Part shown: one piece after another, positions 1-64,000 of the stretch
Layout of the letters: every line of letters starts with the position of its first letter
How positions within the stretch are numbered: position 1 is the stretch's first letter
Assembly: GCF_001039275.2 (NCBI RefSeq)
Contig: NZ_CP030117.1
Coordinates: 365,001-429,000 of the forward strand
From: Brevibacillus brevis
GTDB lineage: Bacteria; Bacillota; Bacilli; Brevibacillales; Brevibacillaceae
DNA: 64,000 bases
Reading direction: 5' to 3'
The notes under the pieces: generated by a model
Database searches by the model: none
The model's input: only the letters and a program-made list of their open reading frames with translations
Told to the model about the DNA's origin: nothing
Position numbers and translations under genes: made by a program

Positions 1-437
1 AAGTCGCGATGAAATGCACCCAGGTGTTTGCACAACTTGCCATCGCACGGGAAATTCGTCTCGAAACAGACATCGAGCAACCCATTGAGATGGTGGGAGA
101 CCAAGAACGTCTGCATCAGCTCATGGTCATCTTGCTGGACAATGCCTTGAAGTACACGAACGAAGACGGCCGGATTTATGTCTCTTGCAAAAAGGAAGGC
201 GGCCGCGTTTCGATTCTCGTAAAAGACAGTGGGATCGGGATTTCCAAAGAGGATATTCCGTATTTGTTTGATCGCTTCTTTCGGGTGGATAAAATGCGCT
301 CTCGAGCGACAGAAGGAACAGGCTTGGGGCTTTCCATTGCCAAATGGATCGTGGATGCGCACCACGGAAAGATTCAGGTTAGCAGTGAGGTAGGTATCGG
401 AACGAGTTTTTTGGTTACACTTCCAATAAAGCCTTAA
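1..437 (+). CDS. Sensor histidine kinase, C-terminal part (5' truncated by window edge)
   Basis: Only the ATP-binding half of a membrane-type histidine kinase is present. The open frame runs into the left edge, so the first ATG inside the window is not the start. The HATPase_c signatures are in order: an N box (LLDNALKYT), the G1 box (DSGIGIS), the F box (DRFFRVD) and the G2 box (GTGLGLSIAKWIVD). The protein ends right after the domain, as in ordinary OmpR-partner kinases. The partner regulator and the sensor domain lie outside the window, so the stimulus cannot be told. It is followed by a strong terminator, so it is the last gene of its unit. Confidence 0.95.
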   Translation, partial: VAMKCTQVFAQLAIAREIRLETDIEQPIEMVGDQERLHQLMVILLDNALKYTNEDGRIYVSCKKEGGRVSILVKDSGIGISKEDIPYLFDRFFRVDKMRSRATEGTGLGLSIAKWIVDAHHGKIQVSSEVGIGTSFLVTLPIKP

Positions 438-449
438 TCAGATGAAAAG

Positions 450-484
450 AACCGTTTTCCCAGCGTAGGGAATCGGTTTTTTTT
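450..484 (+). terminator. Rho-independent terminator of the histidine kinase unit
   Basis: Inverted arms aaccgttttccc / gggaatcggtt around a short loop, followed by a run of eight T. Confidence 0.9.
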
Positions 485-575
485 CAAATAGTGGAGCAAT
501 TCCATTTAATATACTTTTATGTTTCAAATATCTCTAAATTGAGGTAAACTATTAGCAGAGAGGAGTGGCGTACTA

Positions 576-863
576 ATGAACATGACGATCACTAAAGCAG
601 CGGTAGCATGGTTTCGGGAAGAATGGGGATGCAAAGAAGGAGACAGCATTCGTTTTTTTGTCCGGTATGGAGGCGTTAGTACGGTTCAGGATTCATTTTC
701 GATGGGGATTGCCAAAGAGTTGCCGAATGAAATCGGCATTTCTACAGTAGAGGATGGCATCACATTTTATATGGAAAAAGATGAGTTGTGGTATATGAAT
801 GGAAGAGGGTTGATTGTCGATTATCGGCCAGAGACAGACGAAGTAGAATTTAAACTGGATTAA
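576..863 (+). CDS. HesB/IscA-like fold protein (YneR type)
   Basis: A 95-residue acidic protein that resembles the HesB/YadR/YfhF group, in particular the short Bacillus YneR-type members. The pattern is a beta-rich domain with R-F-F-V-R-Y-G-G near residue 30 and a C-terminal D-Y-R-P stretch. It has a single cysteine (about residue 19, in EEWGCKEG) and none of the three cysteines used by A-type iron-sulfur scaffolds, so a cluster-carrier role is unlikely and the function is unknown. An AGGAG site lies 10 bases before the ATG. It stands alone between two terminators. Confidence 0.75.
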   Translation: MNMTITKAAVAWFREEWGCKEGDSIRFFVRYGGVSTVQDSFSMGIAKELPNEIGISTVEDGITFYMEKDELWYMNGRGLIVDYRPETDEVEFKLD

Positions 864-890
864 GCAAGGAAAAGGATAGCGAGTAGATGA

Positions 891-918
891 AGGGCTCCGG
901 ATATACGGGGCCTTTTTT
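891..918 (+). terminator. Rho-independent terminator
   Basis: Arms gggctccg / cggggcc with a G-U pair, then TTTTTTAT, 28 bases after the HesB-like gene. Confidence 0.75.
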
Positions 919-1006
919 ATATGAGCGAAAAACCAAGATACGATACTTTACAAACAAAAATGTATAGTATATGATGGGTACATAAATGGAAAAAGGAGGA
1001 AGTTAC

Positions 1007-1915
1007 ATGCGTTTACTTGATTCTTACTTGGAGCTTGGCATTACGGGAATGGCACGTGCAGCTGGAGCAGGATGGTTCGACGGTCATTATGGGGCAGCCT
1101 TATTGGCAGGGTACTTCATGGATCGTGAGCACGATCTCCCAGAACATGTAAAAGAGGGCATTGAGCGGACATGCGAGTCCTTCCGCAAGCAAAAACCTGA
1201 ATGGTTTGTTCCACTAGATCAAGACGAGCAAGCTGACCCCTCCTTGTTACAGCACGTCATCGATGGCCTCCAGCAAAATGTGAAGCAACTGCGGACCTCA
1301 GGTCATGGACTAGCACTAGGTGTGTTGGCATTAAAAGCACTGCGCGAGCGCCCTGATATGATCACTCCGACTGTGGTGAACGGCCTGGTCAAGATTCTCA
1401 AAGCGACGACAGAAGACAGGTTAGACCGTTATTGGGGCATTGAGAATTACCATGGCATGACGATTGATGATGTCAAAGACGAAGTTGCGCCTTACCATAC
1501 AACTGCAGAGATGGCAGAGCGGGCGTTTGACGAGCTACATTTGGTTATACCACCGCGTGATATTAACGGGGTACGCTATCATTTGGCGAGCGAGGTCGTC
1601 CATAACATCACACATGCTCATGCGTTAACAGATCTGGAACGATTCGGTTATGAGGATATTGTGAAGCCTGGAATCGTAAACCATCGTCTTCAAATCTATT
1701 TGAATCGCCATGTTCCTCCGTTTACTTTGGAGGATGAGGTGAAGGAGCCTGCGTTTGAACAAATTTTTTCACCGCTATACTGGGAAAGACTGTACAGCGA
1801 TCCTCATGCATTGAAGCTTCCGTATGCTGCGTTGGATCTGCTAAAGCGGTTTCCGCCAGAGAAGAGAGCTCATGCCGAGCGAAATTTGTGCAAGCTTTTG
1901 ACGATTACGGATTAA
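1007..1915 (+). CDS. Unrecognised 302-residue soluble protein
   Basis: I do not recognise this family. The start is placed at the ATG at 1007 because AAAGGAGGAAG sits just upstream (about 992-1002); an earlier ATG at 986 lies in front of that ribosome site. The protein has no signal peptide or membrane segment and is largely helical by composition. Notable stretches are GWFDGHYGAALLAGYFM near residue 20, SGHGLALGVLALKALRERP near residue 105, and a His-rich EVVHNITHAHAL near residue 205, which could bind metal. It is monocistronic, with a terminator on each side. Helical-repeat enzymes are a possibility, but nothing here proves it. Confidence 0.85.
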   Translation: MRLLDSYLELGITGMARAAGAGWFDGHYGAALLAGYFMDREHDLPEHVKEGIERTCESFRKQKPEWFVPLDQDEQADPSLLQHVIDGLQQNVKQLRTSGHGLALGVLALKALRERPDMITPTVVNGLVKILKATTEDRLDRYWGIENYHGMTIDDVKDEVAPYHTTAEMAERAFDELHLVIPPRDINGVRYHLASEVVHNITHAHALTDLERFGYEDIVKPGIVNHRLQIYLNRHVPPFTLEDEVKEPAFEQIFSPLYWERLYSDPHALKLPYAALDLLKRFPPEKRAHAERNLCKLLTITD

Positions 1916-1932
1916 TACAATCACCTAAATAA

Positions 1933-1970
1933 AAAGAACAGGGAGGCCAATAGGCTCTCTCTGTTCTTTC
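1933..1970. terminator. Bidirectional terminator between convergent genes
   Basis: Long stem aaagaacagggaggcc / ggctctctctgttcttt with A-run on the left and T-run on the right. It serves the plus gene at 1007-1915 and the minus operon ending at 1991. Confidence 0.9.
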
Positions 1971-1990
1971 TCACTTCGATTGAGTGTTGT

Positions 1991-3139
1991 CTACCAGGTT
2001 GGAATGACAGTGGTAGTAGACTCTTGATTTGCATAGTAGCTTTTATGCTCGATTAGGGCATTGCGAATGGCAGACTCATTGATGTCGAAACCGATTCCTG
2101 GAGTTGTCGGTACAGCCAGCATACCAGGTGCTGCAAAATCGATGAGAGGTGTCACGATATCTTCCGCGAAGTAGCGATGGGACGGGGATGTGTCGCCAGC
2201 AATCGTGAAGTTGCTAAGCGAAGCCATCGCGATGTTGTGCGCACGTCCAATCCCTGCCTCCAGCATTCCTCCGCACCATACTGGTACGCCGCGTGTCGCA
2301 CACAGGTCATGAATCTTCTTGGCGTCGGTGAGACCGCCTACGCGACCGATCTTGATGTTGATAATCCGGCAACTGCCGAGCTCGAGTGCTTTGCGGGCAT
2401 CTTCCACCGTATGAATACTTTCGTCGAGGCAGATCGGTGTTTTTAGTTCCCTTTGCAAGGTCGCATGGTCAATGATGTCGTCATGAGCCAATGGCTGTTC
2501 AATCATGATCAAACCGAAGCCATCCAAAGCCTTCAGCATCTCCATGTCTGCCAGCGTATATGCCGAGTTTGCGTCCGCCATCAGAGGAACGTCTGGTCCA
2601 AATGTGTTGCGGATCGCACGCATTGGCTCGACATCAAAGCCCGGTTTGATTTTCACTTTGATCTTTTTGTAGCCGTCACGAATGAAGCCTTCTACGCGTT
2701 GCAGCAGTTTTTCGATGGTCGGCTCGATTCCGATACTTACCCCGACGTCAATCGTCGTACGAGTTCCGCCCAATGCTTGGGAGAGGGAGAGGCCGTTCAT
2801 TTTGGCGTACAAATCCCAGATGGCACCTTCCAAAGCGGCTTTGGCCATGTGGTTGCGGCGCATCCAGGAGAAGAGGCGGGAAACGTCATCAGGATGCTCG
2901 ATCTCCCTTGAAAACAGCTGCGGGATTAAATACTTTTCGAGCATATACCAGACCGTATCGACATCTTCCTCATTGTAAACAGGGACGTCCATTGCGACGC
3001 TTTCGCCGAACCCGACATAGGCACCGCTGTTTGCACGCACCAGAATGCATTCCTTGTGGGTTTCGACTCCCATGCTCGTCTCAAAAGGGGAATTCAACGG
3101 AATTTTAATTCGTTGCAGGTCCACGCGTTCGATTTTCAT
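1991..3139 (-). CDS. Enolase-superfamily enzyme, MenC/N-succinylamino acid racemase type
   Basis: Muconate-lactonizing subgroup of the enolase superfamily, o-succinylbenzoate synthase/N-acylamino acid racemase branch. The catalytic set is present: the KIK lysine pair in KVKIKPG, metal ligands D (MADANSAY), E (IEQPL) and D (CLDESI), and the second base lysine in INIKIGRVGG. The ATG at 3139 fits the GAGGAGAG ribosome site better than the ATG at 3145. The gene follows the M20 hydrolase by 20 bases in one minus-strand unit and no menaquinone genes are near. That favours amino acid racemisation (N-succinyl D- to L-amino acids, then desuccinylation) over menaquinone synthesis, though some members do both. 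A succinyl-transferase partner was not found in the window. Confidence 0.88.
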   Translation of the reverse strand: MKIERVDLQRIKIPLNSPFETSMGVETHKECILVRANSGAYVGFGESVAMDVPVYNEEDVDTVWYMLEKYLIPQLFSREIEHPDDVSRLFSWMRRNHMAKAALEGAIWDLYAKMNGLSLSQALGGTRTTIDVGVSIGIEPTIEKLLQRVEGFIRDGYKKIKVKIKPGFDVEPMRAIRNTFGPDVPLMADANSAYTLADMEMLKALDGFGLIMIEQPLAHDDIIDHATLQRELKTPICLDESIHTVEDARKALELGSCRIINIKIGRVGGLTDAKKIHDLCATRGVPVWCGGMLEAGIGRAHNIAMASLSNFTIAGDTSPSHRYFAEDIVTPLIDFAAPGMLAVPTTPGIGFDINESAIRNALIEHKSYYANQESTTTVIPTW

Positions 3140-3159
3140 GTTCATCTCTCCTCAACCGT

Positions 3160-4299
3160 TCATATGGATTGTCGCTCAAACGTTTTCAGTACCGTTCTTG
3201 CCAAAATCTCGATGCCGTCTAACAGTGCTTCTTTTTCAAAAGTCATCTGCGGATGATGAAGTCCTGGTGTCAGGCCGCAGCCTAAACCAAGCATGGTCGC
3301 CCGAAGCTGTGGACGTTCTTTTGTGTAATAGTGGAAGTCCTCCGCGCCCGGTGTCTGAATCGGTGGTTCGAGCTTCTCTGCTCCCAAGGTTTGGGTAATG
3401 GCATCCGCCATGATCATTCTCGCTTCTTCGTTCACTTCCGCCGCATAGACGCGTTCGGTGATTTCGTAAGACAGTTCAACTTCATAGAGACGGGAAACGT
3501 GTTGCAAAATGTGCTCGACACGGGCAAATAGGGCGTGAATGACTTCATTCGTCTGTGCCCGTAGGTCCAAGTGGAACTGCGCCGAGCCCGGAATGATATT
3601 GCTGCTTTTGCTGCCGGCGGAAAGCTGCGTCATTTTGACGGAATAAGGGACGAGCGGATCGAGATGAATGCCTTTTAACTGCTCGACAATTGCAGTGGCT
3701 ACCTCGATAGCGTTGACTCCGAGATGAGGCCGTGCACCGTGAGCATCGGCACCCTTGATTTGCCCGGATATCGTTCCAGCCGCCCCGTGCAAGATGGCAG
3801 AAGCAGCTGTGCCGCGCGGGATTTCCTGTATGGGACGAAGATGGACACCGTACAGAAAATCAATATCGTCCACAACTTTCTTGTTCACCATCGCAAGTGC
3901 GCCATTTCCGCTTTCTTCTGCTGGTTGGAAAATGAGCTTCAGGCGCCCAGGGAGCTGGACGTCCAATGCTTGCAATACCATCAGGACGCCTAATGCCATG
4001 GTCATATGCGCATCGTGTCCGCAGGAATGGTTCGCGGTAAAGACGCCGTTCACTTCTTGCCAGAGTGCGTCCATGTCAGCTCGTACGCCTACAGTGAATT
4101 TTCCTGGCGTCAGATCGCCCCATTCCCCGACAACTCCCGTCACGTCGTCAAAGGTAGTGACACGGCAATTGTGTTTTTTCAAGAAGTCAGCGATGAATGA
4201 GGTGGTTTGGATTTCCTCCCAGCTTATCTCTGGATGCTGGTGTAAATGCTCGTATAGAGAAAAAATGGCGGGCTGCAATTGTTTGATCGTTGTGCGCAT
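3160..4299 (-). CDS. M20 family amidohydrolase/desuccinylase
   Basis: A 379-residue zinc peptidase-like hydrolase of the M20D (AmhX, N-acyl-L-amino acid amidohydrolase) group. The signatures seen are RADMDAL, the metal motif SCGHDAHMTM and the catalytic QPAEE. A dimerisation insert runs from about residue 170 to 280. The start at 4299 has GGAGGA close upstream. Members of this family remove acyl groups from N-acyl amino acids, and in NSAR-type pathways an M20 enzyme desuccinylates the racemised product. Lying between a transporter and the racemase-like enzyme, it fits an imported acyl-amino acid or dipeptide-like substrate. The substrate itself is inferred. Confidence 0.88.
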   Translation of the reverse strand: MRTTIKQLQPAIFSLYEHLHQHPEISWEEIQTTSFIADFLKKHNCRVTTFDDVTGVVGEWGDLTPGKFTVGVRADMDALWQEVNGVFTANHSCGHDAHMTMALGVLMVLQALDVQLPGRLKLIFQPAEESGNGALAMVNKKVVDDIDFLYGVHLRPIQEIPRGTAASAILHGAAGTISGQIKGADAHGARPHLGVNAIEVATAIVEQLKGIHLDPLVPYSVKMTQLSAGSKSSNIIPGSAQFHLDLRAQTNEVIHALFARVEHILQHVSRLYEVELSYEITERVYAAEVNEEARMIMADAITQTLGAEKLEPPIQTPGAEDFHYYTKERPQLRATMLGLGCGLTPGLHHPQMTFEKEALLDGIEILARTVLKTFERQSI

Positions 4300-4395
4300 G
4301 GTTCCTCCATCGGTTTCGTTCGTAGGTAGTCAATAAGTGAAGCGAAGGCTACGCCAATCTACTTGACGCAGCCAGTTTTGCGAAAAGCTCATTTG

Positions 4396-5805
4396 TTACG
4401 AAATGCCGATTGTCACTGCTACAATGAGCGCGATTGAGGCGATCACGGCCCAACCGGCTAGCAGCTTCCAAATGAATTTGACCCATTTCTCATACGGAAT
4501 GCCTGCAACAGCCAGATAGCCCATCAACGCAGAAGAAGTCGGGATAATGGAGTTGGTGACCGCATCACCGTATTGGAAGGCAAGAACCGCTACCTGACGC
4601 TGGATGCCGAGCAAGTCCGCAATCGGTACCATAATTGGCATCGTTGTCGCTGCCTGTCCACTACCGGAAGAAATGAAGAGATTGAGAAAGGCTTGAATCA
4701 CAAACATGGCGATGACGGTTACGGCATCTGGCAAATGACTAATCGCCGAAGTCAGACTGTTAATCATCGTATCGATAATTTTACCGTCTTCCAAGACGAC
4801 CGTGATCGCACGGGCAAAACCGACGATCAGTGCGCCAAACGTAACGGCTCTCGCACCAGCGACGAAGGAATCAAACAGCGTATTGACCGATAAACCTCCG
4901 ACGAGACCAGCAACCAGGCCCATGATCAGGAAGGAAGCGGTAAGCTCTGTCAGGAACCATTCGTACTTGAATACACCGTATACGTTGAAGGCGAGACCAC
5001 AGACCATTACCAGGAACACGAGCTTGTGGCGTGCATTCAGATCTGGGATGTCTACTGTTTCCTGTTCTTGACTTTCGTGATTCTCTACGCCATAAAGCAC
5101 ACTCTTGGTCGGGTCTGCTTTCACACGATACGCATAGCGCATGACGTACCAGATGGCAAAACCGAGTACGAAGACATACACAACAGCACGGAAGGTAAGA
5201 CCAGAGAAGAGCGGCAATTGCGCGAGCGACTGCGCCACCCCAACCGTAAATGGATTGATCATTCCGCCCATGAAGCCGGCTGCCGCCCCCATGGTGATCA
5301 TGGCCGTACCTGTTACGGCATCAAAGCCCATTGCACGAGCCAGCGCGATACCGATCGGAACGAAGATAATGCTTTCTTCTGCCATTCCCATTGTGAAGCC
5401 ACCGATGGAGAAGAGGAACATGGAAGCAGGAATGAGCAGCTTTTCCCGCCCTTCCAAGTATCGGACACCTTTATTGATCCCGGCTTCAATCGCTCCAGTC
5501 TGACGGATGATTCCGAATACACCGCTTACAATAAAGATGTAGAAAATGATTTGTGCTCCTTTTTGCATCCCTTCTGGAATCGCTTTGAACATGTCAAAGA
5601 ACGAGACCGGATCACTTTCTACAGGATGGTAGCTGCCGTTGACGACGACGGTCTTGCCTGAGGCAACGTCCTTGACGCGTTCGAACTCACCAGCCGGGAG
5701 CACGTAGGAAGCTAGGGCTGCCAAAATGATGATGATAAAGAGGATGGCATAGGTATGCGGCACAGAAAAACGTTTCTTTGCAGGTTTCAATGGATGTGTA
5801 GACAT
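4396..5805 (-). CDS. YfcC-family membrane transporter
   Basis: A 469-residue polytopic membrane protein of the YfcC/ArcD-like (IT superfamily) group, with about 12 hydrophobic segments and the typical first block after a short Lys/Arg-rich N-terminus. Family members carry carboxylates, amino acids or peptides; the substrate here is unknown. The start is taken as the ATG at 5805, coding MSTHPLKP, with an AGGTGA site. An upstream ATG at 5853 is unlikely because the sigma-54 promoter lies between the two. It is the first gene of the transporter-M20-racemase unit, 96 bases before the M20 gene, and probably brings in their substrate. Confidence 0.88.
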   Translation of the reverse strand: MSTHPLKPAKKRFSVPHTYAILFIIIILAALASYVLPAGEFERVKDVASGKTVVVNGSYHPVESDPVSFFDMFKAIPEGMQKGAQIIFYIFIVSGVFGIIRQTGAIEAGINKGVRYLEGREKLLIPASMFLFSIGGFTMGMAEESIIFVPIGIALARAMGFDAVTGTAMITMGAAAGFMGGMINPFTVGVAQSLAQLPLFSGLTFRAVVYVFVLGFAIWYVMRYAYRVKADPTKSVLYGVENHESQEQETVDIPDLNARHKLVFLVMVCGLAFNVYGVFKYEWFLTELTASFLIMGLVAGLVGGLSVNTLFDSFVAGARAVTFGALIVGFARAITVVLEDGKIIDTMINSLTSAISHLPDAVTVIAMFVIQAFLNLFISSGSGQAATTMPIMVPIADLLGIQRQVAVLAFQYGDAVTNSIIPTSSALMGYLAVAGIPYEKWVKFIWKLLAGWAVIASIALIVAVTIGIS

Positions 5806-5836
5806 GAGGTCACCTCGCTTTTTTTTGCTTATGACA

Positions 5837-5852
5837 AGCAAGGGTCGTGCCA
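5837..5852 (-). promoter_or_regulatory. Sigma-54 (-24/-12) promoter of the transporter-M20-racemase operon
   Basis: On the minus strand the sequence reads TGGCACGACCCTTGCT, which matches the TGGCAC-N5-TTGCT consensus at every conserved position. Transcription would begin near 5826, leaving about 20 bases before the ATG at 5805. Confidence 0.93.
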
Positions 5853-5935
5853 AGTGTCGAAATTTCCCGAATATAAGCGTTTTCAGTGGATTTTCATAGG
5901 TAAGGTAAGGGAATAAAATGAGCTTTAGGAATGTT

Positions 5936-5959
5936 TATTAGGTTTTATGCAGCCTAATA
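5936..5959. promoter_or_regulatory. Candidate upstream activator site (inverted repeat)
   Basis: TATTAGG and CCTAATA are separated by 10 bases, centred about 100 bp upstream of the sigma-54 promoter. That is the usual distance for an enhancer site bound by an AAA+ activator. The binding protein is inferred to be the adjacent regulator. Confidence 0.55.
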
Positions 5960-5984
5960 CATCCTATTATTCATTGGGCGGAAG

Positions 5985-8009
5985 TTAAATCCGCCCGTTT
6001 TTTCGCAACAATTCAATACCCGCGGGGGTGATGGAGGTTCCTTGTCGGGTTGTTCCTGAACGCACGAAACCTTGCTGCTCTAGCAGTTTTAGCTTGTGTC
6101 GCAGTGCACTCTCCGTCCAGCCTACGGACTGTAGTTCAGGGGAGTGCGCCAATTGATAACGCCCGACTGGTTTGTTGGATACGTAATAATGATGCAAGCA
6201 ATACAAAATATCCAGGTCGCGGTTGTCTTCCAAATTGGGGATAGAAGCCGACTGCTGCTTTTGAAACAGGCTATCCGTTAATCGTTTAGGGAGGTCCTGA
6301 ATGCCGATGACAGGATGCTCGCTTACCGTAATGGCATAGTCGACGACATTTTTCAGTTCGCGAATGTTCCCCCGCCAGTCATGGCGATAGAATAGCTCCA
6401 TTACTTCTGGCGACCATGATTTGCGAATGCCTTGCTGCTCCAGATGCTCGTCGATGAGAAGGGGAATATCACTGATTCGCTCACGCAAAGCGGGGATCTG
6501 GATTGGCAGGACAGCCAAACGATAGAAAAGGTCCTCGCGAAAGCCTCCTTGGGAAACAGCGTCTTCCAAATCACGATTGGTAGCAGCGATGATGCGGCAA
6601 TCCACAGAGAGAATGCCTGTACCGCCCACGCGGATGACCTGCTTTTCTTGCAGCACGCGAAGCAGCTTGACCTGAATGGCCCCAGAGATGTCCCCCACCT
6701 CATCGAGAAAAATCGTCCCACCGTCCGCTTGCTCAAACAGGCCGGGCTTTCCGCCTTTTCGTGCTCCTGTAAAGGCACCGTCTTCGTAGCCGAATAGCTC
6801 GCTCTCCAGCAGGTTTTCCGGCAAGGAGGCACAGTTGATTGCGACAAAGGGGCCGTTTTTGCGTAACGAGTGCTGATGAATGGCATGGGCGAACAGCTCT
6901 TTTCCCGTTCCGTTTTCGCCTGTCAGTAGAATCGTTTGATTGTTTTTGGCCATCTTTTTGCCGAGCTCGATGACTTGGAGCAGCGGTTGACTTTGTCCTT
7001 TGATATCGGAAAAGGAGTAGGTCGCTGTATGACCGCGCAAAGTAAGCGTAGTTCGCAAGCGTTGGATTTCGGTCACGTCTTTTAGTGTACAAACGAAGCC
7101 TAAATGCTCATGTCTGCGGCGGATGCTTTGACTGCTGACGATAAATTGTTTGTGATCGATGGTTACGAGTGCGTCCTCCTGATCTTCCTGCTCAAAAAAG
7201 GGCTGCAGCAAGCTGTGCTCCTTTAACACCGTGTACGGTTGTCCAACGATAGAGGATGCCTGTGGACAAAACAGCTCAACGGCGACGTCGTTTATAAACG
7301 TGATCAGACCTTGTTCGTTGCAAGCGATCACGGGGTCTTTGACTGCCTGAAAAGTAGATTGTAGCTGGCTGTTGAGCTTTTGTACTTCTGCGTAGGAAGT
7401 GCCGAGCATTTTCGCGAGCTCAGACATCTCTAAGATGAAGGAAGACAAGTACTCGCGCTCCCATTCACTGGGCACGCCCACCTTGCGACCGATATCAATC
7501 AAGTCATGAATGTTGATTTTGCGAAATCCGAGATCGATAACCTCCACGTGAGGAGGCAGCGGTACATCAGCGATGCTCATAATGATCGCGTACTGAAATT
7601 CGAGATCATCAAATGTACAGCCAGGGTGAAAAGGAACGTAATTGATATGATCGACGTTCGCTTCTATTAAATTTTGGATGACCTCTTGTGCCGTCACTGG
7701 CGAATTGTTCATAACAGGGACGGTCGTTCCCGGAGGGATTTGCATCAGCGCTTTCATTTTGCGTAACTCGAAAAAACGGTTTAAAACCGTGATGGGTACG
7801 GAGTCAGCGACAGCTTGACGGGCAACTGTGTACAGCTCCGGGGATTTGGTTGTGATAAAGACATGATCGACTCCGCTCAAATCGGGAATATGCTCATGGC
7901 TGGCGTAACCGACGACTTTGCAATACGGCTCGAAGTAAGCTCGCAGTTCTTTTAACAAAAATTCGAGAGTGTCCGTTCCTTTTGCAATCAAGACAATGGT
8001 GTGGTCCAT
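5985..8009 (-). CDS. Sigma-54-dependent transcriptional activator (PAS, AAA+, winged helix)
   Basis: A 674-residue enhancer-binding protein. Residues 1-210 form an unrecognised sensory region, about 215-325 a PAS-like domain, and about 330-570 the AAA+ domain with Walker A GENGTGKE (364-371), the sigma-54 contact loop GAFTGA (411-416) and Walker [12 protein letters not shown] (430-440). The C-terminus (about 600-674) looks like a winged helix ([14 protein letters not shown]) rather than the usual Fis-type HTH. The start is the ATG at 8009 after AAAGGCGG; an upstream in-frame ATG at 8165 would overlap the divergent LytTR gene. It lies directly upstream of the operon with the consensus sigma-54 promoter and is its likely activator. 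Confidence 0.93.
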
Positions 8010-8188
8010 GCTGCACCGCCTTTGCTCAAACAATCGTGAATGTTTTGTAATCTCATGATAGCACAATGCCTGACTGTAATCGGATGGATTCGCTTGTATA
8101 GAGAGGAAAGAGAAGGATTGATTTGGGGGCAGGGAAATGTGATTTAATAGAAGATAGAAAAGCAATAACAGGAGCAGGAGGAATCAGC

Positions 8189-8860
8189 ATGGGGGACAGA
8201 TTGGTTCCAGAGGTGCTGCAAATGATTGGGGAAGTCGTACCAGACGGGGTATCGATTGCGATCTCGGACGGCTCACAATACTTGTACTATCAACCGAGTT
8301 CCAATATTGATTTGAAAATTACGCCAGGGGATCTCGTTCCCATAGGTTCGGCTACACATCAAGCACTCATGGAAATGGGAAAAGTGGGGCATCAGGTGGA
8401 GAGTCGTATTTTTGGTGTGCCGTACTACGGACTCTCGCTTCCATTAGTGCGAAATGGTCAGGTCATGGGCTGTATTACCGCCATCTATCCACCTCAAAAC
8501 GTTCCGCTCACAAATCCGGAGCCGCGTCTATCGTTTTTGGTCGGAAAAGGGGAGGACGGCTGGCTACCCATTCCGTTAACGGAGATCGTCTTTATCAGCT
8601 CTCATGAAGGAAAAACGCTTCTGCATACGGCTAGTGGATCATATGCGAACAAATACAACATGGCTGAACTCGAGTACATGCTCCCGCAAGAGCGATTTGT
8701 GCGCTGTCATCGGTCGTATTTCGTCAATATGGAATCGATCGGCTTTATTCACCCTCATTTTCATTCGACGTTTTTATTGGAGATGAAGGACAAGCAAAAG
8801 ACGAGAGTTCCTGTGAGTCAGTCGTATGCCAGCTCGTTTCGGCAATTGCTCGGCTTCTGA
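8189..8860 (+). CDS. LytTR-family DNA-binding regulator with N-terminal sensor-like domain
   Basis: A 223-residue protein. The C-terminal half (about 125-220) is a LytTR DNA-binding domain (EIVFISSHEGKTLLHT, RFVRCHRSYFVN). The N-terminal half looks like a PAS/GAF-type sensor (VSIAISDGSQYLYY, LPLVRNGQVMGCITAIYP) and not a phosphoreceiver, so it probably senses a ligand directly. The start at 8189 follows GCAGGAGGAA. It is divergent from the sigma-54 activator and 138 bp upstream of the CoA-transferase gene in the same direction, so control of that gene is a reasonable guess. Confidence 0.88.
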   Translation: MGDRLVPEVLQMIGEVVPDGVSIAISDGSQYLYYQPSSNIDLKITPGDLVPIGSATHQALMEMGKVGHQVESRIFGVPYYGLSLPLVRNGQVMGCITAIYPPQNVPLTNPEPRLSFLVGKGEDGWLPIPLTEIVFISSHEGKTLLHTASGSYANKYNMAELEYMLPQERFVRCHRSYFVNMESIGFIHPHFHSTFLLEMKDKQKTRVPVSQSYASSFRQLLGF

Positions 8861-8998
8861 AATATCTGACAAATGAGAATGGTTCGCTGTCGTTTTTGCT
8901 TGATCGCCGCTTAAATATTCTGTTTTGTTGAAAATCGAGTGCCCGCTCAGAATCCATGTGCTAGTGTAAAGGCAATAAAGATGGCATGGGAGGTCACA

Positions 8999-10513
8999 AT
9001 GATGTGGGAGCGCTTACGCGATAAAAGACTGGCAGATAAAATCGTGACGGCTGAGGTAGCAGCAGGATGGATTGAGGATGGCATGACAATCGGGTTAAGT
9101 GGTTTCACGCGTGCTGGTGATGCCAAGGTCGTGCCGCTCGCATTGGCTGAGCTGGCGAAAAAAGAGAACAAGCCTTTTGGCGTAAACGTATATACAGGAG
9201 CTTCACTCGGCTCCGATGTGGATGCCGTGATGGCAGAAGCGGGGATTATCAACAAGCGACTGCCTTTTCAAGCAGATCCGGTCATGCGCAAAAAAATAAA
9301 CGATGGCAGCATGATGTTCGTTGATCAGCATCTGTCGCATACAGCGGAAGCAATCCGTCAGGGAGCGATAGACGCGATCGATTACGCCATTGTGGAAGCG
9401 GTTGCAATTACAGAAGAGGGCATGATTATTCCGGCTACGTCCGTGGGGAATTCCAATATTTTCGTGGAAAATGCCAAGCATGTCATCATTGAGTTGAATA
9501 TGGCTCAATCGGTGGAGTTGGAAGGCGTCCATGATATTTATACTCCAGCGAAACAGGGAGAGCGTGAACCGATTCCGCTCACGTCCGTGGATCAGCGAAT
9601 AGGCACAGCGGGGATTCCCGTCGATCCGGATAAAGTAAAAGGGATTGTCCTGACGAATCAGTTGGATTCTCCCTCGACAATTGTGGAACCGGACGAAGAA
9701 ACGGCGCAGATTGCGGCACATCTGATCGAGTTTTTGCGTCAGGAGGTAAAAGAGGGGCGCTTGCCGAACAACCTCGCTCCATTGCAATCGGGAATCGGAT
9801 CGGTAGCAAATGCGGTTTTCAACGGATTTTTGGATTCGGAATTCACAGATCTGACTGTCTTCTCGGAAGTGTTGCAGGATGCCGTGTTTGATTTGCTCGA
9901 TGCAGGTAAAATTTCGTTTGCCTCAGGTTGTTCGATTACATTAACGGCTGACAAGATGAAGCATGTCACCGAAAATTTCGCCCAATACCGTGACAAGCTG
10001 CTGTTGCGTCCGCAAGAAATCACGAACCATCCGGAGTTGATTCGCCGCCTCGGTCTGATTGCGATCAATACCGCGATTGAAGCGGACATCTACGGCAACG
10101 TCAACTCGACCAATGTATCAGGTACGAGAATGATGAACGGCATCGGCGGCTCTGGTGATTTTGCTCGCAACGCACGTCTGGGCATCTTCGTAACCAAGTC
10201 GATTGCCAAAGGTGGAAATATTTCGAGTATCGTTCCGTTTGCCTCTCATGTGGATCATACTGAGCACGATGTAGATATTATCGTGACCGAGCAAGGCTTG
10301 GCTGACCTGAGAGGCTTGGCTCCGCGTCAAAGAGCCATCAAAATTATCGAGAACTGTGCGCATCCGATGTACCGCGATCAATTGATGGCGTACTATGAGG
10401 AAGCACTCACACGCGGCGGACACACTCCGCATGTACTGGAAAAGGCATTCTCCTGGCATGTGCGTTACGCGCAGGAAGGCACGATGCTGGAGAAAAAGCC
10501 AGCGCTGGTCTAG
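8999..10513 (+). CDS. Acetyl-CoA hydrolase/succinate CoA-transferase family
   Basis: A 504-residue class I CoA-transferase of the acetyl-CoA hydrolase/succinyl-CoA:acetate transferase group (Cat1, ScpC, AarC relatives). It has the glycine-rich SGTRMMNGIGGSGDFAR block near residue 385 and the conserved VDIIVTEQGLADLRG near residue 430. It would move CoA between succinate and acetate or another short acid, letting cells use or salvage acetate. The first of two ATGs at 8999 and 9002 is chosen because GGGAGG precedes it; a longer frame from 8939 lacks a ribosome site. It is followed by a terminator and is probably monocistronic. Confidence 0.92.
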   Translation: MMWERLRDKRLADKIVTAEVAAGWIEDGMTIGLSGFTRAGDAKVVPLALAELAKKENKPFGVNVYTGASLGSDVDAVMAEAGIINKRLPFQADPVMRKKINDGSMMFVDQHLSHTAEAIRQGAIDAIDYAIVEAVAITEEGMIIPATSVGNSNIFVENAKHVIIELNMAQSVELEGVHDIYTPAKQGEREPIPLTSVDQRIGTAGIPVDPDKVKGIVLTNQLDSPSTIVEPDEETAQIAAHLIEFLRQEVKEGRLPNNLAPLQSGIGSVANAVFNGFLDSEFTDLTVFSEVLQDAVFDLLDAGKISFASGCSITLTADKMKHVTENFAQYRDKLLLRPQEITNHPELIRRLGLIAINTAIEADIYGNVNSTNVSGTRMMNGIGGSGDFARNARLGIFVTKSIAKGGNISSIVPFASHVDHTEHDVDIIVTEQGLADLRGLAPRQRAIKIIENCAHPMYRDQLMAYYEEALTRGGHTPHVLEKAFSWHVRYAQEGTMLEKKPALV

Positions 10514-10533
10514 TCGATTGAATGATGAAAAAA

Positions 10534-10570
10534 CAAACCCGCTCGGGCATGGAAGCCTTGGCGGGTTTTT
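10534..10570. terminator. Bidirectional terminator between convergent genes
   Basis: AACCCGC and GCGGGTT arms with T-run on the right and A-run on the left, between the CoA-transferase gene and cydB. Confidence 0.85.
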
Positions 10571-10572
10571 CT

Positions 10573-11604
10573 CTATTTTTGCCGTACATACTGCTCGTCC
10601 CTCATGAACAGACGCCAGAAATAAATAAAGCCGGGTACGAGAATCGCAAAGCCGACTAAATAACAAATGAACAAAGCGTGGAACGTATCTGGATGTGTAA
10701 AGCTGGACTCAATCGTCACTTGGGGATAGACGATGTAGGGGAGGCGCGCTGCACCGTACGCATAGCTGGCGAGCAGGTATTGCGTCGTGGCGACAATGAC
10801 CGCAATCCGCGGAAGATGGATGCCGAAGTATCGACGGTCTTGGGGCAACAAGAGAGCGATATAACTAATGAAAAAACAGACCGCCGATGCAATCAGCCAC
10901 GGCAAATAGTCGAGCATGCGGTCATATAGCCATTTTGCCTCCAGTTGCATCGTGAGCACGGTAACCAATGCCGCAAGCAACGTAATTGGCCCCAGAAGCA
11001 CCGCATCCCGGAGGTAGACGGAGAAGGCTTTCGTTTCACCTGCGACGAAGGAGTAGTCCGCGAGAAGCAGCGACGAGAGGTAGAGTGTGCTGCTGACGGC
11101 AAGACCAATAAAGGAATAGACGTGCGGGCTGGTCAAAAACAGTCCCCAATCGAGATACTCCACACCATTGATCGTTCGAGACAACCCGCCCTGAGTCACA
11201 GGAAGCACGCTGATTAACAGAGCTGGCACCAATATCCCAGTAACGCCGGAGACGATGCTGAGCATCTTGTCATACTTGTAAATTAGATGAGAAAACACCA
11301 TGAACGTACTGCGAATCAGCATCAATAACACCACGAGACATCCGGGAACCAACAGCAGGCTCCCTAATGTGTAGGTCGCGCCAGGGAAAAAGGTTACGAG
11401 CGCGACAACAATTAACACGATAAAGACATTCACGACCTCCCAGGAGGGCGAGAGATAGCGATTGGCGATTTGAGTGGCTTTGGTTTTTTCCCGATTCAAA
11501 TAGATCATCGACCAAAAACCTGCACCGAAGTCGAAGGAGGCCGCGACGGAATAGATAACGACGAAAATCCAGAGCAGCGTAATGGCAATAATCGTGTCGG
11601 TCAT
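10573..11604 (-). CDS. cydB: Cytochrome bd-type quinol oxidase subunit II (CIO type)
   Basis: A 343-residue polytopic membrane protein of the CydB/CioB family, with eight to nine hydrophobic segments and the N-terminal FDFGAGFWSM signature. With CydA it forms the high-affinity bd-type terminal oxidase that reduces oxygen with menaquinol and does not pump protons. Its ATG overlaps the end of cydA by four bases, so the two are translationally coupled. No cydCD genes (heme exporter needed for bd assembly) lie nearby, which is common for CIO-type pairs. Confidence 0.94.
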   Translation of the reverse strand: MTDTIIAITLLWIFVVIYSVAASFDFGAGFWSMIYLNREKTKATQIANRYLSPSWEVVNVFIVLIVVALVTFFPGATYTLGSLLLVPGCLVVLLMLIRSTFMVFSHLIYKYDKMLSIVSGVTGILVPALLISVLPVTQGGLSRTINGVEYLDWGLFLTSPHVYSFIGLAVSSTLYLSSLLLADYSFVAGETKAFSVYLRDAVLLGPITLLAALVTVLTMQLEAKWLYDRMLDYLPWLIASAVCFFISYIALLLPQDRRYFGIHLPRIAVIVATTQYLLASYAYGAARLPYIVYPQVTIESSFTHPDTFHALFICYLVGFAILVPGFIYFWRLFMRDEQYVRQK

Positions 11605-12950
11605 GCCGTTCCTCCGTCCACTTTCGGCTGTTCTGGCGGATCGAGCTCCAAGGGATGGCGGCCAAAATAGCTACGGAATACGAGCAGGGTGACGATCGCG
11701 AAAAATAGGTACACCGAGAGGAAAATCCAGAACAGGGTGGAGATGCCTGCTGCTTGTGTAGCGGCATCAACTGTTTTCATCACACGATAAACTACCCATG
11801 GCTGGCGTCCTGTGCAGGCAAAAATCCAGCCAAATTCGATGCCTAACAAGGCGAGCGGTCCACTCGCGACAAATACCCAGAGAACCCAACGAGGAAACTG
11901 AGAGCGCTTCAGGAGCTTCTTCCAAGCGAAGCCGATGAAACCAACGAAGATCAACAAGCTGCCGATGATGACCATCCCGTTAAATAGCGTATGGACGTAG
12001 AGTGGAGGCCACAGCTCCTGTGGAAAGTCATCCAGACCGACCACGACCTCGTCAAAGCGATTGGCTGCAAGGAAGCTGAGCGCCCATGGAATCTCGATGG
12101 CGTATTTGACTTCTTTCGTCTCGGGGTCGGTAAAGCCGCCAATCGCGAGTGGGGCGTATGCTTGTGTTTCAAACAGTCCTTCCGCAGCGGCCAGCTTTTC
12201 CGGCTGGTATTTATGCAAAAGCTGTGCGGATTCATGACCGTTCAAGGCGGTTAAAAGCGAAAAGGTGCCGCCCACGATTAAACCGGCCAAAAGAGCTTTT
12301 TGATGATACAAATAAACCCGACTGCCTTTTGCAGCCCGCAGCATTTTCCACGCTGCCACTCCAGCGACGATGAATGCCCCCGTCATATAAGCAGAGACCG
12401 TTACATGACCTGCCGTCACGATAAAGCTGGGATTGAAAAAAGCTTTCCACGGGTCCACATCGACGATCTGCCCATCGACCATCCGGAACCCAGTTGGCGT
12501 GCCTTCAAAGGCGTGGACATTCGTAATCAGAATCGCGGAGGCCGTCGCACCAAGCAAAACCATGAACAAACTCAACAAACGCATGTTACGGGATAGGCGG
12601 TGAGCTGCGTAGACGTAGATGGACATAAATAAAGCTTCCACGAAGAAAGCGAATATTTCGATCTGAAAAGGCAACGAGATCACCCTGCCGACAATCTCCA
12701 TGAACCCAGGCCATAACAGAGAGAGTTGGACCCCAGCAATCGTTCCAGACGGGATCGCGACACCTAGCAAGATCGCCTGGGCTTTTGTCCAGCGTTTGGC
12801 CATAATCTCGTAGTCGCGGTCACGCGTCCGCCAAAAGAGGAGCTCCACCAGCAAGATCATGAGCGGGAGACCAACGCCCAAGGTCGCAAAAATAATGTGA
12901 AAGGCCATAGTCGTCCCGAATATGGCTCTGGTCATCACGATATCTTCCAC
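11601..12950 (-). CDS. cydA: Cytochrome bd-type quinol oxidase subunit I (CIO type)
   Basis: A 449-residue heme-binding subunit, with the TMAFHIIFATLGVGLPL first helix carrying a heme-ligand His and the GRQPW motif (FACTGRQPWVVYRVM) near residue 390. The region between helices 6 and 7 is short, as in the cyanide-insensitive (CIO, short Q-loop) class. The start is taken as GTG at 12950 with AAGGAAG seven bases before it; the ATG at 12935 is an alternative. A frame extending up to 13124 is not supported by homology. It is first gene of cydAB, with a 19-bp palindrome just upstream. Confidence 0.93.
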   Translation of the reverse strand: MEDIVMTRAIFGTTMAFHIIFATLGVGLPLMILLVELLFWRTRDRDYEIMAKRWTKAQAILLGVAIPSGTIAGVQLSLLWPGFMEIVGRVISLPFQIEIFAFFVEALFMSIYVYAAHRLSRNMRLLSLFMVLLGATASAILITNVHAFEGTPTGFRMVDGQIVDVDPWKAFFNPSFIVTAGHVTVSAYMTGAFIVAGVAAWKMLRAAKGSRVYLYHQKALLAGLIVGGTFSLLTALNGHESAQLLHKYQPEKLAAAEGLFETQAYAPLAIGGFTDPETKEVKYAIEIPWALSFLAANRFDEVVVGLDDFPQELWPPLYVHTLFNGMVIIGSLLIFVGFIGFAWKKLLKRSQFPRWVLWVFVASGPLALLGIEFGWIFACTGRQPWVVYRVMKTVDAATQAAGISTLFWIFLSVYLFFAIVTLLVFRSYFGRHPLELDPPEQPKVDGGTA

Positions 12951-12984
12951 GTTCCACTTCCTTTCTGATCGGCACCAAAAATTG

Positions 12985-13003
12985 TTAACGATTTCCTCGT
13001 TAA
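12985..13003. promoter_or_regulatory. Palindromic operator candidate upstream of cydAB
   Basis: TTAACGA-N5-TCGTTAA, a perfect inverted repeat with 7-base arms, 35-53 bases before the cydA start. It does not match the Rex or FNR consensus, so the protein that binds it is unknown. Confidence 0.5.
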
Positions 13004-13030
13004 TGTCCCATGAGGAGGCGGAGTTTATAC

Positions 13031-13060
13031 GAAAAAGACCGTCACAAAAATGTGACGGTC
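13031..13060 (-). terminator. Terminator of the DoxX-pirin unit
   Basis: Perfect 10-base arms GACCGTCACA / TGTGACGGTC with a 4-base loop, followed on the minus strand by TTTTTCG. Confidence 0.85.
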
Positions 13061-13098
13061 GGGCTTGATGATAGGATAAGGGCGTTTGGAAGAGTAGA

Positions 13099-13872
13099 TT
13101 ATTTACGATAAAGTGGATAATCAACCTCAGTGGGTACTTGAATCAACACCAGGCGGAGCGGGGCATCCGTTGATGCTTGGTAGATGGCTGTGCTGCTTTC
13201 CTCGGAGGAGAGAACAACAAAGTCACCTTTGGTTGCCGGGGTGTGGTTCTCGCTGACAGTTGCTTTCTCTGCAACGCTTCCGTTCCCTTCCACTATGACG
13301 ACTGCGTGAGCATAACCAGCCGGGAGTTCTTTTGCATACGATTTTCCAGCGGGAATCGTGATGTCGCGCATCAAGGAATCGGTGACCAACTGAATGGGAG
13401 CAGATGATCCGATGATGTGTTTTACTTGCACACCATCTGCATCCTCAGACGGAAACTCCTCATGATCATATTGATAGTAAGTCGGAGGTTGCTTCGTCGT
13501 TTGTGCAAGATGCGGTTCAAACCAGATTTGAAACATATCCGTATCCTTGCCAAGCTCTTCTGCATGGTACGCGCCTGAACCGGTTTGCATGATCTGCGCG
13601 CCGCCTGTCGACACCTCTTGAAGATTTCCGAGCGTGTCCCGATGTCCGACTGTCCCTGTAAGGACGTACGACAAAATTTCGAAGCCGGAGTGAGGGTGCA
13701 GCGGAATTTCAAATGTCTTCAGTGATTTTGCCCATGCCCAGTAAAATAGTGGTCCTACCCGTTTGACAACGGAGCCTTCATGAGGGAAGCCAATTGGTTT
13801 GTTCTCTACGATTTCACCGTCGCCAAAATGTCCTTTTGCTTGCTGGTTCTGTTTGTAGACGCGGATTTCCAT
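13099..13872 (-). CDS. Pirin-family bicupin
   Basis: A 257-residue two-cupin protein. The N-terminal cupin carries the pirin metal motif H-x-H...H (HPHSGFEILSYVLTGTVGH) near residue 58, and the C-terminal half is the second cupin. Several bacterial pirins act as quercetin dioxygenases and others have no known reaction, so the chemistry here is open. It lies 54 bases downstream of the DoxX gene on the same strand with a terminator after it. It is therefore probably cotranscribed with DoxX and induced with it through the MhqR-like operator at 14347. Confidence 0.9.
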   Translation of the reverse strand: MEIRVYKQNQQAKGHFGDGEIVENKPIGFPHEGSVVKRVGPLFYWAWAKSLKTFEIPLHPHSGFEILSYVLTGTVGHRDTLGNLQEVSTGGAQIMQTGSGAYHAEELGKDTDMFQIWFEPHLAQTTKQPPTYYQYDHEEFPSEDADGVQVKHIIGSSAPIQLVTDSLMRDITIPAGKSYAKELPAGYAHAVVIVEGNGSVAEKATVSENHTPATKGDFVVLSSEESSTAIYQASTDAPLRLVLIQVPTEVDYPLYRK

Positions 13873-13926
13873 CTGATGTTCCTCCCTTAGTACGATTGCT
13901 GACTTACGGGTGGTGAGGAGTCACCA

Positions 13927-14313
13927 TTAAAACAAAACGTATGCGCCTGGACCGATCAACGCTACACCAATAACAACTGCGATTAACGTGAGGTTGTATT
14001 CGAATCCGTTTTGTGTGACCCAATATCCATTTTGACCGTGTACTTTCAGAATGGCAACCAGCATTGTGAAAGCAAGCAAAATAGAACTTGCCCAGATACC
14101 TACGCCTGCCGCAAACATCAGACCGCCAACGAGTTCAGCGAATCCAGCGACAAAGGCCATCGCTACGCCAGGTTTTACTCCGATGGACTCCAGCCAGCCG
14201 CCTGTTCCTTTCAAACCATAACCCCCAAACCAGCCAAACAACTTCTGCGCACCATGACCTGCAAACGTCAAACCGATGACCAAACGAATTAACAACAATC
14301 CAGTATCCAACAC
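13927..14313 (-). CDS. DoxX-family membrane protein (MhqP-like)
   Basis: A 128-residue protein with four hydrophobic segments and the DoxX signature GHGAQKLFGWFGG near residue 20. It starts with GTG at 14313 behind AAGGAG. In Bacillus subtilis a DoxX protein (MhqP) is part of the MhqR regulon against quinones and diamide-type electrophiles, and the 18-bp operator at 14347-14364 between its -35 and -10 elements argues for the same here. The exact role of DoxX proteins is not settled; redox protection at the membrane has been suggested. Confidence 0.9.
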   Translation of the reverse strand: MLDTGLLLIRLVIGLTFAGHGAQKLFGWFGGYGLKGTGGWLESIGVKPGVAMAFVAGFAELVGGLMFAAGVGIWASSILLAFTMLVAILKVHGQNGYWVTQNGFEYNLTLIAVVIGVALIGPGAYVLF

Positions 14314-14346
14314 TTTTCATCTCTCCTTAATTGTTTTTAATTAGTA

Positions 14347-14364
14347 TATCTTTATTTTGAGATA
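14347..14364 (-). promoter_or_regulatory. MhqR-type operator in the DoxX promoter
   Basis: TATCTTTATTTTGAGATA, read on the plus strand, lies between a TTGGAC -35 and a TATACT -10 on the minus strand. Its layout matches the operators at 15066 and 15626. Confidence 0.75.
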
Positions 14365-14370
14365 TTTGTC

Positions 14371-14406
14371 CAAAAAGGCTGGCGGGCCTTAGAAGGATTC
14401 CGCCAG
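14371..14406 (-). terminator. Terminator overlapping the azoreductase stop codon
   Basis: Arms CTGGCGG / CCGCCAG enclose the last codons of the azoreductase gene, and a T-run follows on the minus strand. Confidence 0.75.
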
Positions 14407-15015
14407 TTTTGCTGCTTTTTCTACACCAGCTGCAACGAGCTCAGCTGCTTTGTCTTGGAATTGGTTGTGACCTTCTACGATCACTTCAGTTACATTGCTG
14501 ATGCCCCAGAAGCCGAGGATCGTGCGAACGTATTTGTTTGCCATTTCAATCTCAGCCATAGGCCCTTCGGAATAAACGCCACCGCGTGCGCTCAACAGAG
14601 CTACTTTTTTGTCGCCCATCAGACCAACTGGACCTTCAGCAGTGTACTTGAATGTTTTGCCTGCTTGGGAGAGGTAATCCATATAGGAGTGCAGAACAGC
14701 AGGAACAGTGAAGTTCCACATTGGGAAAGCAAATACGATTTTGTCTGCTTCTGTAAACTGGTTCAGGTATTTGTTAACCAAGTCAGCACGTTTTTGCTCA
14801 TCAGCAGACAGCTCGATGCCGTTTCCTGCTTTCCACATAGCAGTCAGCATATCGTTACCGTAATAAGGGAGGTTTTCAGCAAACAGATCCAACTCAACGA
14901 TTTCGTCATTTGGATGTGTTTCTCTGTATGCTTTCGTGAAAGCTTCGTACAGCTTTACACTTGTTGCCTGCTCAACTGGGCGATCGTTTGCTTTAATAAA
15001 AAGTACTTTACTCAT
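14389..15015 (-). CDS. azoR: FMN-dependent NADH-azoreductase
   Basis: A 208-residue flavodoxin-fold quinone/azo reductase of the AzoR group. The N-terminal FMN phosphate site, the FAFPMWNFTVPAVLHSYMDYL block near residue 95 and the LLSARGGVYSEGP loop near residue 140 are all family hallmarks. It reduces quinones by two electrons (and azo dyes in vitro) and so avoids semiquinone formation. The promoter (-35 TTGACA, 17 bp, -10 TAATCT) has the -10 region inside the 18-bp operator at 15066-15083. Together with DoxX and the MarR gene this makes an electrophile-response group comparable to the B. subtilis MhqR regulon. Confidence 0.93.
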   Translation of the reverse strand: MSKVLFIKANDRPVEQATSVKLYEAFTKAYRETHPNDEIVELDLFAENLPYYGNDMLTAMWKAGNGIELSADEQKRADLVNKYLNQFTEADKIVFAFPMWNFTVPAVLHSYMDYLSQAGKTFKYTAEGPVGLMGDKKVALLSARGGVYSEGPMAEIEMANKYVRTILGFWGISNVTEVIVEGHNQFQDKAAELVAAGVEKAAKLAESF

Positions 15016-15065
15016 GAAAATTTCATTCCCCTTCCATTTAGTAAGTCGCTAACTTTTAATGCGTA

Positions 15066-15107
15066 AATCTTGATTTTAAGATTATTACGTATCAGATCGT
15101 TTGTCAA
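15066..15107 (-). promoter_or_regulatory. azoR promoter with MhqR-type operator over the -10
   Basis: On the minus strand TTGACA (15107-15102), a 17-base spacer and TAATCT (15084-15079). The imperfect palindrome at 15066-15083 (AATCTTGATTTTAAGATT) covers the -10, so bound repressor would block polymerase. Confidence 0.8.
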
Positions 15108-15149
15108 CACTTTTTTGAAACGATTGTAGTGGTAGGAGGGACTGCTCAT

Positions 15150-15596
15150 CTAATAAGTAGCCTGAGCAGTGCGTCCCAACTTTTTTAGCAGTTCGATTGC
15201 TTGACGCTGTTCTTCTGGTGTGAGACCTTCCATCGCTTTCTCAATGGCGAGTTGATGAGGAGGGAAGATTTCGGACAAAAATTGATGCCCTTTTTCTGTA
15301 AGTTCCGCATAAATGACGCGGCGGTCTGCCGAACAGGGCTTGCGAATGAGCAGTTGCTTCTTTTCGAGTTTGTCCACAACGTATGTGATGTTTCCGCTGG
15401 AGATCAAGATTTTTTCGCCAATTTGCTGCAATGGTTGAGGACCTTTATGAAATAATACCTCTAGTACCCCGAATTCAGTCGGATTAAGTCCATGCTCGCG
15501 AATGTGACGATTGGAGTGAGCGGTAACCCAGTTGTATGACCTTGATAAAACTACAAAAAGATCGAGGGGATCATTTCGCAGTGGTTTGTCAGACAT
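15150..15596 (-). CDS. MarR-family repressor (MhqR-like)
   Basis: A 148-residue winged-helix MarR protein. It has the GLNPTEFGVLEVLFHKGPQPLQQIGEKILISSG recognition region split by the expected turn, the wing SADRRVIYAELTEKG, and the C-terminal helix pair for dimerisation. The ATG at 15596 is preferred to the one at 15614 because AGGAGGG lies seven bases before it. An 18-bp operator just upstream (15626-15643) matches those of the DoxX and azoreductase genes, so it very probably represses itself and both targets. No cysteine is seen near the N-terminus, so sensing would be non-thiol, as proposed for MhqR. Confidence 0.92.
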   Translation of the reverse strand: MSDKPLRNDPLDLFVVLSRSYNWVTAHSNRHIREHGLNPTEFGVLEVLFHKGPQPLQQIGEKILISSGNITYVVDKLEKKQLLIRKPCSADRRVIYAELTEKGHQFLSEIFPPHQLAIEKAMEGLTPEEQRQAIELLKKLGRTAQATY

Positions 15597-15613
15597 ATGG
15601 ACCCTCCTATACA

Positions 15614-15643
15614 TCGAAATTTCGATATCTCTAATTTAAGATA
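15614..15643 (-). promoter_or_regulatory. Operator region of the MarR gene
   Basis: The MhqR-type site TATCTCTAATTTAAGATA spans 15626-15643, and a perfect 12-base palindrome TCGAAATTTCGA spans 15614-15625 directly beside it. A minus-strand TTGACA -35 lies at 15673-15668. Confidence 0.7.
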
Positions 15644-15701
15644 ATCCTACATGATCGTATTCCTATTTGTCAAATTGAGATAAAAATAAAATAAAAAACA
15701 C

Positions 15702-15750
15702 GCTTGTACAAACAGTTGTCTTCATGATAAACTTTTGTTTGTAAACAAGC
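15702..15750 (+). promoter_or_regulatory. psuKG control region with paired palindromes
   Basis: GCTTGTACAAAC (15702-15713) and GTTTGTAAACAAGC (15737-15750) are nearly inverted copies, and each is itself close to palindromic (TTGTTTGTAAACAA at 15735-15748). They flank a weak promoter (-35 TTGTAC, -10 about ATAAAC). The binding factor may be the HTH of PsuK itself; this is inference. Confidence 0.5.
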
Positions 15751-15783
15751 TGTGAAAGCGAAACAGAAGAAAGGAGGATGACC

Positions 15784-16884
15784 GTGGAAAAAGACATGCA
15801 GATCCTTCATCATATCCGGCAAAATCCTTTTATCACGCAACAGGAGCTGGCTGATCTGATTGGCATCTCACGTTCAGCGGTAGCTGGCTACATCGCACAG
15901 TTGACCAAACGCGGGGAAATCAAAGGACGGGCTTATGTACTTCGTGATGAAGGAATGATTGCTTGTATCGGTGGGGCCAACCTGGACCGCAAAGCACGCG
16001 GCAAGCAACAGGTGCGTCTACACTCATCCAATCCCGTAACGATTATGGAATCGTGTGGAGGGGTGGCACGGAATATCGCGGAGAACCTCGGTCGTCTTGG
16101 CTGCAATACGTCACTCATCACCAGCATTGGTGAGGACAAAGAAGGCGAATGGCTCTTGCAGGAGACGAAAAAGCACGGGGTGCACATCAGCCAAGTGTGG
16201 CGACTGCCTACACAGCGTACGGGAACGTATACGGCGCTTCTCGATATTGATGGCGAGATGGTTGTTTCCTTGGCGAACATGGATATTTACGATGCTCTCA
16301 CACCGGAGATGTTCGCGGAGAAATGGTCGCACATTGCAGCAGCCCACGTGGTTTTCATCGATACAAACATTCCGGCGGACTGCTTGGCGTACATCATCGA
16401 ACGTTGCCGGGAGGAAAACATTCTGCTCTTCGTTGACCCGGTCTCTTCAATAAAAGCAAAGAAGCTCCCACAGCAATTGGACGGAGTAGAAGCGATTTTG
16501 CCGAATCGCGAAGAAGCCGAGCTGATGGCTGGCATGAAGATCACGACGATCGAAGAATGCGCCGAGGCTTGCCGCAAGATTAGGGAACGAGGCGTCAAGC
16601 ACGTCATTGTGACCTTGGGCGAAGAAGGCATTTATTATCAATCCGATGAAGTTGAGGAGCATATGGCTCCATATCCAACGGAAGTAGTAGATGTAACAGG
16701 TGCGGGAGATGCGTTCGCGTCGGGCCTCTTGTATGGCATTGTAAACGGAGAGTCTTTCCAGAGAGCATGTCGCCTTGGATTGGCAGCATCCGCTCTGACA
16801 TTGCAAACAGAGCAGTCCGTATCTCCTCTATTAAAAGCAGAACAATTGGAACTGGCCGTAGAACAATTCGAAAAGGAGCGATAA
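15784..16884 (+). CDS. psuK: Pseudouridine kinase with N-terminal HTH
   Basis: A 366-residue PfkB-family sugar kinase preceded by a winged-helix segment (about residues 1-55, QQELADLIGISRSAVAGYI). The kinase part shows the GGANLDRKARG start, the GGVARNIAENLGRLG sugar-binding block and the GAGDAFASGLLYG active-site loop near residue 300. It phosphorylates pseudouridine to its 5'-phosphate for the next enzyme, PsuG. The GTG at 15784 has AAGGAGG six bases before it, whereas the ATG at 15778 would touch that site. It is four bases ahead of psuG. The HTH suggests an autoregulatory kinase; HTH-PfkB fusions are known, but a DNA target here is unproven. Confidence 0.92.
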   Translation: MEKDMQILHHIRQNPFITQQELADLIGISRSAVAGYIAQLTKRGEIKGRAYVLRDEGMIACIGGANLDRKARGKQQVRLHSSNPVTIMESCGGVARNIAENLGRLGCNTSLITSIGEDKEGEWLLQETKKHGVHISQVWRLPTQRTGTYTALLDIDGEMVVSLANMDIYDALTPEMFAEKWSHIAAAHVVFIDTNIPADCLAYIIERCREENILLFVDPVSSIKAKKLPQQLDGVEAILPNREEAELMAGMKITTIEECAEACRKIRERGVKHVIVTLGEEGIYYQSDEVEEHMAPYPTEVVDVTGAGDAFASGLLYGIVNGESFQRACRLGLAASALTLQTEQSVSPLLKAEQLELAVEQFEKER

Positions 16885-16887
16885 GAG

Positions 16888-17814
16888 ATGAAACAATATT
16901 TGACCTTTACTGAGGAAGTACGCCACGCACTGGAGAACAACCTGCCGGTAGTTGCTCTGGAGACGACGATTATTTCGCACGGTATGCCATATCCGCAAAA
17001 CATTGAAATGGCAAAAGAAGTAGAGCAAATCATTCGCGACAACGGTGCTGTACCAGCTACGATCGGGATCATGGACGGCAAAATCAAAATCGGTTTGACT
17101 GACAGCGAGCTGGAAGAGTTTGCGACGAACAAAAATGTAGCAAAAGTAAGCCGTCGCGACTTCGCTTACATTTTGGCTAGCGGTAAAATCGGTGCGACTA
17201 CAGTAGCCGCTACCATGATCGCAGCTGAGATGGCTGGCATCCACATGTTTGCAACTGGTGGTATCGGCGGGGTACACCGTGAAGGCGAAATCACTTGGGA
17301 CGTGTCTGCTGACCTGACTGAGCTGGCGCAAACTGATGTAGCTGTAGTATGCGCAGGGGCGAAATCGATCCTCGATATCGGCCGCACACTCGAATATTTG
17401 GAAACACAAGGTGTACCAGTTGTGGGCTACCGCACAGATGAATTCCCATCCTTCTTCGCTCGCGAAAGCGGATTTGGCGTAGACATGCGCATCGATACAC
17501 CGGAAGAAGTCGGTAAGATGATGAACACCAAATGGGATTTGGGACTCAAAGGCGGTATGATTATCGCGAACCCAGTACCAGAATCCGATGCACTCAACCA
17601 CCAGGAAATCGAGGCTGTGATCCAAAAAGCACTCGCAGAAGCAAAAGAAAACAACATTGCAGGTAAACAGGTAACGCCATTCATGCTCGATAAAGTGAAA
17701 AAGCTGACAGAAGGCAAGAGCTTGGCAACGAACATCGCGCTGGTGAAACACAATGCTGAAGTAGCTGCGAAAATCGCGGTAGCTTATCAGAAAGAAGCGA
17801 ATCAAGGTAAATAA
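16888..17814 (+). CDS. psuG: Pseudouridine-5'-phosphate glycosidase
   Basis: A 308-residue member of the YeiN/PsuG family, with the [16 protein letters not shown]-terminal block, the [15 protein letters not shown] stretch near residue 110 and the catalytic-site [10 protein letters not shown] loop. It splits pseudouridine 5'-phosphate to uracil and ribose 5-phosphate by breaking the C-C glycosidic bond, so RNA-derived pseudouridine can be reused. It forms a two-gene operon with psuK. No nucleoside transporter is adjacent, so the source may be internal RNA turnover or a general uptake system. Confidence 0.96.
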
Positions 17815-17844
17815 GAGAGATTGAACAACTAAATAGTTAAAAAA

Positions 17845-17877
17845 AACGAGCCTCTAGAATTGCTTCTAGGGCTCGTT
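17845..17877. terminator. Bidirectional terminator (psuG / VanZ gene)
   Basis: ACGAGCC-T-CTAGAA / TTCTAG-GGCTCGT stem with one bulged T. A run of eight A on the left gives a strong U-tract for the minus-strand VanZ gene. Confidence 0.9.
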
Positions 17878-17890
17878 TCGTTTATTTTAC

Positions 17891-18802
17891 TCACTCCCAC
17901 CAATGTTGCATTCCACGGATTCCAACATCCCACAGCTTAGCGTTTCCGGAAACGATAATGGTAATTTCGTTTACCTCGTTAAAAGGCATCTCCCTTAAAG
18001 CTTCTGCCCCTTGATAGGATTGTTCGTTTAACGGAGTTATTTCTTGTCCGTCTACGATGATTTTGGCTTCACCCTTAGAGTCTCCATTGTCGGGAATGCC
18101 GAAATAGAAAGAAAGCCAAACATTTTCTTTGTTCCCCAGAATATAGTTGTATGTTTGGGTTGATTCCCCTTCACTGCTATACACGTTCATTTTCGGTTCT
18201 ATTCGCTCACCTGCTACGGTGAAGCTTGGGAGGTTCTCAGTCATAGGTGTAGTTCCTGTCATTTCTTTCATGACCGTTAATGATTGAATAGGGCCTTCTC
18301 TTTTTTTGAGGATTTCAGAGACCACCATGACTCCAAATATAAGGACAACAATAGTTAGAGCCGAAGCCATGAGCTTTTTATAAGAAATGTTTGAAGAAAA
18401 TCCAACTCGATAGGCAATATAGCCAATCGCTGCACCTAATGTATTGGATATCACATCATTTACATCAAAGCTACCAAGATAGGTTAAAGCCTGAATAGTT
18501 TCTAGAACAAGAATCGCTAAGACAAACAAGGATATGAACTTCCCAAATCTTACACGATACAACAGGGGAAATAGTATTCCAAAAGGGATAAAAGCAGCTA
18601 CGTTTCCAAAATCAACAATCCATGAATAATTTAGTTCTGGAAATGTAAGTGGTACTCCTTCTGGAACAAGGATAAAGGTGTATCCTTCTAGACTGGTTAC
18701 ACCGTCGAGCCTGTTAAATGCAAAGAACATAAAAAATAAAATGAAAATCGTATAGCATATGGTGCCAGCTAAAATGATTTTCCGTGATTTCGTTTCCATC
18801 AT
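17891..18802 (-). CDS. VanZ-family membrane protein with extracytoplasmic C-terminal domain
   Basis: A 303-residue protein. Residues 1-165 hold five hydrophobic segments typical of VanZ-like proteins (FGNVAAFIPFGILFPLLYR, VLETIQALT, DVNDVISNTLGAAIGYIAYR). The last 130 residues form a beta-rich domain outside the usual VanZ unit that ends in GNAKLWDVGIRGMQHWWE. VanZ confers low-level teicoplanin resistance by an unknown mechanism, and most homologues are uncharacterised. Two adjacent ATGs follow AAGGAG. It stands alone, and its AT-rich codon use differs slightly from neighbours. Confidence 0.88.
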   Translation of the reverse strand: MMETKSRKIILAGTICYTIFILFFMFFAFNRLDGVTSLEGYTFILVPEGVPLTFPELNYSWIVDFGNVAAFIPFGILFPLLYRVRFGKFISLFVLAILVLETIQALTYLGSFDVNDVISNTLGAAIGYIAYRVGFSSNISYKKLMASALTIVVLIFGVMVVSEILKKREGPIQSLTVMKEMTGTTPMTENLPSFTVAGERIEPKMNVYSSEGESTQTYNYILGNKENVWLSFYFGIPDNGDSKGEAKIIVDGQEITPLNEQSYQGAEALREMPFNEVNEITIIVSGNAKLWDVGIRGMQHWWE

Positions 18803-19009
18803 TTCAATCTCCTTAAAGCCATTGTGTCTGAATGATTTTACTCTGAATGAATACGTAAGTGATTAGCTGTTAGTCACATCCTTCATGTAACGGTGTAAAG
18901 CTGGGGGGTGACATTTGCTTCGCCCGGCACCAAGGATAGAGGACGCCCGACATTTTTCCCTGTGTTTTCAGCACTTGAAGCCCATTTAGAAAAAAATTGA
19001 AAAAAGTAC
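18803..19009. other. Intergenic region with no recognised feature
   Basis: Divergent spacer between the VanZ gene and copA. Besides the VanZ ribosome site at its left edge I see no gene, terminator or clear operator before the copA promoter at 19010. Confidence 0.6.
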
Positions 19010-19102
19010 TTGATATACCCTGAGGGGGTATTGTATAGTAAAGGTGTGATCAGGAAACAACGTAAGGGAAACGATACGATAAAATATACCCCGTAAGGGT
19101 AT
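19010..19102 (+). promoter_or_regulatory. copAZ promoter with two CsoR-type operators
   Basis: -35 TTGATA (19010-19015), 18 bp, -10 TATAGT (19034-19039). Two palindromes with identical geometry, ATACCC-N5-GGGTAT, lie at 19015-19031 (in the promoter spacer) and 19086-19102 (just before the copA ribosome site). This is the form of Cu(I)-sensing CsoR sites. No csoR gene is in the window. Confidence 0.85.
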
Positions 19103-19116
19103 TTGGAGGGATTAGA

Positions 19117-21537
19117 ATGAGTGCCAAAACAGCAGAGGCAACAGTTGCAATCTCAGGGATGACTTGCGCAGCTTGTGCACTGCGCATCGAAAAGGGCTTG
19201 GGTAAAATGGAGGGAGTGGAGACCGCCAACGTCAATCTGGCTTTGGAAAAATCCACAGTCGTCTTCGACCCAACGAAAACGAATATCGACGACATCCGCT
19301 CCAAAATTGAATCGCTCGGCTATGGCGTCGTCACTGACAAGGTGGAGCTAAACATCTCGGGAATGACATGTGCGGCTTGCTCCACACGGATCGAAAAAGG
19401 CTTGAACAAAACCGCTGGGGTTCTGAAGGCAAACGTGAACCTGGCGATGGAAACAGCCACTGTCGAGTACGATTCATCACAGGTAAGTGTGACGGACATT
19501 ATTCAAAAGGTAGAAAAGTTAGGGTATCAGGCGACTCGTAAGGAAGAAGGAAAAGAAGAAGAAAAAGTAGATCGTCGCCAGGAAGAAATCAAACGTCAGA
19601 CCCGCAAGTTCTGGATTTCCGCGATTCTGTCGCTCCCGCTGCTCTGGTCGATGGTGAGCCACTTTTCCTTCACCTCGTTTATCTGGCTGCCTGAAATCTT
19701 GATGAATCCGTGGGTACAGCTCGCATTGGCAACACCAGTACAATTCATCATCGGCGCACAGTTTTACGTCGGAGCTTTCAAAGCCCTTCGCAACAAGAGT
19801 GCCAACATGGATGTGCTGGTTGCTCTCGGTACCTCGGCTGCTTATTTCTACAGCCTGTGGGTCGCGATCAACTCCATCGGTGCTCACGGTGGCCACATGC
19901 TGGAGCTGTACTTTGAGACCAGTGCGGTACTGATCACGTTGATCGTCTTGGGTAAACTGTTTGAGATGAAAGCAAAGGGACGCTCTTCGGAAGCGATCCG
20001 CAAGCTGATGGGCTTGCAAGCAAAAACAGCAGTAGTCGTACGGGATGGCGTCGAAATGACTATTCCTGTAGAAGAAGTGAGACTGGGCGACGTCGTTCAC
20101 GTGAAGCCGGGCGACAAAGTACCTGTCGATGGCATCGTCATGGAAGGACAGTCCGCAGTTGATGAATCAATGCTGACTGGTGAAAGTATTCCAGTGGATA
20201 AAGCCGCAGGCGATACCGTCATCGGCGCCACCTTGAACAAAAACGGCTTCTTGAAGGTTCAAGCAACCAAAGTCGGAAAAGAAACGGCTCTGGCGCAAAT
20301 CATTAAAGTAGTGGAAGAAGCACAAGGAACAAAAGCACCGATTCAGCGCGTAGCTGACAGCATCTCCGGGATTTTTGTCCCAATCGTAGTAGGGATTGCT
20401 ATTCTTACCTTCTTGATTTGGTACTTCTTCGTTATACCTGGCAACTTCGGTGAGGCTTTGGAAAAAGCAATTGCTGTACTCGTAATCGCTTGCCCATGCG
20501 CTCTCGGTTTGGCAACGCCGACTTCGATCATGGCGGGCTCTGGACGCGCAGCTGAGTTGGGCATCCTGTTCAAAGGCGGGGAGCATCTGGAGACGGCTCA
20601 CCATCTGGATACGATCGTCCTCGATAAAACAGGGACTGTAACCAAAGGCGAGCCAGAACTGACAGACGTCATCAACATTGATATCGAAGAGCAAGAGCTG
20701 CTCTCTTTGGTAGGTGCCGCTGAGAAAAATTCCGAGCACCCGTTGGCTCAAGCCATCGTTCGCGGTATTGCGGATAAAGGAATCACCCTGTCCGATACAG
20801 GTTCATTTGAAGCCATTCCTGGTTTCGGTATCCGGGCAACCGTCGCTGGTAAAGAAGTACTCGTCGGTACGCGCCGTTTGCTGGAAAAACACCAAATTTC
20901 GTACCAAGCAGTGTCTGATACCATGCTGGCACTGGAGCGCTCCGGTAAAACGGCGATGCTCGCAGTCGTCGAAGGCAAGCTCGCTGGCTTGATTGCCGTA
21001 GCGGATACGATCAAACCAACCTCCAAGCAAGCTGTTCAGCGCATGAAAGCAATGGGATTGACTGTGATCATGATGACCGGTGACAACCGTCAAACAGCCG
21101 AGGCCATTGCCCGTGAAGCAGGAATCGATCACGTCATCGCAGAAGTCCTGCCTGAAGGCAAAGCCGCAGAAGTGAAAAAACTGCAAGAACAAGGCAAAAA
21201 AGTCGCGATGGTCGGCGATGGTATCAACGATGCGCCTGCACTCGCTACCGCTGACGTCGGGATGGCAATCGGTACAGGTACAGATGTGGCTATGGAAGCA
21301 GCAGATATTACCCTGATGCGCGGCGAACTGACCAGTGTCGCAGACGCCATTGAGATGAGCAAACTCACCATCCGCAACATCAAGCAAAACCTGTTCTGGG
21401 CATTGGCCTACAACACCTTGGGCATCCCGATTGCCGCAATCGGCTTCCTCGCTCCGTGGCTTGCCGGTGCCGCAATGGCCTTCAGCTCGGTCTCCGTTGT
21501 ACTCAACGCACTGAGACTGCAACGAGTGAAGCTGTAA
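19117..21537 (+). CDS. copA: Copper(I)-exporting P1B-type ATPase
   Basis: An 806-residue CopA. Two N-terminal heavy-metal domains each carry GMTCAAC (cysteines 17/20 and 85/88). The core has TGES in the actuator domain, the transmembrane metal site [12 protein letters not shown], the phosphorylation motif [11 protein letters not shown] and the hinge [10 protein letters not shown]. It pumps Cu(I) out of the cytoplasm and is fed by the CopZ chaperone encoded 64 bases downstream. The ATG at 19117 follows GGAGGG, placed right after the second CsoR box. The domain order and length match the B. subtilis enzyme. Confidence 0.97.
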
Positions 21538-21601
21538 CAACAGTAACAAGCGGCTTTGTCCGCCTTACCTATAAAACATAAAATGTAAGGAGAGATTGAT
21601 C

Positions 21602-21802
21602 ATGACAAATATCACATTGAACGTAGAAGGTATGTCTTGCAACAAATGCGTAGCGCGCATCGAGAACACATTGAAAGAACTGGGTGCAGAAGGCAAAGTA
21701 AACCTGGCTGAAAAAAAGGTTGAGGTTTCCTACAACGAGGGTAACTTGACTCTCGATGCAGTAAAAGAAGCAATCGAAGACCAAGGCTACGACGTCGTTT
21801 AA
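21602..21802 (+). CDS. copZ: Copper chaperone CopZ
   Basis: A 66-residue heavy-metal-associated domain protein with the Cu(I) motif MSCNKC near residue 12. It carries Cu(I) to the N-terminal domains of CopA. Other family members have M-x-C-x-x-C with small residues between; here the pair is N-K. The ATG at 21602 with AAGGAG nine bases upstream is preferred to the TTG at 21596. It is the second gene of the CsoR-type operon, closed by a strong terminator. Confidence 0.95.
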   Translation: MTNITLNVEGMSCNKCVARIENTLKELGAEGKVNLAEKKVEVSYNEGNLTLDAVKEAIEDQGYDVV

Positions 21803-21822
21803 GCATCGTGTCTTTGAAAAGC

Positions 21823-21859
21823 AAAGCTCCTGCCTGATTCATTGAGGCAGGGGCTTTTT
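21823..21859 (+). terminator. Terminator of copAZ
   Basis: AAGCTCCTGCCT / AGGCAGGGGCTT arms with a 9-base loop and TTTTT. Confidence 0.92.
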
Positions 21860-21889
21860 GGTGTTGAGATAAAAGTGGCTGTAGTGGAG

Positions 21890-22094
21890 GGGAAGAAGCC
21901 CCATTTCCAGTCTACGCTTCGGCCTACGCCCCGCAAGGGGTTAGACTGTCCGCTCCGAAATGAATGTCGGGAGCGCTTCAAAACTGAAAACGTTACAACG
22001 TTTTTGTATGTGATAAAAGCTGAAAACCCCCGCCATTCATTTCTCCGCTAGGTAGGGCTCCAGAGGCGCTAGGACTGGAAATGTTCTTCTTCCC
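21890..22094. repeat. Nested long palindrome, about 205 bp (copy A)
   Basis: The outer arms are 21890-21912 and 22073-22094 (GGGAAGAAG...ATTTCCAGTC against GACTGGAAAT...CTTCTTCCC). The inner arms are 21957-21971 and 22029-22043 (14 of 15 match). It has no supportable reading frame. As RNA it would be one long interrupted hairpin. Size and design match copies B and D. The span 21860-22499 holds only this and the next element. Confidence 0.75.
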
Positions 22095-22178
22095 AAGCAG
22101 CTTTTTACTTTTTACTACCTTTTGAAAGCAGCATTCAAGCTGTCTTTTAAAAAGCATGTAGAACCCCAACAGCTCGTA

Positions 22179-22382
22179 GAGGAAACAGGAGAAATAAGCG
22201 AAGATCTTTGGACACACCCACCGAGGCGCAGCGAAAAAAAGAGAAACTGCCTTTAGCGTCCACCTCTGAGCCACATCCTGATGGACTACTTTGGACGCGG
22301 TTTCGCTTTTTTTCACGGAGCCGGGCACCCTATGCTCCCGCGCAGGGGTTCCAAGAATCTGAGCGTTTTCTCCTGTTTCCTC
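22179..22382. repeat. Nested long palindrome, about 204 bp (copy B)
   Basis: The outer arms are a perfect 16-base pair at 22179-22194 and 22367-22382 (GAGGAAACAGGAGAAA), extended by imperfect pairing of 22195-22211 with 22351-22366. The inner arms are AGCGTCCA near 22255 against TGGACGC near 22292, extended by the A-rich/T-rich runs at 22233 and 22307. It has no supportable gene. Confidence 0.75.
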
Positions 22383-22499
22383 CCCACCACAACAGCGAGT
22401 ATAAGGCACTAATATCTTGATCGAGTGAGCAACTAACAGCTAATCTAATCCGACTCATAAAGAAAGCCGTCATTCGGTTAAAACCGTGTTAAACAAACG

Positions 22500-22528
22500 T
22501 TCACAATAACTGGAAGCGAGCGTATAAT
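22500..22528 (+). promoter_or_regulatory. Promoter of the opuA riboswitch transcript
   Basis: -35 TTCACA (22500-22505), 17 bp, -10 TATAAT (22523-22528). The start would lie near 22535, just before the riboswitch. Confidence 0.75.
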
Positions 22529-22555
22529 CAAATCACAATCAAGCTACAAAACACA

Positions 22556-22690
22556 TACGGCCTAGTTCCGAGATTCTCGGAAGCGGGGGAACCAATCTTT
22601 TGGGGTTAATCCTGAGTGATCAGGAGGGATGAGAAAATGTCTTCTCTGCCATCCTACCCGTCAGCTAACCTCGTCGGCCAAAGCAGGGAA
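22556..22690 (+). promoter_or_regulatory. c-di-AMP (ydaO/yuaA) riboswitch upstream of opuA
   Basis: The conserved ydaO blocks are present in order: a GC stem, GCGGGGGAACCA, GGGGTTAATCC, AGGGATGAGA, and CATCCTACCCGTCAGCTAAC followed by CTCGTCGGC. This class binds cyclic di-AMP and turns expression off when the nucleotide is abundant. Downstream is a long terminator and then a betaine transporter, a classic target. The sequence is closely similar to the second copy at 27172. Confidence 0.93.
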
Positions 22691-22751
22691 GGTCATGGAT
22701 GGATAAAGTCTAGGCATTTAATGCGCAACAAGGGAATTCCTTGCGGGCGTG

Positions 22752-22823
22752 TGATAGGCCGATGCAGGCTTTTTCTTTGGGACCTTTGTTCTGGAGAAAA
22801 AGGATGGATCGGCCTATTTTTTA
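22752..22823 (+). terminator. Riboswitch-controlled terminator (opuA leader)
   Basis: ATAGGCCGATGCAGGCTTTT pairs with the stretch ending CGGCCTAT at 22815, and a T-run follows. This is the likely expression platform. The rest of the leader to 23086 carries only a weak second hairpin near 23045 and no gene. Confidence 0.85.
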
Positions 22824-23086
22824 TGGAAATACCGATGAGCAGCTTACGCGATACAGACGTGAAGGAAAGGGTGTGGATCGCTGGGAGGCAGTTGGTACGA
22901 CATAAACCGCTGACAATCGAAATCAGGAAGACAGAGTACAGGGAGTCCTGAAAACGGACGCCAGGTATTACGTAAGCCTGCGGATTTTCAACACGAGTAA
23001 AAATCAAGCGTGCCTTGGTTTTGCTGGAGTGTGGAAACTTCGCGGGCTTTTTTCTCATTTACAAAAAACGAAGGATGGGGGATACC

Positions 23087-24313
23087 ATGCCCAAAATGAA
23101 AGTCCATCAACTGACAAAAGTGTTCGGCAAGCAGCCCGAGCTGGCCTTGAAGCTGCTGGCGGAAGGACGTACGAAAGAACAAATTTACAAGCAAACGGGC
23201 CAGTCTATCGGGGTAAATCAGGTCAGCTTTGAAGTCGAGGAAGGTGAAATCTTCGTCATCATGGGCCTGTCCGGCAGCGGCAAATCAACCTTAATCCGAC
23301 TGTGCAATCGACTGATTGACCCAACAAGCGGAAGCATCGAGATCGATGGGGAAGAGATCATGGACATGAAGGCGACAGATTTGCGCGAGGTGCGGAGGAA
23401 GAAGCTCGGAATGGTTTTTCAAAATTTCGCCCTGTTTCCGCAGAGGACGGTACGAGAAAACGTCGAGTTTGGATTAGAGATTCAACAAGTACCACCAGGG
23501 CTCCGGCAAGAAAAAGCACGGGAAGCACTCGCGCTCGTTGGATTAACCGAGTGGGAAAATGCGTACCCGGATCAATTGAGTGGAGGGATGCGCCAGCGGG
23601 TCGGATTGGCACGGGCGTTGGCTAATCATCCCGATATTCTCTTGATGGACGAAGCGTTCAGTGCACTGGACCCGCTCATTCGAAAAGATATGCAGGATGA
23701 GCTGCTGGAGCTTCAGATGACGATGAAAAAGACGATCCTGTTCATTACACACGACTTGCACGAGGCGTTGCGGCTAGGCGATCGGATTGCCTTTATGAAA
23801 GACGGACAGATCATTCAGATCGGCCGCCCGGAAGAAATCATGGCAGACCCAGCGGATGAATTCGTGCGGAAGTTCGTGGAGGATGCCGACCTGTCCAGGG
23901 TGCTCATTGCTGAAAATGTGATGAAACGGGCAGAAGCAATCACCCCTGACAAAGGGGCGCGAGTGGCGCTGCAACTCATGATGGATAACGGCGTTTCCAG
24001 CTTGTACGTCGTGGACAAAAAGCGCACACTGCTCGGCTTGATTACGGCGTATGACGTATCACTTGCGATTGGTACGGGAGATTCGCTGGAGACGATCATG
24101 AAAACCGACCTCCCTACCGTTTCACCTGACGCACGTCTGCACAGTTTGTTCCCGATGATGGCAGACCTTCACGTCCCGATTGCTGTAGTGGGCGAGCAGC
24201 AGCGTTTGTTGGGTGTCATCGTAAAAGGAGCGGTACTAGGCGGGCTGGTAGGCAAAGTCAATGTTCAAGAGCACCAGAGAGCAGAGGTGATGAGTGATGG
24301 ACGCCGTACCTAA
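23087..24313 (+). CDS. opuAA: Glycine betaine ABC transporter ATPase
   Basis: A 408-residue ATPase of the OpuAA/ProV family. Walker A GLSGSGKST is near residue 63, the signature LSGGMRQRVGLARAL near residue 165, and Walker B ILLMDEAFSALDP follows; a tandem CBS pair occupies about 280-395. CBS domains of related OpuA proteins sense ionic strength and, in some bacteria, bind c-di-AMP. With OpuAB and OpuAC it imports osmoprotectants. The ATG at 23087 follows GGGGGAT; longer in-frame extensions lie in the leader. Regulation at the RNA level is by the upstream riboswitch. Confidence 0.95.
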   Translation: MPKMKVHQLTKVFGKQPELALKLLAEGRTKEQIYKQTGQSIGVNQVSFEVEEGEIFVIMGLSGSGKSTLIRLCNRLIDPTSGSIEIDGEEIMDMKATDLREVRRKKLGMVFQNFALFPQRTVRENVEFGLEIQQVPPGLRQEKAREALALVGLTEWENAYPDQLSGGMRQRVGLARALANHPDILLMDEAFSALDPLIRKDMQDELLELQMTMKKTILFITHDLHEALRLGDRIAFMKDGQIIQIGRPEEIMADPADEFVRKFVEDADLSRVLIAENVMKRAEAITPDKGARVALQLMMDNGVSSLYVVDKKRTLLGLITAYDVSLAIGTGDSLETIMKTDLPTVSPDARLHSLFPMMADLHVPIAVVGEQQRLLGVIVKGAVLGGLVGKVNVQEHQRAEVMSDGRRT

Positions 24314-25136
24314 GCTGCCGATTGGCGAATGGATGGAAGGGTTTGTGGAGGTGCTGGGCCAGTACAAAGGGGTATTGTTTGATCCAGTGTCTATCGTCAT
24401 TTCCACGATGGTGACTTACTGTTCCACGGTTTTGGCAGAGATACCCTCGCTGATTCTCATCTTGCTGCTAGGGGCCGCTGCATGGGTTTTTGCAGGGAGA
24501 GCGTCCATGGTCTTTACGGTTATCGGACTTTCTCTCATCCACAACTTGGGGTACTGGGATGAAACGATCGAGACATTGGGACTCGTCCTCACTGCCACCA
24601 TGATTTCGATCGCCATGGGGATTCCGGTGGGCATTCTTTGCGCGAGACATGATACGTTTCGCAAACTGGTCACGCCAGTACTGGATCTGATGCAGACGAT
24701 GCCAGCGTTCGTTTATTTGATTCCTGCGATCTTTTTCTTCGGCTTGGGCGAGGTGCCGGGAGTTATTGCCTCCGTTATTTTTGCTTTGCCGCCAATCGTG
24801 CGTCTCACGAACTTAGGCATACGTCAGGTCCCAGCGGAAATGGAGGAAGCAGCGGACGCCTTTGGTGCAACTGGCTGGCAAAAGCTCGTAAAAGTACAAC
24901 TGCCTTATGCGAAATCGACAATCTTGGCGGGAGTCAATCAATGCATCATGCTCGCCCTGTCGATGGTGGTCATAGCGGCTATGATCGGGGCGAAAGGCTT
25001 GGGCGCAGACGTATATCGCGCGGTATCACAAGTGGATATAGGAAGAGGATTCGAGGCGGGACTATCCATCGTGATCATCGCTATCATCTTGGATCGGCTT
25101 ACTCAACATGCAGGAAAAAAGGAGAGAAATACATGA
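24297..25136 (+). CDS. opuAB: Glycine betaine ABC transporter permease
   Basis: A 279-residue inner-membrane permease of the ProW/OpuAB family. It has an N-terminal hydrophilic tail, about six hydrophobic segments, and the EAA-type loop EEAADAFGATGWQKLVKVQLP near residue 185 split by its conserved glycine. It overlaps the end of opuAA by 17 bases and its own end overlaps opuAC by four (ATGA), so the three are translationally coupled. The ATG at 24297 is preferred to a GTG three bases earlier because AGAGGTGA fits it. Confidence 0.95.
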   Translation: MDAVPKLPIGEWMEGFVEVLGQYKGVLFDPVSIVISTMVTYCSTVLAEIPSLILILLLGAAAWVFAGRASMVFTVIGLSLIHNLGYWDETIETLGLVLTATMISIAMGIPVGILCARHDTFRKLVTPVLDLMQTMPAFVYLIPAIFFFGLGEVPGVIASVIFALPPIVRLTNLGIRQVPAEMEEAADAFGATGWQKLVKVQLPYAKSTILAGVNQCIMLALSMVVIAAMIGAKGLGADVYRAVSQVDIGRGFEAGLSIVIIAIILDRLTQHAGKKERNT

Positions 25137-26068
25137 TGAACAAAATGGTTCCAGCTTTACTGGCAGTGATGATGGGAGCGACAGCTTGGCTCGCAGGCTG
25201 CTCCAGCCAAAACACAAACACACCAATACCGACAGCAACGGTGATCGGTCCGATTCCTTCTGAGACATCGGACAACGCGCTAGGAGAAAAGCTCGACTAC
25301 AAAATCATCGGAATCGACGCAGGAGCAGGCTCGATGGTGAAGACAGAGGAAGTCATGAATCTGTATGGCTTGGATAAATGGCAGCTTGTTGAAGGCTCAG
25401 ACGCAGCGATGACAGCAGCTTTGATCAAGGCATACGAAGCGAAGGAACCGATTATCATTACGGGCTGGACGCCGCATTGGATGTTTAAAAAGATGGATTT
25501 GAAATACTTGGCGGACCCAAAGAACGGCTTTGGCGGAGCGGAACAAATCCATACCATCGTGCGCAAAGGGCTGAAAGAGGATCAGCCTGCTGCCTATCAA
25601 TTCCTGGATAAGTTCTGGTGGGAGCCAGCCGATATGGAGTCAGTCATGGTCCAAATGATGGACGGAAAAGATCCGGAAGTAGCCGCTGCGGAATGGGTAA
25701 AAAACAACGAAGCCAAAGTAGGGAAATGGGTGGAGGGTATTAAACCTGTCCAAAAAGAGAAACTAACTCTCGCTTATGTAGCATGGGATTCTGAGATTGC
25801 CAGCACGCATGTCGTAGAGCATGTGCTGGAGAAGAAGCTGGGGTATGAAGTCGACTTGAGTCAGGTGCAGACAGGACCGATGTGGGCAGGAGTGGCCATA
25901 GGGGATATAGATGGAATGGTGGCGGCTTGGCTGCCGTCTACAGATACGAGCTATTTGAAAAAATTTGGTGGGCAAATCGAGGATTTGGGTCCGAATCTCG
26001 ACGGAACCAAAATCGGACTCGTGGTTCCTTCGTACATGAACATCTCGTCCATTGAGGATCTTCAATAA
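25133..26068 (+). CDS. opuAC: Glycine betaine-binding lipoprotein
   Basis: A 311-residue substrate-binding lipoprotein with lipobox WLAGC near residue 22. The two lobes are in the B. subtilis OpuAC order: the GIDAGAGSM...TGWTPHWMFKK lobe comes first and the LAYVAWDSEIAS...GLVVPSYMN lobe last, which is permuted relative to ProX. The Trp residues expected in the aromatic betaine cage are present (GWTPHW, WWEPAD, AAWLP). An open frame running from 24941 is not the start, as it ignores the AAGGAGAG site and signal peptide. It is the third gene of the osmoprotectant importer. Confidence 0.95.
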   Translation: MMNKMVPALLAVMMGATAWLAGCSSQNTNTPIPTATVIGPIPSETSDNALGEKLDYKIIGIDAGAGSMVKTEEVMNLYGLDKWQLVEGSDAAMTAALIKAYEAKEPIIITGWTPHWMFKKMDLKYLADPKNGFGGAEQIHTIVRKGLKEDQPAAYQFLDKFWWEPADMESVMVQMMDGKDPEVAAAEWVKNNEAKVGKWVEGIKPVQKEKLTLAYVAWDSEIASTHVVEHVLEKKLGYEVDLSQVQTGPMWAGVAIGDIDGMVAAWLPSTDTSYLKKFGGQIEDLGPNLDGTKIGLVVPSYMNISSIEDLQ

Positions 26069-26086
26069 GGAAGGGGAGGCTCTGCT

Positions 26087-26497
26087 ATGAAGCATTATCT
26101 CGTAATGGGCAAGGGGGAAGCTTTCACTTCTTTTGTCCAGACACTATGCTGCGATAGTTTGCCTGCATATTGGGGAAGAAATCCCGGTGCCTTTTCCTTG
26201 ACAGCGGGGCCTGGAAACAAGACGATTCAGCGCTTTTTGCCCATCTCATTTGACGAGTGCTACCGCGATCAGGAATCCTTGCTGCTCTACCATTCCGTCT
26301 ATATCTTTCCCGACGAGTGGGCGGAGGGACGCGACTTGCTTACACTGTTCAAGCAGTTGGGCACCTGCCGGATTTTTGTGATGACGCAGGAGCATCGGAA
26401 CGCGCTGTTATACAAGGCGCTCGGGGCGAATCACGTCATCGTGAGCCAGCCTGGGTATAAAGGCTACGGCTGGTTGGCTGAACAGATGAGTGGGTAA
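26087..26497 (+). CDS. Unrecognised 136-residue protein at the end of the opuA operon
   Basis: I do not recognise this family. It starts 18 bases after opuAC with GGAAGGGGAGG upstream and is followed by a strong terminator, so it belongs to the opuA transcript. The N-terminal HYLVMGKGEAF and the late stretch ALLYKALGANHVIVSQPG resemble the ends of a Rossmann-type RCK/TrkA-N unit. The nucleotide-binding glycine pattern is not convincing and the protein is shorter than a full RCK domain. A role in sensing or regulating osmolyte or K+ uptake is only a guess from position. Confidence 0.8.
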   Translation: MKHYLVMGKGEAFTSFVQTLCCDSLPAYWGRNPGAFSLTAGPGNKTIQRFLPISFDECYRDQESLLLYHSVYIFPDEWAEGRDLLTLFKQLGTCRIFVMTQEHRNALLYKALGANHVIVSQPGYKGYGWLAEQMSG

Positions 26498-26510
26498 GAG
26501 AGGAATAGAA

Positions 26511-26548
26511 AAGGCTCCGCCTGCAAATGAAGGCGGAGCCTTGTTTTC
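26511..26548 (+). terminator. Terminator of the opuA operon
   Basis: AAGGCTCCGCCT / AGGCGGAGCCTT arms with a short loop, then TTGTTTT. Confidence 0.92.
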
Positions 26549-26554
26549 ATAAAA

Positions 26555-26923
26555 TTAGCCCAACATTTTTTCGAGGTCCTTGTCCAATACATAAACCTCG
26601 ATCCGTTCACCCATTTTCGTGCTGATGTCGCTATGACTCGATAGTACTTTGCAGCTTGTCAGCTTTTCTACGATTTCTTCCGATTCTTCGCTGTACATTT
26701 CACGGAGAACCTCGCGCATTTCTTTGACGATGCGGCGACCTTTATCATGACTGGACAGATGCTTTTCTTCGACGGTGAGAACACCTTTGAACCTGACGAT
26801 GACCATATCACCGACGATGTAGGTCTTCGCTTCCTGCGGACCTCGTCCAATCAGATCGCGTTGAAATTTTATGAATGCTTCGCTGATTTCTGCTTCCAGC
26901 TTTTTTTTGTTAGAGATGGCCAA
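26555..26923 (-). CDS. DUF2294 (MpsC-like) protein
   Basis: A 122-residue soluble protein of the DUF2294 family (IGRGPQEAKTYIVGDMVIVR, LTVEEKHLSSHDKGRR, SCKVLSSHSDISTKMGERI). The start is inferred as TTG at 26923, eight bases after GGGAGG. The next upstream in-frame ATG (26986) has no ribosome site and would add residues not seen in the family. Family members occur singly or near membrane-potential and transport genes, and the biochemical role is not established. It converges on the opuA operon terminator. Confidence 0.82.
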   Translation of the reverse strand: MAISNKKKLEAEISEAFIKFQRDLIGRGPQEAKTYIVGDMVIVRFKGVLTVEEKHLSSHDKGRRIVKEMREVLREMYSEESEEIVEKLTSCKVLSSHSDISTKMGERIEVYVLDKDLEKMLG

Positions 26924-27117
26924 ACGCCATACCTCCCATAATTTATCATTGTGCCTAATATTACTCAGCCGTTTAGAGGCTGTCAAACAAATAGGCTGAT
27001 AATGTGAAAACGCAAGAGAATCGATGAAATATCATGATCGGATGAGGCCTGATAGGTTTAAATCGCTTACACGGATAAAGAATGCAGAAATCGTGTGAAA
27101 AAGACAGAAATAGGACA

Positions 27118-27146
27118 TTAACATCCGATTATGCCGGACGTATAAT
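27118..27146 (+). promoter_or_regulatory. Promoter of the kdp riboswitch transcript
   Basis: -35 TTAACA (27118-27123), 17 bp, -10 TATAAT (27141-27146), with the start near 27153. The layout is the same as for the opuA leader. Confidence 0.85.
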
Positions 27147-27171
27147 GAGACTCGTAACCAACAATTGCAAA

Positions 27172-27312
27172 TATGGCCAAATCCCGAGGCACTCGGGAAC
27201 GGAGGACCCAATCAGTAGGGGTTAATCCCACGTATGAATCGTGGGAGGGATGAGACACTCTTTCGCCATCCTACCCGTCAGCTAACTTCGTCGGCTAAAG
27301 CGAGGGAGGTCT
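27172..27312 (+). promoter_or_regulatory. c-di-AMP (ydaO/yuaA) riboswitch upstream of kdp
   Basis: It shows the same ordered blocks as at 22556: CGGAGGACCCAA, GGGGTTAATCC, AGGGATGAGACA, and CATCCTACCCGTCAGCTAAC followed by TTCGTCGGC. c-di-AMP riboswitches commonly govern potassium uptake. The next genes are the Kdp potassium ATPase. Confidence 0.93.
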
Positions 27313-27346
27313 AAAGACCGCCTATTTGAGGAGGCCTTTTTGTTAT
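27308..27346 (+). terminator. Candidate riboswitch terminator (kdp leader)
   Basis: A GCCT / AGGC-centred hairpin with one mismatch and TTTTTG directly follows the aptamer. It is the probable expression platform. Confidence 0.6.
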
Positions 27347-27403
27347 CCGTTAAGGACGACAAAGGTTAACTCGAAACGTAATGCAGGTCTTTTCGTTTTG
27401 CTC

Positions 27404-27426
27404 AAAAACGGCCATTGACCGTTTTT
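27404..27426 (+). terminator. Second leader terminator upstream of kdp
   Basis: AAAACGG-N7-CCGTTTTT, a compact hairpin with T-run. Confidence 0.65.
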
Positions 27427-27477
27427 ACTTACAAGTAAATAGCTGTTTTTTTGAAAAAGGAAACGGGAGACAAAACG

Positions 27478-27676
27478 CAAAGAAGGCAACTTCAAGTCGG
27501 CTGGGCGTTAGGTAGACCAATGAGTACTTTTTCTCCGATACAAAAAATCGTTTTATTTGCCGCGGGAAGCGGGCGACTTCGTTCGTCTGTTCCTCTTCAG
27601 CTCGGTCAAATATGGCGATCTTTCGGGGAAATCGTAAGCATTGGTCTATTTTTTTCCCAAATGGCAGGTTTTCTTC
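27478..27676. repeat. Degenerate long palindrome in the kdp leader (copy C)
   Basis: TAGACCAATGAGTAC (27513-27527) pairs with GTAAGCATTGGTCTA (27634-27648) at 13 of 15 bases, with patchier pairing outward to an overall span of about 200 bp. It resembles copies A, B and D in size but is less regular. The leader from 27430 to 27740 otherwise contains no gene I can support. Confidence 0.5.
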
Positions 27677-27766
27677 AAAAAAGAAAACTCGTACAGGGGA
27701 AGCGAGAGAGACGAGTCGGCCAGACTTCACGGAATAGTACATACGACAAAAAAGGAGGGACATGGC

Positions 27767-27874
27767 ATGGACGTGGTTTCCATACTGCTCTTGGCGCTTT
27801 CATTCGGAGTATTTTTTGTACTCATCAAGTTTTGTGACGCCGTGGTAAGAGAACAGGGAGGGAAAGAGAAATGA
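27767..27874 (+). CDS. 35-residue single-span membrane peptide upstream of kdpF
   Basis: The reading frame starts at ATG 27767 after AAGGAGGG and ends in TGA overlapping the kdpF start (ATGA). The peptide is one hydrophobic helix (VVSILLLALSFGVFFVLIKF) followed by a charged tail CDAVVREQGGKEK. Overlapping coupling to kdpF and a good ribosome site argue that it is translated. I recall similar short proteins in front of kdpF in other bacteria but know no function. It may be an additional small Kdp subunit. Confidence 0.75.
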   Translation: MDVVSILLLALSFGVFFVLIKFCDAVVREQGGKEK

Positions 27875-27948
27875 TCTGGTTGCTTTTGATTGTGGCAGGG
27901 CTTGCGATGTACCTGTGTCACGCATTGATTTACCCGGAAAAATACTAG
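27871..27948 (+). CDS. kdpF: Potassium-transporting ATPase small subunit KdpF
   Basis: A 25-residue hydrophobic peptide with the KdpF pattern of one transmembrane helix ending in a Y-x-x-H-A-L-I-Y-P-E-K-Y tail. KdpF stabilises the KdpABC complex in Escherichia coli. It lies 61 bases before kdpA and is coupled by ATGA overlap to the preceding peptide gene. Confidence 0.85.
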   Translation: MIWLLLIVAGLAMYLCHALIYPEKY

Positions 27949-28009
27949 GGGTTACCCGAAGCATTCGTTTATTTGGAACCATTTTTTAGAGGGAGTAGGA
28001 GGAACTGTC

Positions 28010-29683
28010 GTGGACTTTATACAAATAGCGTTGGTTTTGGTGGTGCTTTTCGTACTCGCCATACCGATGGGAAAATATTTGGCACGCTCCTTTTCGCTGG
28101 AGACGACCCGATTGGACCGTGTTTTTGGCGGGGTGGAAAAAGCGATATACAAGCTGTCTGGCATTCGCGTAGCAGATATGACCTGGAAGCAGTACGCAAT
28201 GGCTGTTCTGGTCAGTAACATTTCGATGGTAGCGATTGCGTATCTCTTGCTTCGTTTGCAAGGGATGCTGCCTGGAAACCCGAGTGGAATCGCGGCGATG
28301 GAGCCGTTGCTTTCCTTTAACACGGCGGTCAGCTTTTTGACGAATACGAATCTTCAGCATTACAGCGGGGAGAGCGGATTGTCGTATCTATCGCAGATGC
28401 TGGTCATTATTTACCTGATGTTTACGACGCCAGCGACAGGGATCGCGGTCGTGATGGCCTTCATGCGAGGGCTGACAGGGCAGCGTAGCATCGGTAACTA
28501 CTACGTAGATCTGGTGCGTGCTCATACACGTGTGTTGATTCCACTGGCGATTGTTGTGACATTGCTTTTGGTGTCCCAAGGCGTGCCGCAGACGATGGAG
28601 CCGACGGCAACAGCGACAACCATTAGCGGAACGGAGCAGCAAATCGCTCGCGGTCCGGTTGCTTCACTCGTTTCGATCAAGCATTTGGGGACAAACGGAG
28701 GCGGATTTTTCGGGGTAAACTCTTCGCATCCGTTTGAAAACCCGACACCGTTAACAAACGTGATCGAAATTTTGTCGATGTTCTTGATTCCAGCGGCACT
28801 GCCGTTCGCATTTGGCTTCTTGGCGAAGAGCCGCAAGCAAGGGTGGGTCATTTTTGGAGCGATGTTCGTGATGTTCCTGGCGTTCCTGATCACGGCGTAT
28901 GCCAATGAGGTAAACGGCAACCCGGCGCTGGAACGAGCTGGCCTGTCACAACAAATGGGCAGCATGGAAGGAAAAGAAGTCCGTTTTGGTATCGCGCAAA
29001 GCGCCTTGTTCACTGCCGTGACAACAGCGGCAACGACAGGAACCGTGAACAACATGCACGATACATTGACACCACTAGGCGGCTTGGTTCCGCTCGGTGA
29101 AATGATGCTCAACTGCGTATTCGGCGGAGATGGTGTCGGAACGATTAACATTTTGATGTATGCGATTTTGGCTGTATTCTTGGCGGGCTTGATGGTGGGG
29201 CGTACGCCTGAATTCCTCGGCCGCAAGATCGAAGGAAAAGAGATGAAGCTGATCGCCATCGCGATTCTCGTTCATCCCCTGATTATTTTGGCGCCAACCG
29301 CCATTGCATTGGCGACAGAAATGGGCTCGTCCGCAGTATCGAACCCAGGCTTCCACGGCATTTCACAAGTGCTGTATGAGTACACTTCTTCGGCGGCAAA
29401 CAACGGTTCCGGTTTTGAAGGATTGGCGGACAACACACCATTCTGGAACATTTCTACCGGACTCGTCATGCTGTTCGGTCGATACGTCTCAATTATTACG
29501 ATGCTGGCGGTAGCAGGTTCCTTGCTCGCAAAAACACCAGTACCGGAAACGATGGGTACGCTGCGCACAGACAATAGTGTATTCACGGTGATTCTGATTG
29601 CGACTGTGGTGATCGTAGGCGCACTGACATTCCTGCCTGTGCTTGCGCTCGGCCCAATCGCAGAGTGGCTCACAATCCGATGA
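28010..29683 (+). CDS. kdpA: Potassium-transporting ATPase subunit A
   Basis: A 557-residue polytopic membrane protein. This is the potassium-selective channel-like subunit with the four pore repeats, including TNTNLQHYSGE, GTNGGGFFGVNSSHPFENP and TAATTGTVNNMHD near residues 110, 225 and 345. It starts with GTG at 28010 behind TAGGAGG. KdpA binds K+ from outside and passes it to KdpB. It is the third cistron of the riboswitch-led kdp operon. Full length, no missing pore motif. Confidence 0.97.
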   Translation: MDFIQIALVLVVLFVLAIPMGKYLARSFSLETTRLDRVFGGVEKAIYKLSGIRVADMTWKQYAMAVLVSNISMVAIAYLLLRLQGMLPGNPSGIAAMEPLLSFNTAVSFLTNTNLQHYSGESGLSYLSQMLVIIYLMFTTPATGIAVVMAFMRGLTGQRSIGNYYVDLVRAHTRVLIPLAIVVTLLLVSQGVPQTMEPTATATTISGTEQQIARGPVASLVSIKHLGTNGGGFFGVNSSHPFENPTPLTNVIEILSMFLIPAALPFAFGFLAKSRKQGWVIFGAMFVMFLAFLITAYANEVNGNPALERAGLSQQMGSMEGKEVRFGIAQSALFTAVTTAATTGTVNNMHDTLTPLGGLVPLGEMMLNCVFGGDGVGTINILMYAILAVFLAGLMVGRTPEFLGRKIEGKEMKLIAIAILVHPLIILAPTAIALATEMGSSAVSNPGFHGISQVLYEYTSSAANNGSGFEGLADNTPFWNISTGLVMLFGRYVSIITMLAVAGSLLAKTPVPETMGTLRTDNSVFTVILIATVVIVGALTFLPVLALGPIAEWLTIR

Positions 29684-29758
29684 TAAGAGGACGTTCAAAA
29701 GCCGACTTTTTGAACATCGATTTGAAAATGAATACTAGAGGCAAAGGAGTAATTTTCC

Positions 29759-31798
29759 ATGAGTAGAACGCGCACGGTTGCGCTTCCTAAAGATTTGTAC
29801 CAACGGGCCTTTGTCGAGTCTTTCAAAAAACTGGACCCGCGTGTGATGATGAAAAATCCAGTCATGTTCGTGGTAGAGATCGGGTTCTTCATAACGCTTC
29901 TCCTGACGTTTGTGCCCAATTTGTTTGGGGGAGCTTCGGACCCGTTTTACAACGGTGTCGTCAGCTTTATCCTGTTCGTGACAATTTTGTTCGCCAACTT
30001 CGCAGAAGCCTTGGCAGAAGGGCGCGGCAAAGCACAGGCAGAGAGCTTGAAAAAAACGAAGCAGGACACGCAAGCAAAAAAAGTGGGGAAAGATGGTCGC
30101 ATTCAAGTCGTCAGTTCCACCGAACTGCGAAAAGGCGATCTGGTCATAGTGGAAGCAGGCGAGCTGATTCCATCCGACGGGGAAATCGTCGAGGGTGTCG
30201 CCTCTGTGGACGAATCAGCGATTACGGGTGAATCTGCTCCGGTCATTAAAGAAGCAGGTGGCGATTTCAGCTCTGTCACGGGAGGTACACGTGTCGTCAG
30301 TGACCGTATCCGCGTCCGTGTGACGACTGATCCCGGCGAATCGTTTTTGGATCGCATGATTTCGTTGGTGGAAGGTGCGAAAAGACAGAAGACCCCGAAT
30401 GAAATCGCGTTAAATACGCTGTTGGTCAGCTTGACGTTGATATTCCTGATCGTCTGCACGACCTTGCAGCCAATCGCAAACTATGTAAATGCAGCCATTC
30501 CGGTTGCGACACTGATTGCTTTGCTCGTTTGCTTGATTCCGACCACGATTGGGGGACTCTTGTCAGCGATTGGGATTGCGGGTATGGACCGGGTCACACA
30601 GTTTAACGTCATCGCCATGTCTGGTAAAGCCGTTGAGGCATCCGGTGACATCAACACCATTATTTTGGATAAAACGGGAACGATCACACATGGTAACCGG
30701 ATGGCTGCCGAGTTTGTCACCGTAGGCAACAGCAAAAGTACGGAATTGAACCGAGTAGCTGCACAAAGCTCGGTCCATGACGAAACACCGGAAGGACGCT
30801 CTGTTGTAGAGTTGGCGAAAAAACAAGGTCTGGCACCTGCTGAACTTGAATTGCCGGGTTCCGAGGGCGTAGAGTTCCGTGCTGAAACGAGAATGAGCGG
30901 GACGAATCTGGCAAGCGGCGTCCTCATCCGCAAAGGGGCCGTCGACGCCATCAAAAAATACGTGGCAGAGCAAGGGGGCAACATCCCTGCTGATCTGGAT
31001 GAAAAAGCAAACCGGATTGCAACGGCGGGCGGCACGCCATTGGCTGTAGCAGAAGGCAATACGATTCTCGGTTTGATTTACTTGAAAGATACCGTAAAGC
31101 CAGGGATGCGCGAACGCTTTGAAGAGCTGCGCCGCATGGGAATTCGTACGGTCATGTGCACGGGAGATAACCCGCTGACAGCAGCGACGATTGCCCGCGA
31201 AGCTGGTGTGGACGATTTCGTAGCCGAAGCCAAGCCGGAAGACAAGATTGCGTTGATCCGCAAAGAACAAGCGGCAGGCAAGCTGGTCGCCATGACAGGT
31301 GACGGTACGAATGACGCGCCAGCTCTCGCACAAGCCGATGTCGGTTTGGCGATGAATACGGGTACGGTAGCGGCGAAGGAAGCAGCCAACATGGTCGATC
31401 TGGATTCTGACCCGACCAAAATCATCGAGGTCGTAGCGATTGGCAAGCAGCTTTTGATGACACGCGGTGCATTGACGACGTTCAGTATCGCCAATGACGT
31501 AGCGAAATACTTCGCAATCATTCCTGCGATGTTCATGCTGGCGATCCCACAAATGAGTGCGCTCAACATCATGGGTCTGGCAACACCGCAAAGTGCGATT
31601 TTGTCCGCGTTGATCTTCAATGCGATCATCATCCCGATCCTGATTCCGCTAGCGATGAAAGGTGTGAAATACACACCGATGAGCGCGACAAAGCTGCTTA
31701 GCCGCAACCTGGTGATCTATGGCTTGGGAGGAATTATCGTTCCGTTCGTGGGCATCAAGCTGATTGACTTGATTTTGGTGGGGTTAAATTTAGTTTAG
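29759..31798 (+). CDS. kdpB: Potassium-transporting ATPase ATP-binding subunit B
   Basis: A 679-residue P1A-type ATPase with TGES (ITGESAPV), the phosphorylation site [10 protein letters not shown] near residue 303, and the hinge [16 protein letters not shown]. Seven hydrophobic segments are in the usual order. It powers K+ uptake through KdpA at low external potassium. The ATG at 29759 follows AAAGGAG. The 75-base gap after kdpA holds no terminator, so the operon continues. Confidence 0.97.
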
Positions 31799-31832
31799 TT
31801 AAAATGAAAAAAGAAAGCTCAGGTGAACCGAT

Positions 31833-32393
31833 ATGATATGGAAAAATTTGCGTCTCAGCCTCGTATTGCTGCTGATTTGCGGCATTGCCTACCCGCTGGC
31901 GATGACAGGGGTTGCACAGGTTGTCATGCCTGCACAAGCAAGCGGCAGTCTGATCACGGATGCAAGCGGCAAGGTGGTTGGCTCCGAGCTGATTGGGCAG
32001 TCTTTCACCGATCCGAAGTACTTCTGGGGACGCATTTCTTCTATTGATAACAATGCGGCAGGCTCTGGCTCGAACAACTACGCGCCATCCAACCCGGCCC
32101 TGATCGAACGTACGCAAAAGGATATTGCCGCATTTCTGGCAGCGAATCCTGGCGTGAAGCAGGAAGACATCCCGGCTGATTTGCTGACGAACTCCGCTTC
32201 TGGTTTGGACCCGCACATCTCACCAAAGGCTGCCCAGATACAAGTCGAGCGTGTAGCCAAGGCGCGCAATCTCGAACCGGTACAGCTACAGGCTTTGATT
32301 GAAGCGAATACAGAGGGAAGAAGCTTGGGGGTATTCGGAGAACCGCGTGTCAATGTATTGAAGCTGAATTTGGCTCTGGACGAATTAAAGTAA
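31833..32393 (+). CDS. kdpC: Potassium-transporting ATPase subunit C
   Basis: A 186-residue subunit with one N-terminal membrane segment and an extracytoplasmic domain. It shows the family blocks GSELIGQSFTDPKYFWGR, SGSNNYAPSNPAL and SASGLDPHISPKAA. KdpC assists ATP binding and assembly in the KdpFABC complex. Ribosome site AGGTGA. The next gene begins 19 bases later. Confidence 0.96.
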   Translation: MIWKNLRLSLVLLLICGIAYPLAMTGVAQVVMPAQASGSLITDASGKVVGSELIGQSFTDPKYFWGRISSIDNNAAGSGSNNYAPSNPALIERTQKDIAAFLAANPGVKQEDIPADLLTNSASGLDPHISPKAAQIQVERVAKARNLEPVQLQALIEANTEGRSLGVFGEPRVNVLKLNLALDELK

Positions 32394-32411
32394 TGGAGGG
32401 AGGGCTGCGAG

Positions 32412-34742
32412 ATGGTAGAGCAATATCGGCGAAAGTCCCCGGAGGAAATCTTGCAGTCCATCTCCAGAATGCACCGGGGAAGGCTGAAAATCATTCTGGG
32501 GGCTGTCAGTGGTTCAGGTAAAACCTATCATCTGTTGATGGAAGGGCAGACGCTAAAGAAAAAAGGGATTGATGTGGTTGTAGCTGGCTCAGGTGAGGCC
32601 ACTCATCCCAAGCTGGCACAAAAGCGGGAGGGCTTGGAGCAAATCCAGCCAATCATCTGGTATTCCCTCGGGGAAGCAAGACATGATCTGGACGTCGCAG
32701 CCATTATCGAGCGAGACCCGGAAGTTGTGCTCGTAGACGGTTTGGCTCATCGCAATCGTCCAGATGCCCCGCGACCAACCAGCTTGGACGATGTTCAGTA
32801 CTTGTTGAACCACAATATAAGTGTGATTGCGACGGTAAACATTTACGAATTGGCCGGGATGAAAGAGATGGCGGAGCGACTGACGAAGGCAGAAGTGCGG
32901 ATCGACCAGTGTGTCCCTGAGGATACGCTTGCCATGGCCGACGAGGTGAAGCTGCTCGACGTCACGCCAGAAGCCATCCTGAAACGGCTGCAAGAAGACG
33001 ATCGCAACCAGACTCGATCCAAGCATCCGTTGTTTCGCAGAGACAATCTGCATGTGCTGCGGGAACTCGCTCTTCGGTTCGTAGCTACGGGCGTAAACGA
33101 GGATTTGGAGGATTATCGGGAGAAGCACGGCATGGTGGGGGCTTCAGGAGCCACAGAGAAGGTGCTGGTTTCTGCCCAGTATCATTGGAACGGCTCGATA
33201 TTGGTTCGACGTGGACAACAGGTTGCCAAGCGGCTCGGCGGAGAGCTCTTGGTCGTCTGTTTTCTCCCTTGGTCCAAGAAGCTGACGAAGGAAGAGGCGA
33301 CTTTTAAAAGATCCATCGGAAAGCTCGTGGACAAAGTCGGAGGTACCTTCGAAGAGCAGATGCTTGCACGTGAAAAGGACGTAGCAAACGAGCTCGTCGC
33401 CTATGCGATGGAGAATAATGTGACCCGAATCGTCATGGGGCAATCCAAGCGTACGCGCTGGGAAGAGATATGGTATGGCTCCATCGTCCATAAGATTCTT
33501 CGGCAAACGAAAAATATTGATATCTTGATCGTGGCAGATCGTTCCGAGCGGGACGGTGAGCGTGTCATGCCGACCAAGCGAGAACGGGCGATAACGGCCA
33601 ATCCGTACCGACGACTCTCCGATGAGGAGATGCAGCAGGAAATCGGTAAAATCAAGCGCGGGACGCTAAAAGTATATGTAGGAGCAGCACCTGGCGTCGG
33701 CAAGACGTACACGATGCTCCGTGAAGGCAACGAGCTCGTCGAAAATGGCATCGATGTGGTGATTGGGCTTTTGGAAACGCATGGACGAAAGGAAACCATT
33801 GAGCAGGTAGGGGGACTTCCTCTCATTCCGCGAAAGCGCATTCCATACAAAAACGTGACGCTCGAAGAAATGGACACGGACGAAATTATTCGGCGAAATC
33901 CAGAGGTCGTACTAGTGGATGAGCTGGCACATACGAACGTGCCGGGGAGTGCCTATGAGAAGCGCTACCACGATGTCGAGAAGATTTTGGCTGCGGGTAT
34001 TTCCGTCATATCCACGATGAATATACAGCACCTCGAGAGCTTAAACGACAGCGTCGAGCAAATCACGGGAATCCGCGTGAGAGAGACGGTGCCGGACCAT
34101 ATTCTGCATCAGGCAGATGAGGTAGAGCTGATTGATATTTCACCCAAAGCACTGCGTCAGCGGATGCGGGAGGGCAATATTTACGCGATGGAAAAGGTGG
34201 AGCAGTCGCTGACCAACTTTTTCAAAACAGGGAATTTGATCGCGTTAAGGGAACTGGCCTTGCGTGAAGTGGCGGACGACGTCGACGAACGCTTGGAGGC
34301 GTGGGAGCGACGAACGCTTCGTGGGCCTTGGCGGCAGCAGGAAGTCATTTTTGTCTGTGTGAATTTGCGTGCAGACAGTGAACGATTGATTCGACGAGGG
34401 TTCCGAATTGCCTATCGGCTGAAGGCGTCCTGGCATGTAGCTTACGTGCAGGATCATTCGTTGCTGACAGAAGAGGAAGAGATGCAGCTAGCGAAGCTGA
34501 AGGCACTAACAGAGCGGCTCGGAGGTCGTTTCGAACGATACGAAGCCCCTTCCCGACGCAAGGTTTTCACCAAGCTGGTTTGGCATATGAACGAAAAAGG
34601 AACGACGCAGGTCGTCATCGGGCAGTCCGCGCGTACCCGCTGGAAGGAAATTCTCGAGGGTTCGGTCATCCAGCGATTACTGCGGGAGGTCCGACACATG
34701 GATGTGCTGGTCGTGGCTGATCACGCATCCGATATGATGTGA
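32412..34742 (+). CDS. Tandem-duplicated KdpD sensor/USP protein lacking a kinase
   Basis: A 776-residue protein built of two KdpD-type input units. Unit 1 has a KdpD domain at about 23-235 and a USP domain at about 248-380; unit 2 has a KdpD domain at about 414-620 and a USP domain at about 645-770. The second copy keeps canonical motifs: Walker A GAAPGVGKTYT (424-434) and VVLVDELAHTNVPGS. The first has GAVSGSGKTYH and VVLVDGLAH, losing the acidic residue after the Walker B aspartate. No membrane segments, HisKA or HATPase domains follow. Single-unit KdpD-like non-kinase sensors next to kdp are known; a fused pair is unusual. The KdpD USP domain of Staphylococcus aureus binds c-di-AMP, so this may couple c-di-AMP to Kdp activity. 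Confidence 0.9.
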   Translation: MVEQYRRKSPEEILQSISRMHRGRLKIILGAVSGSGKTYHLLMEGQTLKKKGIDVVVAGSGEATHPKLAQKREGLEQIQPIIWYSLGEARHDLDVAAIIERDPEVVLVDGLAHRNRPDAPRPTSLDDVQYLLNHNISVIATVNIYELAGMKEMAERLTKAEVRIDQCVPEDTLAMADEVKLLDVTPEAILKRLQEDDRNQTRSKHPLFRRDNLHVLRELALRFVATGVNEDLEDYREKHGMVGASGATEKVLVSAQYHWNGSILVRRGQQVAKRLGGELLVVCFLPWSKKLTKEEATFKRSIGKLVDKVGGTFEEQMLAREKDVANELVAYAMENNVTRIVMGQSKRTRWEEIWYGSIVHKILRQTKNIDILIVADRSERDGERVMPTKRERAITANPYRRLSDEEMQQEIGKIKRGTLKVYVGAAPGVGKTYTMLREGNELVENGIDVVIGLLETHGRKETIEQVGGLPLIPRKRIPYKNVTLEEMDTDEIIRRNPEVVLVDELAHTNVPGSAYEKRYHDVEKILAAGISVISTMNIQHLESLNDSVEQITGIRVRETVPDHILHQADEVELIDISPKALRQRMREGNIYAMEKVEQSLTNFFKTGNLIALRELALREVADDVDERLEAWERRTLRGPWRQQEVIFVCVNLRADSERLIRRGFRIAYRLKASWHVAYVQDHSLLTEEEEMQLAKLKALTERLGGRFERYEAPSRRKVFTKLVWHMNEKGTTQVVIGQSARTRWKEILEGSVIQRLLREVRHMDVLVVADHASDMM

Positions 34743-34754
34743 GGGAGGGTAATG

Positions 34755-35480
34755 ATGGGCACAGAAAAAGAAGGGCAATGGGACCAAAGCGTGGCAGACG
34801 CCTATAGCCGTTTGGAGTGCCTGATACTAGAGCCAACTACGGAGGCAGATTTGTTTTCCAGGCTGATCCGGGTCTACCTGGAGGAAGAAGAGGTGCGCAT
34901 ACGGCAAAAGCTAAAGCGTAAATCCTCACAGCGAATCTCTCGCGTCATGCATGAGCGGGTGGGTGAGTTTTTGTCCGGGCAGTTGACCGGGCTTTCGTTT
35001 CAAGTGATCGACGGTCTCTTGTTTATAAAGAGGGAGGAACAGTTAGTCGGGGCACTCAAATGCATCCCTGATCTAGGCAGCTACGATACGCCGTCCTGGA
35101 ATGCGACACTTGCCCGTTTTGCCAAGCAGTATCAGAAGCGGTTCAATCTGGCGCCAGAGAAGCTGCTGTTCGTTATCTGCTCGCTCGCAAAAAGCTTGGA
35201 TGCAGCTCATGCCAAGGCGTTGACCGGAATTGATGTGTGGTGTGGCGCGGCACTAACAACTCCAGCCTATCGGGATGCGTTACAGGTGTATGTCAACAAA
35301 TACGTGGAAGTCATGGACGCTCTCCCGCAGCCTATGCACCAAGTATATTTTTTAAGTGCGGATGTCCATCCGAATGCGCTTGCTTGCCAACTACTGCGCG
35401 GAGAAAAAGCATCCTTGCCAGATCGTTGGTTGCGGCCTTCCGTCAGTGATCTTATCCAATTATTGCAAACGAAGCTGTGA
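34755..35480 (+). CDS. Unrecognised 241-residue protein at the end of the kdp operon
   Basis: I do not recognise this family. The ATG at 34755 is slightly better spaced from GGGAGGG than the one at 34752. It follows the KdpD-like gene by 12 bases with no terminator between, so it is probably cotranscribed. The protein is soluble, with an acidic N-terminal helix region (LEEEEVRIRQKLKRKSSQR near residue 45) and a central FQVIDGLLFIKREEQLVGALKC strand-turn-strand that faintly recalls nuclease-fold cores. No complete catalytic set can be pointed to. A function in potassium homeostasis is suggested only by position. Confidence 0.82.
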   Translation: MGTEKEGQWDQSVADAYSRLECLILEPTTEADLFSRLIRVYLEEEEVRIRQKLKRKSSQRISRVMHERVGEFLSGQLTGLSFQVIDGLLFIKREEQLVGALKCIPDLGSYDTPSWNATLARFAKQYQKRFNLAPEKLLFVICSLAKSLDAAHAKALTGIDVWCGAALTTPAYRDALQVYVNKYVEVMDALPQPMHQVYFLSADVHPNALACQLLRGEKASLPDRWLRPSVSDLIQLLQTKL

Positions 35481-35529
35481 TATACTTTTAGGGACATTCA
35501 TACCATGAATTCCTTGGGAGGGACTGTTT

Positions 35530-36384
35530 ATAAAAGTAAAAGTAGCTGGTATCCCGCATTTCACAGGTGCATATGTCTCTGGTACAGAATTAGCCCCGGA
35601 CGCGATTCGTACAGCAGGATTGATCGAGCAGTTGCAGCAGCATGGCTTGGAAGTGCAGGATATAGGAAATCTACATCTTCCCGACGATTTGCCTCGCCAT
35701 AATATTCCACCAGTTCGTAATTGGCCGGCTCCGCGTATGTTTTGGGATTTGCTGCAAAAGGACGCGCAAGAGTGGCTCGATACGGATGACTTTGTCTTGA
35801 TGCTCGGCGGCGATTGCAGCTTGGTCGTTGCAACGGCACAGGCTCATCAGGCTCGGTATCAGGAAAAAGCGTATCTGCTCGTGCTTGACGGTCATCTCGA
35901 TGCAGTAGTTCCATCGGCTTCCCGCTGTATTGGAGCAGCAGGGATGGGATTATGGTTTTTGCTTCAGGATCGTGGACAATGGGTCGAACCAAGCGGCTGG
36001 GATGCAGAGCGAATCCGTCTTGTCGGCTGTCAGCAGATGCCTCGAGAAACTTTCGGCGTTGACATCATGACCTTGGCCCAGCTCACAGAAGGCAGCATCG
36101 TGGACCGAGTTTCTCATACGCTCCAATCGATCCCGCCTGATGCCAAAATCCTCGTTCATTTCGACGTAGATATCATGCACAAAGACGCGATGGCAGCCGC
36201 CTATTCTCCAAGTGAGATTGGATTGTCGCTGTCCGAAGCGGAGGCATTGCTCGCAACAGTTTTACGAGATTCGCGCGTGACCAGTATGGAAGTGACGGAA
36301 TTCTCAGGGGCAAGAGATACCACTGGCGAGTATGCGCGGAGGCTAGTAGAATTGCTCGCCCGGGCACTATCTGCCCGTGCTTAA
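35530..36384 (+). CDS. Arginase/agmatinase-superfamily protein, apparent non-standard start
   Basis: A ureohydrolase-fold protein of about 284 residues. Metal-site motifs are LGGDCS (Cys where arginases have His), LDGHLDA (equivalent of DAHxD, ligands kept) and HFDVDIMHKD (equivalent of SxDxDxxDP). Homologous sequence (VKVAGIPHFTGAYVSGTELAPDAIR) extends upstream of the first TTG at 35620, yet no ATG, GTG or TTG occurs between the in-frame stop at 35506 and 35620. GGGAGGG is eight bases before an ATA codon at 35530, so translation may begin there, or an ATG has been lost. The reaction is unknown; Cys-variant members are common among uncharacterised relatives. Confidence 0.8.
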   Translation: MKVKVAGIPHFTGAYVSGTELAPDAIRTAGLIEQLQQHGLEVQDIGNLHLPDDLPRHNIPPVRNWPAPRMFWDLLQKDAQEWLDTDDFVLMLGGDCSLVVATAQAHQARYQEKAYLLVLDGHLDAVVPSASRCIGAAGMGLWFLLQDRGQWVEPSGWDAERIRLVGCQQMPRETFGVDIMTLAQLTEGSIVDRVSHTLQSIPPDAKILVHFDVDIMHKDAMAAAYSPSEIGLSLSEAEALLATVLRDSRVTSMEVTEFSGARDTTGEYARRLVELLARALSARA

Positions 36385-36423
36385 AGCCCTCCCATGCGAA
36401 AAAGAATAGATTTGATAGCAAGT

Positions 36424-36470
36424 GAGCTCGGCAGTCCTGATTTCAGTTCAGGCTGTCGAGCTCTTTTTTT
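36424..36470 (+). terminator. Strong terminator after the arginase-family gene
   Basis: GAGCTCGGCAG / CTGTCGAGCTC outer stem, CCTGA / TTCAGG inner stem, seven T. Confidence 0.93.
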
Positions 36471-36516
36471 GATCTTCCTAAGTTCTAGAAGGTACCGATG
36501 AGCAAAGAAAGCTGGT

Positions 36517-36728
36517 GAGAAGAAAAAGCACAGGGCTCGCAGACCTTGATAACGCCTACCCGGTCGGAACTTTAAAAAGAGGACCACGCTTGTCGAACAC
36601 TTCTTCCCCGAGAAACGTCCGCCCGTAGGGTGGCTTTGGTTCGACGGTCCTCTTTTTAAAGTGGAGACGGACAGTCAATCCCCCACGCTGGCGTGTCAGA
36701 GTCGAAGAGAACTGTGCTTTTTCTTCTC
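36517..36728. repeat. Nested long palindrome, about 212 bp (copy D)
   Basis: Outer arms are a perfect 17-base pair at 36517-36533 and 36712-36728 (GAGAAGAAAAAGCACAG). The inner arms are a perfect 16-base pair at 36570-36585 and 36646-36661 (CTTTAAAAAGAGGACC). Left arms are purine-rich and right arms pyrimidine-rich, as in copies A and B. The stretch 36385-36896 holds only the terminator, this element and the next promoter. Confidence 0.8.
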
Positions 36729-36796
36729 CTCCCCTATGTTGACTCAAACCCCAACTCTTTTGACAGGAAAATAATATTTTTAAAAATAAGGAGAAA

Positions 36797-36860
36797 GGAT
36801 TTTCCAGCAAATTCGTATTAGTGTTGAATCAACCAAAACGGAAGCTGCGCAGCATTCCCC
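36797..36860 (+). promoter_or_regulatory. Candidate ECF promoter and conserved leader, copy 1
   Basis: GGATTTTCC (36797-36805), then eight bases and CGTATTAG (36814-36821). The same pair with the same spacing precedes the second sigma gene. A 32-base leader block (36829-36860), including the perfect palindrome GCTGCGCAGC at 36844-36853, is identical in both copies. Recognition by the encoded sigma factors is inferred. Confidence 0.65.
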
Positions 36861-36896
36861 AAAGGCTGATCGGTTATAGATGGAGGAGTAGTAGAA

Positions 36897-37463
36897 ATGC
36901 CGGACGATCGGGAATTGATCGAGCAAATCCTTGCTGGCAATCATCAGTTGTACAGTCAGATTATCGACAGGTACAAGGGCAAGATCGTTACTTACTTGTA
37001 CAAAATGATCGGTAACATGCCGGACGCACAGGATTTGGCTCAAGACGTGTTTACCAAAACCTTTTACCTATTGAAAGACTATCGGCCTGAGCACAAGTTT
37101 TCTTCATGGCTGTATCGAATCGCGAGCAATCATTGTCTCGATGAAATACGAAGACGCAAAAGAACGGAGCGGACGGCAATCGTGGAGGAACAGATCGTTG
37201 ATCCAGAGACGCCAGAAACCGCCCTGTTAAAAAAGGAACGGGACGCCCAACTGGAACGAAGTATCATGCTGCTGGATCAGGAGTATCGTGAGGTGTTCGT
37301 CCTGCACTACTTGCAGCGTCTGTCGTATCGAGAAATCAGCGAGCGATTGTCTCTTACGGAGAGTGCGGTTCAAATGCGTTTGTTCCGTGCTCGTAAAGAG
37401 ATGAAAAAAAGCCTGACGAAAACGATGGGAGGGGGAGATGTTTATGACATGCTTCATGTTTAA
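36897..37463 (+). CDS. ECF RNA polymerase sigma factor (copy 1)
   Basis: A 188-residue sigma-70 family factor with only regions 2 and 4. Region 2 is YLYKMIGNMPDAQDLAQDVF to FSSWLYRIASNHCLDEIRRRK and region 4 is EVFVLHYLQRLSYREISERL to AVQMRLFRARKEM, each split by a variable linker. It directs polymerase to a small extracytoplasmic-stress regulon. The ATG at 36897 follows GGAGGAG. The 3' end overlaps the anti-sigma gene by 20 bases, a typical coupled pair. It is about 80 percent identical by eye to copy 2 at 39294. Confidence 0.95.
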   Translation: MPDDRELIEQILAGNHQLYSQIIDRYKGKIVTYLYKMIGNMPDAQDLAQDVFTKTFYLLKDYRPEHKFSSWLYRIASNHCLDEIRRRKRTERTAIVEEQIVDPETPETALLKKERDAQLERSIMLLDQEYREVFVLHYLQRLSYREISERLSLTESAVQMRLFRARKEMKKSLTKTMGGGDVYDMLHV

Positions 37464-39108
37464 TCAATGGAAGCTCTATGAAAATGGCGAGCTCTCCCCT
37501 TCCGAAAGCAAAGGATTAGAGCAGCACGCAGAACAATGCCCACAATGCCAAAGAAAGCTGCAAGAGTGGGTAGATCACATGCTGGAAGAGGAATTTTCCG
37601 CCTATCCGGAAGTTCCTGTACCCGATACGTTTACGGACGAGGTCATGAGTAAACTGTTCGAAGCGGTTCCCGCGCGTACGGCACGGAAGCACTCCTCCCG
37701 AACCAGAAGACAAAGGGGATGGGATATTGTGAAAAAGACAGGATTGGTAGTAGCAGGACTTACGGCGTTGGTAGTGACAGGAACGGTTGTATCACCGACG
37801 TTTGCTAATTATGTGAATAGCTTGTTCCAAATTGAAAAGGATGCGGGTATGAGAAACGCCGTCCATAAAGGCTTTGCCCAAAAGCTGAATCAAAAGATAA
37901 CGGACCAAGGTATTACCTTTGAAGCAAAAGAGTTGATGGTTGACTCGATGCGGATCGCGGTCATCTATGATATGTACGACCAGAATGGCAAGCAAATTGA
38001 TCTAGATGAACACTTCTTGGATTCTCAATTGATTGATCCGACTGGGAAAGATTTGATCAGTGAAAATGATGGAATTATTATGGCTAAACATGGGAATTAT
38101 TTTATCGCCAAGTTGGCCTTAAACGATATTTTCGAGTCCTCTGATACTACTCCTGATCAGCTGGTTCTTAAAATAGAACAGACAGAAATTGCAGGGAAAG
38201 AAGGAAAGTGGGAACTGGAATTCCCGATTGATATGAAGAAAGTAAAGGAAGCGACCAAAATAGCGAACTTCCATGATGCTAAGTATGAATCACCACAGGG
38301 ACTCGTAATGGAGTTGAAAAAAATCGAGTTTTCTCCGAGCGCAACCCGAGTACTGATGGAGACCACGTACACGACAGCAGCCGAAGAGGCGAGGAATCAA
38401 CAAGTAGAGACCTATAAGAAGAACCAGGAGCAAGGCAAGACAATTGGAATCAAGCCGGAGTTTTTGGCGGATTCTCTAAGTGGGAACGATATTGCGTATG
38501 AAATCACCAATGAGCAGGGAGAAGTGGTTGCAGCTTGGGATATGGATTTGGATAAAGGCATTAGAAATCGGAAGAATGTTCTCCATGTATCCGGAACAGT
38601 AGCCGAACCGGAAGGGGACAAAATGAAGTGGTGGCAAACTTTCGCTCCGATTCAGGGGGAACAAAAGTTAACGTTTCAGCTTAAAAAGATTTATGAAAGG
38701 AAGCTGGCCTACCCCCAAATGGAGCTTGTTCCAGCCGAACTGGTTAAGCAGAAAGAGACCGTAAAGGATGAAGTCGGTAATACCTTTACGTTTTCTTCCT
38801 TCGTGCTAGAGCCGGCTAATGGCGAGAAAAAACCAAAAGCTCAGGCGGTGATCACCGTAGAGGGTACGTTAGGTAAAAACGTGGTCAGAACCGGTTTTTG
38901 GTTCGTCAAAGATGAGAATGGGAAGGTTTATCATTCCTATCTGAGTGAGACAGAGAGCATCAGGGACAAGGACGGACACGTAAACTTCAAAGGCAAATTG
39001 GAGATTCCAGGCATGGAGCAGGAGCCGAAAAAGCTCACCGTATCCTATGCTGATTATACGGTCGAGCATCGCAATGTGAAGTGGGAAGTACCGATTGAAA
39101 TCAAATAG
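37444..39108 (+). CDS. Membrane anti-sigma factor with DUF4179-type extracytoplasmic domain (copy 1)
   Basis: A 554-residue single-span protein. The cytoplasmic N-terminus (about 1-95) has a putative zinc anti-sigma motif with CPQCQ and an upstream His/Cys. A membrane helix (GLVVAGLTALVVTGTVV) is near residue 105. The long outer part begins with the DUF4179 block (FANYVNSLFQIEKD, ELMVDSMRIAVIYD). It probably holds the sigma factor inactive until an envelope signal is received. The ATG at 37444 is chosen by comparison with copy 2; an in-frame ATG lies six bases earlier. Confidence 0.9.
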   Translation: MTCFMFNQWKLYENGELSPSESKGLEQHAEQCPQCQRKLQEWVDHMLEEEFSAYPEVPVPDTFTDEVMSKLFEAVPARTARKHSSRTRRQRGWDIVKKTGLVVAGLTALVVTGTVVSPTFANYVNSLFQIEKDAGMRNAVHKGFAQKLNQKITDQGITFEAKELMVDSMRIAVIYDMYDQNGKQIDLDEHFLDSQLIDPTGKDLISENDGIIMAKHGNYFIAKLALNDIFESSDTTPDQLVLKIEQTEIAGKEGKWELEFPIDMKKVKEATKIANFHDAKYESPQGLVMELKKIEFSPSATRVLMETTYTTAAEEARNQQVETYKKNQEQGKTIGIKPEFLADSLSGNDIAYEITNEQGEVVAAWDMDLDKGIRNRKNVLHVSGTVAEPEGDKMKWWQTFAPIQGEQKLTFQLKKIYERKLAYPQMELVPAELVKQKETVKDEVGNTFTFSSFVLEPANGEKKPKAQAVITVEGTLGKNVVRTGFWFVKDENGKVYHSYLSETESIRDKDGHVNFKGKLEIPGMEQEPKKLTVSYADYTVEHRNVKWEVPIEIK

Positions 39109-39120
39109 TTTGAAGGTAAA

Positions 39121-39151
39121 GGAAGAGGTAGACACAGGCCTCTTCTTTTTT
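39121..39151 (+). terminator. Terminator after anti-sigma copy 1
   Basis: GAAGAGG / CCTCTTC arms, then a T-run. Closely matches the terminator of copy 2. Confidence 0.9.
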
Positions 39152-39192
39152 GTTCCGGGGATGAAAAAATGATTTTTTTATAAAAAGAGAAA

Positions 39193-39257
39193 GGATTTTC
39201 CAATCTCTCCGTATTAGCTTATGATTCAACCAAAACGGAAGCTGCGCAGCATTCCCC
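39193..39257 (+). promoter_or_regulatory. Candidate ECF promoter and conserved leader, copy 2
   Basis: GGATTTTCC (39193-39201), eight bases, CGTATTAG (39210-39217), then the 32-base leader block at 39226-39257 identical to copy 1, with GCTGCGCAGC at 39241-39250. Confidence 0.65.
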
Positions 39258-39293
39258 GCTGGCTTGATCTGTAATAGATGGAGGAGTAGCAAA

Positions 39294-39860
39294 ATGCCGG
39301 ACGATCAGGAACTAATCGAGCAAATCCTGGCTGGCGATCATGAGCAGTACAGACAAATTGTCGACAGATACAAGGGTAAGATTGTTGGCTATTTGTACAG
39401 GATGATCGGCAACATGCCAGACGCACAGGATTTGGCTCAAGACGTGTTTATCAAAACCTTTTATCGTTTGCACGACTATCGGCCTGAGTACAGGTTTTCC
39501 TCATGGCTGTATCGAATTGCGAGCAATCATTGCTTGGATGAAATGCGAAAACGCAAACGGACAGAGCTGGTAGAAATCGATGAGGAGCAGTTGATTGACC
39601 CAGACACACCTGAGACAACATTGTTGAAAAAGGAACGGGACGCCGAGCTGGAACGGAGCATCATGCTGCTGGATGAAGAGTATCGCGAGGTATTCGTCCT
39701 GTTTTACCTACAGCGACTGTCGTATCGGGAAATCAGTGAGATACTGTCCCACTCGGAGAGCTCCGTTCAGATGCGTTTATTCCGCGCCCGCAAAAAGATG
39801 AAGGACAGCCTGACGAAAACGATGGGAGGGGGAGCTATTTATGAAATGCTTCATGTTTAA
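39294..39860 (+). CDS. ECF RNA polymerase sigma factor (copy 2)
   Basis: A 188-residue paralogue of the factor at 36897, with the same region 2 and region 4 layout and the same ending (TMGGG...YEMLHV). Differences cluster in the linker (LVEIDEEQLIDPDTPETT) and the region 4 recognition helix (ILSHSESSVQMRLF against RLSLTESAVQMRLF), so promoter preference may have begun to diverge. The ATG at 39294 follows GGAGGAG; an earlier in-frame ATG at 39264 lies inside the leader palindrome region and is unlikely. It overlaps its anti-sigma gene by 20 bases. Confidence 0.95.
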   Translation: MPDDQELIEQILAGDHEQYRQIVDRYKGKIVGYLYRMIGNMPDAQDLAQDVFIKTFYRLHDYRPEYRFSSWLYRIASNHCLDEMRKRKRTELVEIDEEQLIDPDTPETTLLKKERDAELERSIMLLDEEYREVFVLFYLQRLSYREISEILSHSESSVQMRLFRARKKMKDSLTKTMGGGAIYEMLHV

Positions 39861-41502
39861 TCAATGGAAGCTATACGTAAACGATGAGCTGGCCCCTGCC
39901 GAGAGCAAAGGATTGGAGCAACATGTGGAAAATTGTCCACAATGCCAGAAGCACCTGCAAGAGTGGGTAGAAGGCATGCAGGAAGAGGGTTTTTCCGACA
40001 TTCCGGAGGCTCCTGTACCCGATGCATTTACAGACGAGGTCATGGATAAGCTGTCTGATGCAGTTCCTCCACGTTCTAAGCGAATGCACTCCTCCCGAAC
40101 CAGAAGACAAAGGGGCTGGGATATTGTGAAGAAGACAGGACTGGTAGTAGCAGGACTTACGGCGTTGGTGGTAACAGGAACCGTTGTATCACCCACGTTT
40201 GCGAATTATGTGAATAGCTTGTTCCAGATCGAAAAAGACGCAGACAATGGCATGAAAAACGCCGTCCATAAAGGTCTTGTTCAAAAGCTGGAGCAAAAGG
40301 CAACCGATCAAGGAATTACTGTCGAGTTAAAAGAGCTGTTGGCTGACTCGATGAGGATCGCAGTCATCTATGATGTATACGACCAGAGCGGCAAGAAGAT
40401 AGAAAACCATATTTTGGATGCGAAACTGATGGATCAGAACGGGAAGAATTGGTTCGAGGATGATGAAGGAGATAATTCGGGAAGTCATGGAGAGTTTTTC
40501 ATCACAGAACGATTTTTGAACGAAATCTTTGAATCACATGAGGCTATCCCCGACCAACTGACCTTACATTTAGAACAGACAGAAATCGCAGGTAAGACAG
40601 GAAAATGGTCATTGGAAATTCCGATTGATATGAAAAAAGCCAAGGAAGCGACGAAAGCGGTTGCCTTCCAGGATACAGCTTTTCAATCGCCACAAGGGCT
40701 CGGGATTGAGCTGAAAAATATCGAATTTTCCCCGAGTGCGACACGGGTCATGCTGGATACCACTTTCCCAAAATCAGCTTATTTGGAGGTTGAACGAACG
40801 TCGATCCTGTACGATCGGAAAAATCCGCGAGGCGCCATTATCACAGAAAAAGAGCGCGAACCTGCTTTTTCGGGAGAGAATATGATGTACGAAATCACCA
40901 ATGAAAAAGGGGAAGTGGTGGCAGCTTGGGATATGAAATCATTGGATGATGGGCTTGATAACAAGATGAATGTTCTATGGACGCCAAGAACAGAAGAAGA
41001 ACCCGAAGAAAAAGCAGAGGGCGATGTCTTGAATTGGTGGCATACGTTTGGTCCGATACAGGGAGAACAAAAATTAAAGCTTGAGCTCAAGAAAATTTAT
41101 GAGAAAAAACTGGCTTCACCTAAATTCGATCTGGTTCCAGCAGAGCTAAACAAGAAAGCGGCGACTTTCAAGGATGAGACAGGCAGTGCCTTTACATTCT
41201 CTTCTTTTGCATGGGAGCCTGGTAAAGGCGAAGATCTAGGTGAGGCTGTGATTACAGTGGACGGTACATTAGGAAAAGACGTACTCGAGAACCACTATTG
41301 GTCTGTAAAGGATGAAAACGGGAAGACTTACTATGCGTCAGTGGATACAGAAAGCACCAGAGACAAGGACGGACGTGTACAGATCAAAGGCACGATCACC
41401 ATCCCACGCTTGAAGCAAGAACCGAAAAAGCTCACGGTATCCTATGCTTCCTATATGGTGGAGCACGACGTGAATTGGGAAGTGCCTTTTGAAATCAAAT
41501 AG
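39841..41502 (+). CDS. Membrane anti-sigma factor with DUF4179-type domain (copy 2)
   Basis: A 553-residue paralogue of the protein at 37444. The cytoplasmic anti-sigma part and the membrane helix are nearly identical (RTRRQRGWDIVKKTGLVVAG), while the extracytoplasmic half has diverged more (insertions such as DADNGMKNAV and TEEEPEEKAEGD). The conserved ECPQCQ-like zinc motif is NCPQCQ here. That pattern, conserved inside and divergent outside, suggests the two copies respond to different envelope signals through a similar mechanism. Terminator follows. Confidence 0.9.
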   Translation: MKCFMFNQWKLYVNDELAPAESKGLEQHVENCPQCQKHLQEWVEGMQEEGFSDIPEAPVPDAFTDEVMDKLSDAVPPRSKRMHSSRTRRQRGWDIVKKTGLVVAGLTALVVTGTVVSPTFANYVNSLFQIEKDADNGMKNAVHKGLVQKLEQKATDQGITVELKELLADSMRIAVIYDVYDQSGKKIENHILDAKLMDQNGKNWFEDDEGDNSGSHGEFFITERFLNEIFESHEAIPDQLTLHLEQTEIAGKTGKWSLEIPIDMKKAKEATKAVAFQDTAFQSPQGLGIELKNIEFSPSATRVMLDTTFPKSAYLEVERTSILYDRKNPRGAIITEKEREPAFSGENMMYEITNEKGEVVAAWDMKSLDDGLDNKMNVLWTPRTEEEPEEKAEGDVLNWWHTFGPIQGEQKLKLELKKIYEKKLASPKFDLVPAELNKKAATFKDETGSAFTFSSFAWEPGKGEDLGEAVITVDGTLGKDVLENHYWSVKDENGKTYYASVDTESTRDKDGRVQIKGTITIPRLKQEPKKLTVSYASYMVEHDVNWEVPFEIK

Positions 41503-41511
41503 TTCAAAGAA

Positions 41512-41541
41512 GGAAGAGGCCGACAGTGGCCTCTTCTTTTT
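41512..41541 (+). terminator. Terminator after anti-sigma copy 2
   Basis: GAAGAGGCC / GGCCTCTTC arms with TTTTT. The next 225 bases up to 41767 hold no gene I can support. Confidence 0.92.
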
Positions 41542-41767
41542 CATCACAGGATATTGCCCTTCACAATAAGAATGTAAACCGCAACGACAGGAAGAAGCCC
41601 AAGAGAATCGGTGCCAAGCCGAGCCAGACGACCGTTGGGAACAGGGTTGATGATCATGGCAGACTGTGGATTCAGCGGGTATCCCTCCGAGATGGCCATG
41701 ATTTGTTGGCACACCAGCGGAGCTTTTCGCGTATACCTAATAGGCAATGGGAAAGAGGTGACCACAT

Positions 41768-42457
41768 ATGAGCGGATGGCTCGCACTCCTGCTCGTTTCC
41801 CTGGCCATCAGCATGGACAGTGTCAGTGTAGGATTGACGTATGGTTTACGGAACATGAGAATGCCCTTTTTGTCGCTCGTCGTCGTTTCCGGTTGTTCGT
41901 TTGCTGTTGTATATGGTGTCATGCTCGTAGGCTCATCCCTCACCGAATGGTTAACCCCCGAGATCGGCAAGTATATTGGTGCCGCGGTCTTGATTCTCAT
42001 GGGGTTGTTTACTCTGTGGCGGCTCATTGCGACACGGTCGGGGACAGAGGCTCAGGAGTCTACCGCTGCGAGTAATGCTATTGTAGCCGCAGAAAAACAG
42101 GAAGAGCAGGAGCCCATCGTATTATTGTCGCAGTTCCGCATTTTTGGCGTCATGATTCAGATTTTAAAAGATCCGTCCAAAGCCGACGCTGACCGTTCTG
42201 GGCATATTATGGGCTGGGAGGCCGTCATGCTGGGGCTTGCTCTGTCATTGGATGCTTTCGGCGCAGGCATCAGCCTTACGTTTTTGGGATACTCGCCACT
42301 GCTTGTCGCTCTCTGTATCGCGGTGATGAGTGCCTTGCTTCTTGTGGTAGGAATTGCCCTCGGCAGGCGCGCCGGAAAATCTAGCTGGTTGACGCGACTC
42401 ACCTGGCTGCCGCCGATTTTGTTGATTTGCATTGGTGTAGCCAAAAGCTTGAAATAA
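41768..42457 (+). CDS. ytaF: Sporulation membrane protein YtaF (MntP-like fold)
   Basis: A 229-residue membrane protein with two homologous three-helix halves. Each half opens with the signature aspartate pattern (LAISMDSVSVGLTYG and LALSLDAFGAGISLT) found in MntP-type cation exporters, and a charged loop of about 50 residues lies between. In Bacillus the YtaF branch is expressed in sporulation; the transported ion is not known for certain. The ATG at 41768 follows AAGAGGTGA. It is monocistronic with a terminator. Confidence 0.88.
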   Translation: MSGWLALLLVSLAISMDSVSVGLTYGLRNMRMPFLSLVVVSGCSFAVVYGVMLVGSSLTEWLTPEIGKYIGAAVLILMGLFTLWRLIATRSGTEAQESTAASNAIVAAEKQEEQEPIVLLSQFRIFGVMIQILKDPSKADADRSGHIMGWEAVMLGLALSLDAFGAGISLTFLGYSPLLVALCIAVMSALLLVVGIALGRRAGKSSWLTRLTWLPPILLICIGVAKSLK

Positions 42458-42474
42458 CCGACAAACGAATTACA

Positions 42475-42510
42475 GACCCGTCCAGATATATGGACGGGTT
42501 GTTTTATTTT
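42475..42510 (+). terminator. Terminator of ytaF
   Basis: ACCCGTCCA / TGGACGGGT arms with TTGTTTTATTTT. Confidence 0.9.
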
Positions 42511-42565
42511 CTAGCTCGTCTGCATACACATAAAAATGAGTGAGAAGTGGATGGAGGAGATGTAG

Positions 42566-45370
42566 GTGGATACACAGCCAATTCGAAAATGGTACACGCT
42601 GGCAGCGGCCGACGTGACCGAAGCCCTTCATAGTGATGCTGCGCAAGGGCTGACTCAGCAGGAGGCGGAGCGGCGACTGGCTAAACAAGGTGCCAACCAG
42701 TTGGCTGAACAAAAGCGAAAGCCTCTCTACTCGGTCTTTGTTGATCAGTTCAAGGACTTTATGGTGCTCATCCTGTTCATCGCAACACTGATCTCGTACT
42801 TCCTCGGAGAGTACTTGGATGCGATTGCGATTATTGCGATCATCCTCATTAACGGCATCCTCGGTTTTATTCAGGAGGCCAAGGCTGAGCGATCCTTGCA
42901 AGCGCTAAAGGAGTTGGCATCCCCGATGGCGCGCGTCATCCGGGCCGGGAACATTTCCATGATACCGGCTTCGCGGCTGGTACCTGGTGATCTGGTGCAA
43001 TTGGAGGCAGGGGACCGTGTTCCCGCAGATTTGCGGTTGCTTTCGGCCAATCGGCTAGAGGTAGAGGAGTCAGCATTGACAGGGGAGTCTGTCCCCGTCG
43101 GAAAAAACGTGAAAAGACTGGAGACAGCCCAGGCATCTACTGTACCGCTTGGCGACCAAAAAAATCTTGCGTTCATGGGCACGATGGTCACCGGAGGAAC
43201 AGGGAGTGGAATCGTCGTAGCGACAGGGATGAGCACGGAAATCGGGAAAATCGCGCACTTAATGAATACAGCGGAAGAAGCAGAAACCCCTTTGCAACTG
43301 CGCTTGGAGCAAATGGGCAAAATTCTCGTAGTCGTCGCACTGTTGTTGACGATTGTGGTCATCGCTGCTGGTGTCTGGCACGGTCATGAGCTGTTTACGA
43401 TGTTCCTCGCCGGGGTGAGTCTCGCAGTAGCGGCGATTCCGGAAGGCTTGCCAGCGATTGTGACTGTCGCGCTAGCGCTTGGCGTCCAGCGGATGATCCG
43501 CCGCAATGCGATCGTACGCAAGCTCCCATCGGTCGAGACATTGGGCTGCGCCTCTGTCATTTGCTCCGATAAAACAGGGACCCTGACTCAAAATAAAATG
43601 ACCGTTACCCAAGTGTGGCACAGCGATTCCACGTATGAGGTGAGCGGCAGCGGCTACGCACCAGAGGGGGCCTTTCACTATCTAGGGAAAATGGTATCTC
43701 CCGCCCGTGACGGAGCGCTCTCACAAATGATCCGAATCGCAGATCGATGCAATAACGCCCGTTTGACATGCGAGGAGCAGAGCACGCGCAATCTGCTCGG
43801 GATGGGCAAGTCGTCACGCTTTTGGCAAGTGGTAGGCGACCCGACAGAAGGTGCTCTCAAGGTGCTTGCCGCGAAGGCATTGGGCGGCAATGCAGAGCGT
43901 AGCAACCAGAAGAATCAGGGACAGCGTGTGGAGGAGCTTCCCTTTGATTCTGACCGCAAAATGATGTCGGTCGTCGAAAAGGGGACGGACGGCGTGTATT
44001 CCCTGCTGACGAAAGGCGCGGCGGAGGCATTGCTGGCGAGATCGACACACATTTTGTGGAAGGGAGAGCTCATTCCACTCTCCGCGACGCTTCGCCACCA
44101 AGTACTGGAGCAAACGGAACGGATGGCAGGGAAAGCGTTGCGCGTACTGGGATTCGCGTATAAGACACTGCAAGGCTATCGCCCGGGACAACCAATCGGC
44201 TCCATGGAAAACAATCTCGTCTTTGTCGGATTGGCTGGGATGATCGATCCACCGCGTGAAGAGGTGCGTCCAGCAATCAATCTGTGCCATCAAGCAGGAA
44301 TTAAGACGGTCATGATTACAGGCGACCACAAGGTGACAGCAGAAGCAATCGCCCGGCAGATTGGTTTAATGCGTGGCTACGGAGAAGTATTGGAGGGGCG
44401 GGAGCTGGATGGCATGTCAGATGAGCAGCTCGCCGAGTATGCGGAGCGCGTCACTGTCTATGCCCGTGTGTCTCCTGAGCACAAGCTGCGGATCGTCCGT
44501 GCCCTGCAAAGCAAAGGACATGTTGTTGCCATGACCGGAGACGGTGTCAATGATGCTCCTGCGATCAAAACTTCAGACATTGGGATCGCGATGGGGATTA
44601 CCGGTACAGATGTGACGAAGGAAGCGGCCGATCTCGTGCTGCGCGACGATAACTTCGCCACGATTGTCGCCGCCGTGGAGGAAGGGCGTAACATCTATGA
44701 CAACATTCGAAAATTCATCCGTTATTTGCTGGCATCCAACGTAGGGGAGATTCTCGTCATGTTTTTTGCGATGCTCCTCGGGCTTCCTTTGCCTTTGGTA
44801 CCGATCCAGATTCTGTGGGTCAATCTCGTGACGGATGGCTTACCGGCCATGGCGCTGGGCGTCGATCAGGCGGAGAAAGATACGATGTATCAGAAGCCGC
44901 GCAACAAGGCAGAGAACATATTCAGCCGGGGGTTGGGCTGGAAAATTATTAGCCGTGGCTTCCTCATCGGGACCATGACATTGCTCGCGTTTTGGCTGAC
45001 GCTCAAAGAGAATCCGAATGACTTGGTACATGCCCAGACTGTTGCTTTTGTCACGTTGGTTATGGCGCAGCTAATACACGTTTTCGATTGCCGGAGTCAA
45101 TACAGCGTTTTTCACCGCAATGTATTTGAAAATAAATACCTCGTCTGGGCCGTGCTTTCGTCGATTGTGCTCGTGATCGGTGTCGTATACATGGAGACAC
45201 TCCAGCCGATCTTCAAAACAACGGATCTGAATCTGCGCGATTGGGCATTAATTTTGGTCGCGGCGGGAGTTCCTACGTTTGTCGCGGGAATCGGTGGAGT
45301 ACTTACCAGCGGCAGACAGCGCACAAGCAACGAGAAACGTGCAGCTATGCGTACGGTTCGTCCTGACTAA
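42566..45370 (+). CDS. P2A-type calcium-transporting ATPase (YloB-like)
   Basis: A 934-residue SERCA-like P-type ATPase. It has LTGESVPV in the actuator domain, the transmembrane ion site AAIPEGLPA (PEGL), the phosphorylation motif [15 protein letters not shown], the hinge [11 protein letters not shown], and the C-terminal six-helix group with [15 protein letters not shown]. subtilis YloB is a spore-phase Ca2+ ATPase of this type. It starts with GTG at 42566 behind GGAGGAG. The sporulation gene yunB follows after 30 bases with no terminator between, so a role in sporulation or general calcium efflux is plausible. Confidence 0.94.
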
Positions 45371-45400
45371 TCGAGCCGCCAAAGGGGAGAGGGAGCCATC

Positions 45401-46102
45401 GTGCGCTTGAGAAGGGGAGGATGGAAAAGGCGTAGAAGGAGAATTTTCGCTGGGCTCCTACTGATTATTGTGGTATTGATCACTTTGTTTATCATTGTGG
45501 AACGCAGGGTAGAGCCGACGTTGATGCTGATTGCCCAGGCCAAGGCAGAGCAGGTCGCCAAGCTCGCCATTACCGATGCAGTCACCAAACGTATGTCCCA
45601 ACAGGGCCTCGATGTCAACGAAGTCGTCATCATGGAGAAAGACGAGAATGGCAGCATCAAAGCGGTGAATTTTAATTTCAAAGAGTACTCCCGGATTGTG
45701 GGGGAAACGACAGCCCGTATTCAAAATCGTTTGAAGGAATTCGAGCAGGAGCACGTCCAGACAACGATACCGCTAGGCTTGGCTACCAAAAACGTCTTTC
45801 TGGAGCACTTTGGGCCTGAAATTCCGGTGTCGTTCGTTCCGATTGGAGCCGTCAAAACGAAGCTGGAAACAGGCCTAAAGCAAGCTGGAATCAATATGGT
45901 GCTGGTGACTGTCTACATTCACGTCGAAGTCGATTTGCGGGTCATTATCCCGTTTGCTACCAAGCAACAGACGGTCACCACACAAATACCGGTATCCGAA
46001 GCCCTGATCGTCGGAAAGGTACCGACTTATTTGTACGACAACCCGTCAGGCAAGCCCGATGTGCCGACGCCACGAAACGACCAAATCCCAAGCCAGCCGT
46101 GA
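45401..46102 (+). CDS. yunB: Sporulation protein YunB
   Basis: A 233-residue protein with an Arg/Lys-rich N-terminus, one membrane helix (IFAGLLLIIVVLITLFIIV) and an extracytoplasmic domain with the YunB blocks (PLGLATKNVFLEHFGPEIPVSF and a late TVTTQIPVSEALIVGKVP). B. subtilis yunB is sigma-E controlled and its mutant has a sporulation defect. It starts at GTG 45401 behind AGGGGAGAGGG. Probably cotranscribed with the P-type ATPase before it. Confidence 0.92.
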   Translation: MRLRRGGWKRRRRRIFAGLLLIIVVLITLFIIVERRVEPTLMLIAQAKAEQVAKLAITDAVTKRMSQQGLDVNEVVIMEKDENGSIKAVNFNFKEYSRIVGETTARIQNRLKEFEQEHVQTTIPLGLATKNVFLEHFGPEIPVSFVPIGAVKTKLETGLKQAGINMVLVTVYIHVEVDLRVIIPFATKQQTVTTQIPVSEALIVGKVPTYLYDNPSGKPDVPTPRNDQIPSQP

Positions 46103-46150
46103 TGTTTTTCGCTTATACGCGAACGATTTACACATCTATGAAAATTTATT

Positions 46151-46176
46151 TGAAACGTTTCTGAAAGGGTGCCGTC
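46151..46176 (+). promoter_or_regulatory. ECF-type promoter (TGAAAC-N16-CGTC)
   Basis: TGAAAC at 46151-46156, 16 bases, CGTC at 46173-46176. This is the core of sigma-W/M/X-type promoters, and it differs from the promoter before the two sigma genes at 36.8 and 39.2 kb. Confidence 0.75.
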
Positions 46177-46228
46177 CAATGAATAGAGACACACAAAAAC
46201 AAGCAAGAACATTGGAGGCGTAAACAAC

Positions 46229-47203
46229 ATGAAAACAATCCGTACAGGTATGATGACAATCGCGGCACTGGCCGTTTTGGGAACTAGCGTGGTATCTGCA
46301 ACCTCCGAACCAGTAAAAGAACTTTCTGTTAATATTAACGGTCAAGCAATCGCACAAGATGCGATCTTCGATAAAGGTCAACAAACCGTTCTGGTTCCGC
46401 TTCGTCCTGTTGCTGAAGCCCTCGGTTTCAAAGTAAGCTGGAACGACAAGGAAAAAGCAGCAGAAGTGCAACGAGGCGCGATCACCAGCTACGCAAAAGA
46501 AGGAGAGGATCGTTATCCTTTCGCAAAAATGTACAAAACGCTGGGAGCAGAGCCTCGCGTACTGAATGGCAGCACCTATGTGCCAGTCGCATTCGTTGAC
46601 GAAATCCTGCAAGCAGAAGTAAATGTAACTGATGATACAGTGACAGTAGTTGAGGACGAAATCGCTCCTATGCGTACAGGGACCATTACAAGCATCAACA
46701 AATCCGATAAAGGCTACTCGGTTACACTGAACATCTATGAGTCTGGCATCATCCTGCACCTGACGGAAGACACGAAAATTACAGATGAAGCTGGTAAAGT
46801 GCTGAAGCCAGAAGACTTGAAGCTGGGTATGGCCGTTGATGCTACAACCGAAAAATTCATGGCGATGAGCTTGCCGCCACAAACGAGTGCGCTCAGCATC
46901 ACGGTAAAAGGCGGCCTGGAGACTCAGGACGTCCTGGGAACTGCGGGTAAAGTAGCGAGCATCTCTGCTGACAAAGATGGCAACTACAAAATGCTTGTAG
47001 AGGGTCGCGGTATTACCGAAACCTCCCAAGAAAAAATCAACCTGAACATTACGGAGAAAACAGTGATCATCAATGCGCGAGACAACAAAGTACTCTCGCC
47101 AACTGAGCTGAAAAAGGATATGCAAGTAGTAGCCTTCTACGGCCCAATGATGACGAAAAGCCTGCCGCCTATCGGCACTGCTGAAAAAATCGTAGTAGAG
47201 TAA
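46229..47203 (+). CDS. Secreted copper amine oxidase N-domain (stalk) protein
   Basis: A 324-residue secreted protein with signal peptide (cleavage likely after VVSATS near residue 25). Residues about 30-140 hold a Cu_amine_oxidN1-type domain (VLVPLRPVAEALGFKVSWNDKEK, NGSTYVPVAFVDEIL), a wall-associated domain common in Paenibacillaceae and unrelated to oxidase activity. The rest is two related beta-rich repeats (TGTITSINKSDKGYSVTL and AGKVASISADKDGNYKML). An ECF-type promoter and GGAGG site precede it, suggesting induction by envelope stress. Confidence 0.9.
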   Translation: MKTIRTGMMTIAALAVLGTSVVSATSEPVKELSVNINGQAIAQDAIFDKGQQTVLVPLRPVAEALGFKVSWNDKEKAAEVQRGAITSYAKEGEDRYPFAKMYKTLGAEPRVLNGSTYVPVAFVDEILQAEVNVTDDTVTVVEDEIAPMRTGTITSINKSDKGYSVTLNIYESGIILHLTEDTKITDEAGKVLKPEDLKLGMAVDATTEKFMAMSLPPQTSALSITVKGGLETQDVLGTAGKVASISADKDGNYKMLVEGRGITETSQEKINLNITEKTVIINARDNKVLSPTELKKDMQVVAFYGPMMTKSLPPIGTAEKIVVE

Positions 47204-47212
47204 GAGAAAGAA

Positions 47213-47240
47213 CGGGATGGCATTTGCTGTCCCTTTTTTT
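47213..47240 (+). terminator. Terminator of the stalk-domain gene
   Basis: GGGAT-GGCATTTGC-TGTCCC hairpin followed by seven T. Confidence 0.85.
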
Positions 47241-47371
47241 GCGTTTATGGCTAGATCGGCATATCAAAAGCTCTTTTTAATTCGAATGATGATAAGGGAA
47301 TTCCCTGATACACTTTCTTTTATGGAAACTTTACAATAACGTTAGAACGATTGTCTCAAAAGGAGGAACGC

Positions 47372-48442
47372 ATGGGTACGTCGAGTGAAGTGCTTTCCCT
47401 GATGCAGTCCATCTTTGCCAACGCTAGCGATGCGATCCTGGTAATTGATAATGAGGGACGAATCGTAAAGGCCAATGCTGCGTTGGAGCAGATGACGGGC
47501 TGGACAGAAGAAGAGCTGATTCGGGATAAACATATTTGCGAGCTGTGTCTCGGAATGGCAACGTGTATGGAAGAAACGAGCTGCACGGATTGCTTTTTTA
47601 AGCGCGTGCAAATGCCTTCATTCGAGATGAGGCTCCGAACGAAATCAGGTGTGGATTACCCTGTCGCAGCCAGCTCTGCGAGACTAGAGGATGAATCGCA
47701 GGGGAAGCTGGTCATGATTTTGCGTGATATGTCTGCGCAACAGCGAGTGGAAAAAGAGCGCTACCAGTACAAGCTGACGAATTTTGCGATCCAAGCACAA
47801 GAAGAAGAACGAAAGCGCATCGCCCGGGAGCTGCATGATGGCGTAGGGCAGGCGCTTTATAGTATTTTAGTGGGACTAAACGTAGTTAGACAACGAGAAT
47901 TGAGCGAGCCGGTTATGCAGCATGTCACGGAATTGGTGAATATGACTTCCAAGGCGATGGAGGAAGTGAAGCGCATGGCGCTAGAGCTGCGCCCATCTGC
48001 ACTGGATGATCTCGGTTTACTGCCTGCATTACGTTCGTTGATGAAACGGGTGGAAAAGACGTTTCATATCCAGGTGGAGCTGCATGTTCAGGGGGAGAAA
48101 CGCAGATACTCTGCTGCGATGGAAACAGCGCTGTACCGGATTGTGCAGGAAGCCATGACCAATACGGCAAAATACGCAAAGGCGAGCCATCTGGGAATCA
48201 TGTTCGAGAATAGGGAGAAGGAAATTGTCGTCACGATTGTAGATGACGGCGTAGGGTTTGAAGTAGAGAAAACATTGAACATCGGCAAAGGTCTCGGTGT
48301 GTTTGGCATGAAGGAGCGTGCCCAGTTGCTTGGTGGTACCGTTGATATTCGCTCCGCACCCGAGGAAGGAACGACGGTGATCGTCCGAATTCCGGTGCCG
48401 AAGGAGGGGGTAGAGGATGACCATTCGCGTCTTGATCGCTGA
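47372..48442 (+). CDS. NarL-type sensor histidine kinase with NreB-like cysteine cluster
   Basis: A 356-residue cytoplasmic kinase: PAS domain (about 12-130), HisKA_3 with RIARELHDGVGQALYS (phospho-His near 157) and HATPase ending GLGVFGMKERAQLLGG. Within the PAS domain, cysteines 56, 59, 71 and 74 have the spacing C-x2-C-x11-C-x2-C that binds the oxygen-labile [4Fe-4S] cluster of staphylococcal NreB, with a further cysteine at 65. No membrane segment. The start at ATG 47372 follows AAAGGAGG. It overlaps the response-regulator gene by 26 bases and precedes a terminal oxidase operon, which fits oxygen sensing. Confidence 0.92.
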   Translation: MGTSSEVLSLMQSIFANASDAILVIDNEGRIVKANAALEQMTGWTEEELIRDKHICELCLGMATCMEETSCTDCFFKRVQMPSFEMRLRTKSGVDYPVAASSARLEDESQGKLVMILRDMSAQQRVEKERYQYKLTNFAIQAQEEERKRIARELHDGVGQALYSILVGLNVVRQRELSEPVMQHVTELVNMTSKAMEEVKRMALELRPSALDDLGLLPALRSLMKRVEKTFHIQVELHVQGEKRRYSAAMETALYRIVQEAMTNTAKYAKASHLGIMFENREKEIVVTIVDDGVGFEVEKTLNIGKGLGVFGMKERAQLLGGTVDIRSAPEEGTTVIVRIPVPKEGVEDDHSRLDR

Positions 48443-49073
48443 TGATCATGCGATAGTACGCTCTGGGCTGGGGATGCTGATCAACGCCCAGGAGGACATG
48501 GAAGTCGTCGGCTATGCAGCTGACGGAAAAGAGGCATGTGAAAAAGCATGGGAAGTCCGGCCCAACGTTGTCTTGATGGATTTGAGCATGCCGCCTGGGG
48601 AAAACGGCTTGACTGCAACTGCCAGACTGAAGGAAACGGCACCAGACATCCAGGTGCTCGTGCTTACGATGCATGATGACGAGGAATACTTGTTTCGGGT
48701 ACTGCAAGCCGGTGCTGCCGGCTATATTTTAAAAAGCGCCCCTGACCTCGATTTGATCACGGCGATTCGTTCGGTCAATCAGGGCATGGCCTATTTGTAT
48801 CCATCTGCGACGAAATCTCTGATCGAGGAATTTCTGCAAATGGTCAAGAACGGTGAGGAGCAGGCCAAGTACGACATCCTGACTGATCGGGAAAAAGAAG
48901 TGCTGGTCTTGATCGCAAAGGGCTTCAGCAATAAGGAAATTGCCGAGCAGCTCACTGTTTCCGTCAAGACGGTAGAATCGCATAAAGCGCATATTATGGA
49001 AAAGCTCCATCTGCGTACGCGGCCTGATTTGGTGCGGTATGCGATTAAGAAGGGCTGGCTGGATTTTGAGTAG
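48417..49073 (+). CDS. NarL/LuxR-type response regulator (NreC-like)
   Basis: A 218-residue response regulator. The receiver domain has acidic residues DDH at the start, phospho-acceptor D in VVLMDLSMP near residue 56 and the late K in YILKSAP. The C-terminal LuxR/GerE HTH includes LTDREKEVLVLIAKG and NKEIAEQLTVSVKTVESH. It begins inside the kinase gene, so the pair is translationally coupled. By position it may control the downstream ba3-type oxidase genes, whose promoter region has three repeats at 49392-49441. Confidence 0.95.
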   Translation: MTIRVLIADDHAIVRSGLGMLINAQEDMEVVGYAADGKEACEKAWEVRPNVVLMDLSMPPGENGLTATARLKETAPDIQVLVLTMHDDEEYLFRVLQAGAAGYILKSAPDLDLITAIRSVNQGMAYLYPSATKSLIEEFLQMVKNGEEQAKYDILTDREKEVLVLIAKGFSNKEIAEQLTVSVKTVESHKAHIMEKLHLRTRPDLVRYAIKKGWLDFE

Positions 49074-49234
49074 GACTTGATCTGTTCTGTATAGTCAACA
49101 CCAAAGCCATATGATATGATAAAACCAAGAGATGTTGGCAAAAATAAATAGACCAGAGTGTTCCAGCACTCTGATCTATCGTACAGTAGACGGTACCCTT
49201 TAAGGGAATCGGCTCAGCAGAATTTAAAACGGGT

Positions 49235-49280
49235 TATGACCGCTCAGGTGCCTGCTAGCTCAAGAGCGGTCATTTTTTTT
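49235..49280 (+). terminator. Terminator after a structured 3' region
   Basis: ATGACCGCTC / GAGCGGTCAT arms and eight T. The 150 bases before it contain a second hairpin (CAGAGTG / CACTCTG near 49155-49173). Either the 3' end of the regulator mRNA or a short separate transcript. Confidence 0.9.
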
Positions 49281-49315
49281 GGTCAGGGCAACAACGATTG
49301 CTACAATAAGGTCCA

Positions 49316-49347
49316 AGGACGATCCCAATACGGGGTCGTCTTTTTTG
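49316..49347 (+). terminator. Second terminator in the same gap
   Basis: GACGATCCC / GGGTCGTC arms and six T, 36 bases after the first terminator. Confidence 0.85.
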
Positions 49348-49391
49348 TGTCGATCCTGTGTCCGAAAACGGCCATAAAACGGTCGAAATCA

Positions 49392-49456
49392 GGGGTTTCC
49401 CGGAACATTTTAGGGGATTTCCCCGAATTACTTCCAAGGGGTTCCAGCGGTAGAAT
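49392..49456 (+). promoter_or_regulatory. Control region of the ba3 oxidase operon with three GGGG-TTCC repeats
   Basis: GGGGTTTCCC (49392), GGGGATTTCCCC (49413) and GGGGTTCC (49438) occur at intervals of 21 and 25 bases, that is on similar helix faces. They lie upstream of a plausible -10 TAGAAT (49451-49456). They may be binding sites of the adjacent NreC-like regulator. Confidence 0.5.
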
Positions 49457-49513
49457 GAAGGCGTGAAAACTACACCGCGCCCATGAGGCACGTTAGGAAA
49501 GGAGAAGAGCGCG

Positions 49514-49681
49514 ATGGAGACGCAAGTGGATAAGGCGGAGAAAGGCAAGAAATCAAAATCCAGCAAGCTGCAAACGAACCAGGAAGACTTGAAGGGAACG
49601 TTTGTTGCGGTTCTGATCGTCGGAGGTATCATTCTAGTCGGTTGGTTGGGTGTATTCGGGCTTTTCCTGGATAGGGCGTAA
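49514..49681 (+). CDS. ba3-type oxidase small subunit IIa
   Basis: A 55-residue protein starting at ATG 49514 behind AAAGGAGAAGAG. A charged, lysine-rich N-terminus (METQVDKAEKGKKSK) is followed by one hydrophobic helix (GTFVAVLIVGGIILVGWLG) and a short tail. It lies immediately before the CuA subunit gene, the position of the subunit IIa gene in B-type (ba3) cytochrome oxidases of Thermus and Geobacillus, where the helix replaces the missing first helix of subunit II. Similarity is by arrangement and topology. Confidence 0.85.
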   Translation: METQVDKAEKGKKSKSSKLQTNQEDLKGTFVAVLIVGGIILVGWLGVFGLFLDRA

Positions 49682-49704
49682 TAAGGAAGTAAAGGAGGGT
49701 ACTT

Positions 49705-50172
49705 ATGCATTTGCATCGATATGAAAAAATCTGGTTGATGCTTGGCGCAGGCGGTTTGGCCTTATTTATTGTATTGTTGTGCGTCAATGCGTTTGCCATG
49801 GGGATGGCTCCGCCAAGTAATATGGAAATGATTGATCCAGAGAAGGTTACGGAGACGCCTCCTTTTGATAAACCAGGCTTGAAACAGGTAGGAGACAATG
49901 AATACGACGCTTACATGACAGCATTTGCGTTCGGCTTCGCTCCGACCAAGATGGAAATACCAGTTGGCGCAACGGTGAACTTCCACGTCACGAGTCCAGA
50001 CGTTATTCACGGATTCCAGATTCCAGAGACCAACATTAACTTCATGGTTCTGCCTGGACACATCAGCTCGGCGACACACACGTTTGACGAGCCAGGCGAG
50101 TATTTGATCCTTTGTAACGAATACTGTGGCGCAGGTCATCAGGTAATGGCGACCACGATTATTGTGAAATAA
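49705..50172 (+). CDS. ba3-type cytochrome c oxidase subunit II (CuA)
   Basis: A 155-residue subunit with one N-terminal membrane helix and an outer cupredoxin domain carrying a complete CuA site: His in DVIHGFQIP, then C-x3-C-x3-H-x2-M in CNEYCGAGHQVM. It accepts electrons from cytochrome c and passes them to subunit I. The single helix, instead of two, is typical of the B-type oxidases and agrees with the separate subunit IIa upstream. Ribosome site AAAGGAGG. Confidence 0.95.
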   Translation: MHLHRYEKIWLMLGAGGLALFIVLLCVNAFAMGMAPPSNMEMIDPEKVTETPPFDKPGLKQVGDNEYDAYMTAFAFGFAPTKMEIPVGATVNFHVTSPDVIHGFQIPETNINFMVLPGHISSATHTFDEPGEYLILCNEYCGAGHQVMATTIIVK

Positions 50173-50187
50173 AGGTAGGTGAATCCT

Positions 50188-51861
50188 ATGGTAATCGCAC
50201 GGAAGATCGACGATACACTCCCCCATGTTCCGGTTCAGCGTTCTGCGGCAAGACTTAGTTTGGCTTATGTGTGGGTAGCTTATATTGCATTCGGATTGGC
50301 AGCTGTGGCAGGGATGGTACAGGGCATGGTTCGCGGGGGAATCATGGAACTGCCGAGCTGGACAAATTACTATCAAATTTTGACCGCCCATGGCGTGTTG
50401 ATGGCACTTATTTTTACCACGTACTTCATCGTCGGATTTATTTTCTCAGGAGTTGCCCGTACGACAGGTGGTTCCTTGCATGGAGCCGCTTTGAAATTTG
50501 GATGGGCCGGCTGGATTCTTATGACGCTAGGGACGTTGATGGCTGTTGTCACCATTCTAATGAATGAAGCCTCTGTTCTCTATACGTTCTATGCACCACT
50601 GAAAGCATCTCCGTACTTTTACATTGGTTCTGCCTTGCTCGTAGTAGGTAGCTGGCTAGCGGGATTCGGGGTTTTTGCCAGCTATCGCAAATGGAAACGC
50701 GAAAATAAAGGGAAAACGTCTCCGCTTTTCCTCTACATGGGGGTCACTACTTACATCCTGTGGATTACTGCGACGATTCCTGTAGCGGTGGAGGTTTTGT
50801 TCCAACTCATCCCGTGGTCACTCGGGCTGGTTCCAACGATTAATGTCATGCTCAGCCGTACGCTGTTCTGGTTTTTCGGTCATCCGCTCGTTTATTTCTG
50901 GCTATTGCCTGCTTATATGGCGTGGTATGTATGTTTACCAAGAATCATCGGCGGTCACGTTTTCAGTGATTCGCTCAGTCGGCTCGCTTTTATCTGCCTG
51001 CTGTTGTTCTCGATTCCTGTCGGGTTCCACCACCAATTGATGGAGCCGGGAATTTCACCAGCATGGAAAATGATCCACGTTACACTGACGCTGATTGTTG
51101 TAATCCCATCTTTGATGACAGCATTTTCGATGTTTGCCATCTTTGAAACGACTGGACGTAAAAAAGGCGGAGTTGGACTTTTCGGTTGGTTCAAAAAACT
51201 GCCTTGGACAGATGTACGTTTCTTTGCTCCATTTGTAGGGATGCTGTTCTTCATTCCTGGCGGAGCTGGGGGTATTATTAACGCAAGTAACCAGATTAAC
51301 GCGGTCGTGCACAATACGATTTGGGTTACCGGTCACTTCCACATCACCGTAGGAGCTGCGGTGGCGCTCACTTTCTTCGGCGTCAGCTTTTGGCTGATAC
51401 CTGCATTGACTGGACGTCAGTTGACCAAAACTGCGAATCGCATGGGAATGGTGCAAACGGTATTCTGGGCAGTAGGAATGTTCCTGATGTCGCTCGCCAT
51501 GCACGCAATGGGCTTGCAAGGGGCTCCGCGCCGCACAGATTACACGACGTATATGGACCACCCGTTGGCTTTGGGCTGGATGGATTATCAACGTGTAATG
51601 GCGTTTGGTGGCGGACTGCTGTTCGTATCCGCGATTCTCTTGATCGCCATCTTGCTGTATCTGACTTTCTACGCACCAAAGGGAAATACGGAATATCCGA
51701 TTGCCGAAACAGAAACGACGCAAGAAGTTCCAAAAATTTTGGAACGCTGGCCAGTTTGGATCGGATTGGTCGCCTTCCTGATTATTCTCGCCTACGGTTA
51801 TCCGATTATGCAACAAATTCAGCACCAGGCACCAGGCTCGCCGCCTTTTGTGACTTGGTAA
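50188..51861 (+). CDS. ba3-type cytochrome c oxidase subunit I
   Basis: A 557-residue heme-copper oxidase subunit with about 13 membrane helices. The CuB/active-site helix reads GHPLVYFWLLPAYMAWY, and the heme ligand His pair lies in ITGHFHITVGAAVAL-like sequence (WVTGHFHITVGAA). The B-family pattern HPLVYFW replaces the HPEVY of A-family oxidases. It reduces oxygen to water and pumps protons. The ATG at 50188 with AGGTAGGTGA is preferred to a GTG at 50179. No heme A synthase or assembly genes are adjacent. Confidence 0.95.
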   Translation: MVIARKIDDTLPHVPVQRSAARLSLAYVWVAYIAFGLAAVAGMVQGMVRGGIMELPSWTNYYQILTAHGVLMALIFTTYFIVGFIFSGVARTTGGSLHGAALKFGWAGWILMTLGTLMAVVTILMNEASVLYTFYAPLKASPYFYIGSALLVVGSWLAGFGVFASYRKWKRENKGKTSPLFLYMGVTTYILWITATIPVAVEVLFQLIPWSLGLVPTINVMLSRTLFWFFGHPLVYFWLLPAYMAWYVCLPRIIGGHVFSDSLSRLAFICLLLFSIPVGFHHQLMEPGISPAWKMIHVTLTLIVVIPSLMTAFSMFAIFETTGRKKGGVGLFGWFKKLPWTDVRFFAPFVGMLFFIPGGAGGIINASNQINAVVHNTIWVTGHFHITVGAAVALTFFGVSFWLIPALTGRQLTKTANRMGMVQTVFWAVGMFLMSLAMHAMGLQGAPRRTDYTTYMDHPLALGWMDYQRVMAFGGGLLFVSAILLIAILLYLTFYAPKGNTEYPIAETETTQEVPKILERWPVWIGLVAFLIILAYGYPIMQQIQHQAPGSPPFVTW

Positions 51862-51874
51862 GACGATACGTACG

Positions 51875-51920
51875 AAAAAAGCCGCTCATTCCGTTTGGAA
51901 CCGAGCGGCTCTCCTTTTTT
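51875..51920. terminator. Bidirectional terminator after the oxidase operon
   Basis: AGCCGCTC / GAGCGGCT arms with an A-run on the left and six T on the right. Serves the oxidase operon and the small minus-strand gene. Confidence 0.92.
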
Positions 51921-52023
51921 AAAAAGACTCTAGCGCTGCCAATTCGGTAAAGGCAAGAATCAGATACCCGATTGCCAAAAGCCATAGGGCGAGAATTCTG
52001 AGGTCTTCCTCTTCAAATGGCAT
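51919..52023 (-). CDS. 34-residue single-span membrane protein
   Basis: ATG at 52023, preceded by AAGGAGGAG with good spacing, opens a 34-codon frame ending in TAA. The product has an acidic N-terminus (MPFEEEDLR), one hydrophobic helix (ILALWLLAIGYLILAF) and a short tail. It faces the ba3 oxidase operon and shares its terminator. It could be cotranscribed with the SDR gene 61 bases upstream. Small single-helix subunits are common in terminal oxidases (CydX, CcoQ), but I cannot tie this one to either. Translation is inferred from the ribosome site. Confidence 0.65.
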   Translation of the reverse strand: MPFEEEDLRILALWLLAIGYLILAFTELAALESF

Positions 52024-52084
52024 ACAACTCCTCCTTTTTCTCTTGTTAGCACAACATATTCAAGAGGGAGGACATTGGTTTAGC

Positions 52085-52840
52085 TTATGGCTCGTATATC
52101 ATCTTGCGGGTCATTCCACCATCTACAATTAGCTCAGTACCCGTAATAAAATCGTTGTCCTTTTGTGTCAAAAATAGGCACGCACGGGCAATATCTTCGG
52201 GTGTCCCTACACGACCTGCCGGATGCTGGGCATGATCACTGGGACGAAGAGCGGCATAATCGCGGTGTTCGATCCAGCCGGGAGAGATCGTGTTGACACG
52301 AATCCCATCGGGGCCGAGTGAGACACCAAGCGCATGTGTTAATGATAAAATGCCTCCTTTGGAAGCCGCGTATGCCTCCGAGTGTGGCTCGGACATGTGC
52401 GCCCGCGTCGAACAAAGATTAACGATTGCGCCACTACCATGGCGACGCATGATTTTGGCTGCTTCTCTCGATGCGAGAAAAACACTACGCAAATTGGTGT
52501 TCAAGATATGGTCCCATGCTTCGACGGTCAGTTCATAGGGAGATTCCCATACGGACAAGCCCGCGTTGTTGATCAAAACATCGAGCCGCCCCCAGCGTTC
52601 ATCGACAGTTCTCATCAAATGTTCGATCTGCGCTGGAACGCTGACGTCGATGTGCTCGAAGTGTGCCGTGCCTTTCACAGCTTCTGTCGCGTTGATTAGC
52701 GAGGCCGTTTCTTCTCCCGCTGCACGATTGTATTCGGCGATAACGACATGTGCTCCTTCGGCAGCATACATGGTGGCGACTGCCCGTCCGATGCCTTGGC
52801 CACCGCCAGTGACGATGACAATGTTATCCGTGTATTTCAT
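52085..52840 (-). CDS. Short-chain dehydrogenase/reductase
   Basis: A 251-residue classical SDR. The cofactor loop is VTGGGQGIGRA, then NNAGLSV, the catalytic Ser region VNLCSTRAHM, and Y-x3-K in YAASKGG. The acidic residue after strand 2 (AEYN) suggests NAD(H) preference, which is an inference. The ATG at 52840 follows TTGGAGGC. The closest functional names would be glucose 1-dehydrogenase or 3-oxoacyl-reductase-like, but the substrate cannot be fixed from sequence alone. Confidence 0.9.
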   Translation of the reverse strand: MKYTDNIVIVTGGGQGIGRAVATMYAAEGAHVVIAEYNRAAGEETASLINATEAVKGTAHFEHIDVSVPAQIEHLMRTVDERWGRLDVLINNAGLSVWESPYELTVEAWDHILNTNLRSVFLASREAAKIMRRHGSGAIVNLCSTRAHMSEPHSEAYAASKGGILSLTHALGVSLGPDGIRVNTISPGWIEHRDYAALRPSDHAQHPAGRVGTPEDIARACLFLTQKDNDFITGTELIVDGGMTRKMIYEP

Positions 52841-52939
52841 CGAGAGTGCCTCCAAACAATAGGATATGAAGCGAATTGTAAAAAGTAATTGCAAAATGTT
52901 TGTAACGATAATAAAGTAAGTAGTATCTTTTTAACAGCG

Positions 52940-52951
52940 TACTATACAGTA
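52940..52951 (+). promoter_or_regulatory. Candidate HxlR/YodB-type operator upstream of the nitroreductase gene
   Basis: TACTATACAGTA, an inverted repeat TACT...AGTA next to the ribosome site. It resembles the YodB box before B. subtilis nitroreductase yodC but has a four-base instead of six-base core. Confidence 0.4.
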
Positions 52952-52967
52952 TGGAGGAGATTCAACT

Positions 52968-53600
52968 ATGAATACAGAACTGAAAATTACCGCTGAACAG
53001 GTAATGGAAGCCCGTCACAGCGTGCGTAAATATGATCCAAATGAAAAAATTCCACAAGGCGAGCTGAACGAAATCCTGCGTCTCGCAGCAAGTGCGCCAT
53101 CTTCCTGGAATTTGCAGCATTGGCGCTTCCTCGTCGTGACCGATCCTGCGATCAAAGAAAAACTGCTCCCAATCGCATACAATCAGCAGCAGGTAGTGGA
53201 TGCTTACGCTACCATCATCATTCTCGGCGATCTGGAGGCTTACAAGTCTGCTCGTCCTGTTTATGATGAAGCATTGGCAAAAGGATATGTTACAGAGCAA
53301 GTACGTGAGACCATGATCGCGCAAATCGAAGGGGCTTACAATAACAACCCGGAAATCGCGCGTGATGAAGCAATCCGTAATTCGTCCTATGCAGCAATGC
53401 AACTCATGCTGGCGGCAAAAGCAAAAGGCTACGATACGTGCCCGATGGGTGGCTACAACCGTGATGCGCTCATTAAAGAGCTGAACATCCCATCCCGCTA
53501 TTTGCCAACACTCATGCTGACTTTGGGGAAAGCAAGCGTGCAAGCTTATTCCACTTCCCGTTTTGGCCTGGAAGAATTGGTCATTCAAAACAGCTTCTAA
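52968..53600 (+). CDS. Nitroreductase-family NAD(P)H:FMN oxidoreductase
   Basis: A 210-residue flavoprotein of the nitroreductase superfamily. The N-terminal FMN-binding SVRKYDPNEKIP, the conserved ASAPSSWNLQHWRFLVV near residue 45 and the C-terminal LTLGKAS-xx-R stretch are as in YdgI/YodC-type enzymes. It reduces nitro compounds and quinones with NAD(P)H. A TACT-AGTA repeat before it suggests quinone-responsive control similar to yodC. Monocistronic, with GGAGGAG upstream and a terminator after. Confidence 0.92.
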   Translation: MNTELKITAEQVMEARHSVRKYDPNEKIPQGELNEILRLAASAPSSWNLQHWRFLVVTDPAIKEKLLPIAYNQQQVVDAYATIIILGDLEAYKSARPVYDEALAKGYVTEQVRETMIAQIEGAYNNNPEIARDEAIRNSSYAAMQLMLAAKAKGYDTCPMGGYNRDALIKELNIPSRYLPTLMLTLGKASVQAYSTSRFGLEELVIQNSF

Positions 53601-53616
53601 TATCGTGTTCCAACAG

Positions 53617-53666
53617 AAAAAAACTCATCCACGCCTCATATGAATGCGGCAAGGGTGAGTTTTTTT
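53617..53666. terminator. Bidirectional terminator between nitroreductase and kinase genes
   Basis: AAAAACTCATCC / AGGGTGAGTTTTTTT arms with A- and T-runs on the two sides. Confidence 0.85.
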
Positions 53667-53705
53667 GTCATATCTTCTTCAGGAGAACCATCCGCTCTTC
53701 CTGCC

Positions 53706-55100
53706 TTATTGATTCGCCAACAACGGTAAATCCACCATAATTGATGTTCCTTGACCAAGAGCGCTGCTAACCGAAAACCGCCCGGCATGGAGTTGAATGA
53801 TCTCTTTGCAGATCGCCAACCCCAGACCACTGCCGGAAAGCTTGGAGCGCCCCTTGAAAAACTTTTCTGTGACATGCGGCAAGTCTTCCGGGTTAATGCC
53901 TTCACCAGAATCCGTGACGGTGACAAGGAGCCTATCGCCTGACAACGAAGCTGCGATAACGATTGAGCCGTTTTGTGGCGTGAATTTCAATGCGTTGTCC
54001 AATAGATTCACAAATACTTGCTTGAGTCGATTCACGTCTCCCATAACCATGAGTGGGGTAGGGGGAGTCTCCAGCTTCAACTCGATTTGTTTCGCATTAG
54101 CACGTACTGAAAATTGAAGATGCAAATCATGGAGAAGATCCCGGACATCCATGCGTTCGCGAGACAATTTCATCTCACCGGATTGAAACTTCGAGAAATC
54201 GAGCAATTCCTCGACGAGCCCGATCAACCGATCTGTCTCCTTGGAGATGACTTCGAGACCGAGCATCGTCTCTTCAGGCTCTTCCAAACCACCCGAAATG
54301 AGCGTTTCGCCCCATCCTTTAATCGACGTAAGTGGGGTACGCAACTCATGGGAGACAGAGGAGATGAAGTCATTTTTCAGCTTTTCGTTCTTCCCAATCT
54401 CCGCTGCCATGTAATTAAAAGTGTCCGCGAGGGTTCCTACCTCATCCTCGTATCGTTTTGGCGCGCGGACAGCGAAATTTCCTTCCGCCATTTGTTTTGC
54501 CGCATTCGTTAAATCTTCGATAGGGTCAACGATTCGCTTTGCCATGAGCAGGCTGAGCGCAAAAGCGAGGACGACTACGCCTGTCCCGACGCCAGCCCCG
54601 TACAAGGCAATGCGATTTACTGCTTGATAAAGCGGTTCAGCGGAGATCGTGTACCGCAGAACGCCTACAAATTCTCCGCTGTACGTAAGCGGATTGGACA
54701 CCGCGATGACACGCTCCCGCGACTGCGGGCTTTTCCCGATGTACAAACCACTTTGCCCCTTGAGGGCATCCATGACGTCAGGGGTATTGATGATCTCGCT
54801 GGTCTGAAAGCCGTAGGAGTTGAGAATGACTTTTCCTCCTGGGTCCAAGACCTCAATTTTGGCGTATTCCTGATTCGAAACATTCTCCAAAATGTAGCGT
54901 GCTTTGTCTTTTAACCGATAGCCAGTGGCGTACTTGTTAATAAAATTGGTGAAGGTCGTGCTGCGGGTCACTAATGCTTCGGTCGCAGTCCCGATGTAAT
55001 ACGTATGAACGGCCCAGTAAAACAGTCCTTCCAAGAGCAGTACGATCAGAAGGAGAATCAGGCCGAAATGAAGAACCAGCCTACTCTTAATGCCTTTCAT
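53706..55100 (-). CDS. Membrane sensor histidine kinase
   Basis: A 464-residue kinase with two membrane helices (about 9-32 and 168-188) around an extracytoplasmic sensor of about 135 residues. These are followed by HAMP, HisKA (SVSHELRTPLTSIKGW, phospho-His near 247) and HATPase with DNALKFTPQNG, DSGEGINPED and GSGLGLAICKEI. The ATG at 55100 follows AAAGGA; an in-frame ATG at 55172 would lie deep inside the regulator gene. It overlaps the response-regulator gene by 14 bases, so the two are coupled. Layout resembles ResE/YycG-class kinases, with the signal unknown. Confidence 0.95.
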   Translation of the reverse strand: MKGIKSRLVLHFGLILLLIVLLLEGLFYWAVHTYYIGTATEALVTRSTTFTNFINKYATGYRLKDKARYILENVSNQEYAKIEVLDPGGKVILNSYGFQTSEIINTPDVMDALKGQSGLYIGKSPQSRERVIAVSNPLTYSGEFVGVLRYTISAEPLYQAVNRIALYGAGVGTGVVVLAFALSLLMAKRIVDPIEDLTNAAKQMAEGNFAVRAPKRYEDEVGTLADTFNYMAAEIGKNEKLKNDFISSVSHELRTPLTSIKGWGETLISGGLEEPEETMLGLEVISKETDRLIGLVEELLDFSKFQSGEMKLSRERMDVRDLLHDLHLQFSVRANAKQIELKLETPPTPLMVMGDVNRLKQVFVNLLDNALKFTPQNGSIVIAASLSGDRLLVTVTDSGEGINPEDLPHVTEKFFKGRSKLSGSGLGLAICKEIIQLHAGRFSVSSALGQGTSIMVDLPLLANQ

Positions 55101-55794
55101 CTGGGACGTCCTTTCGCCACAGGTAGCCATACCCCCAGACTGTCTCCAGGAAAGTTGGATGAGCGGGATCATCCTCGATTTTTTGCCTTATTCGGCGGAT
55201 ATTCACATCAACGATTTTTAAGTCCCCGACGAAAAATTGACCCCAAACTGCTGTCAAAATCTCATCCCGACTGATGGCTTTGTTTGCATTCTCAGCCAGT
55301 AATTTGATGATGGCGAATTCTTTTGGCGTGAGGTCAATTTCATGTTCCGCCCGAATCAGCTTGCGTTCATCGAGCAACAGCGTGAAGGGGGCAATGTTAA
55401 TTTCATTTTTGTCCTCAACCTCAGGAATGGGTGTCAATCTGCGGTGCAACGCTTTGACACGGGCCAATAATTCCGCAGGGCTAAACGGCTTGGAGACGTA
55501 ATCGTCTGCTCCGAATTCGAGACCCATGACTTTGTCCAGCTCCTGGCTTTTGGCCGTCAGCATAATAATTCCGAGACGCGGATATTTTTTTCGCAGTTGC
55601 CCGCATACTTCGAAGCCATCAATGCCGGGGAGCATGACGTCGAGAATCGCAATGACGATGTCTGATTGTTGATCTGCGAGATCAAGTGCCTCTTCTCCGG
55701 TCCCAGCCTCAATTACCTCATAGCCCTCGCGCTTGAGATTGATGCGCACAAAATCCCGGATGGATTTCTCGTCTTCCAGTAATAAAACCTTCAT
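55087..55794 (-). CDS. OmpR-family response regulator
   Basis: A 235-residue regulator. The receiver domain has EDE at 7-9, the phospho-acceptor in AILDVMLPGIDGF near residue 53 and K in YVSKPFSPAELLARV. The C-terminal winged helix reads LTPKEFAIIKLL and VNIRRIRQKIEDD...WGYGYLW. It is 37 bases downstream of the VCBS-type lipoprotein gene and upstream of the kinase, all minus strand, so lipoprotein, regulator and kinase form one unit. Confidence 0.96.
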   Translation of the reverse strand: MKVLLLEDEKSIRDFVRINLKREGYEVIEAGTGEEALDLADQQSDIVIAILDVMLPGIDGFEVCGQLRKKYPRLGIIMLTAKSQELDKVMGLEFGADDYVSKPFSPAELLARVKALHRRLTPIPEVEDKNEINIAPFTLLLDERKLIRAEHEIDLTPKEFAIIKLLAENANKAISRDEILTAVWGQFFVGDLKIVDVNIRRIRQKIEDDPAHPTFLETVWGYGYLWRKDVPDERH

Positions 55795-55831
55795 AGGGCA
55801 AATCTCCTCGATAAGGATATACTATTTCACT

Positions 55832-57196
55832 TTATTCCCGGTTTGTCATCGGTTTGAAGAGCTGACGAACTTCTTCAGCGGTAAGCTGCATCGATCGATA
55901 TTCCGCGAGAGCAGCCTTTCCAAGGGTAGGTGTCGTTTGCGGTAAAATAGCGATCAAGACTTGTTTACCCTCTTCCTTCAGCAAAATGTAGGGAACTTGC
56001 TTTTGCTTCAATCCGCTTTCAAATTTGATCCATTCGTTTTGTGGAATGCTTTGCAGCGTTAGTAATTCTGCCTTATTTTTGCCATTCGCACCGTAATAAA
56101 GGAATCGGACGAGGAACGGATTCGTATCATGGTTGATGGAGATGGTGTATTTTTCGCCCCATTTTGCCGGAATCTTGAGGTCAAAGCTTTGCGTGTAATT
56201 TTGATAATGATCTTCGATGTGCTTCAAGCCCGTTTTCCCGTCCCATTGGAAGTAGGAGGAGACCCAAGGGATTTCTGCCATGGCCAAATCCTCTGTCCCA
56301 GCGGGTTGTATCTTCGTGCCGATCTCGATAATGCCATCACCATTGATATCTTCACTTTCCAAAGAATAAGGCTTGAAGGTCAGATCCATCTCTCCTTCTA
56401 TTTTTGCCAAAGGGTTGGACAGTTGTCCATTGTCCCAGAGGAGTAGTTCAGTGGAAGCAGAGTGAGCACCTAATCCAGCATCAATAAATAGTCCGTTTCG
56501 GGTTGGCGATGCTTTTCCGATGATAGCCTGATAGTAGCCATTCACATATCCGTCAAGGGCTATCTCTGTCTTTTTGGCGATTGTGCCGTTCGCCGCCCCA
56601 TACAGCTCCGCTTTGGATGTGAAGTTATTTTTATCGAGAACAACGAGAGCGAGATCCGCGTGATCATCTCCTGTCAAATCGCCAACTGCCATAATGGAAT
56701 AGGGCTGCTTCATCAATTCCTGGGTCATATTATTCGCTAGCGAATAAACGGAGAGCTCCTTGTTCAAATCTTCGCCGCCTCCCATTCCAATCAGCATTTC
56801 CGGAATTTTGTCTTCAGTGAGATCTTGAAAGGAGACGTAGTCCAATTCGCTGCCGACACCAGTGAAGGAGGAGAGCTTTTCCCAGTTTCCTTGCTTTTGG
56901 GTAAGCACAAGCACACCGATTTCGTAATCGGTTTTTTCGGTTTTGTAAAAAGCGACGACCTCTGCAACCCCATCCCCGTTTAGATCCTGTAGGGAGACGG
57001 CACTGGCTTCTGCGGGATGAAGAGGAACAGATAATTGTGATCCAGCCGGCAAAAATTGCATGACGGCCTGATTGATCGATTTTTGATCGCCGTCTGCTGA
57101 CGGGGCGCGCATTAATTCATTGGGTGTATCTGTGAGTCCGCAACCGCTAACAAGCGAGGCGCAGAGTGCTGTCGTTACGAGCCAAGCCTTTTTCAT
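55832..57196 (-). CDS. Lipoprotein with FG-GAP/VCBS-like repeats
   Basis: A 454-residue exported lipoprotein; the lipobox SLVSGC is near residue 19. Three calcium-loop-like repeats are visible (DLNGDGVAEVVAFY, DLTGDDHADLALVV, DINGDGIIEIGTKI), the pattern of FG-GAP/VCBS beta-propellers. ATG at 57196 follows AAAGGA. It is first in a unit with a response regulator and kinase, so it may be the outer sensor partner of the kinase or a product the system maintains. Similar proteins next to two-component genes are common in Bacillales, but the mechanism is not described to my knowledge. Confidence 0.88.
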   Translation of the reverse strand: MKKAWLVTTALCASLVSGCGLTDTPNELMRAPSADGDQKSINQAVMQFLPAGSQLSVPLHPAEASAVSLQDLNGDGVAEVVAFYKTEKTDYEIGVLVLTQKQGNWEKLSSFTGVGSELDYVSFQDLTEDKIPEMLIGMGGGEDLNKELSVYSLANNMTQELMKQPYSIMAVGDLTGDDHADLALVVLDKNNFTSKAELYGAANGTIAKKTEIALDGYVNGYYQAIIGKASPTRNGLFIDAGLGAHSASTELLLWDNGQLSNPLAKIEGEMDLTFKPYSLESEDINGDGIIEIGTKIQPAGTEDLAMAEIPWVSSYFQWDGKTGLKHIEDHYQNYTQSFDLKIPAKWGEKYTISINHDTNPFLVRFLYYGANGKNKAELLTLQSIPQNEWIKFESGLKQKQVPYILLKEEGKQVLIAILPQTTPTLGKAALAEYRSMQLTAEEVRQLFKPMTNRE

Positions 57197-57302
57197 TTCA
57201 AATGTTCCTTTCTGTTGCTGCATCCATTTGACTATATTGTAGCTTGCCCATCCCGCAAAATTGTTGCAAAACGGTAAAAAAACCCGTTTTCGAGCTTTTC
57301 AA

Positions 57303-57366
57303 GAACAAGCGAACATGTTCTAAGCTCCCTTATACAGGAAAAAAGTGCGAGAGAACAGGGAACATT
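57303..57366. promoter_or_regulatory. Paired GAACA direct repeats in a divergent promoter region
   Basis: GAACAAGCGAACAT (57303-57316) and GAACAGGGAACATT (57353-57366), 50 bp apart, each made of two GAACA units. They lie between the divergent lipoprotein and secreted-protein genes and could be sites for the OmpR-type regulator. Confidence 0.4.
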
Positions 57367-57450
57367 TTACTAGCAACAATTGACCTAGCAAATTCGTTTA
57401 AAAATGTAGGATAGGAGTTGGATGTTATCTATACGAAGGAGGAGAATAGG

Positions 57451-58407
57451 ATGAAAGCATGGCACAAAACGATGGCGGCAGTTCTTTGCAGCGGTGCGGT
57501 TCTCATGGCTTCGGGCGTTGGGGCTGACTCGGTTCAAGCGAGCGGCACCCAATCGCAAGCGTACGCGCCGGTAGTCTTATTGCAACCAGAGCAAAATATC
57601 CCGTTCACCATACAATTTGCCGATGGATTTGTGGCAAAAGTAACGAATACAAAAACAAAAGCGACGAGTACAGTAGATATATCGGACAATAAGGCTACGT
57701 ACGTGAAGCAAGGAATTTATCATGCCAATGGAAAGCTGCAAAAGGCAACCAATGGATATACGCAAAAGCTGGTAGAGCTGGTACCATTCCGGGATGCCAA
57801 GGGCAACCTGCGTTATATGGGCAAGCAAACCTTGCATGGGCTGAATACGGAGGATCGTTTGGCAGTGGCGATCAGTGTGTGGAACATCGTCAATAAACAG
57901 CCGCAGCTTTTACAGGTAACGGTTCAAAAAGCAGACTGGGACAATATGCCGTCACCAGATGTGACGATCAATAGCGGATTCAGTATGGGCAGCGATAGTA
58001 CCTTTGTCCTTGATACGAAGTATGCAGACGTGACCGGAGACAACATCAAGGATCTTATTTTACTCGTAGGTGATAAGATGGGCGTATCGATGAATCAGAC
58101 GGCCCATAACTTGCGCGTCGTGGTTCGCGAAGGGAAGGATAATCAACAGACGTTTATCTCTGTAGGAAAACGCGACAGCGGTATTCTTCCGAAGCTCGCC
58201 ATCACGGATGGCAATGCTGATCAAGTGAAAGACATCCTCGTTACAATGCCGACTGCAACAGGTCATGTGTACAGTCAGCTTACGTGGAAAGAAAATCGCC
58301 CGCAGCCAGTCGTCGAGCAGGGGAAATTGAATGATCGTCAGGCGTACCAGCCAGTCATTGGGGCTTATGGTGAAGCGATTGGGATGAATAAGGCGAAAAA
58401 ACAATAG
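57451..58407 (+). CDS. Secreted protein related to the VCBS-type lipoprotein
   Basis: A 318-residue exported protein with a signal peptide (about 1-31, cleavage near VQASG). A beta-rich N-terminal part follows, then a repeat YADVTGDNIKDLILLVGD near residue 200 that matches the DxTGDxxxDL core of the neighbouring lipoprotein. A second, weaker one is DGNADQVKDILVTMP. The ATG at 57451 follows AAGGAGGAG. It is divergent from the lipoprotein/two-component operon, and the shared motif and paired repeats in the gap suggest they act in the same process. Function unknown. Confidence 0.85.
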   Translation: MKAWHKTMAAVLCSGAVLMASGVGADSVQASGTQSQAYAPVVLLQPEQNIPFTIQFADGFVAKVTNTKTKATSTVDISDNKATYVKQGIYHANGKLQKATNGYTQKLVELVPFRDAKGNLRYMGKQTLHGLNTEDRLAVAISVWNIVNKQPQLLQVTVQKADWDNMPSPDVTINSGFSMGSDSTFVLDTKYADVTGDNIKDLILLVGDKMGVSMNQTAHNLRVVVREGKDNQQTFISVGKRDSGILPKLAITDGNADQVKDILVTMPTATGHVYSQLTWKENRPQPVVEQGKLNDRQAYQPVIGAYGEAIGMNKAKKQ

Positions 58408-58423
58408 TGGAGCAGGCGTGGAG

Positions 58424-58459
58424 GAAATCAGTCAGAGTGAAATCTGGCTGATTTTTTTG
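58424..58459 (+). terminator. Terminator of the secreted-protein gene
   Basis: AAATCAGTCAGA / TCTGGCTGATTT arms with T-run. Confidence 0.9.
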
Positions 58460-58502
58460 TAGTAGCCTAGCGGAAGAACCCAGTCTCCAAGGAGGTACAA
58501 AC

Positions 58503-59162
58503 ATGAGTCATGCGCTACCGACACATTTAGAAAGCATGTACAACATGGTCAAGAGGGCTTTCCCTGATGGGATAACAGAAGAGGAGTATTACTGTTTGCT
58601 GTTTGTCATGTATGAGTCAATGTCCAATAACCTGATGATAGACTCCATCAAGGTTGTTCAGCATGACAAGAAGGTTAAGGTTTACAATTTTACAGTTGCT
58701 GATTTCCATACTTACTTTGTAAGTGGGTGGGGAGTATGGGTTCATAATACCGCATGCATTACCATTACACCTGAGAGATTGGCACATGCCTCCTAGGGTG
58801 ATTTTACCACCACTAACCGATTAATTAATGGGCGACATGGACAAGAAAATATAGACGATTTAATTGCTAATAATATTGAATTCAATATAGTTAGGGAATA
58901 TTCGAATGGAGTGAGAATCGGGAATATTCCAAGCCATAAAAACGCGAATAAAAGATCAGGGACTGGCCAAGCCTGGTTTCCACAAAGCTGGACTAGAGAT
59001 GATATTAAGAATGCTGCAGAATATGTAGCAAATATCCCGACAAACAGTAATAAAGAGGATGGGGTTTGGATGTTTGCAGAATATAAAGGTGTTCGTGTTG
59101 GTGTTATCAAAAACAACGGCTCAATTGGTACAGTAACCCCAGATAACAGTAGTCAACCATGA
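58503..59162 (+). pseudogene. Chimeric HINT-tail/EndoU-like toxin remnant with one in-frame TAG
   Basis: One reading frame runs from ATG 58503 (AAGGAGG upstream) to TGA 59162, interrupted only by TAG at 58794. The first 45 residues look like the start of an unrelated small protein (YNMVKRAFPDGITEEEYY). They are joined to the end of a pretoxin HINT domain (VYNFTVADFHTYFVSGWGVW, then VHN), the usual release point in polymorphic toxins. After the TAG comes a domain resembling bacterial EndoU ribonucleases (RIGNIPSHKNANKRSGTGQ, WFPQSWTRDDIKNAAEYV, GVRVGVIKNNGSIGTVTPD). The bulk of a secreted toxin is missing, so this is probably a deletion-fusion remnant. The EndoU call is from memory of the family. 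Confidence 0.75.
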
Positions 59163-59172
59163 GGTGATTTTA

Positions 59173-59490
59173 TTGAAAGAACTAGATATGATTAAAAAAA
59201 TCATCGAAAAAAGAACATCCCTTCATCCGGATGATCCAAGAATCGTAGAATGTTGGGGTGAGCTTACAGAAATTTTTTCTAGAAATGAACAGTTTGTTAT
59301 GGATGTTCTAGAGCAATGCTCTGAAGAAGAAATATTTTGGCTAAGTGAAATCTTTGAAGATATATCTTTGTATCTCCAAAGTAGTTCATTTATACGTTTT
59401 CTACGATCTATCCAAAAGAAGTACCCGAATATTGATATTGAGCTAGATATTCAATATGCAGAAAAAGTACTGGAAGATAAGAGTTGTTAG
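59173..59490 (+). CDS. Small immunity-like protein beside the toxin remnant
   Basis: A 105-residue acidic protein starting at TTG 59173, six bases after GAGGTGA. The ATG at 59188 is an alternative. It begins 10 bases after the toxin frame and is helical throughout (VECWGELTEIFSRNEQFVMD, LSEIFEDISLYLQ). Toxin C-termini released by HINT domains are normally followed by exactly such a small acidic immunity gene, so this is its likely role. The frame is intact although the toxin is not. No family can be named with certainty. Confidence 0.78.
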   Translation: MKELDMIKKIIEKRTSLHPDDPRIVECWGELTEIFSRNEQFVMDVLEQCSEEEIFWLSEIFEDISLYLQSSSFIRFLRSIQKKYPNIDIELDIQYAEKVLEDKSC

Positions 59491-59495
59491 TGTGC

Positions 59496-59534
59496 GGACC
59501 TTGATGGATTATCCTCTATCAAGGTCTTTTTTTT
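59496..59534 (+). terminator. Terminator after the immunity-like gene
   Basis: GACCTTGAT / ATCAAGGTC arms, eight T. Confidence 0.93.
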
Positions 59535-59875
59535 GCAGAAGTAAGAATTAAGTCGATCAAAATACTAGAAGAATACCAAATAACATGAAACTAAAAGATT
59601 TTAGTATATGCTATAAGTGTACTCAGGTATTTATGAATAACCACGATAGAATATATCCATTTTTTGGAGTTTGCCTTGAATTGCTTCATCGAAAGACACA
59701 GATTTAACAGTACTACTATGATATTGCGTATACAATTGACGGTGAGTTTTCGGATGAGTATTTTGGTATGTATAAATAAGTGTAGAAGTGTATTGACTAG
59801 TTAGGGACTTATCTCAAGAGTGGGGTTTGAAGGTACTAACGGCATTTCCAGCTGTCAAATAAAGAGAGGGATATA
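59535..59875 (+). other. AT-rich remnant DNA without a convincing gene
   Basis: The base composition drops to that of the toxin patch. A 40-codon frame (59585-59707: MKLKDFSICYKCTQVFMNNH, then DRIYPFFGVCLEL and more) and a stretch near 59720 reading YDIAYTIDGEFSDEYFG look like pieces of decayed small genes. No ribosome site supports them. Confidence 0.5.
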
Positions 59876-60061
59876 ATGGAGAAATACAGTACGTTTCAGT
59901 ACTTTCTTGAATGCTACTTTAATGTTAGTGCCAATTACAATGAGTTGTATGGGAGTAGTTTGAATGATGCCTTGGAAGGATTCCTTTCAAGGATTTTTCA
60001 TTTTGTTCAAATCGTAATAATTACGTTTTATATTGACTTTGGTCATTCTAGTGCGCTATGA
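59876..60061 (+). pseudogene. Truncated immunity-type gene fragment
   Basis: A 61-codon frame with AAAGAGAGGG before its ATG. The first 40 residues (EKYSTFQYFLECYFNVSANY, then NELYGSSLNDALEGFL) look like the start of a CDI-type immunity protein. From about 60005 it runs into the Zur-controlled promoter, so its 3' part is not real coding sequence. It is read as a 5' fragment left by rearrangement. Confidence 0.55.
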
Positions 60062-60090
60062 TAACAAACAAATCGTAATCATTTCGTTTT
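60009..60090 (+). promoter_or_regulatory. Zur-controlled promoter with two Zur boxes
   Basis: The boxes AAATCGTAATAATTACGTTTT (60009-60029, near-perfect palindrome) and AAATCGTAATCATTTCGTTTT (60070-60090) match the Bacillus Zur consensus. Between them lies -35 TTGACT (60033-60038), 18 bp, -10 TATGAT (60057-60062). Zinc-loaded Zur would silence it. Confidence 0.93.
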
Positions 60091-60116
60091 ATATTAGTCA
60101 AAAAGGAGAACCCACC

Positions 60117-61331
60117 ATGAACAAAAACGAAAATAAAATCCCCGTCACAGTTCTGAGCGGGTACCTGGGAGCAGGCAAAACCACACTGCTGAACCACGTC
60201 CTAAACAATCGGGACGGGCTACGAGTCGCCGTGATCGTCAACGACTTGAGCGAAGTAAACGTAGACGCCTCTCTTATTCACTCAGGCAGTGGTCTTTCAC
60301 GCGTGGACGAAAAGGTCGTGGAGTTGTCGAATGGCTGCATTTGCTGCACCTTGCGAGAGGATTTGCTGACGGAGGTAGAGCGTCTGGCCTTGGAAGGACG
60401 GTATGACTACATACTGATTGAATCGACGGGAGTAGGCGAGCCGGTTCCCGTCGCCCAGACTTTCACATACGTAGACGAAGAAAATGGCATCCATTTATCG
60501 TCGTTGTGCCGCTTGGACACGATGGTGACCGTAGTGGATGCGTACCGTTTCTGGCATGACTTTTCGTCCGGCGAAAACCTTTTGGACAGAGGGCAGGCAG
60601 TTGGTGAAGAGGATACCCGGGAGGTCGCCGATCTTTTGATCGACCAGATTGAATTCTGTGATGTGTTGATCCTGAACAAATGTGATCGTGTCGCTCCTGA
60701 CGATTTGATACAACTGGAAGCCGTTCTGCGCAAGCTACAGCCAAATGCTCGCTTTATCCGCGCTGTCCGTGGGCAGGTAGACCCGAAAGAAATTTTGAAT
60801 ACCTATCTGTTCGACTTCGAGACTGCCAGTCAATCAGCGGGATGGATTGCTGAGCTGCAAAAGGAAGTGCATACACCTGAGACAGACGAATACGGAATTT
60901 CCTCCTTCGTTTATCGCGGTCGCAGGCCCTTTCATCCAGCTCGGTTTGAAAAGTGGTTGGAGGATTGGCCAGAGGAAGTCGTGCGAGCCAAGGGCTTTTT
61001 CTGGTTGGCGACACGAAATGACGTGGCGATGTCACTCAGTCAGGCGGGGCCATCCATCGAGATCGGAACGGCAGGCTATTGGACGGCAGCGTTATCGGCA
61101 GAAGAGCAACAAGCCATTCTGGCAGAGGAGCCGGACTGGCAGCAAACATGGCATCCTGTACATGGGGATCGAACGACAGAGCTCGTCTTTATCGGGATCG
61201 ATCTAAACCAGGAGCAAATCGTGAAGCGTCTCAATGCATGTCTCCTGAACGATGAGGAATACGAGGCGGACCGGAGTAAGCTGCCCGATCCACTCCCGAC
61301 ATCAGATGCGGTTATCGAGACGACAGTATAA
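60117..61331 (+). CDS. zagA: COG0523 zinc-responsive GTPase (ZagA/YciC-type)
   Basis: A 404-residue G3E GTPase. It has Walker [17 protein letters not shown] near residue 14, the metal motif GCICCTLR near residue 75, Walker B-type [10 protein letters not shown], the guanine-binding NKCD, and a CobW C-terminal domain (about 290-390). B. subtilis ZagA (YciC) is a Zur-regulated metallochaperone that supports enzymes such as folate synthesis when zinc is scarce. The ATG at 60117 follows AAAAGGAG, 27 bases after the second Zur box. An L33 paralogue follows 24 bases later. Confidence 0.93.
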
Positions 61332-61355
61332 CCAAAAAAGAGGAGGCTGACATCT

Positions 61356-61505
61356 ATGCGCGTGAACGTTACCCTGCAATGCACGGAAACCGGAGATCGG
61401 AACTACATCACCTCTAAAAACAAGCGAAATCATCCGGAACGTTTGGAACTGAAAAAATATTCCCCCCGTCTGAAGCGTTATACCCTGCACCGCGAGACGA
61501 AGTGA
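61356..61505 (+). CDS. rpmG: Zinc-independent 50S ribosomal protein L33
   Basis: A 49-residue L33 ([19 protein letters not shown] start, [14 protein letters not shown] end) at ATG 61356 with AGAGGAGG upstream. Zinc-type L33 carries two CxxC pairs; here only one Cys remains (LQC-TETGDR), so it cannot hold zinc. Such C-minus paralogues replace the zinc form under zinc starvation and free zinc from ribosomes. Its place behind the Zur-controlled GTPase fits exactly. Confidence 0.95.
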
Positions 61506-61511
61506 CATGAC

Positions 61512-61555
61512 AAAGCTCTCCCTTTGATTCAGGATCAAGGGAGAGCTTGCTTTTT
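61512..61555. terminator. Terminator of the Zur operon, shared with the permease gene
   Basis: AAGCTCTCCCTTTGA / TCAAGGGAGAGCTT arms with TTTTT on the right. The last bases overlap the end of the convergent permease gene. Confidence 0.88.
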
Positions 61556-63011
61556 ACAAAAGAATCAGTGCCAAGATTGCTACCACAACAATTCCCGTAA
61601 TACCTTCCACGAGTGTCGCCAATGTCTGAGCACGATACGCGGTGGTGAGGCTCATTTTAGAGAACTGAGACACGACCCAGAAATAAGAGTCGTTCACATG
61701 ACTGACGACCATTGCGCCGCTGCCAATTGCCATGACCGTCAGGATTTGCCCGATCGGAACAGTCCCCAGCATAGCGTCCAGCCCAAGCGAAGGCAAGAGC
61801 GGCATGACAATGGTGGAGGTGATGACGAGAGAGGCAGTCGAGCTGCCTTGTGCTGTTTTGATAACGGCAGCGATCAGGAAAATCACGATCAAGCCACCGA
61901 CCCCAACCATCGCTGCGTTGCCATCCAGTAACGATTTGACATAGTCAGCGATCGGAGTCGCTTTGATGATTGCACCCAAAGCACCACCAGCACCGGTAAT
62001 CATGATGATAATGGCTGAATCTAATAGCCCGGCACTCATCCAGTTGGTCAACGTTTCTTCATTTCGTTTTGGTAGTAATCCGAATATTGCAAACAAAAGG
62101 CCGATAAACAACGCATTAACAGGGGCACCCAAGAAAGAGAGCAGTGTATGCGTGAAGCCGCTAGTCAGCAAAATCTTTTGGTCCTCGGCACCACCCCCTA
62201 CCGGGAAGTTGGCAACAGAGCCAATTGCCATGAGCAGAATCGGAATAAGAATAGGTGCAAAAGAAGCAAAACCGGAGGGAAGCTTACCAAAACGAGCTTT
62301 GTATTCTTCAAAGGTTTCTACTGCCTCATCGAGGTCGGCTGGGAGTTTGTCTGCGACTTTTCGCGCCCATATATGCCCTGCAAGAGCGACAGGGATAGAG
62401 ACGATCAGACCTACGACAATGACCCAAATCAAGCCTTCGGGTCCAATGCCTACGTTGGTCGCCGCTGCAATTGGGCCAGGCGTAGGAGGTACCAGCGTGT
62501 GCGTAGCATAGAGTCCTGTAGAGAGGGCGACTCCCAATGTGACAACACTGACACCCGTGCGTTTGGCTAAAGACTTTTTTAACGAAGACAAAATGACGTA
62601 GCCCGAGTCACAAAAAACAGGGATGGAGACGATCCAGCCGATGATGCTCATCGCAATCGCAGGATGTCGATCACCGAGCAGGCGCAGTACGACCTCTGCC
62701 ATTTTGACGGCGGCACCAGAGTTTTCCAGAATTTTTCCGATCAGCGTACCGAAAATGATGACGAGTCCGATGGAAGTGATGATTCCACCGAAGCCACCTG
62801 CGATTTCTTTTCCGATATCGGCAATCAAAGGCTTGTTGATGCCGTTGAGCGTGCCGGTAAGGTTGGTGAGCAAAGCAAAAATATACGTACTAGAAATGAT
62901 GGATAAGAACGGATGGAGCTTCCATTTCGCAGTGGCGTACACGATTAATACAATGCTGATAACGAGGAGAAGTAAAATAATCGGACCTAGCTGTACGACT
63001 TCAGGACTCAT
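61554..63011 (-). CDS. GntP-family permease
   Basis: A 485-residue polytopic membrane protein of the gluconate:H+ symporter (GntP) family with about 12 to 14 hydrophobic segments. Family hallmarks are FGTLIGKILENSGAA near residue 85, PVFCDSGYVIL near 130, THTLVPPTPGPIAAA near 170 and SHVNDSYFWVVSQF near 445. It lies 34 bases downstream of the glycerate kinase gene on the same strand, so D-glycerate is a more likely substrate than gluconate. That is inference from context. Confidence 0.92.
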   Translation of the reverse strand: MSPEVVQLGPIILLLLVISIVLIVYATAKWKLHPFLSIISSTYIFALLTNLTGTLNGINKPLIADIGKEIAGGFGGIITSIGLVIIFGTLIGKILENSGAAVKMAEVVLRLLGDRHPAIAMSIIGWIVSIPVFCDSGYVILSSLKKSLAKRTGVSVVTLGVALSTGLYATHTLVPPTPGPIAAATNVGIGPEGLIWVIVVGLIVSIPVALAGHIWARKVADKLPADLDEAVETFEEYKARFGKLPSGFASFAPILIPILLMAIGSVANFPVGGGAEDQKILLTSGFTHTLLSFLGAPVNALFIGLLFAIFGLLPKRNEETLTNWMSAGLLDSAIIIMITGAGGALGAIIKATPIADYVKSLLDGNAAMVGVGGLIVIFLIAAVIKTAQGSSTASLVITSTIVMPLLPSLGLDAMLGTVPIGQILTVMAIGSGAMVVSHVNDSYFWVVSQFSKMSLTTAYRAQTLATLVEGITGIVVVAILALILL

Positions 63012-63045
63012 ACATGACGTACCTCCTTTAAAAGTAAGTGGACGA

Positions 63046-64000
63046 TCAGATTTTCATGCTATAGATACGCATGACCTGCTCGGCTGTCTGCTCCAGGAGC
63101 GAGGCGGCTTCGCGCATCGATTGATCCAGCGTCATCGGTCTGTTGGTAATGCTGACAACGGCAGAAACACCTTTTTCATAAAGGGCGTCGATGCCTTCTC
63201 CAATGGAACCAGCGAGGACAATGACAGGAATGCCATATCGTTGGGCAACTTGGGCAACTCCACATGGTGTCTTTCCCTGGGCCGTCTGAAAGTCGACTTG
63301 TCCCTCACCCGTGATAACAAGACTAGCTTTGTCCATGGCTTCTGCGAGTCCGTTCGTCTCAATCACAAAATCAATCCCGGAACGGAGCTGTCCATTCAGA
63401 AAAGCGAGAAGGGCACCAGCGACACCGCCGGCAGCACCTGTCCCAGGCAAATCGTGAATGGCGAAGTCACGGGTCTTTTTGATCAAGTCAGCGAAATGGC
63501 GCAAAGAATCATCCAATTGCAGCACCATTTCCGGCGTGGCTCCTTTTTGCGGGCCGAAAACATGAGAAGCGCCATTGGGTCCAACAAAAGGATTGGTGAC
63601 ATCACACGCGATGACGAAATGACAGTCAGCTAGCCGCTTATCAACCTGACTCGTATCAATGCGGCTCAGTCGTGATAATTCACCTCCTCCAAAAGAGAGT
63701 GGCAGATCGTCTTGATCGAGTAGCGTGTATCCAAGAGCCTGGAGCATGCCAGCACCGCCGTCATTGGTAGCGCTTCCACCAAGTCCTAGAATAAATTTGC
63801 GGCAGCCCTGATCGAGTCCAGCCGTAATCAATTGACCAAAGCCATAGGTGGTCGTGACAAGCGGGTTGCGTTCTGCGGTAGAGATCAAATAAAGACCAGA
63901 TGCAGCAGCCAATTCGATTACACAGGTAACACCGTCACCCAAGATGCCGAATTCAGCAGAAATGTCCTCGCCGAGCGGGTTTTTTACAGTGGTGGTCAGT
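63046..64000 (-). CDS. Glycerate 2-kinase (5' end beyond the window)
   Basis: The last 318 residues of a GarK/GlxK-type glycerate kinase; the frame stays open to the right edge (KNPLGEDISAEFGILGDG continues upstream of 63942). Family blocks include IELAAASGLYL, GLGGSATNDGGAGMLQALG near the middle and ACDVTNPFVGPNGAS, then GTGAAGGVAGALL and TGEGQVDFQTAQGKTP. It phosphorylates glycerate to 2-phosphoglycerate, feeding glycolysis. The GntP-type permease follows in the same unit. The start codon and promoter are not visible. Confidence 0.95.
   Translation of the reverse strand, partial: LTTTVKNPLGEDISAEFGILGDGVTCVIELAAASGLYLISTAERNPLVTTTYGFGQLITAGLDQGCRKFILGLGGSATNDGGAGMLQALGYTLLDQDDLPLSFGGGELSRLSRIDTSQVDKRLADCHFVIACDVTNPFVGPNGASHVFGPQKGATPEMVLQLDDSLRHFADLIKKTRDFAIHDLPGTGAAGGVAGALLAFLNGQLRSGIDFVIETNGLAEAMDKASLVITGEGQVDFQTAQGKTPCGVAQVAQRYGIPVIVLAGSIGEGIDALYEKGVSAVVSITNRPMTLDQSMREAASLLEQTAEQVMRIYSMKI

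Follow-up and report, generated by a model that had tools for sequence, protein, structure and literature searches.

Brevibacillus brevis carries a well-bounded and real family of giant palindromic extragenic repeats that we have found described nowhere. Three members, A, B and D, lie in the window, by which we mean the whole 64,000-nucleotide stretch analyzed here (positions 365001-429000 of the 6.44-Mb, single-contig genome G000), and they belong to one homologous repeat family. Units across the family are about 205-280 bp long; at least 86 of them, grouped into 61 clusters, lie between called genes of G000. These copies sit 3' of genes, behind terminators, and have a fixed orientation relative to replication in G000. 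Their sites are partly conserved, they decay by deletion, they are linked to differences in gene blocks between genomes, and the pairing of their arms is strongly maintained. Our best explanation is a giant foldback family resembling REP/BIME elements, which once spread non-autonomously and is now mostly fixed and homogenized by recombination. We consider the chances that this account is right to be about even, and both the mover and the function are ones that we infer.

A preliminary description made from the letters of the window had proposed that A, B and D are long nested hairpins of a common plan, and both the hairpins and the common plan are real. Segment A (21870-22110) folds at -93.6 kcal/mol (z -5.36), B (22165-22400) at -93.4 kcal/mol (z -6.57) and D (36500-36745) at -104.7 kcal/mol (z -6.37), and in each case none of 200 dinucleotide-preserving shuffles was equal. 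The outer helices comprise 22 pairs in D, 16 in B and 23 in A, with perfect complementarity between the outer arms of B (22179-22194 and 22367-22382). The palindrome at D was correctly recognized, but its length of 212 bp was too short for the entire repeat (about 36471-36752), whose ends were set by 19 aligned copies and by paralogue matches to approximately positions 851-1131 of a query of 1844. A proposed fourth and weaker copy, C (27440-27720), folds more weakly than the others (z -4.41 for segment 27455-27720). It has no second copy in G000 by BLAST and no match to R1, a covariance model that we built from 19 D copies and used with reporting at E up to 0.001, and C was dropped from the family. 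The relevant features of the window are the following.

About 21824-21861, plus strand: intrinsic terminator of copZ, directly 5' of copy A, read from the sequence.
21884-22105, minus strand (sense by homology to D): copy A, a nested palindrome, from fold z, R1 match and 21 subfamily copies.
22106-22170, no strand: spacer separating head-to-head A and B, from the alignment of subfamily copies.
22119-22140, minus strand: small hairpin TTGAA..TTCAA adjoining the sense 5' end of A, found by eye.
22171-22396, plus strand: copy B, a nested palindrome, from fold z, R1 match and 24 subfamily copies.
About 36424-36470, plus strand: intrinsic terminator of the upstream gene (35620-36384), directly 5' of D, read from the sequence.
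36471-36752, plus strand: copy D, the entire repeat including its conserved 5' and 3' ends, with a core hairpin at 36507-36745.
36755-36774, plus strand: 20 bases identical to the terminal bases, with the stop codon, of the gene occupying the place of D in genome G006, from comparison of the joint.

The copZ product scores above cut-off for the NCBIfam copper ion binding protein family TIGR00003, and matches chaper_CopZ_Bs at 2.5e-22, which is below cut-off. The small TTGAA..TTCAA hairpin recurs with altered letters next to several other A copies, as judged by eye in the flanks of the 21 A copies. The window also includes two c-di-AMP riboswitches (RF00379). One (22549-22695) lies right behind B and precedes what by eye is an ABC-transporter operon, and the other (27165-27311) lies ahead of C in a putative kdp leader.

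It had been suggested that the arms of these elements differ and that pairing rather than sequence is conserved. We find instead that B and D share sequence, that A shares it on the opposite strand, and that each has many close copies in G000. The common stretch can be read directly as GGAGACGGACAGTCAATCCCCC in D, GGAGTCGGGCAGTCAATCCC in B, GCGGACAGTCTAACCCC in reversed A and GGAGCGGACAGTCTCAGCCCCC in reversed A', a variant of A discussed below. Model R1 matches B on the strand of D (window 22168-22401, plus strand, 77.2 bits) and matches A on the minus strand (window 21873-22105, 46.7 bits), with no match to A on the plus strand. Counts of R1 hits include antisense echoes, because palindromic D itself echoes at about 43-71 bits. 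Unlike these echoes, A gives an antisense match without a sense match, and all nine A copies reported by R1 in G000 are antisense to the A alignment. With B running in the sense of D and A against it, the two copies in the window are arranged head to head.

The fetched stretches of G000 hold 21 copies of A, 19 of A', 24 of B and 22 of D (19 full, two internally deleted and one diverged). Variant A' matches both ends of A (only the first end in one copy), and all 19 of its copies lie just 5' of a B. These numbers are lower bounds, given that BLAST scored the best 40 of 66 candidates for A plus B and the best 40 of 56 for D; a further place in G000 (4937690) was added later by the R1 search. Copies occur alone, in head-to-head pairs (A'-B, A-B, A-D and A-A) and in tandem arrays. 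Only one copy, at 1658623, is reversed in BLAST orientation; it makes up the right half of two A elements placed head to head. A diverged D-like copy at G000:C1:875950-876189 (72% identity, 140 bits with R1), located 1.6 kb from a B, possibly represents a further subfamily.

The preliminary description had allowed for chance pairing, to be recognized by an absence of further copies in related genomes. Further copies do exist: in addition to the dozens in G000, R1 has matches in 30 of the 39 genomes of the order, representing five of its seven genera, with 1-52 hits each (echoes included); nine genomes have none. Across the phylum, R1 matched one of 398 genomes, namely G000, and none of the 397 others, in a scan made less sensitive by stricter filters and by the scoring of five candidates per genome, such that absence there is moderately tested. 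An exact signature pattern occurs in 81 stretches of a species-genome collection. Among the 80 listed, 67 are from Brevibacillus and 13 from other organisms, the latter being single hits without an R1 match. We abandoned a plasmid or phage origin, as a search with the A+B stretch gave no match and the signature pattern was not found in viral contigs. Pairs and arrays are evident in other genomes as well. Genome G021 has ten pairs in the (-,+) arrangement and none in the (+,-) arrangement, nine with spacers of 24-412 bases and one with a spacer of about 1.1 kb. In genome G007, five R1 hits recur every 351-352 bases. This tandem array (L158:4517-6351) comprises five 300-nt copies, whose similarity to the first alternates between 97% and 73%, and a sixth piece of 77 nt, a pattern suggesting that the array arose by duplication of a two-copy unit.

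To assess how well the stems are maintained, we aligned 19 copies of D, 22 of B and 15 of A. The consensus stems form in 98.5% (D), 98.6% (B) and 95.8% (A) of cells versus 38-56% in a slid-arm control; these values benefit from the fact that each structure was inferred from the very alignment in which it was scored. Cells changed on both sides number 17 in D, 57 in B and 22 in A versus 3.1, 23.3 and 7.2 in shuffles, and none of 500 shuffles reached the observed values. Likewise, none of 500 shuffles scored as high for covariation in any of the three subfamily alignments. The number of pairs changed on both sides shows no excess in B, where 78 of 500 shuffles reach it, and further pair types show no excess over shuffles in B (287 of 500 reach) or in A (351 of 500 reach). 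When cells are counted, double Watson-Crick changes exceed every other type of departure in all three subfamilies; when events are counted on trees, they exceed the other types in B only. A covariance-model search of Brevibacillus genomes had been recommended as a check; R1 matches most genomes of the order, and the alignments of the copies contain many compensatory changes.

This covariation favors the idea that the elements encode an undescribed structured RNA, a folded transcript of about 210-250 nt that would be produced by terminator read-through or from its own promoter and whose conserved loops would bind a partner. The letters of the internal loops are conserved across genera, as judged by eye, and at 17 of 19 loci from other genomes with a called upstream gene (L122-L142) the R1-sense copy lies behind a gene on its own strand. 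Wobble pairs provide a further measure. Among Watson-Crick-majority pairs in 67 D, 73 B and 36 A unique copies, the ratios of G-T to A-C cells as given are 34:28, 40:39 and 26:38, a weak preference compared with the 39:6 of a SAM riboswitch control (28 unique of 30 sequences, from four of the same genomes). Tree-counted G-U to A-C events as given are 31:24 in D, 35:22 in B and 19:32 in A. The ratio for A is reversed, as expected from its reversed orientation, and in the homology sense the total is 98:65 (p 0.012). The corresponding SAM riboswitch events are 16:5, and the difference from the elements is non-significant (p 0.23). Changes confined to single copies are nearly balanced, at 40:33 for the elements in the homology sense and 3:4 for the SAM riboswitch. 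On single branches of the trees, both sides of a pair changed together 28 times in D, 66 times in B and 30 times in A, and 25 times in the SAM riboswitch.

The elements may therefore be under constraint at the RNA level that is apparently weaker than that on a riboswitch. We dropped a DNA-only, strand-symmetric reading because the symmetry of the cell counts was gone after tree correction, leaving a modest preference for G-U. Among the options named in the preliminary description, a repeat element fits best, and a purely RNA reading of the family is weak because G-U is only modestly preferred over A-C. Several other observations also argue against an RNA. No shared promoter consensus is seen by eye upstream of the elements, A copies are antisense to their upstream gene, and no Rfam family scores over threshold at the elements, where the matches below threshold are at chance level. 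Folding energies of sense and antisense strands do not decisively tell the two apart. Template switching between arms has been proposed as a one-step source of paired arm changes, and 78.5% of two-step compensatory changes are reported to have involved G-U pairs (PMC8794818). Taken together, we regard a structured RNA as possible and rather doubtful, and the family warns that covariation by itself is no proof of an RNA.

The placement of the copies is strongly patterned. A same-strand gene precedes 58 of the 61 clusters when genes are called by codon usage (54 with a cruder caller), and a terminator-like site separates the stop codon from the element in 50 of the 57 gaps that could be tested, compared with 101 of 152 gene ends used as controls (p 0.0018). 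In the 32 cases with such a site before A or A', the BLAST match starts 5-40 bases past the T-run. The 30 upstream genes scanned, 27 of which drew a family match, have no visible function in common and belong to unrelated housekeeping and transport processes. Read in the direction of the copies in the window, every one of the 61 clusters points with replication, the 1658623 copy being reversed inside its cluster, and a conservative test gives 60 of 61 clusters versus 288 of 361 genes of the same stretches (p 1.7e-5). The three clusters behind a counter-oriented upstream gene likewise run with replication. From origin to terminus, successive fifths hold 17, 20, 16, 7 and 1 clusters, with the origin placed by eye from dnaA, which starts at base 28, and the terminus taken as mid-chromosome.

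Such an arrangement could be expected of a polar signal for chromosome organization or replication, for example a site that is read on the single-stranded lagging-strand template, and the partial conservation of sites is in keeping with this idea. An architectural signal had been among the first proposals, and the strong biases in orientation and distance from the origin speak for it. However, the homology sense of A and A' runs against replication, opposite to that of B and D. Moreover, eight of the 12 hits in genome G034 run with replication, assuming an origin at base 1, and nine of the 39 genomes of the order have no R1 match. We therefore think it unlikely that the family primarily serves this role.

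To evaluate the age of the sites, we set the clusters in the first 2 Mb of G000 against stretches fetched from G023, a member of the same clade. In 19 of the 20 clusters with both flanks in one stretch (flank identity 87-97%), G023 has an element in the same gap. Orthologous copies resemble each other more than they do the average paralogue in 16 of the 19 pairs, but in nine the closest copy of all is a paralogue, with two ties. In other clades and genera, nine of 42 element places are at the same gene junction as a G000 element, as defined by a flanking gene on the matching side whose protein is at least 70% identical (some few of these places have no callable flank), where about 0.4 are estimated by chance from roughly 5,900 genes. 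Five same-site copies from across clades rank 5/24, 16/24, 5/19, 8/19 and 17/19 in similarity. These ranks at shared sites imply either that the sites are old and the sequences are kept alike within a lineage, or that sites are reused. Decayed copies persist at four unshared sites (979795, by eye, 2356134 and 2429734 in G023; 4761303 in G000), and in one of these copies a deletion between AACTG repeats left both ends in place. These remnants rule out an empty site as proof of recent insertion at the four places. Four D copies of G006 were also sought in G000, three of which have no synteny by which to judge.

Two sites in the window connect the elements with differences in gene content. At the D site, G000, G002, G011, G012, G022 and G023 hold D, whereas in G005, G006 and G018 (the last by coordinates only) homology stops at query position 850-852 and restarts at 1136 after about 1,388 other bases. 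In place of D, G006 has an open frame of 455 codons (L312:153-1520) with no NCBIfam match when searched from codon 14 (442 residues). The last 20 bases of this frame, including its stop codon, are found directly behind D in G000, and the right joint is the same in G005. On the simplest reading of these joints, D would have arrived with loss of the gene, the alternative being an arriving gene that came to end in resident bases. Trees of the two genes flanking D (window 35620-37463; L287-L295 and L310-L312) are discordant, with some weakly supported branches, and thus exchange between Brevibacillus species at this site is likely. Where G000 has the A-B pair, G023 carries a block of six open frames. 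More generally, when G000 is compared with G023, a difference above 600 bp is seen in 4 of 25 gaps with elements versus 0 of 72 length-unmatched control gaps (p 0.0037). Leaving out the A-B site, where the difference was known beforehand, 3 of 24 element gaps remain (about 0.014 by hand calculation, again with length-unmatched controls). Elsewhere, a single A'B at G000:C1:1525620 corresponds in G023 (L109:7403-10968) to an A'B on either side of a 2.3-kb stretch, which is the pattern expected from recombination between repeats.

Target-site duplications had been put forward as a sign of a mobile element, and we sought them at D and A copies without finding any. The longest word shared by a copy's own flanks averages 5.47 at D versus 5.30 in shuffles, and 4.81 at A versus 4.97. 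No clean empty site was found in comparisons of G000 with relatives. The Y1 transposase (PF01797) is present in 22 of the 39 genomes of the order with a distribution unrelated to that of the elements, and is absent from G000 and from 10 further element-bearing genomes; we rejected it as the mover. A partial IS1595-type transposase frame lies within the spacer of one head-to-head pair in G021 (L147:3124-3480). Relatives of IS1595 occur in seven of the 39 genomes and not in G000, and IS1595 was rejected as well; no resident mover was found in G000 among these two kinds.

These results bear on whether the elements are ordinary MITEs, which would make them non-autonomous ends belonging to a transposon that remains active in the genus. 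Like MITEs, they are non-coding, dispersed inverted repeats with lineage-specific amplification into subfamilies, they form inverted pairs with spacers, and one such pair surrounds the IS1595 fragment. Unlike MITEs, they show no target duplications at D or A, and they are palindromic over nearly their whole length; no partner transposase of the two kinds tested was found for them. The near-complete sharing of sites with G023 within the clade is also at odds with current activity, and we judge this explanation quite unlikely.

Among known repeats, REP, BIME and REPIN elements (GTAG and CGTC families) are likewise extragenic palindromes of high copy number arranged in head-to-head dimers and clusters, and REP families also have subfamilies with alternative complementary stem bases (PMC3733652). 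REP units there are 20-40 bp with stems of 5-13 bp, in comparison to 205-280 bp here, at least five times longer. Of the two foot tags of REP (GTAG or CGTC), GTAG is seen by eye at the foot of A and B and not of D. A RAYT/Y1 transposase would be expected in a genome with REP/BIME elements, and G000 has no Y1. The layout is thus REP/BIME-like, yet unit size and the absence of Y1 place the family outside REP/BIME. The ERIC, YPAL, RU and bcr1 repeats (about 100-170 bp) are also intergenic, fold into hairpins and reach tens of copies or more (PMC2267715, PMC2759123). They are nearest in size and have been described from other lineages. Pairs of these repeats are not known to have an orientation linked to replication.

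Two kinds of mobile element have insertion habits that would yield the same position and orientation. Group IIC introns insert behind terminator hairpins, but no intron family of Rfam matches at the Brevibacillus elements. IS608 of the IS200/IS605 family inserts into the lagging-strand template (PMC6006769), but G000 has no Y1 transposase. Among the open-access papers listed in our literature searches we found no earlier description of the Brevibacillus family; the word Brevibacillus is absent from PMC12306157, PMC3733652 and PMC2267715, and the word Firmicutes is absent from the text of PMC3733652 on REP.

We return to the REP/BIME-like foldback family as the preferred explanation. On this view, the elements would be non-autonomous foldbacks that were dispersed by a putative mover, probably while they were folded single strands at the replication fork. 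Fork-borne folded strands would account for both the orientation of the copies and their place behind terminator hairpins. In the clade of G000, copies would now be mostly fixed and kept similar by recombination among them, and the complementarity of their arms might be maintained by template switching, by selection, or by both. Perhaps the copies chiefly serve as portable homology for swapping gene blocks between terminators. Several findings count against this account. The conservation of sites between genera (nine of 42) is needless for a purely selfish element, the preference for G-U over A-C hints at selection at the RNA level, and the A subfamily has a sense orientation opposite to that of B and D. 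In addition, the link to gene blocks comes from four sites, one known beforehand, with length-unmatched controls, and there is no target duplication, clean empty site or resident Y1 or IS1595 mover. A further idea, in which a hypothetical enzyme cuts and joins hairpins on the lagging-strand template and thereby loads gene blocks behind terminators or unloads them from there, strikes us as very unlikely; if true, these folded-strand sites would form a dispersed, integron-like exchange system along the chromosome that is peculiar to this bacterial family.

One would expect large nested palindromes to be unstable. Despite this, dozens are kept here in a fixed orientation, some at sites that different genera have in common. 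The family is a natural replicate set for examining whether pairing is maintained by template switching or by selection. It should also be useful for asking why palindromes that follow terminators are aligned with the replication fork, and whether the gain and loss of genes are guided by repeats.
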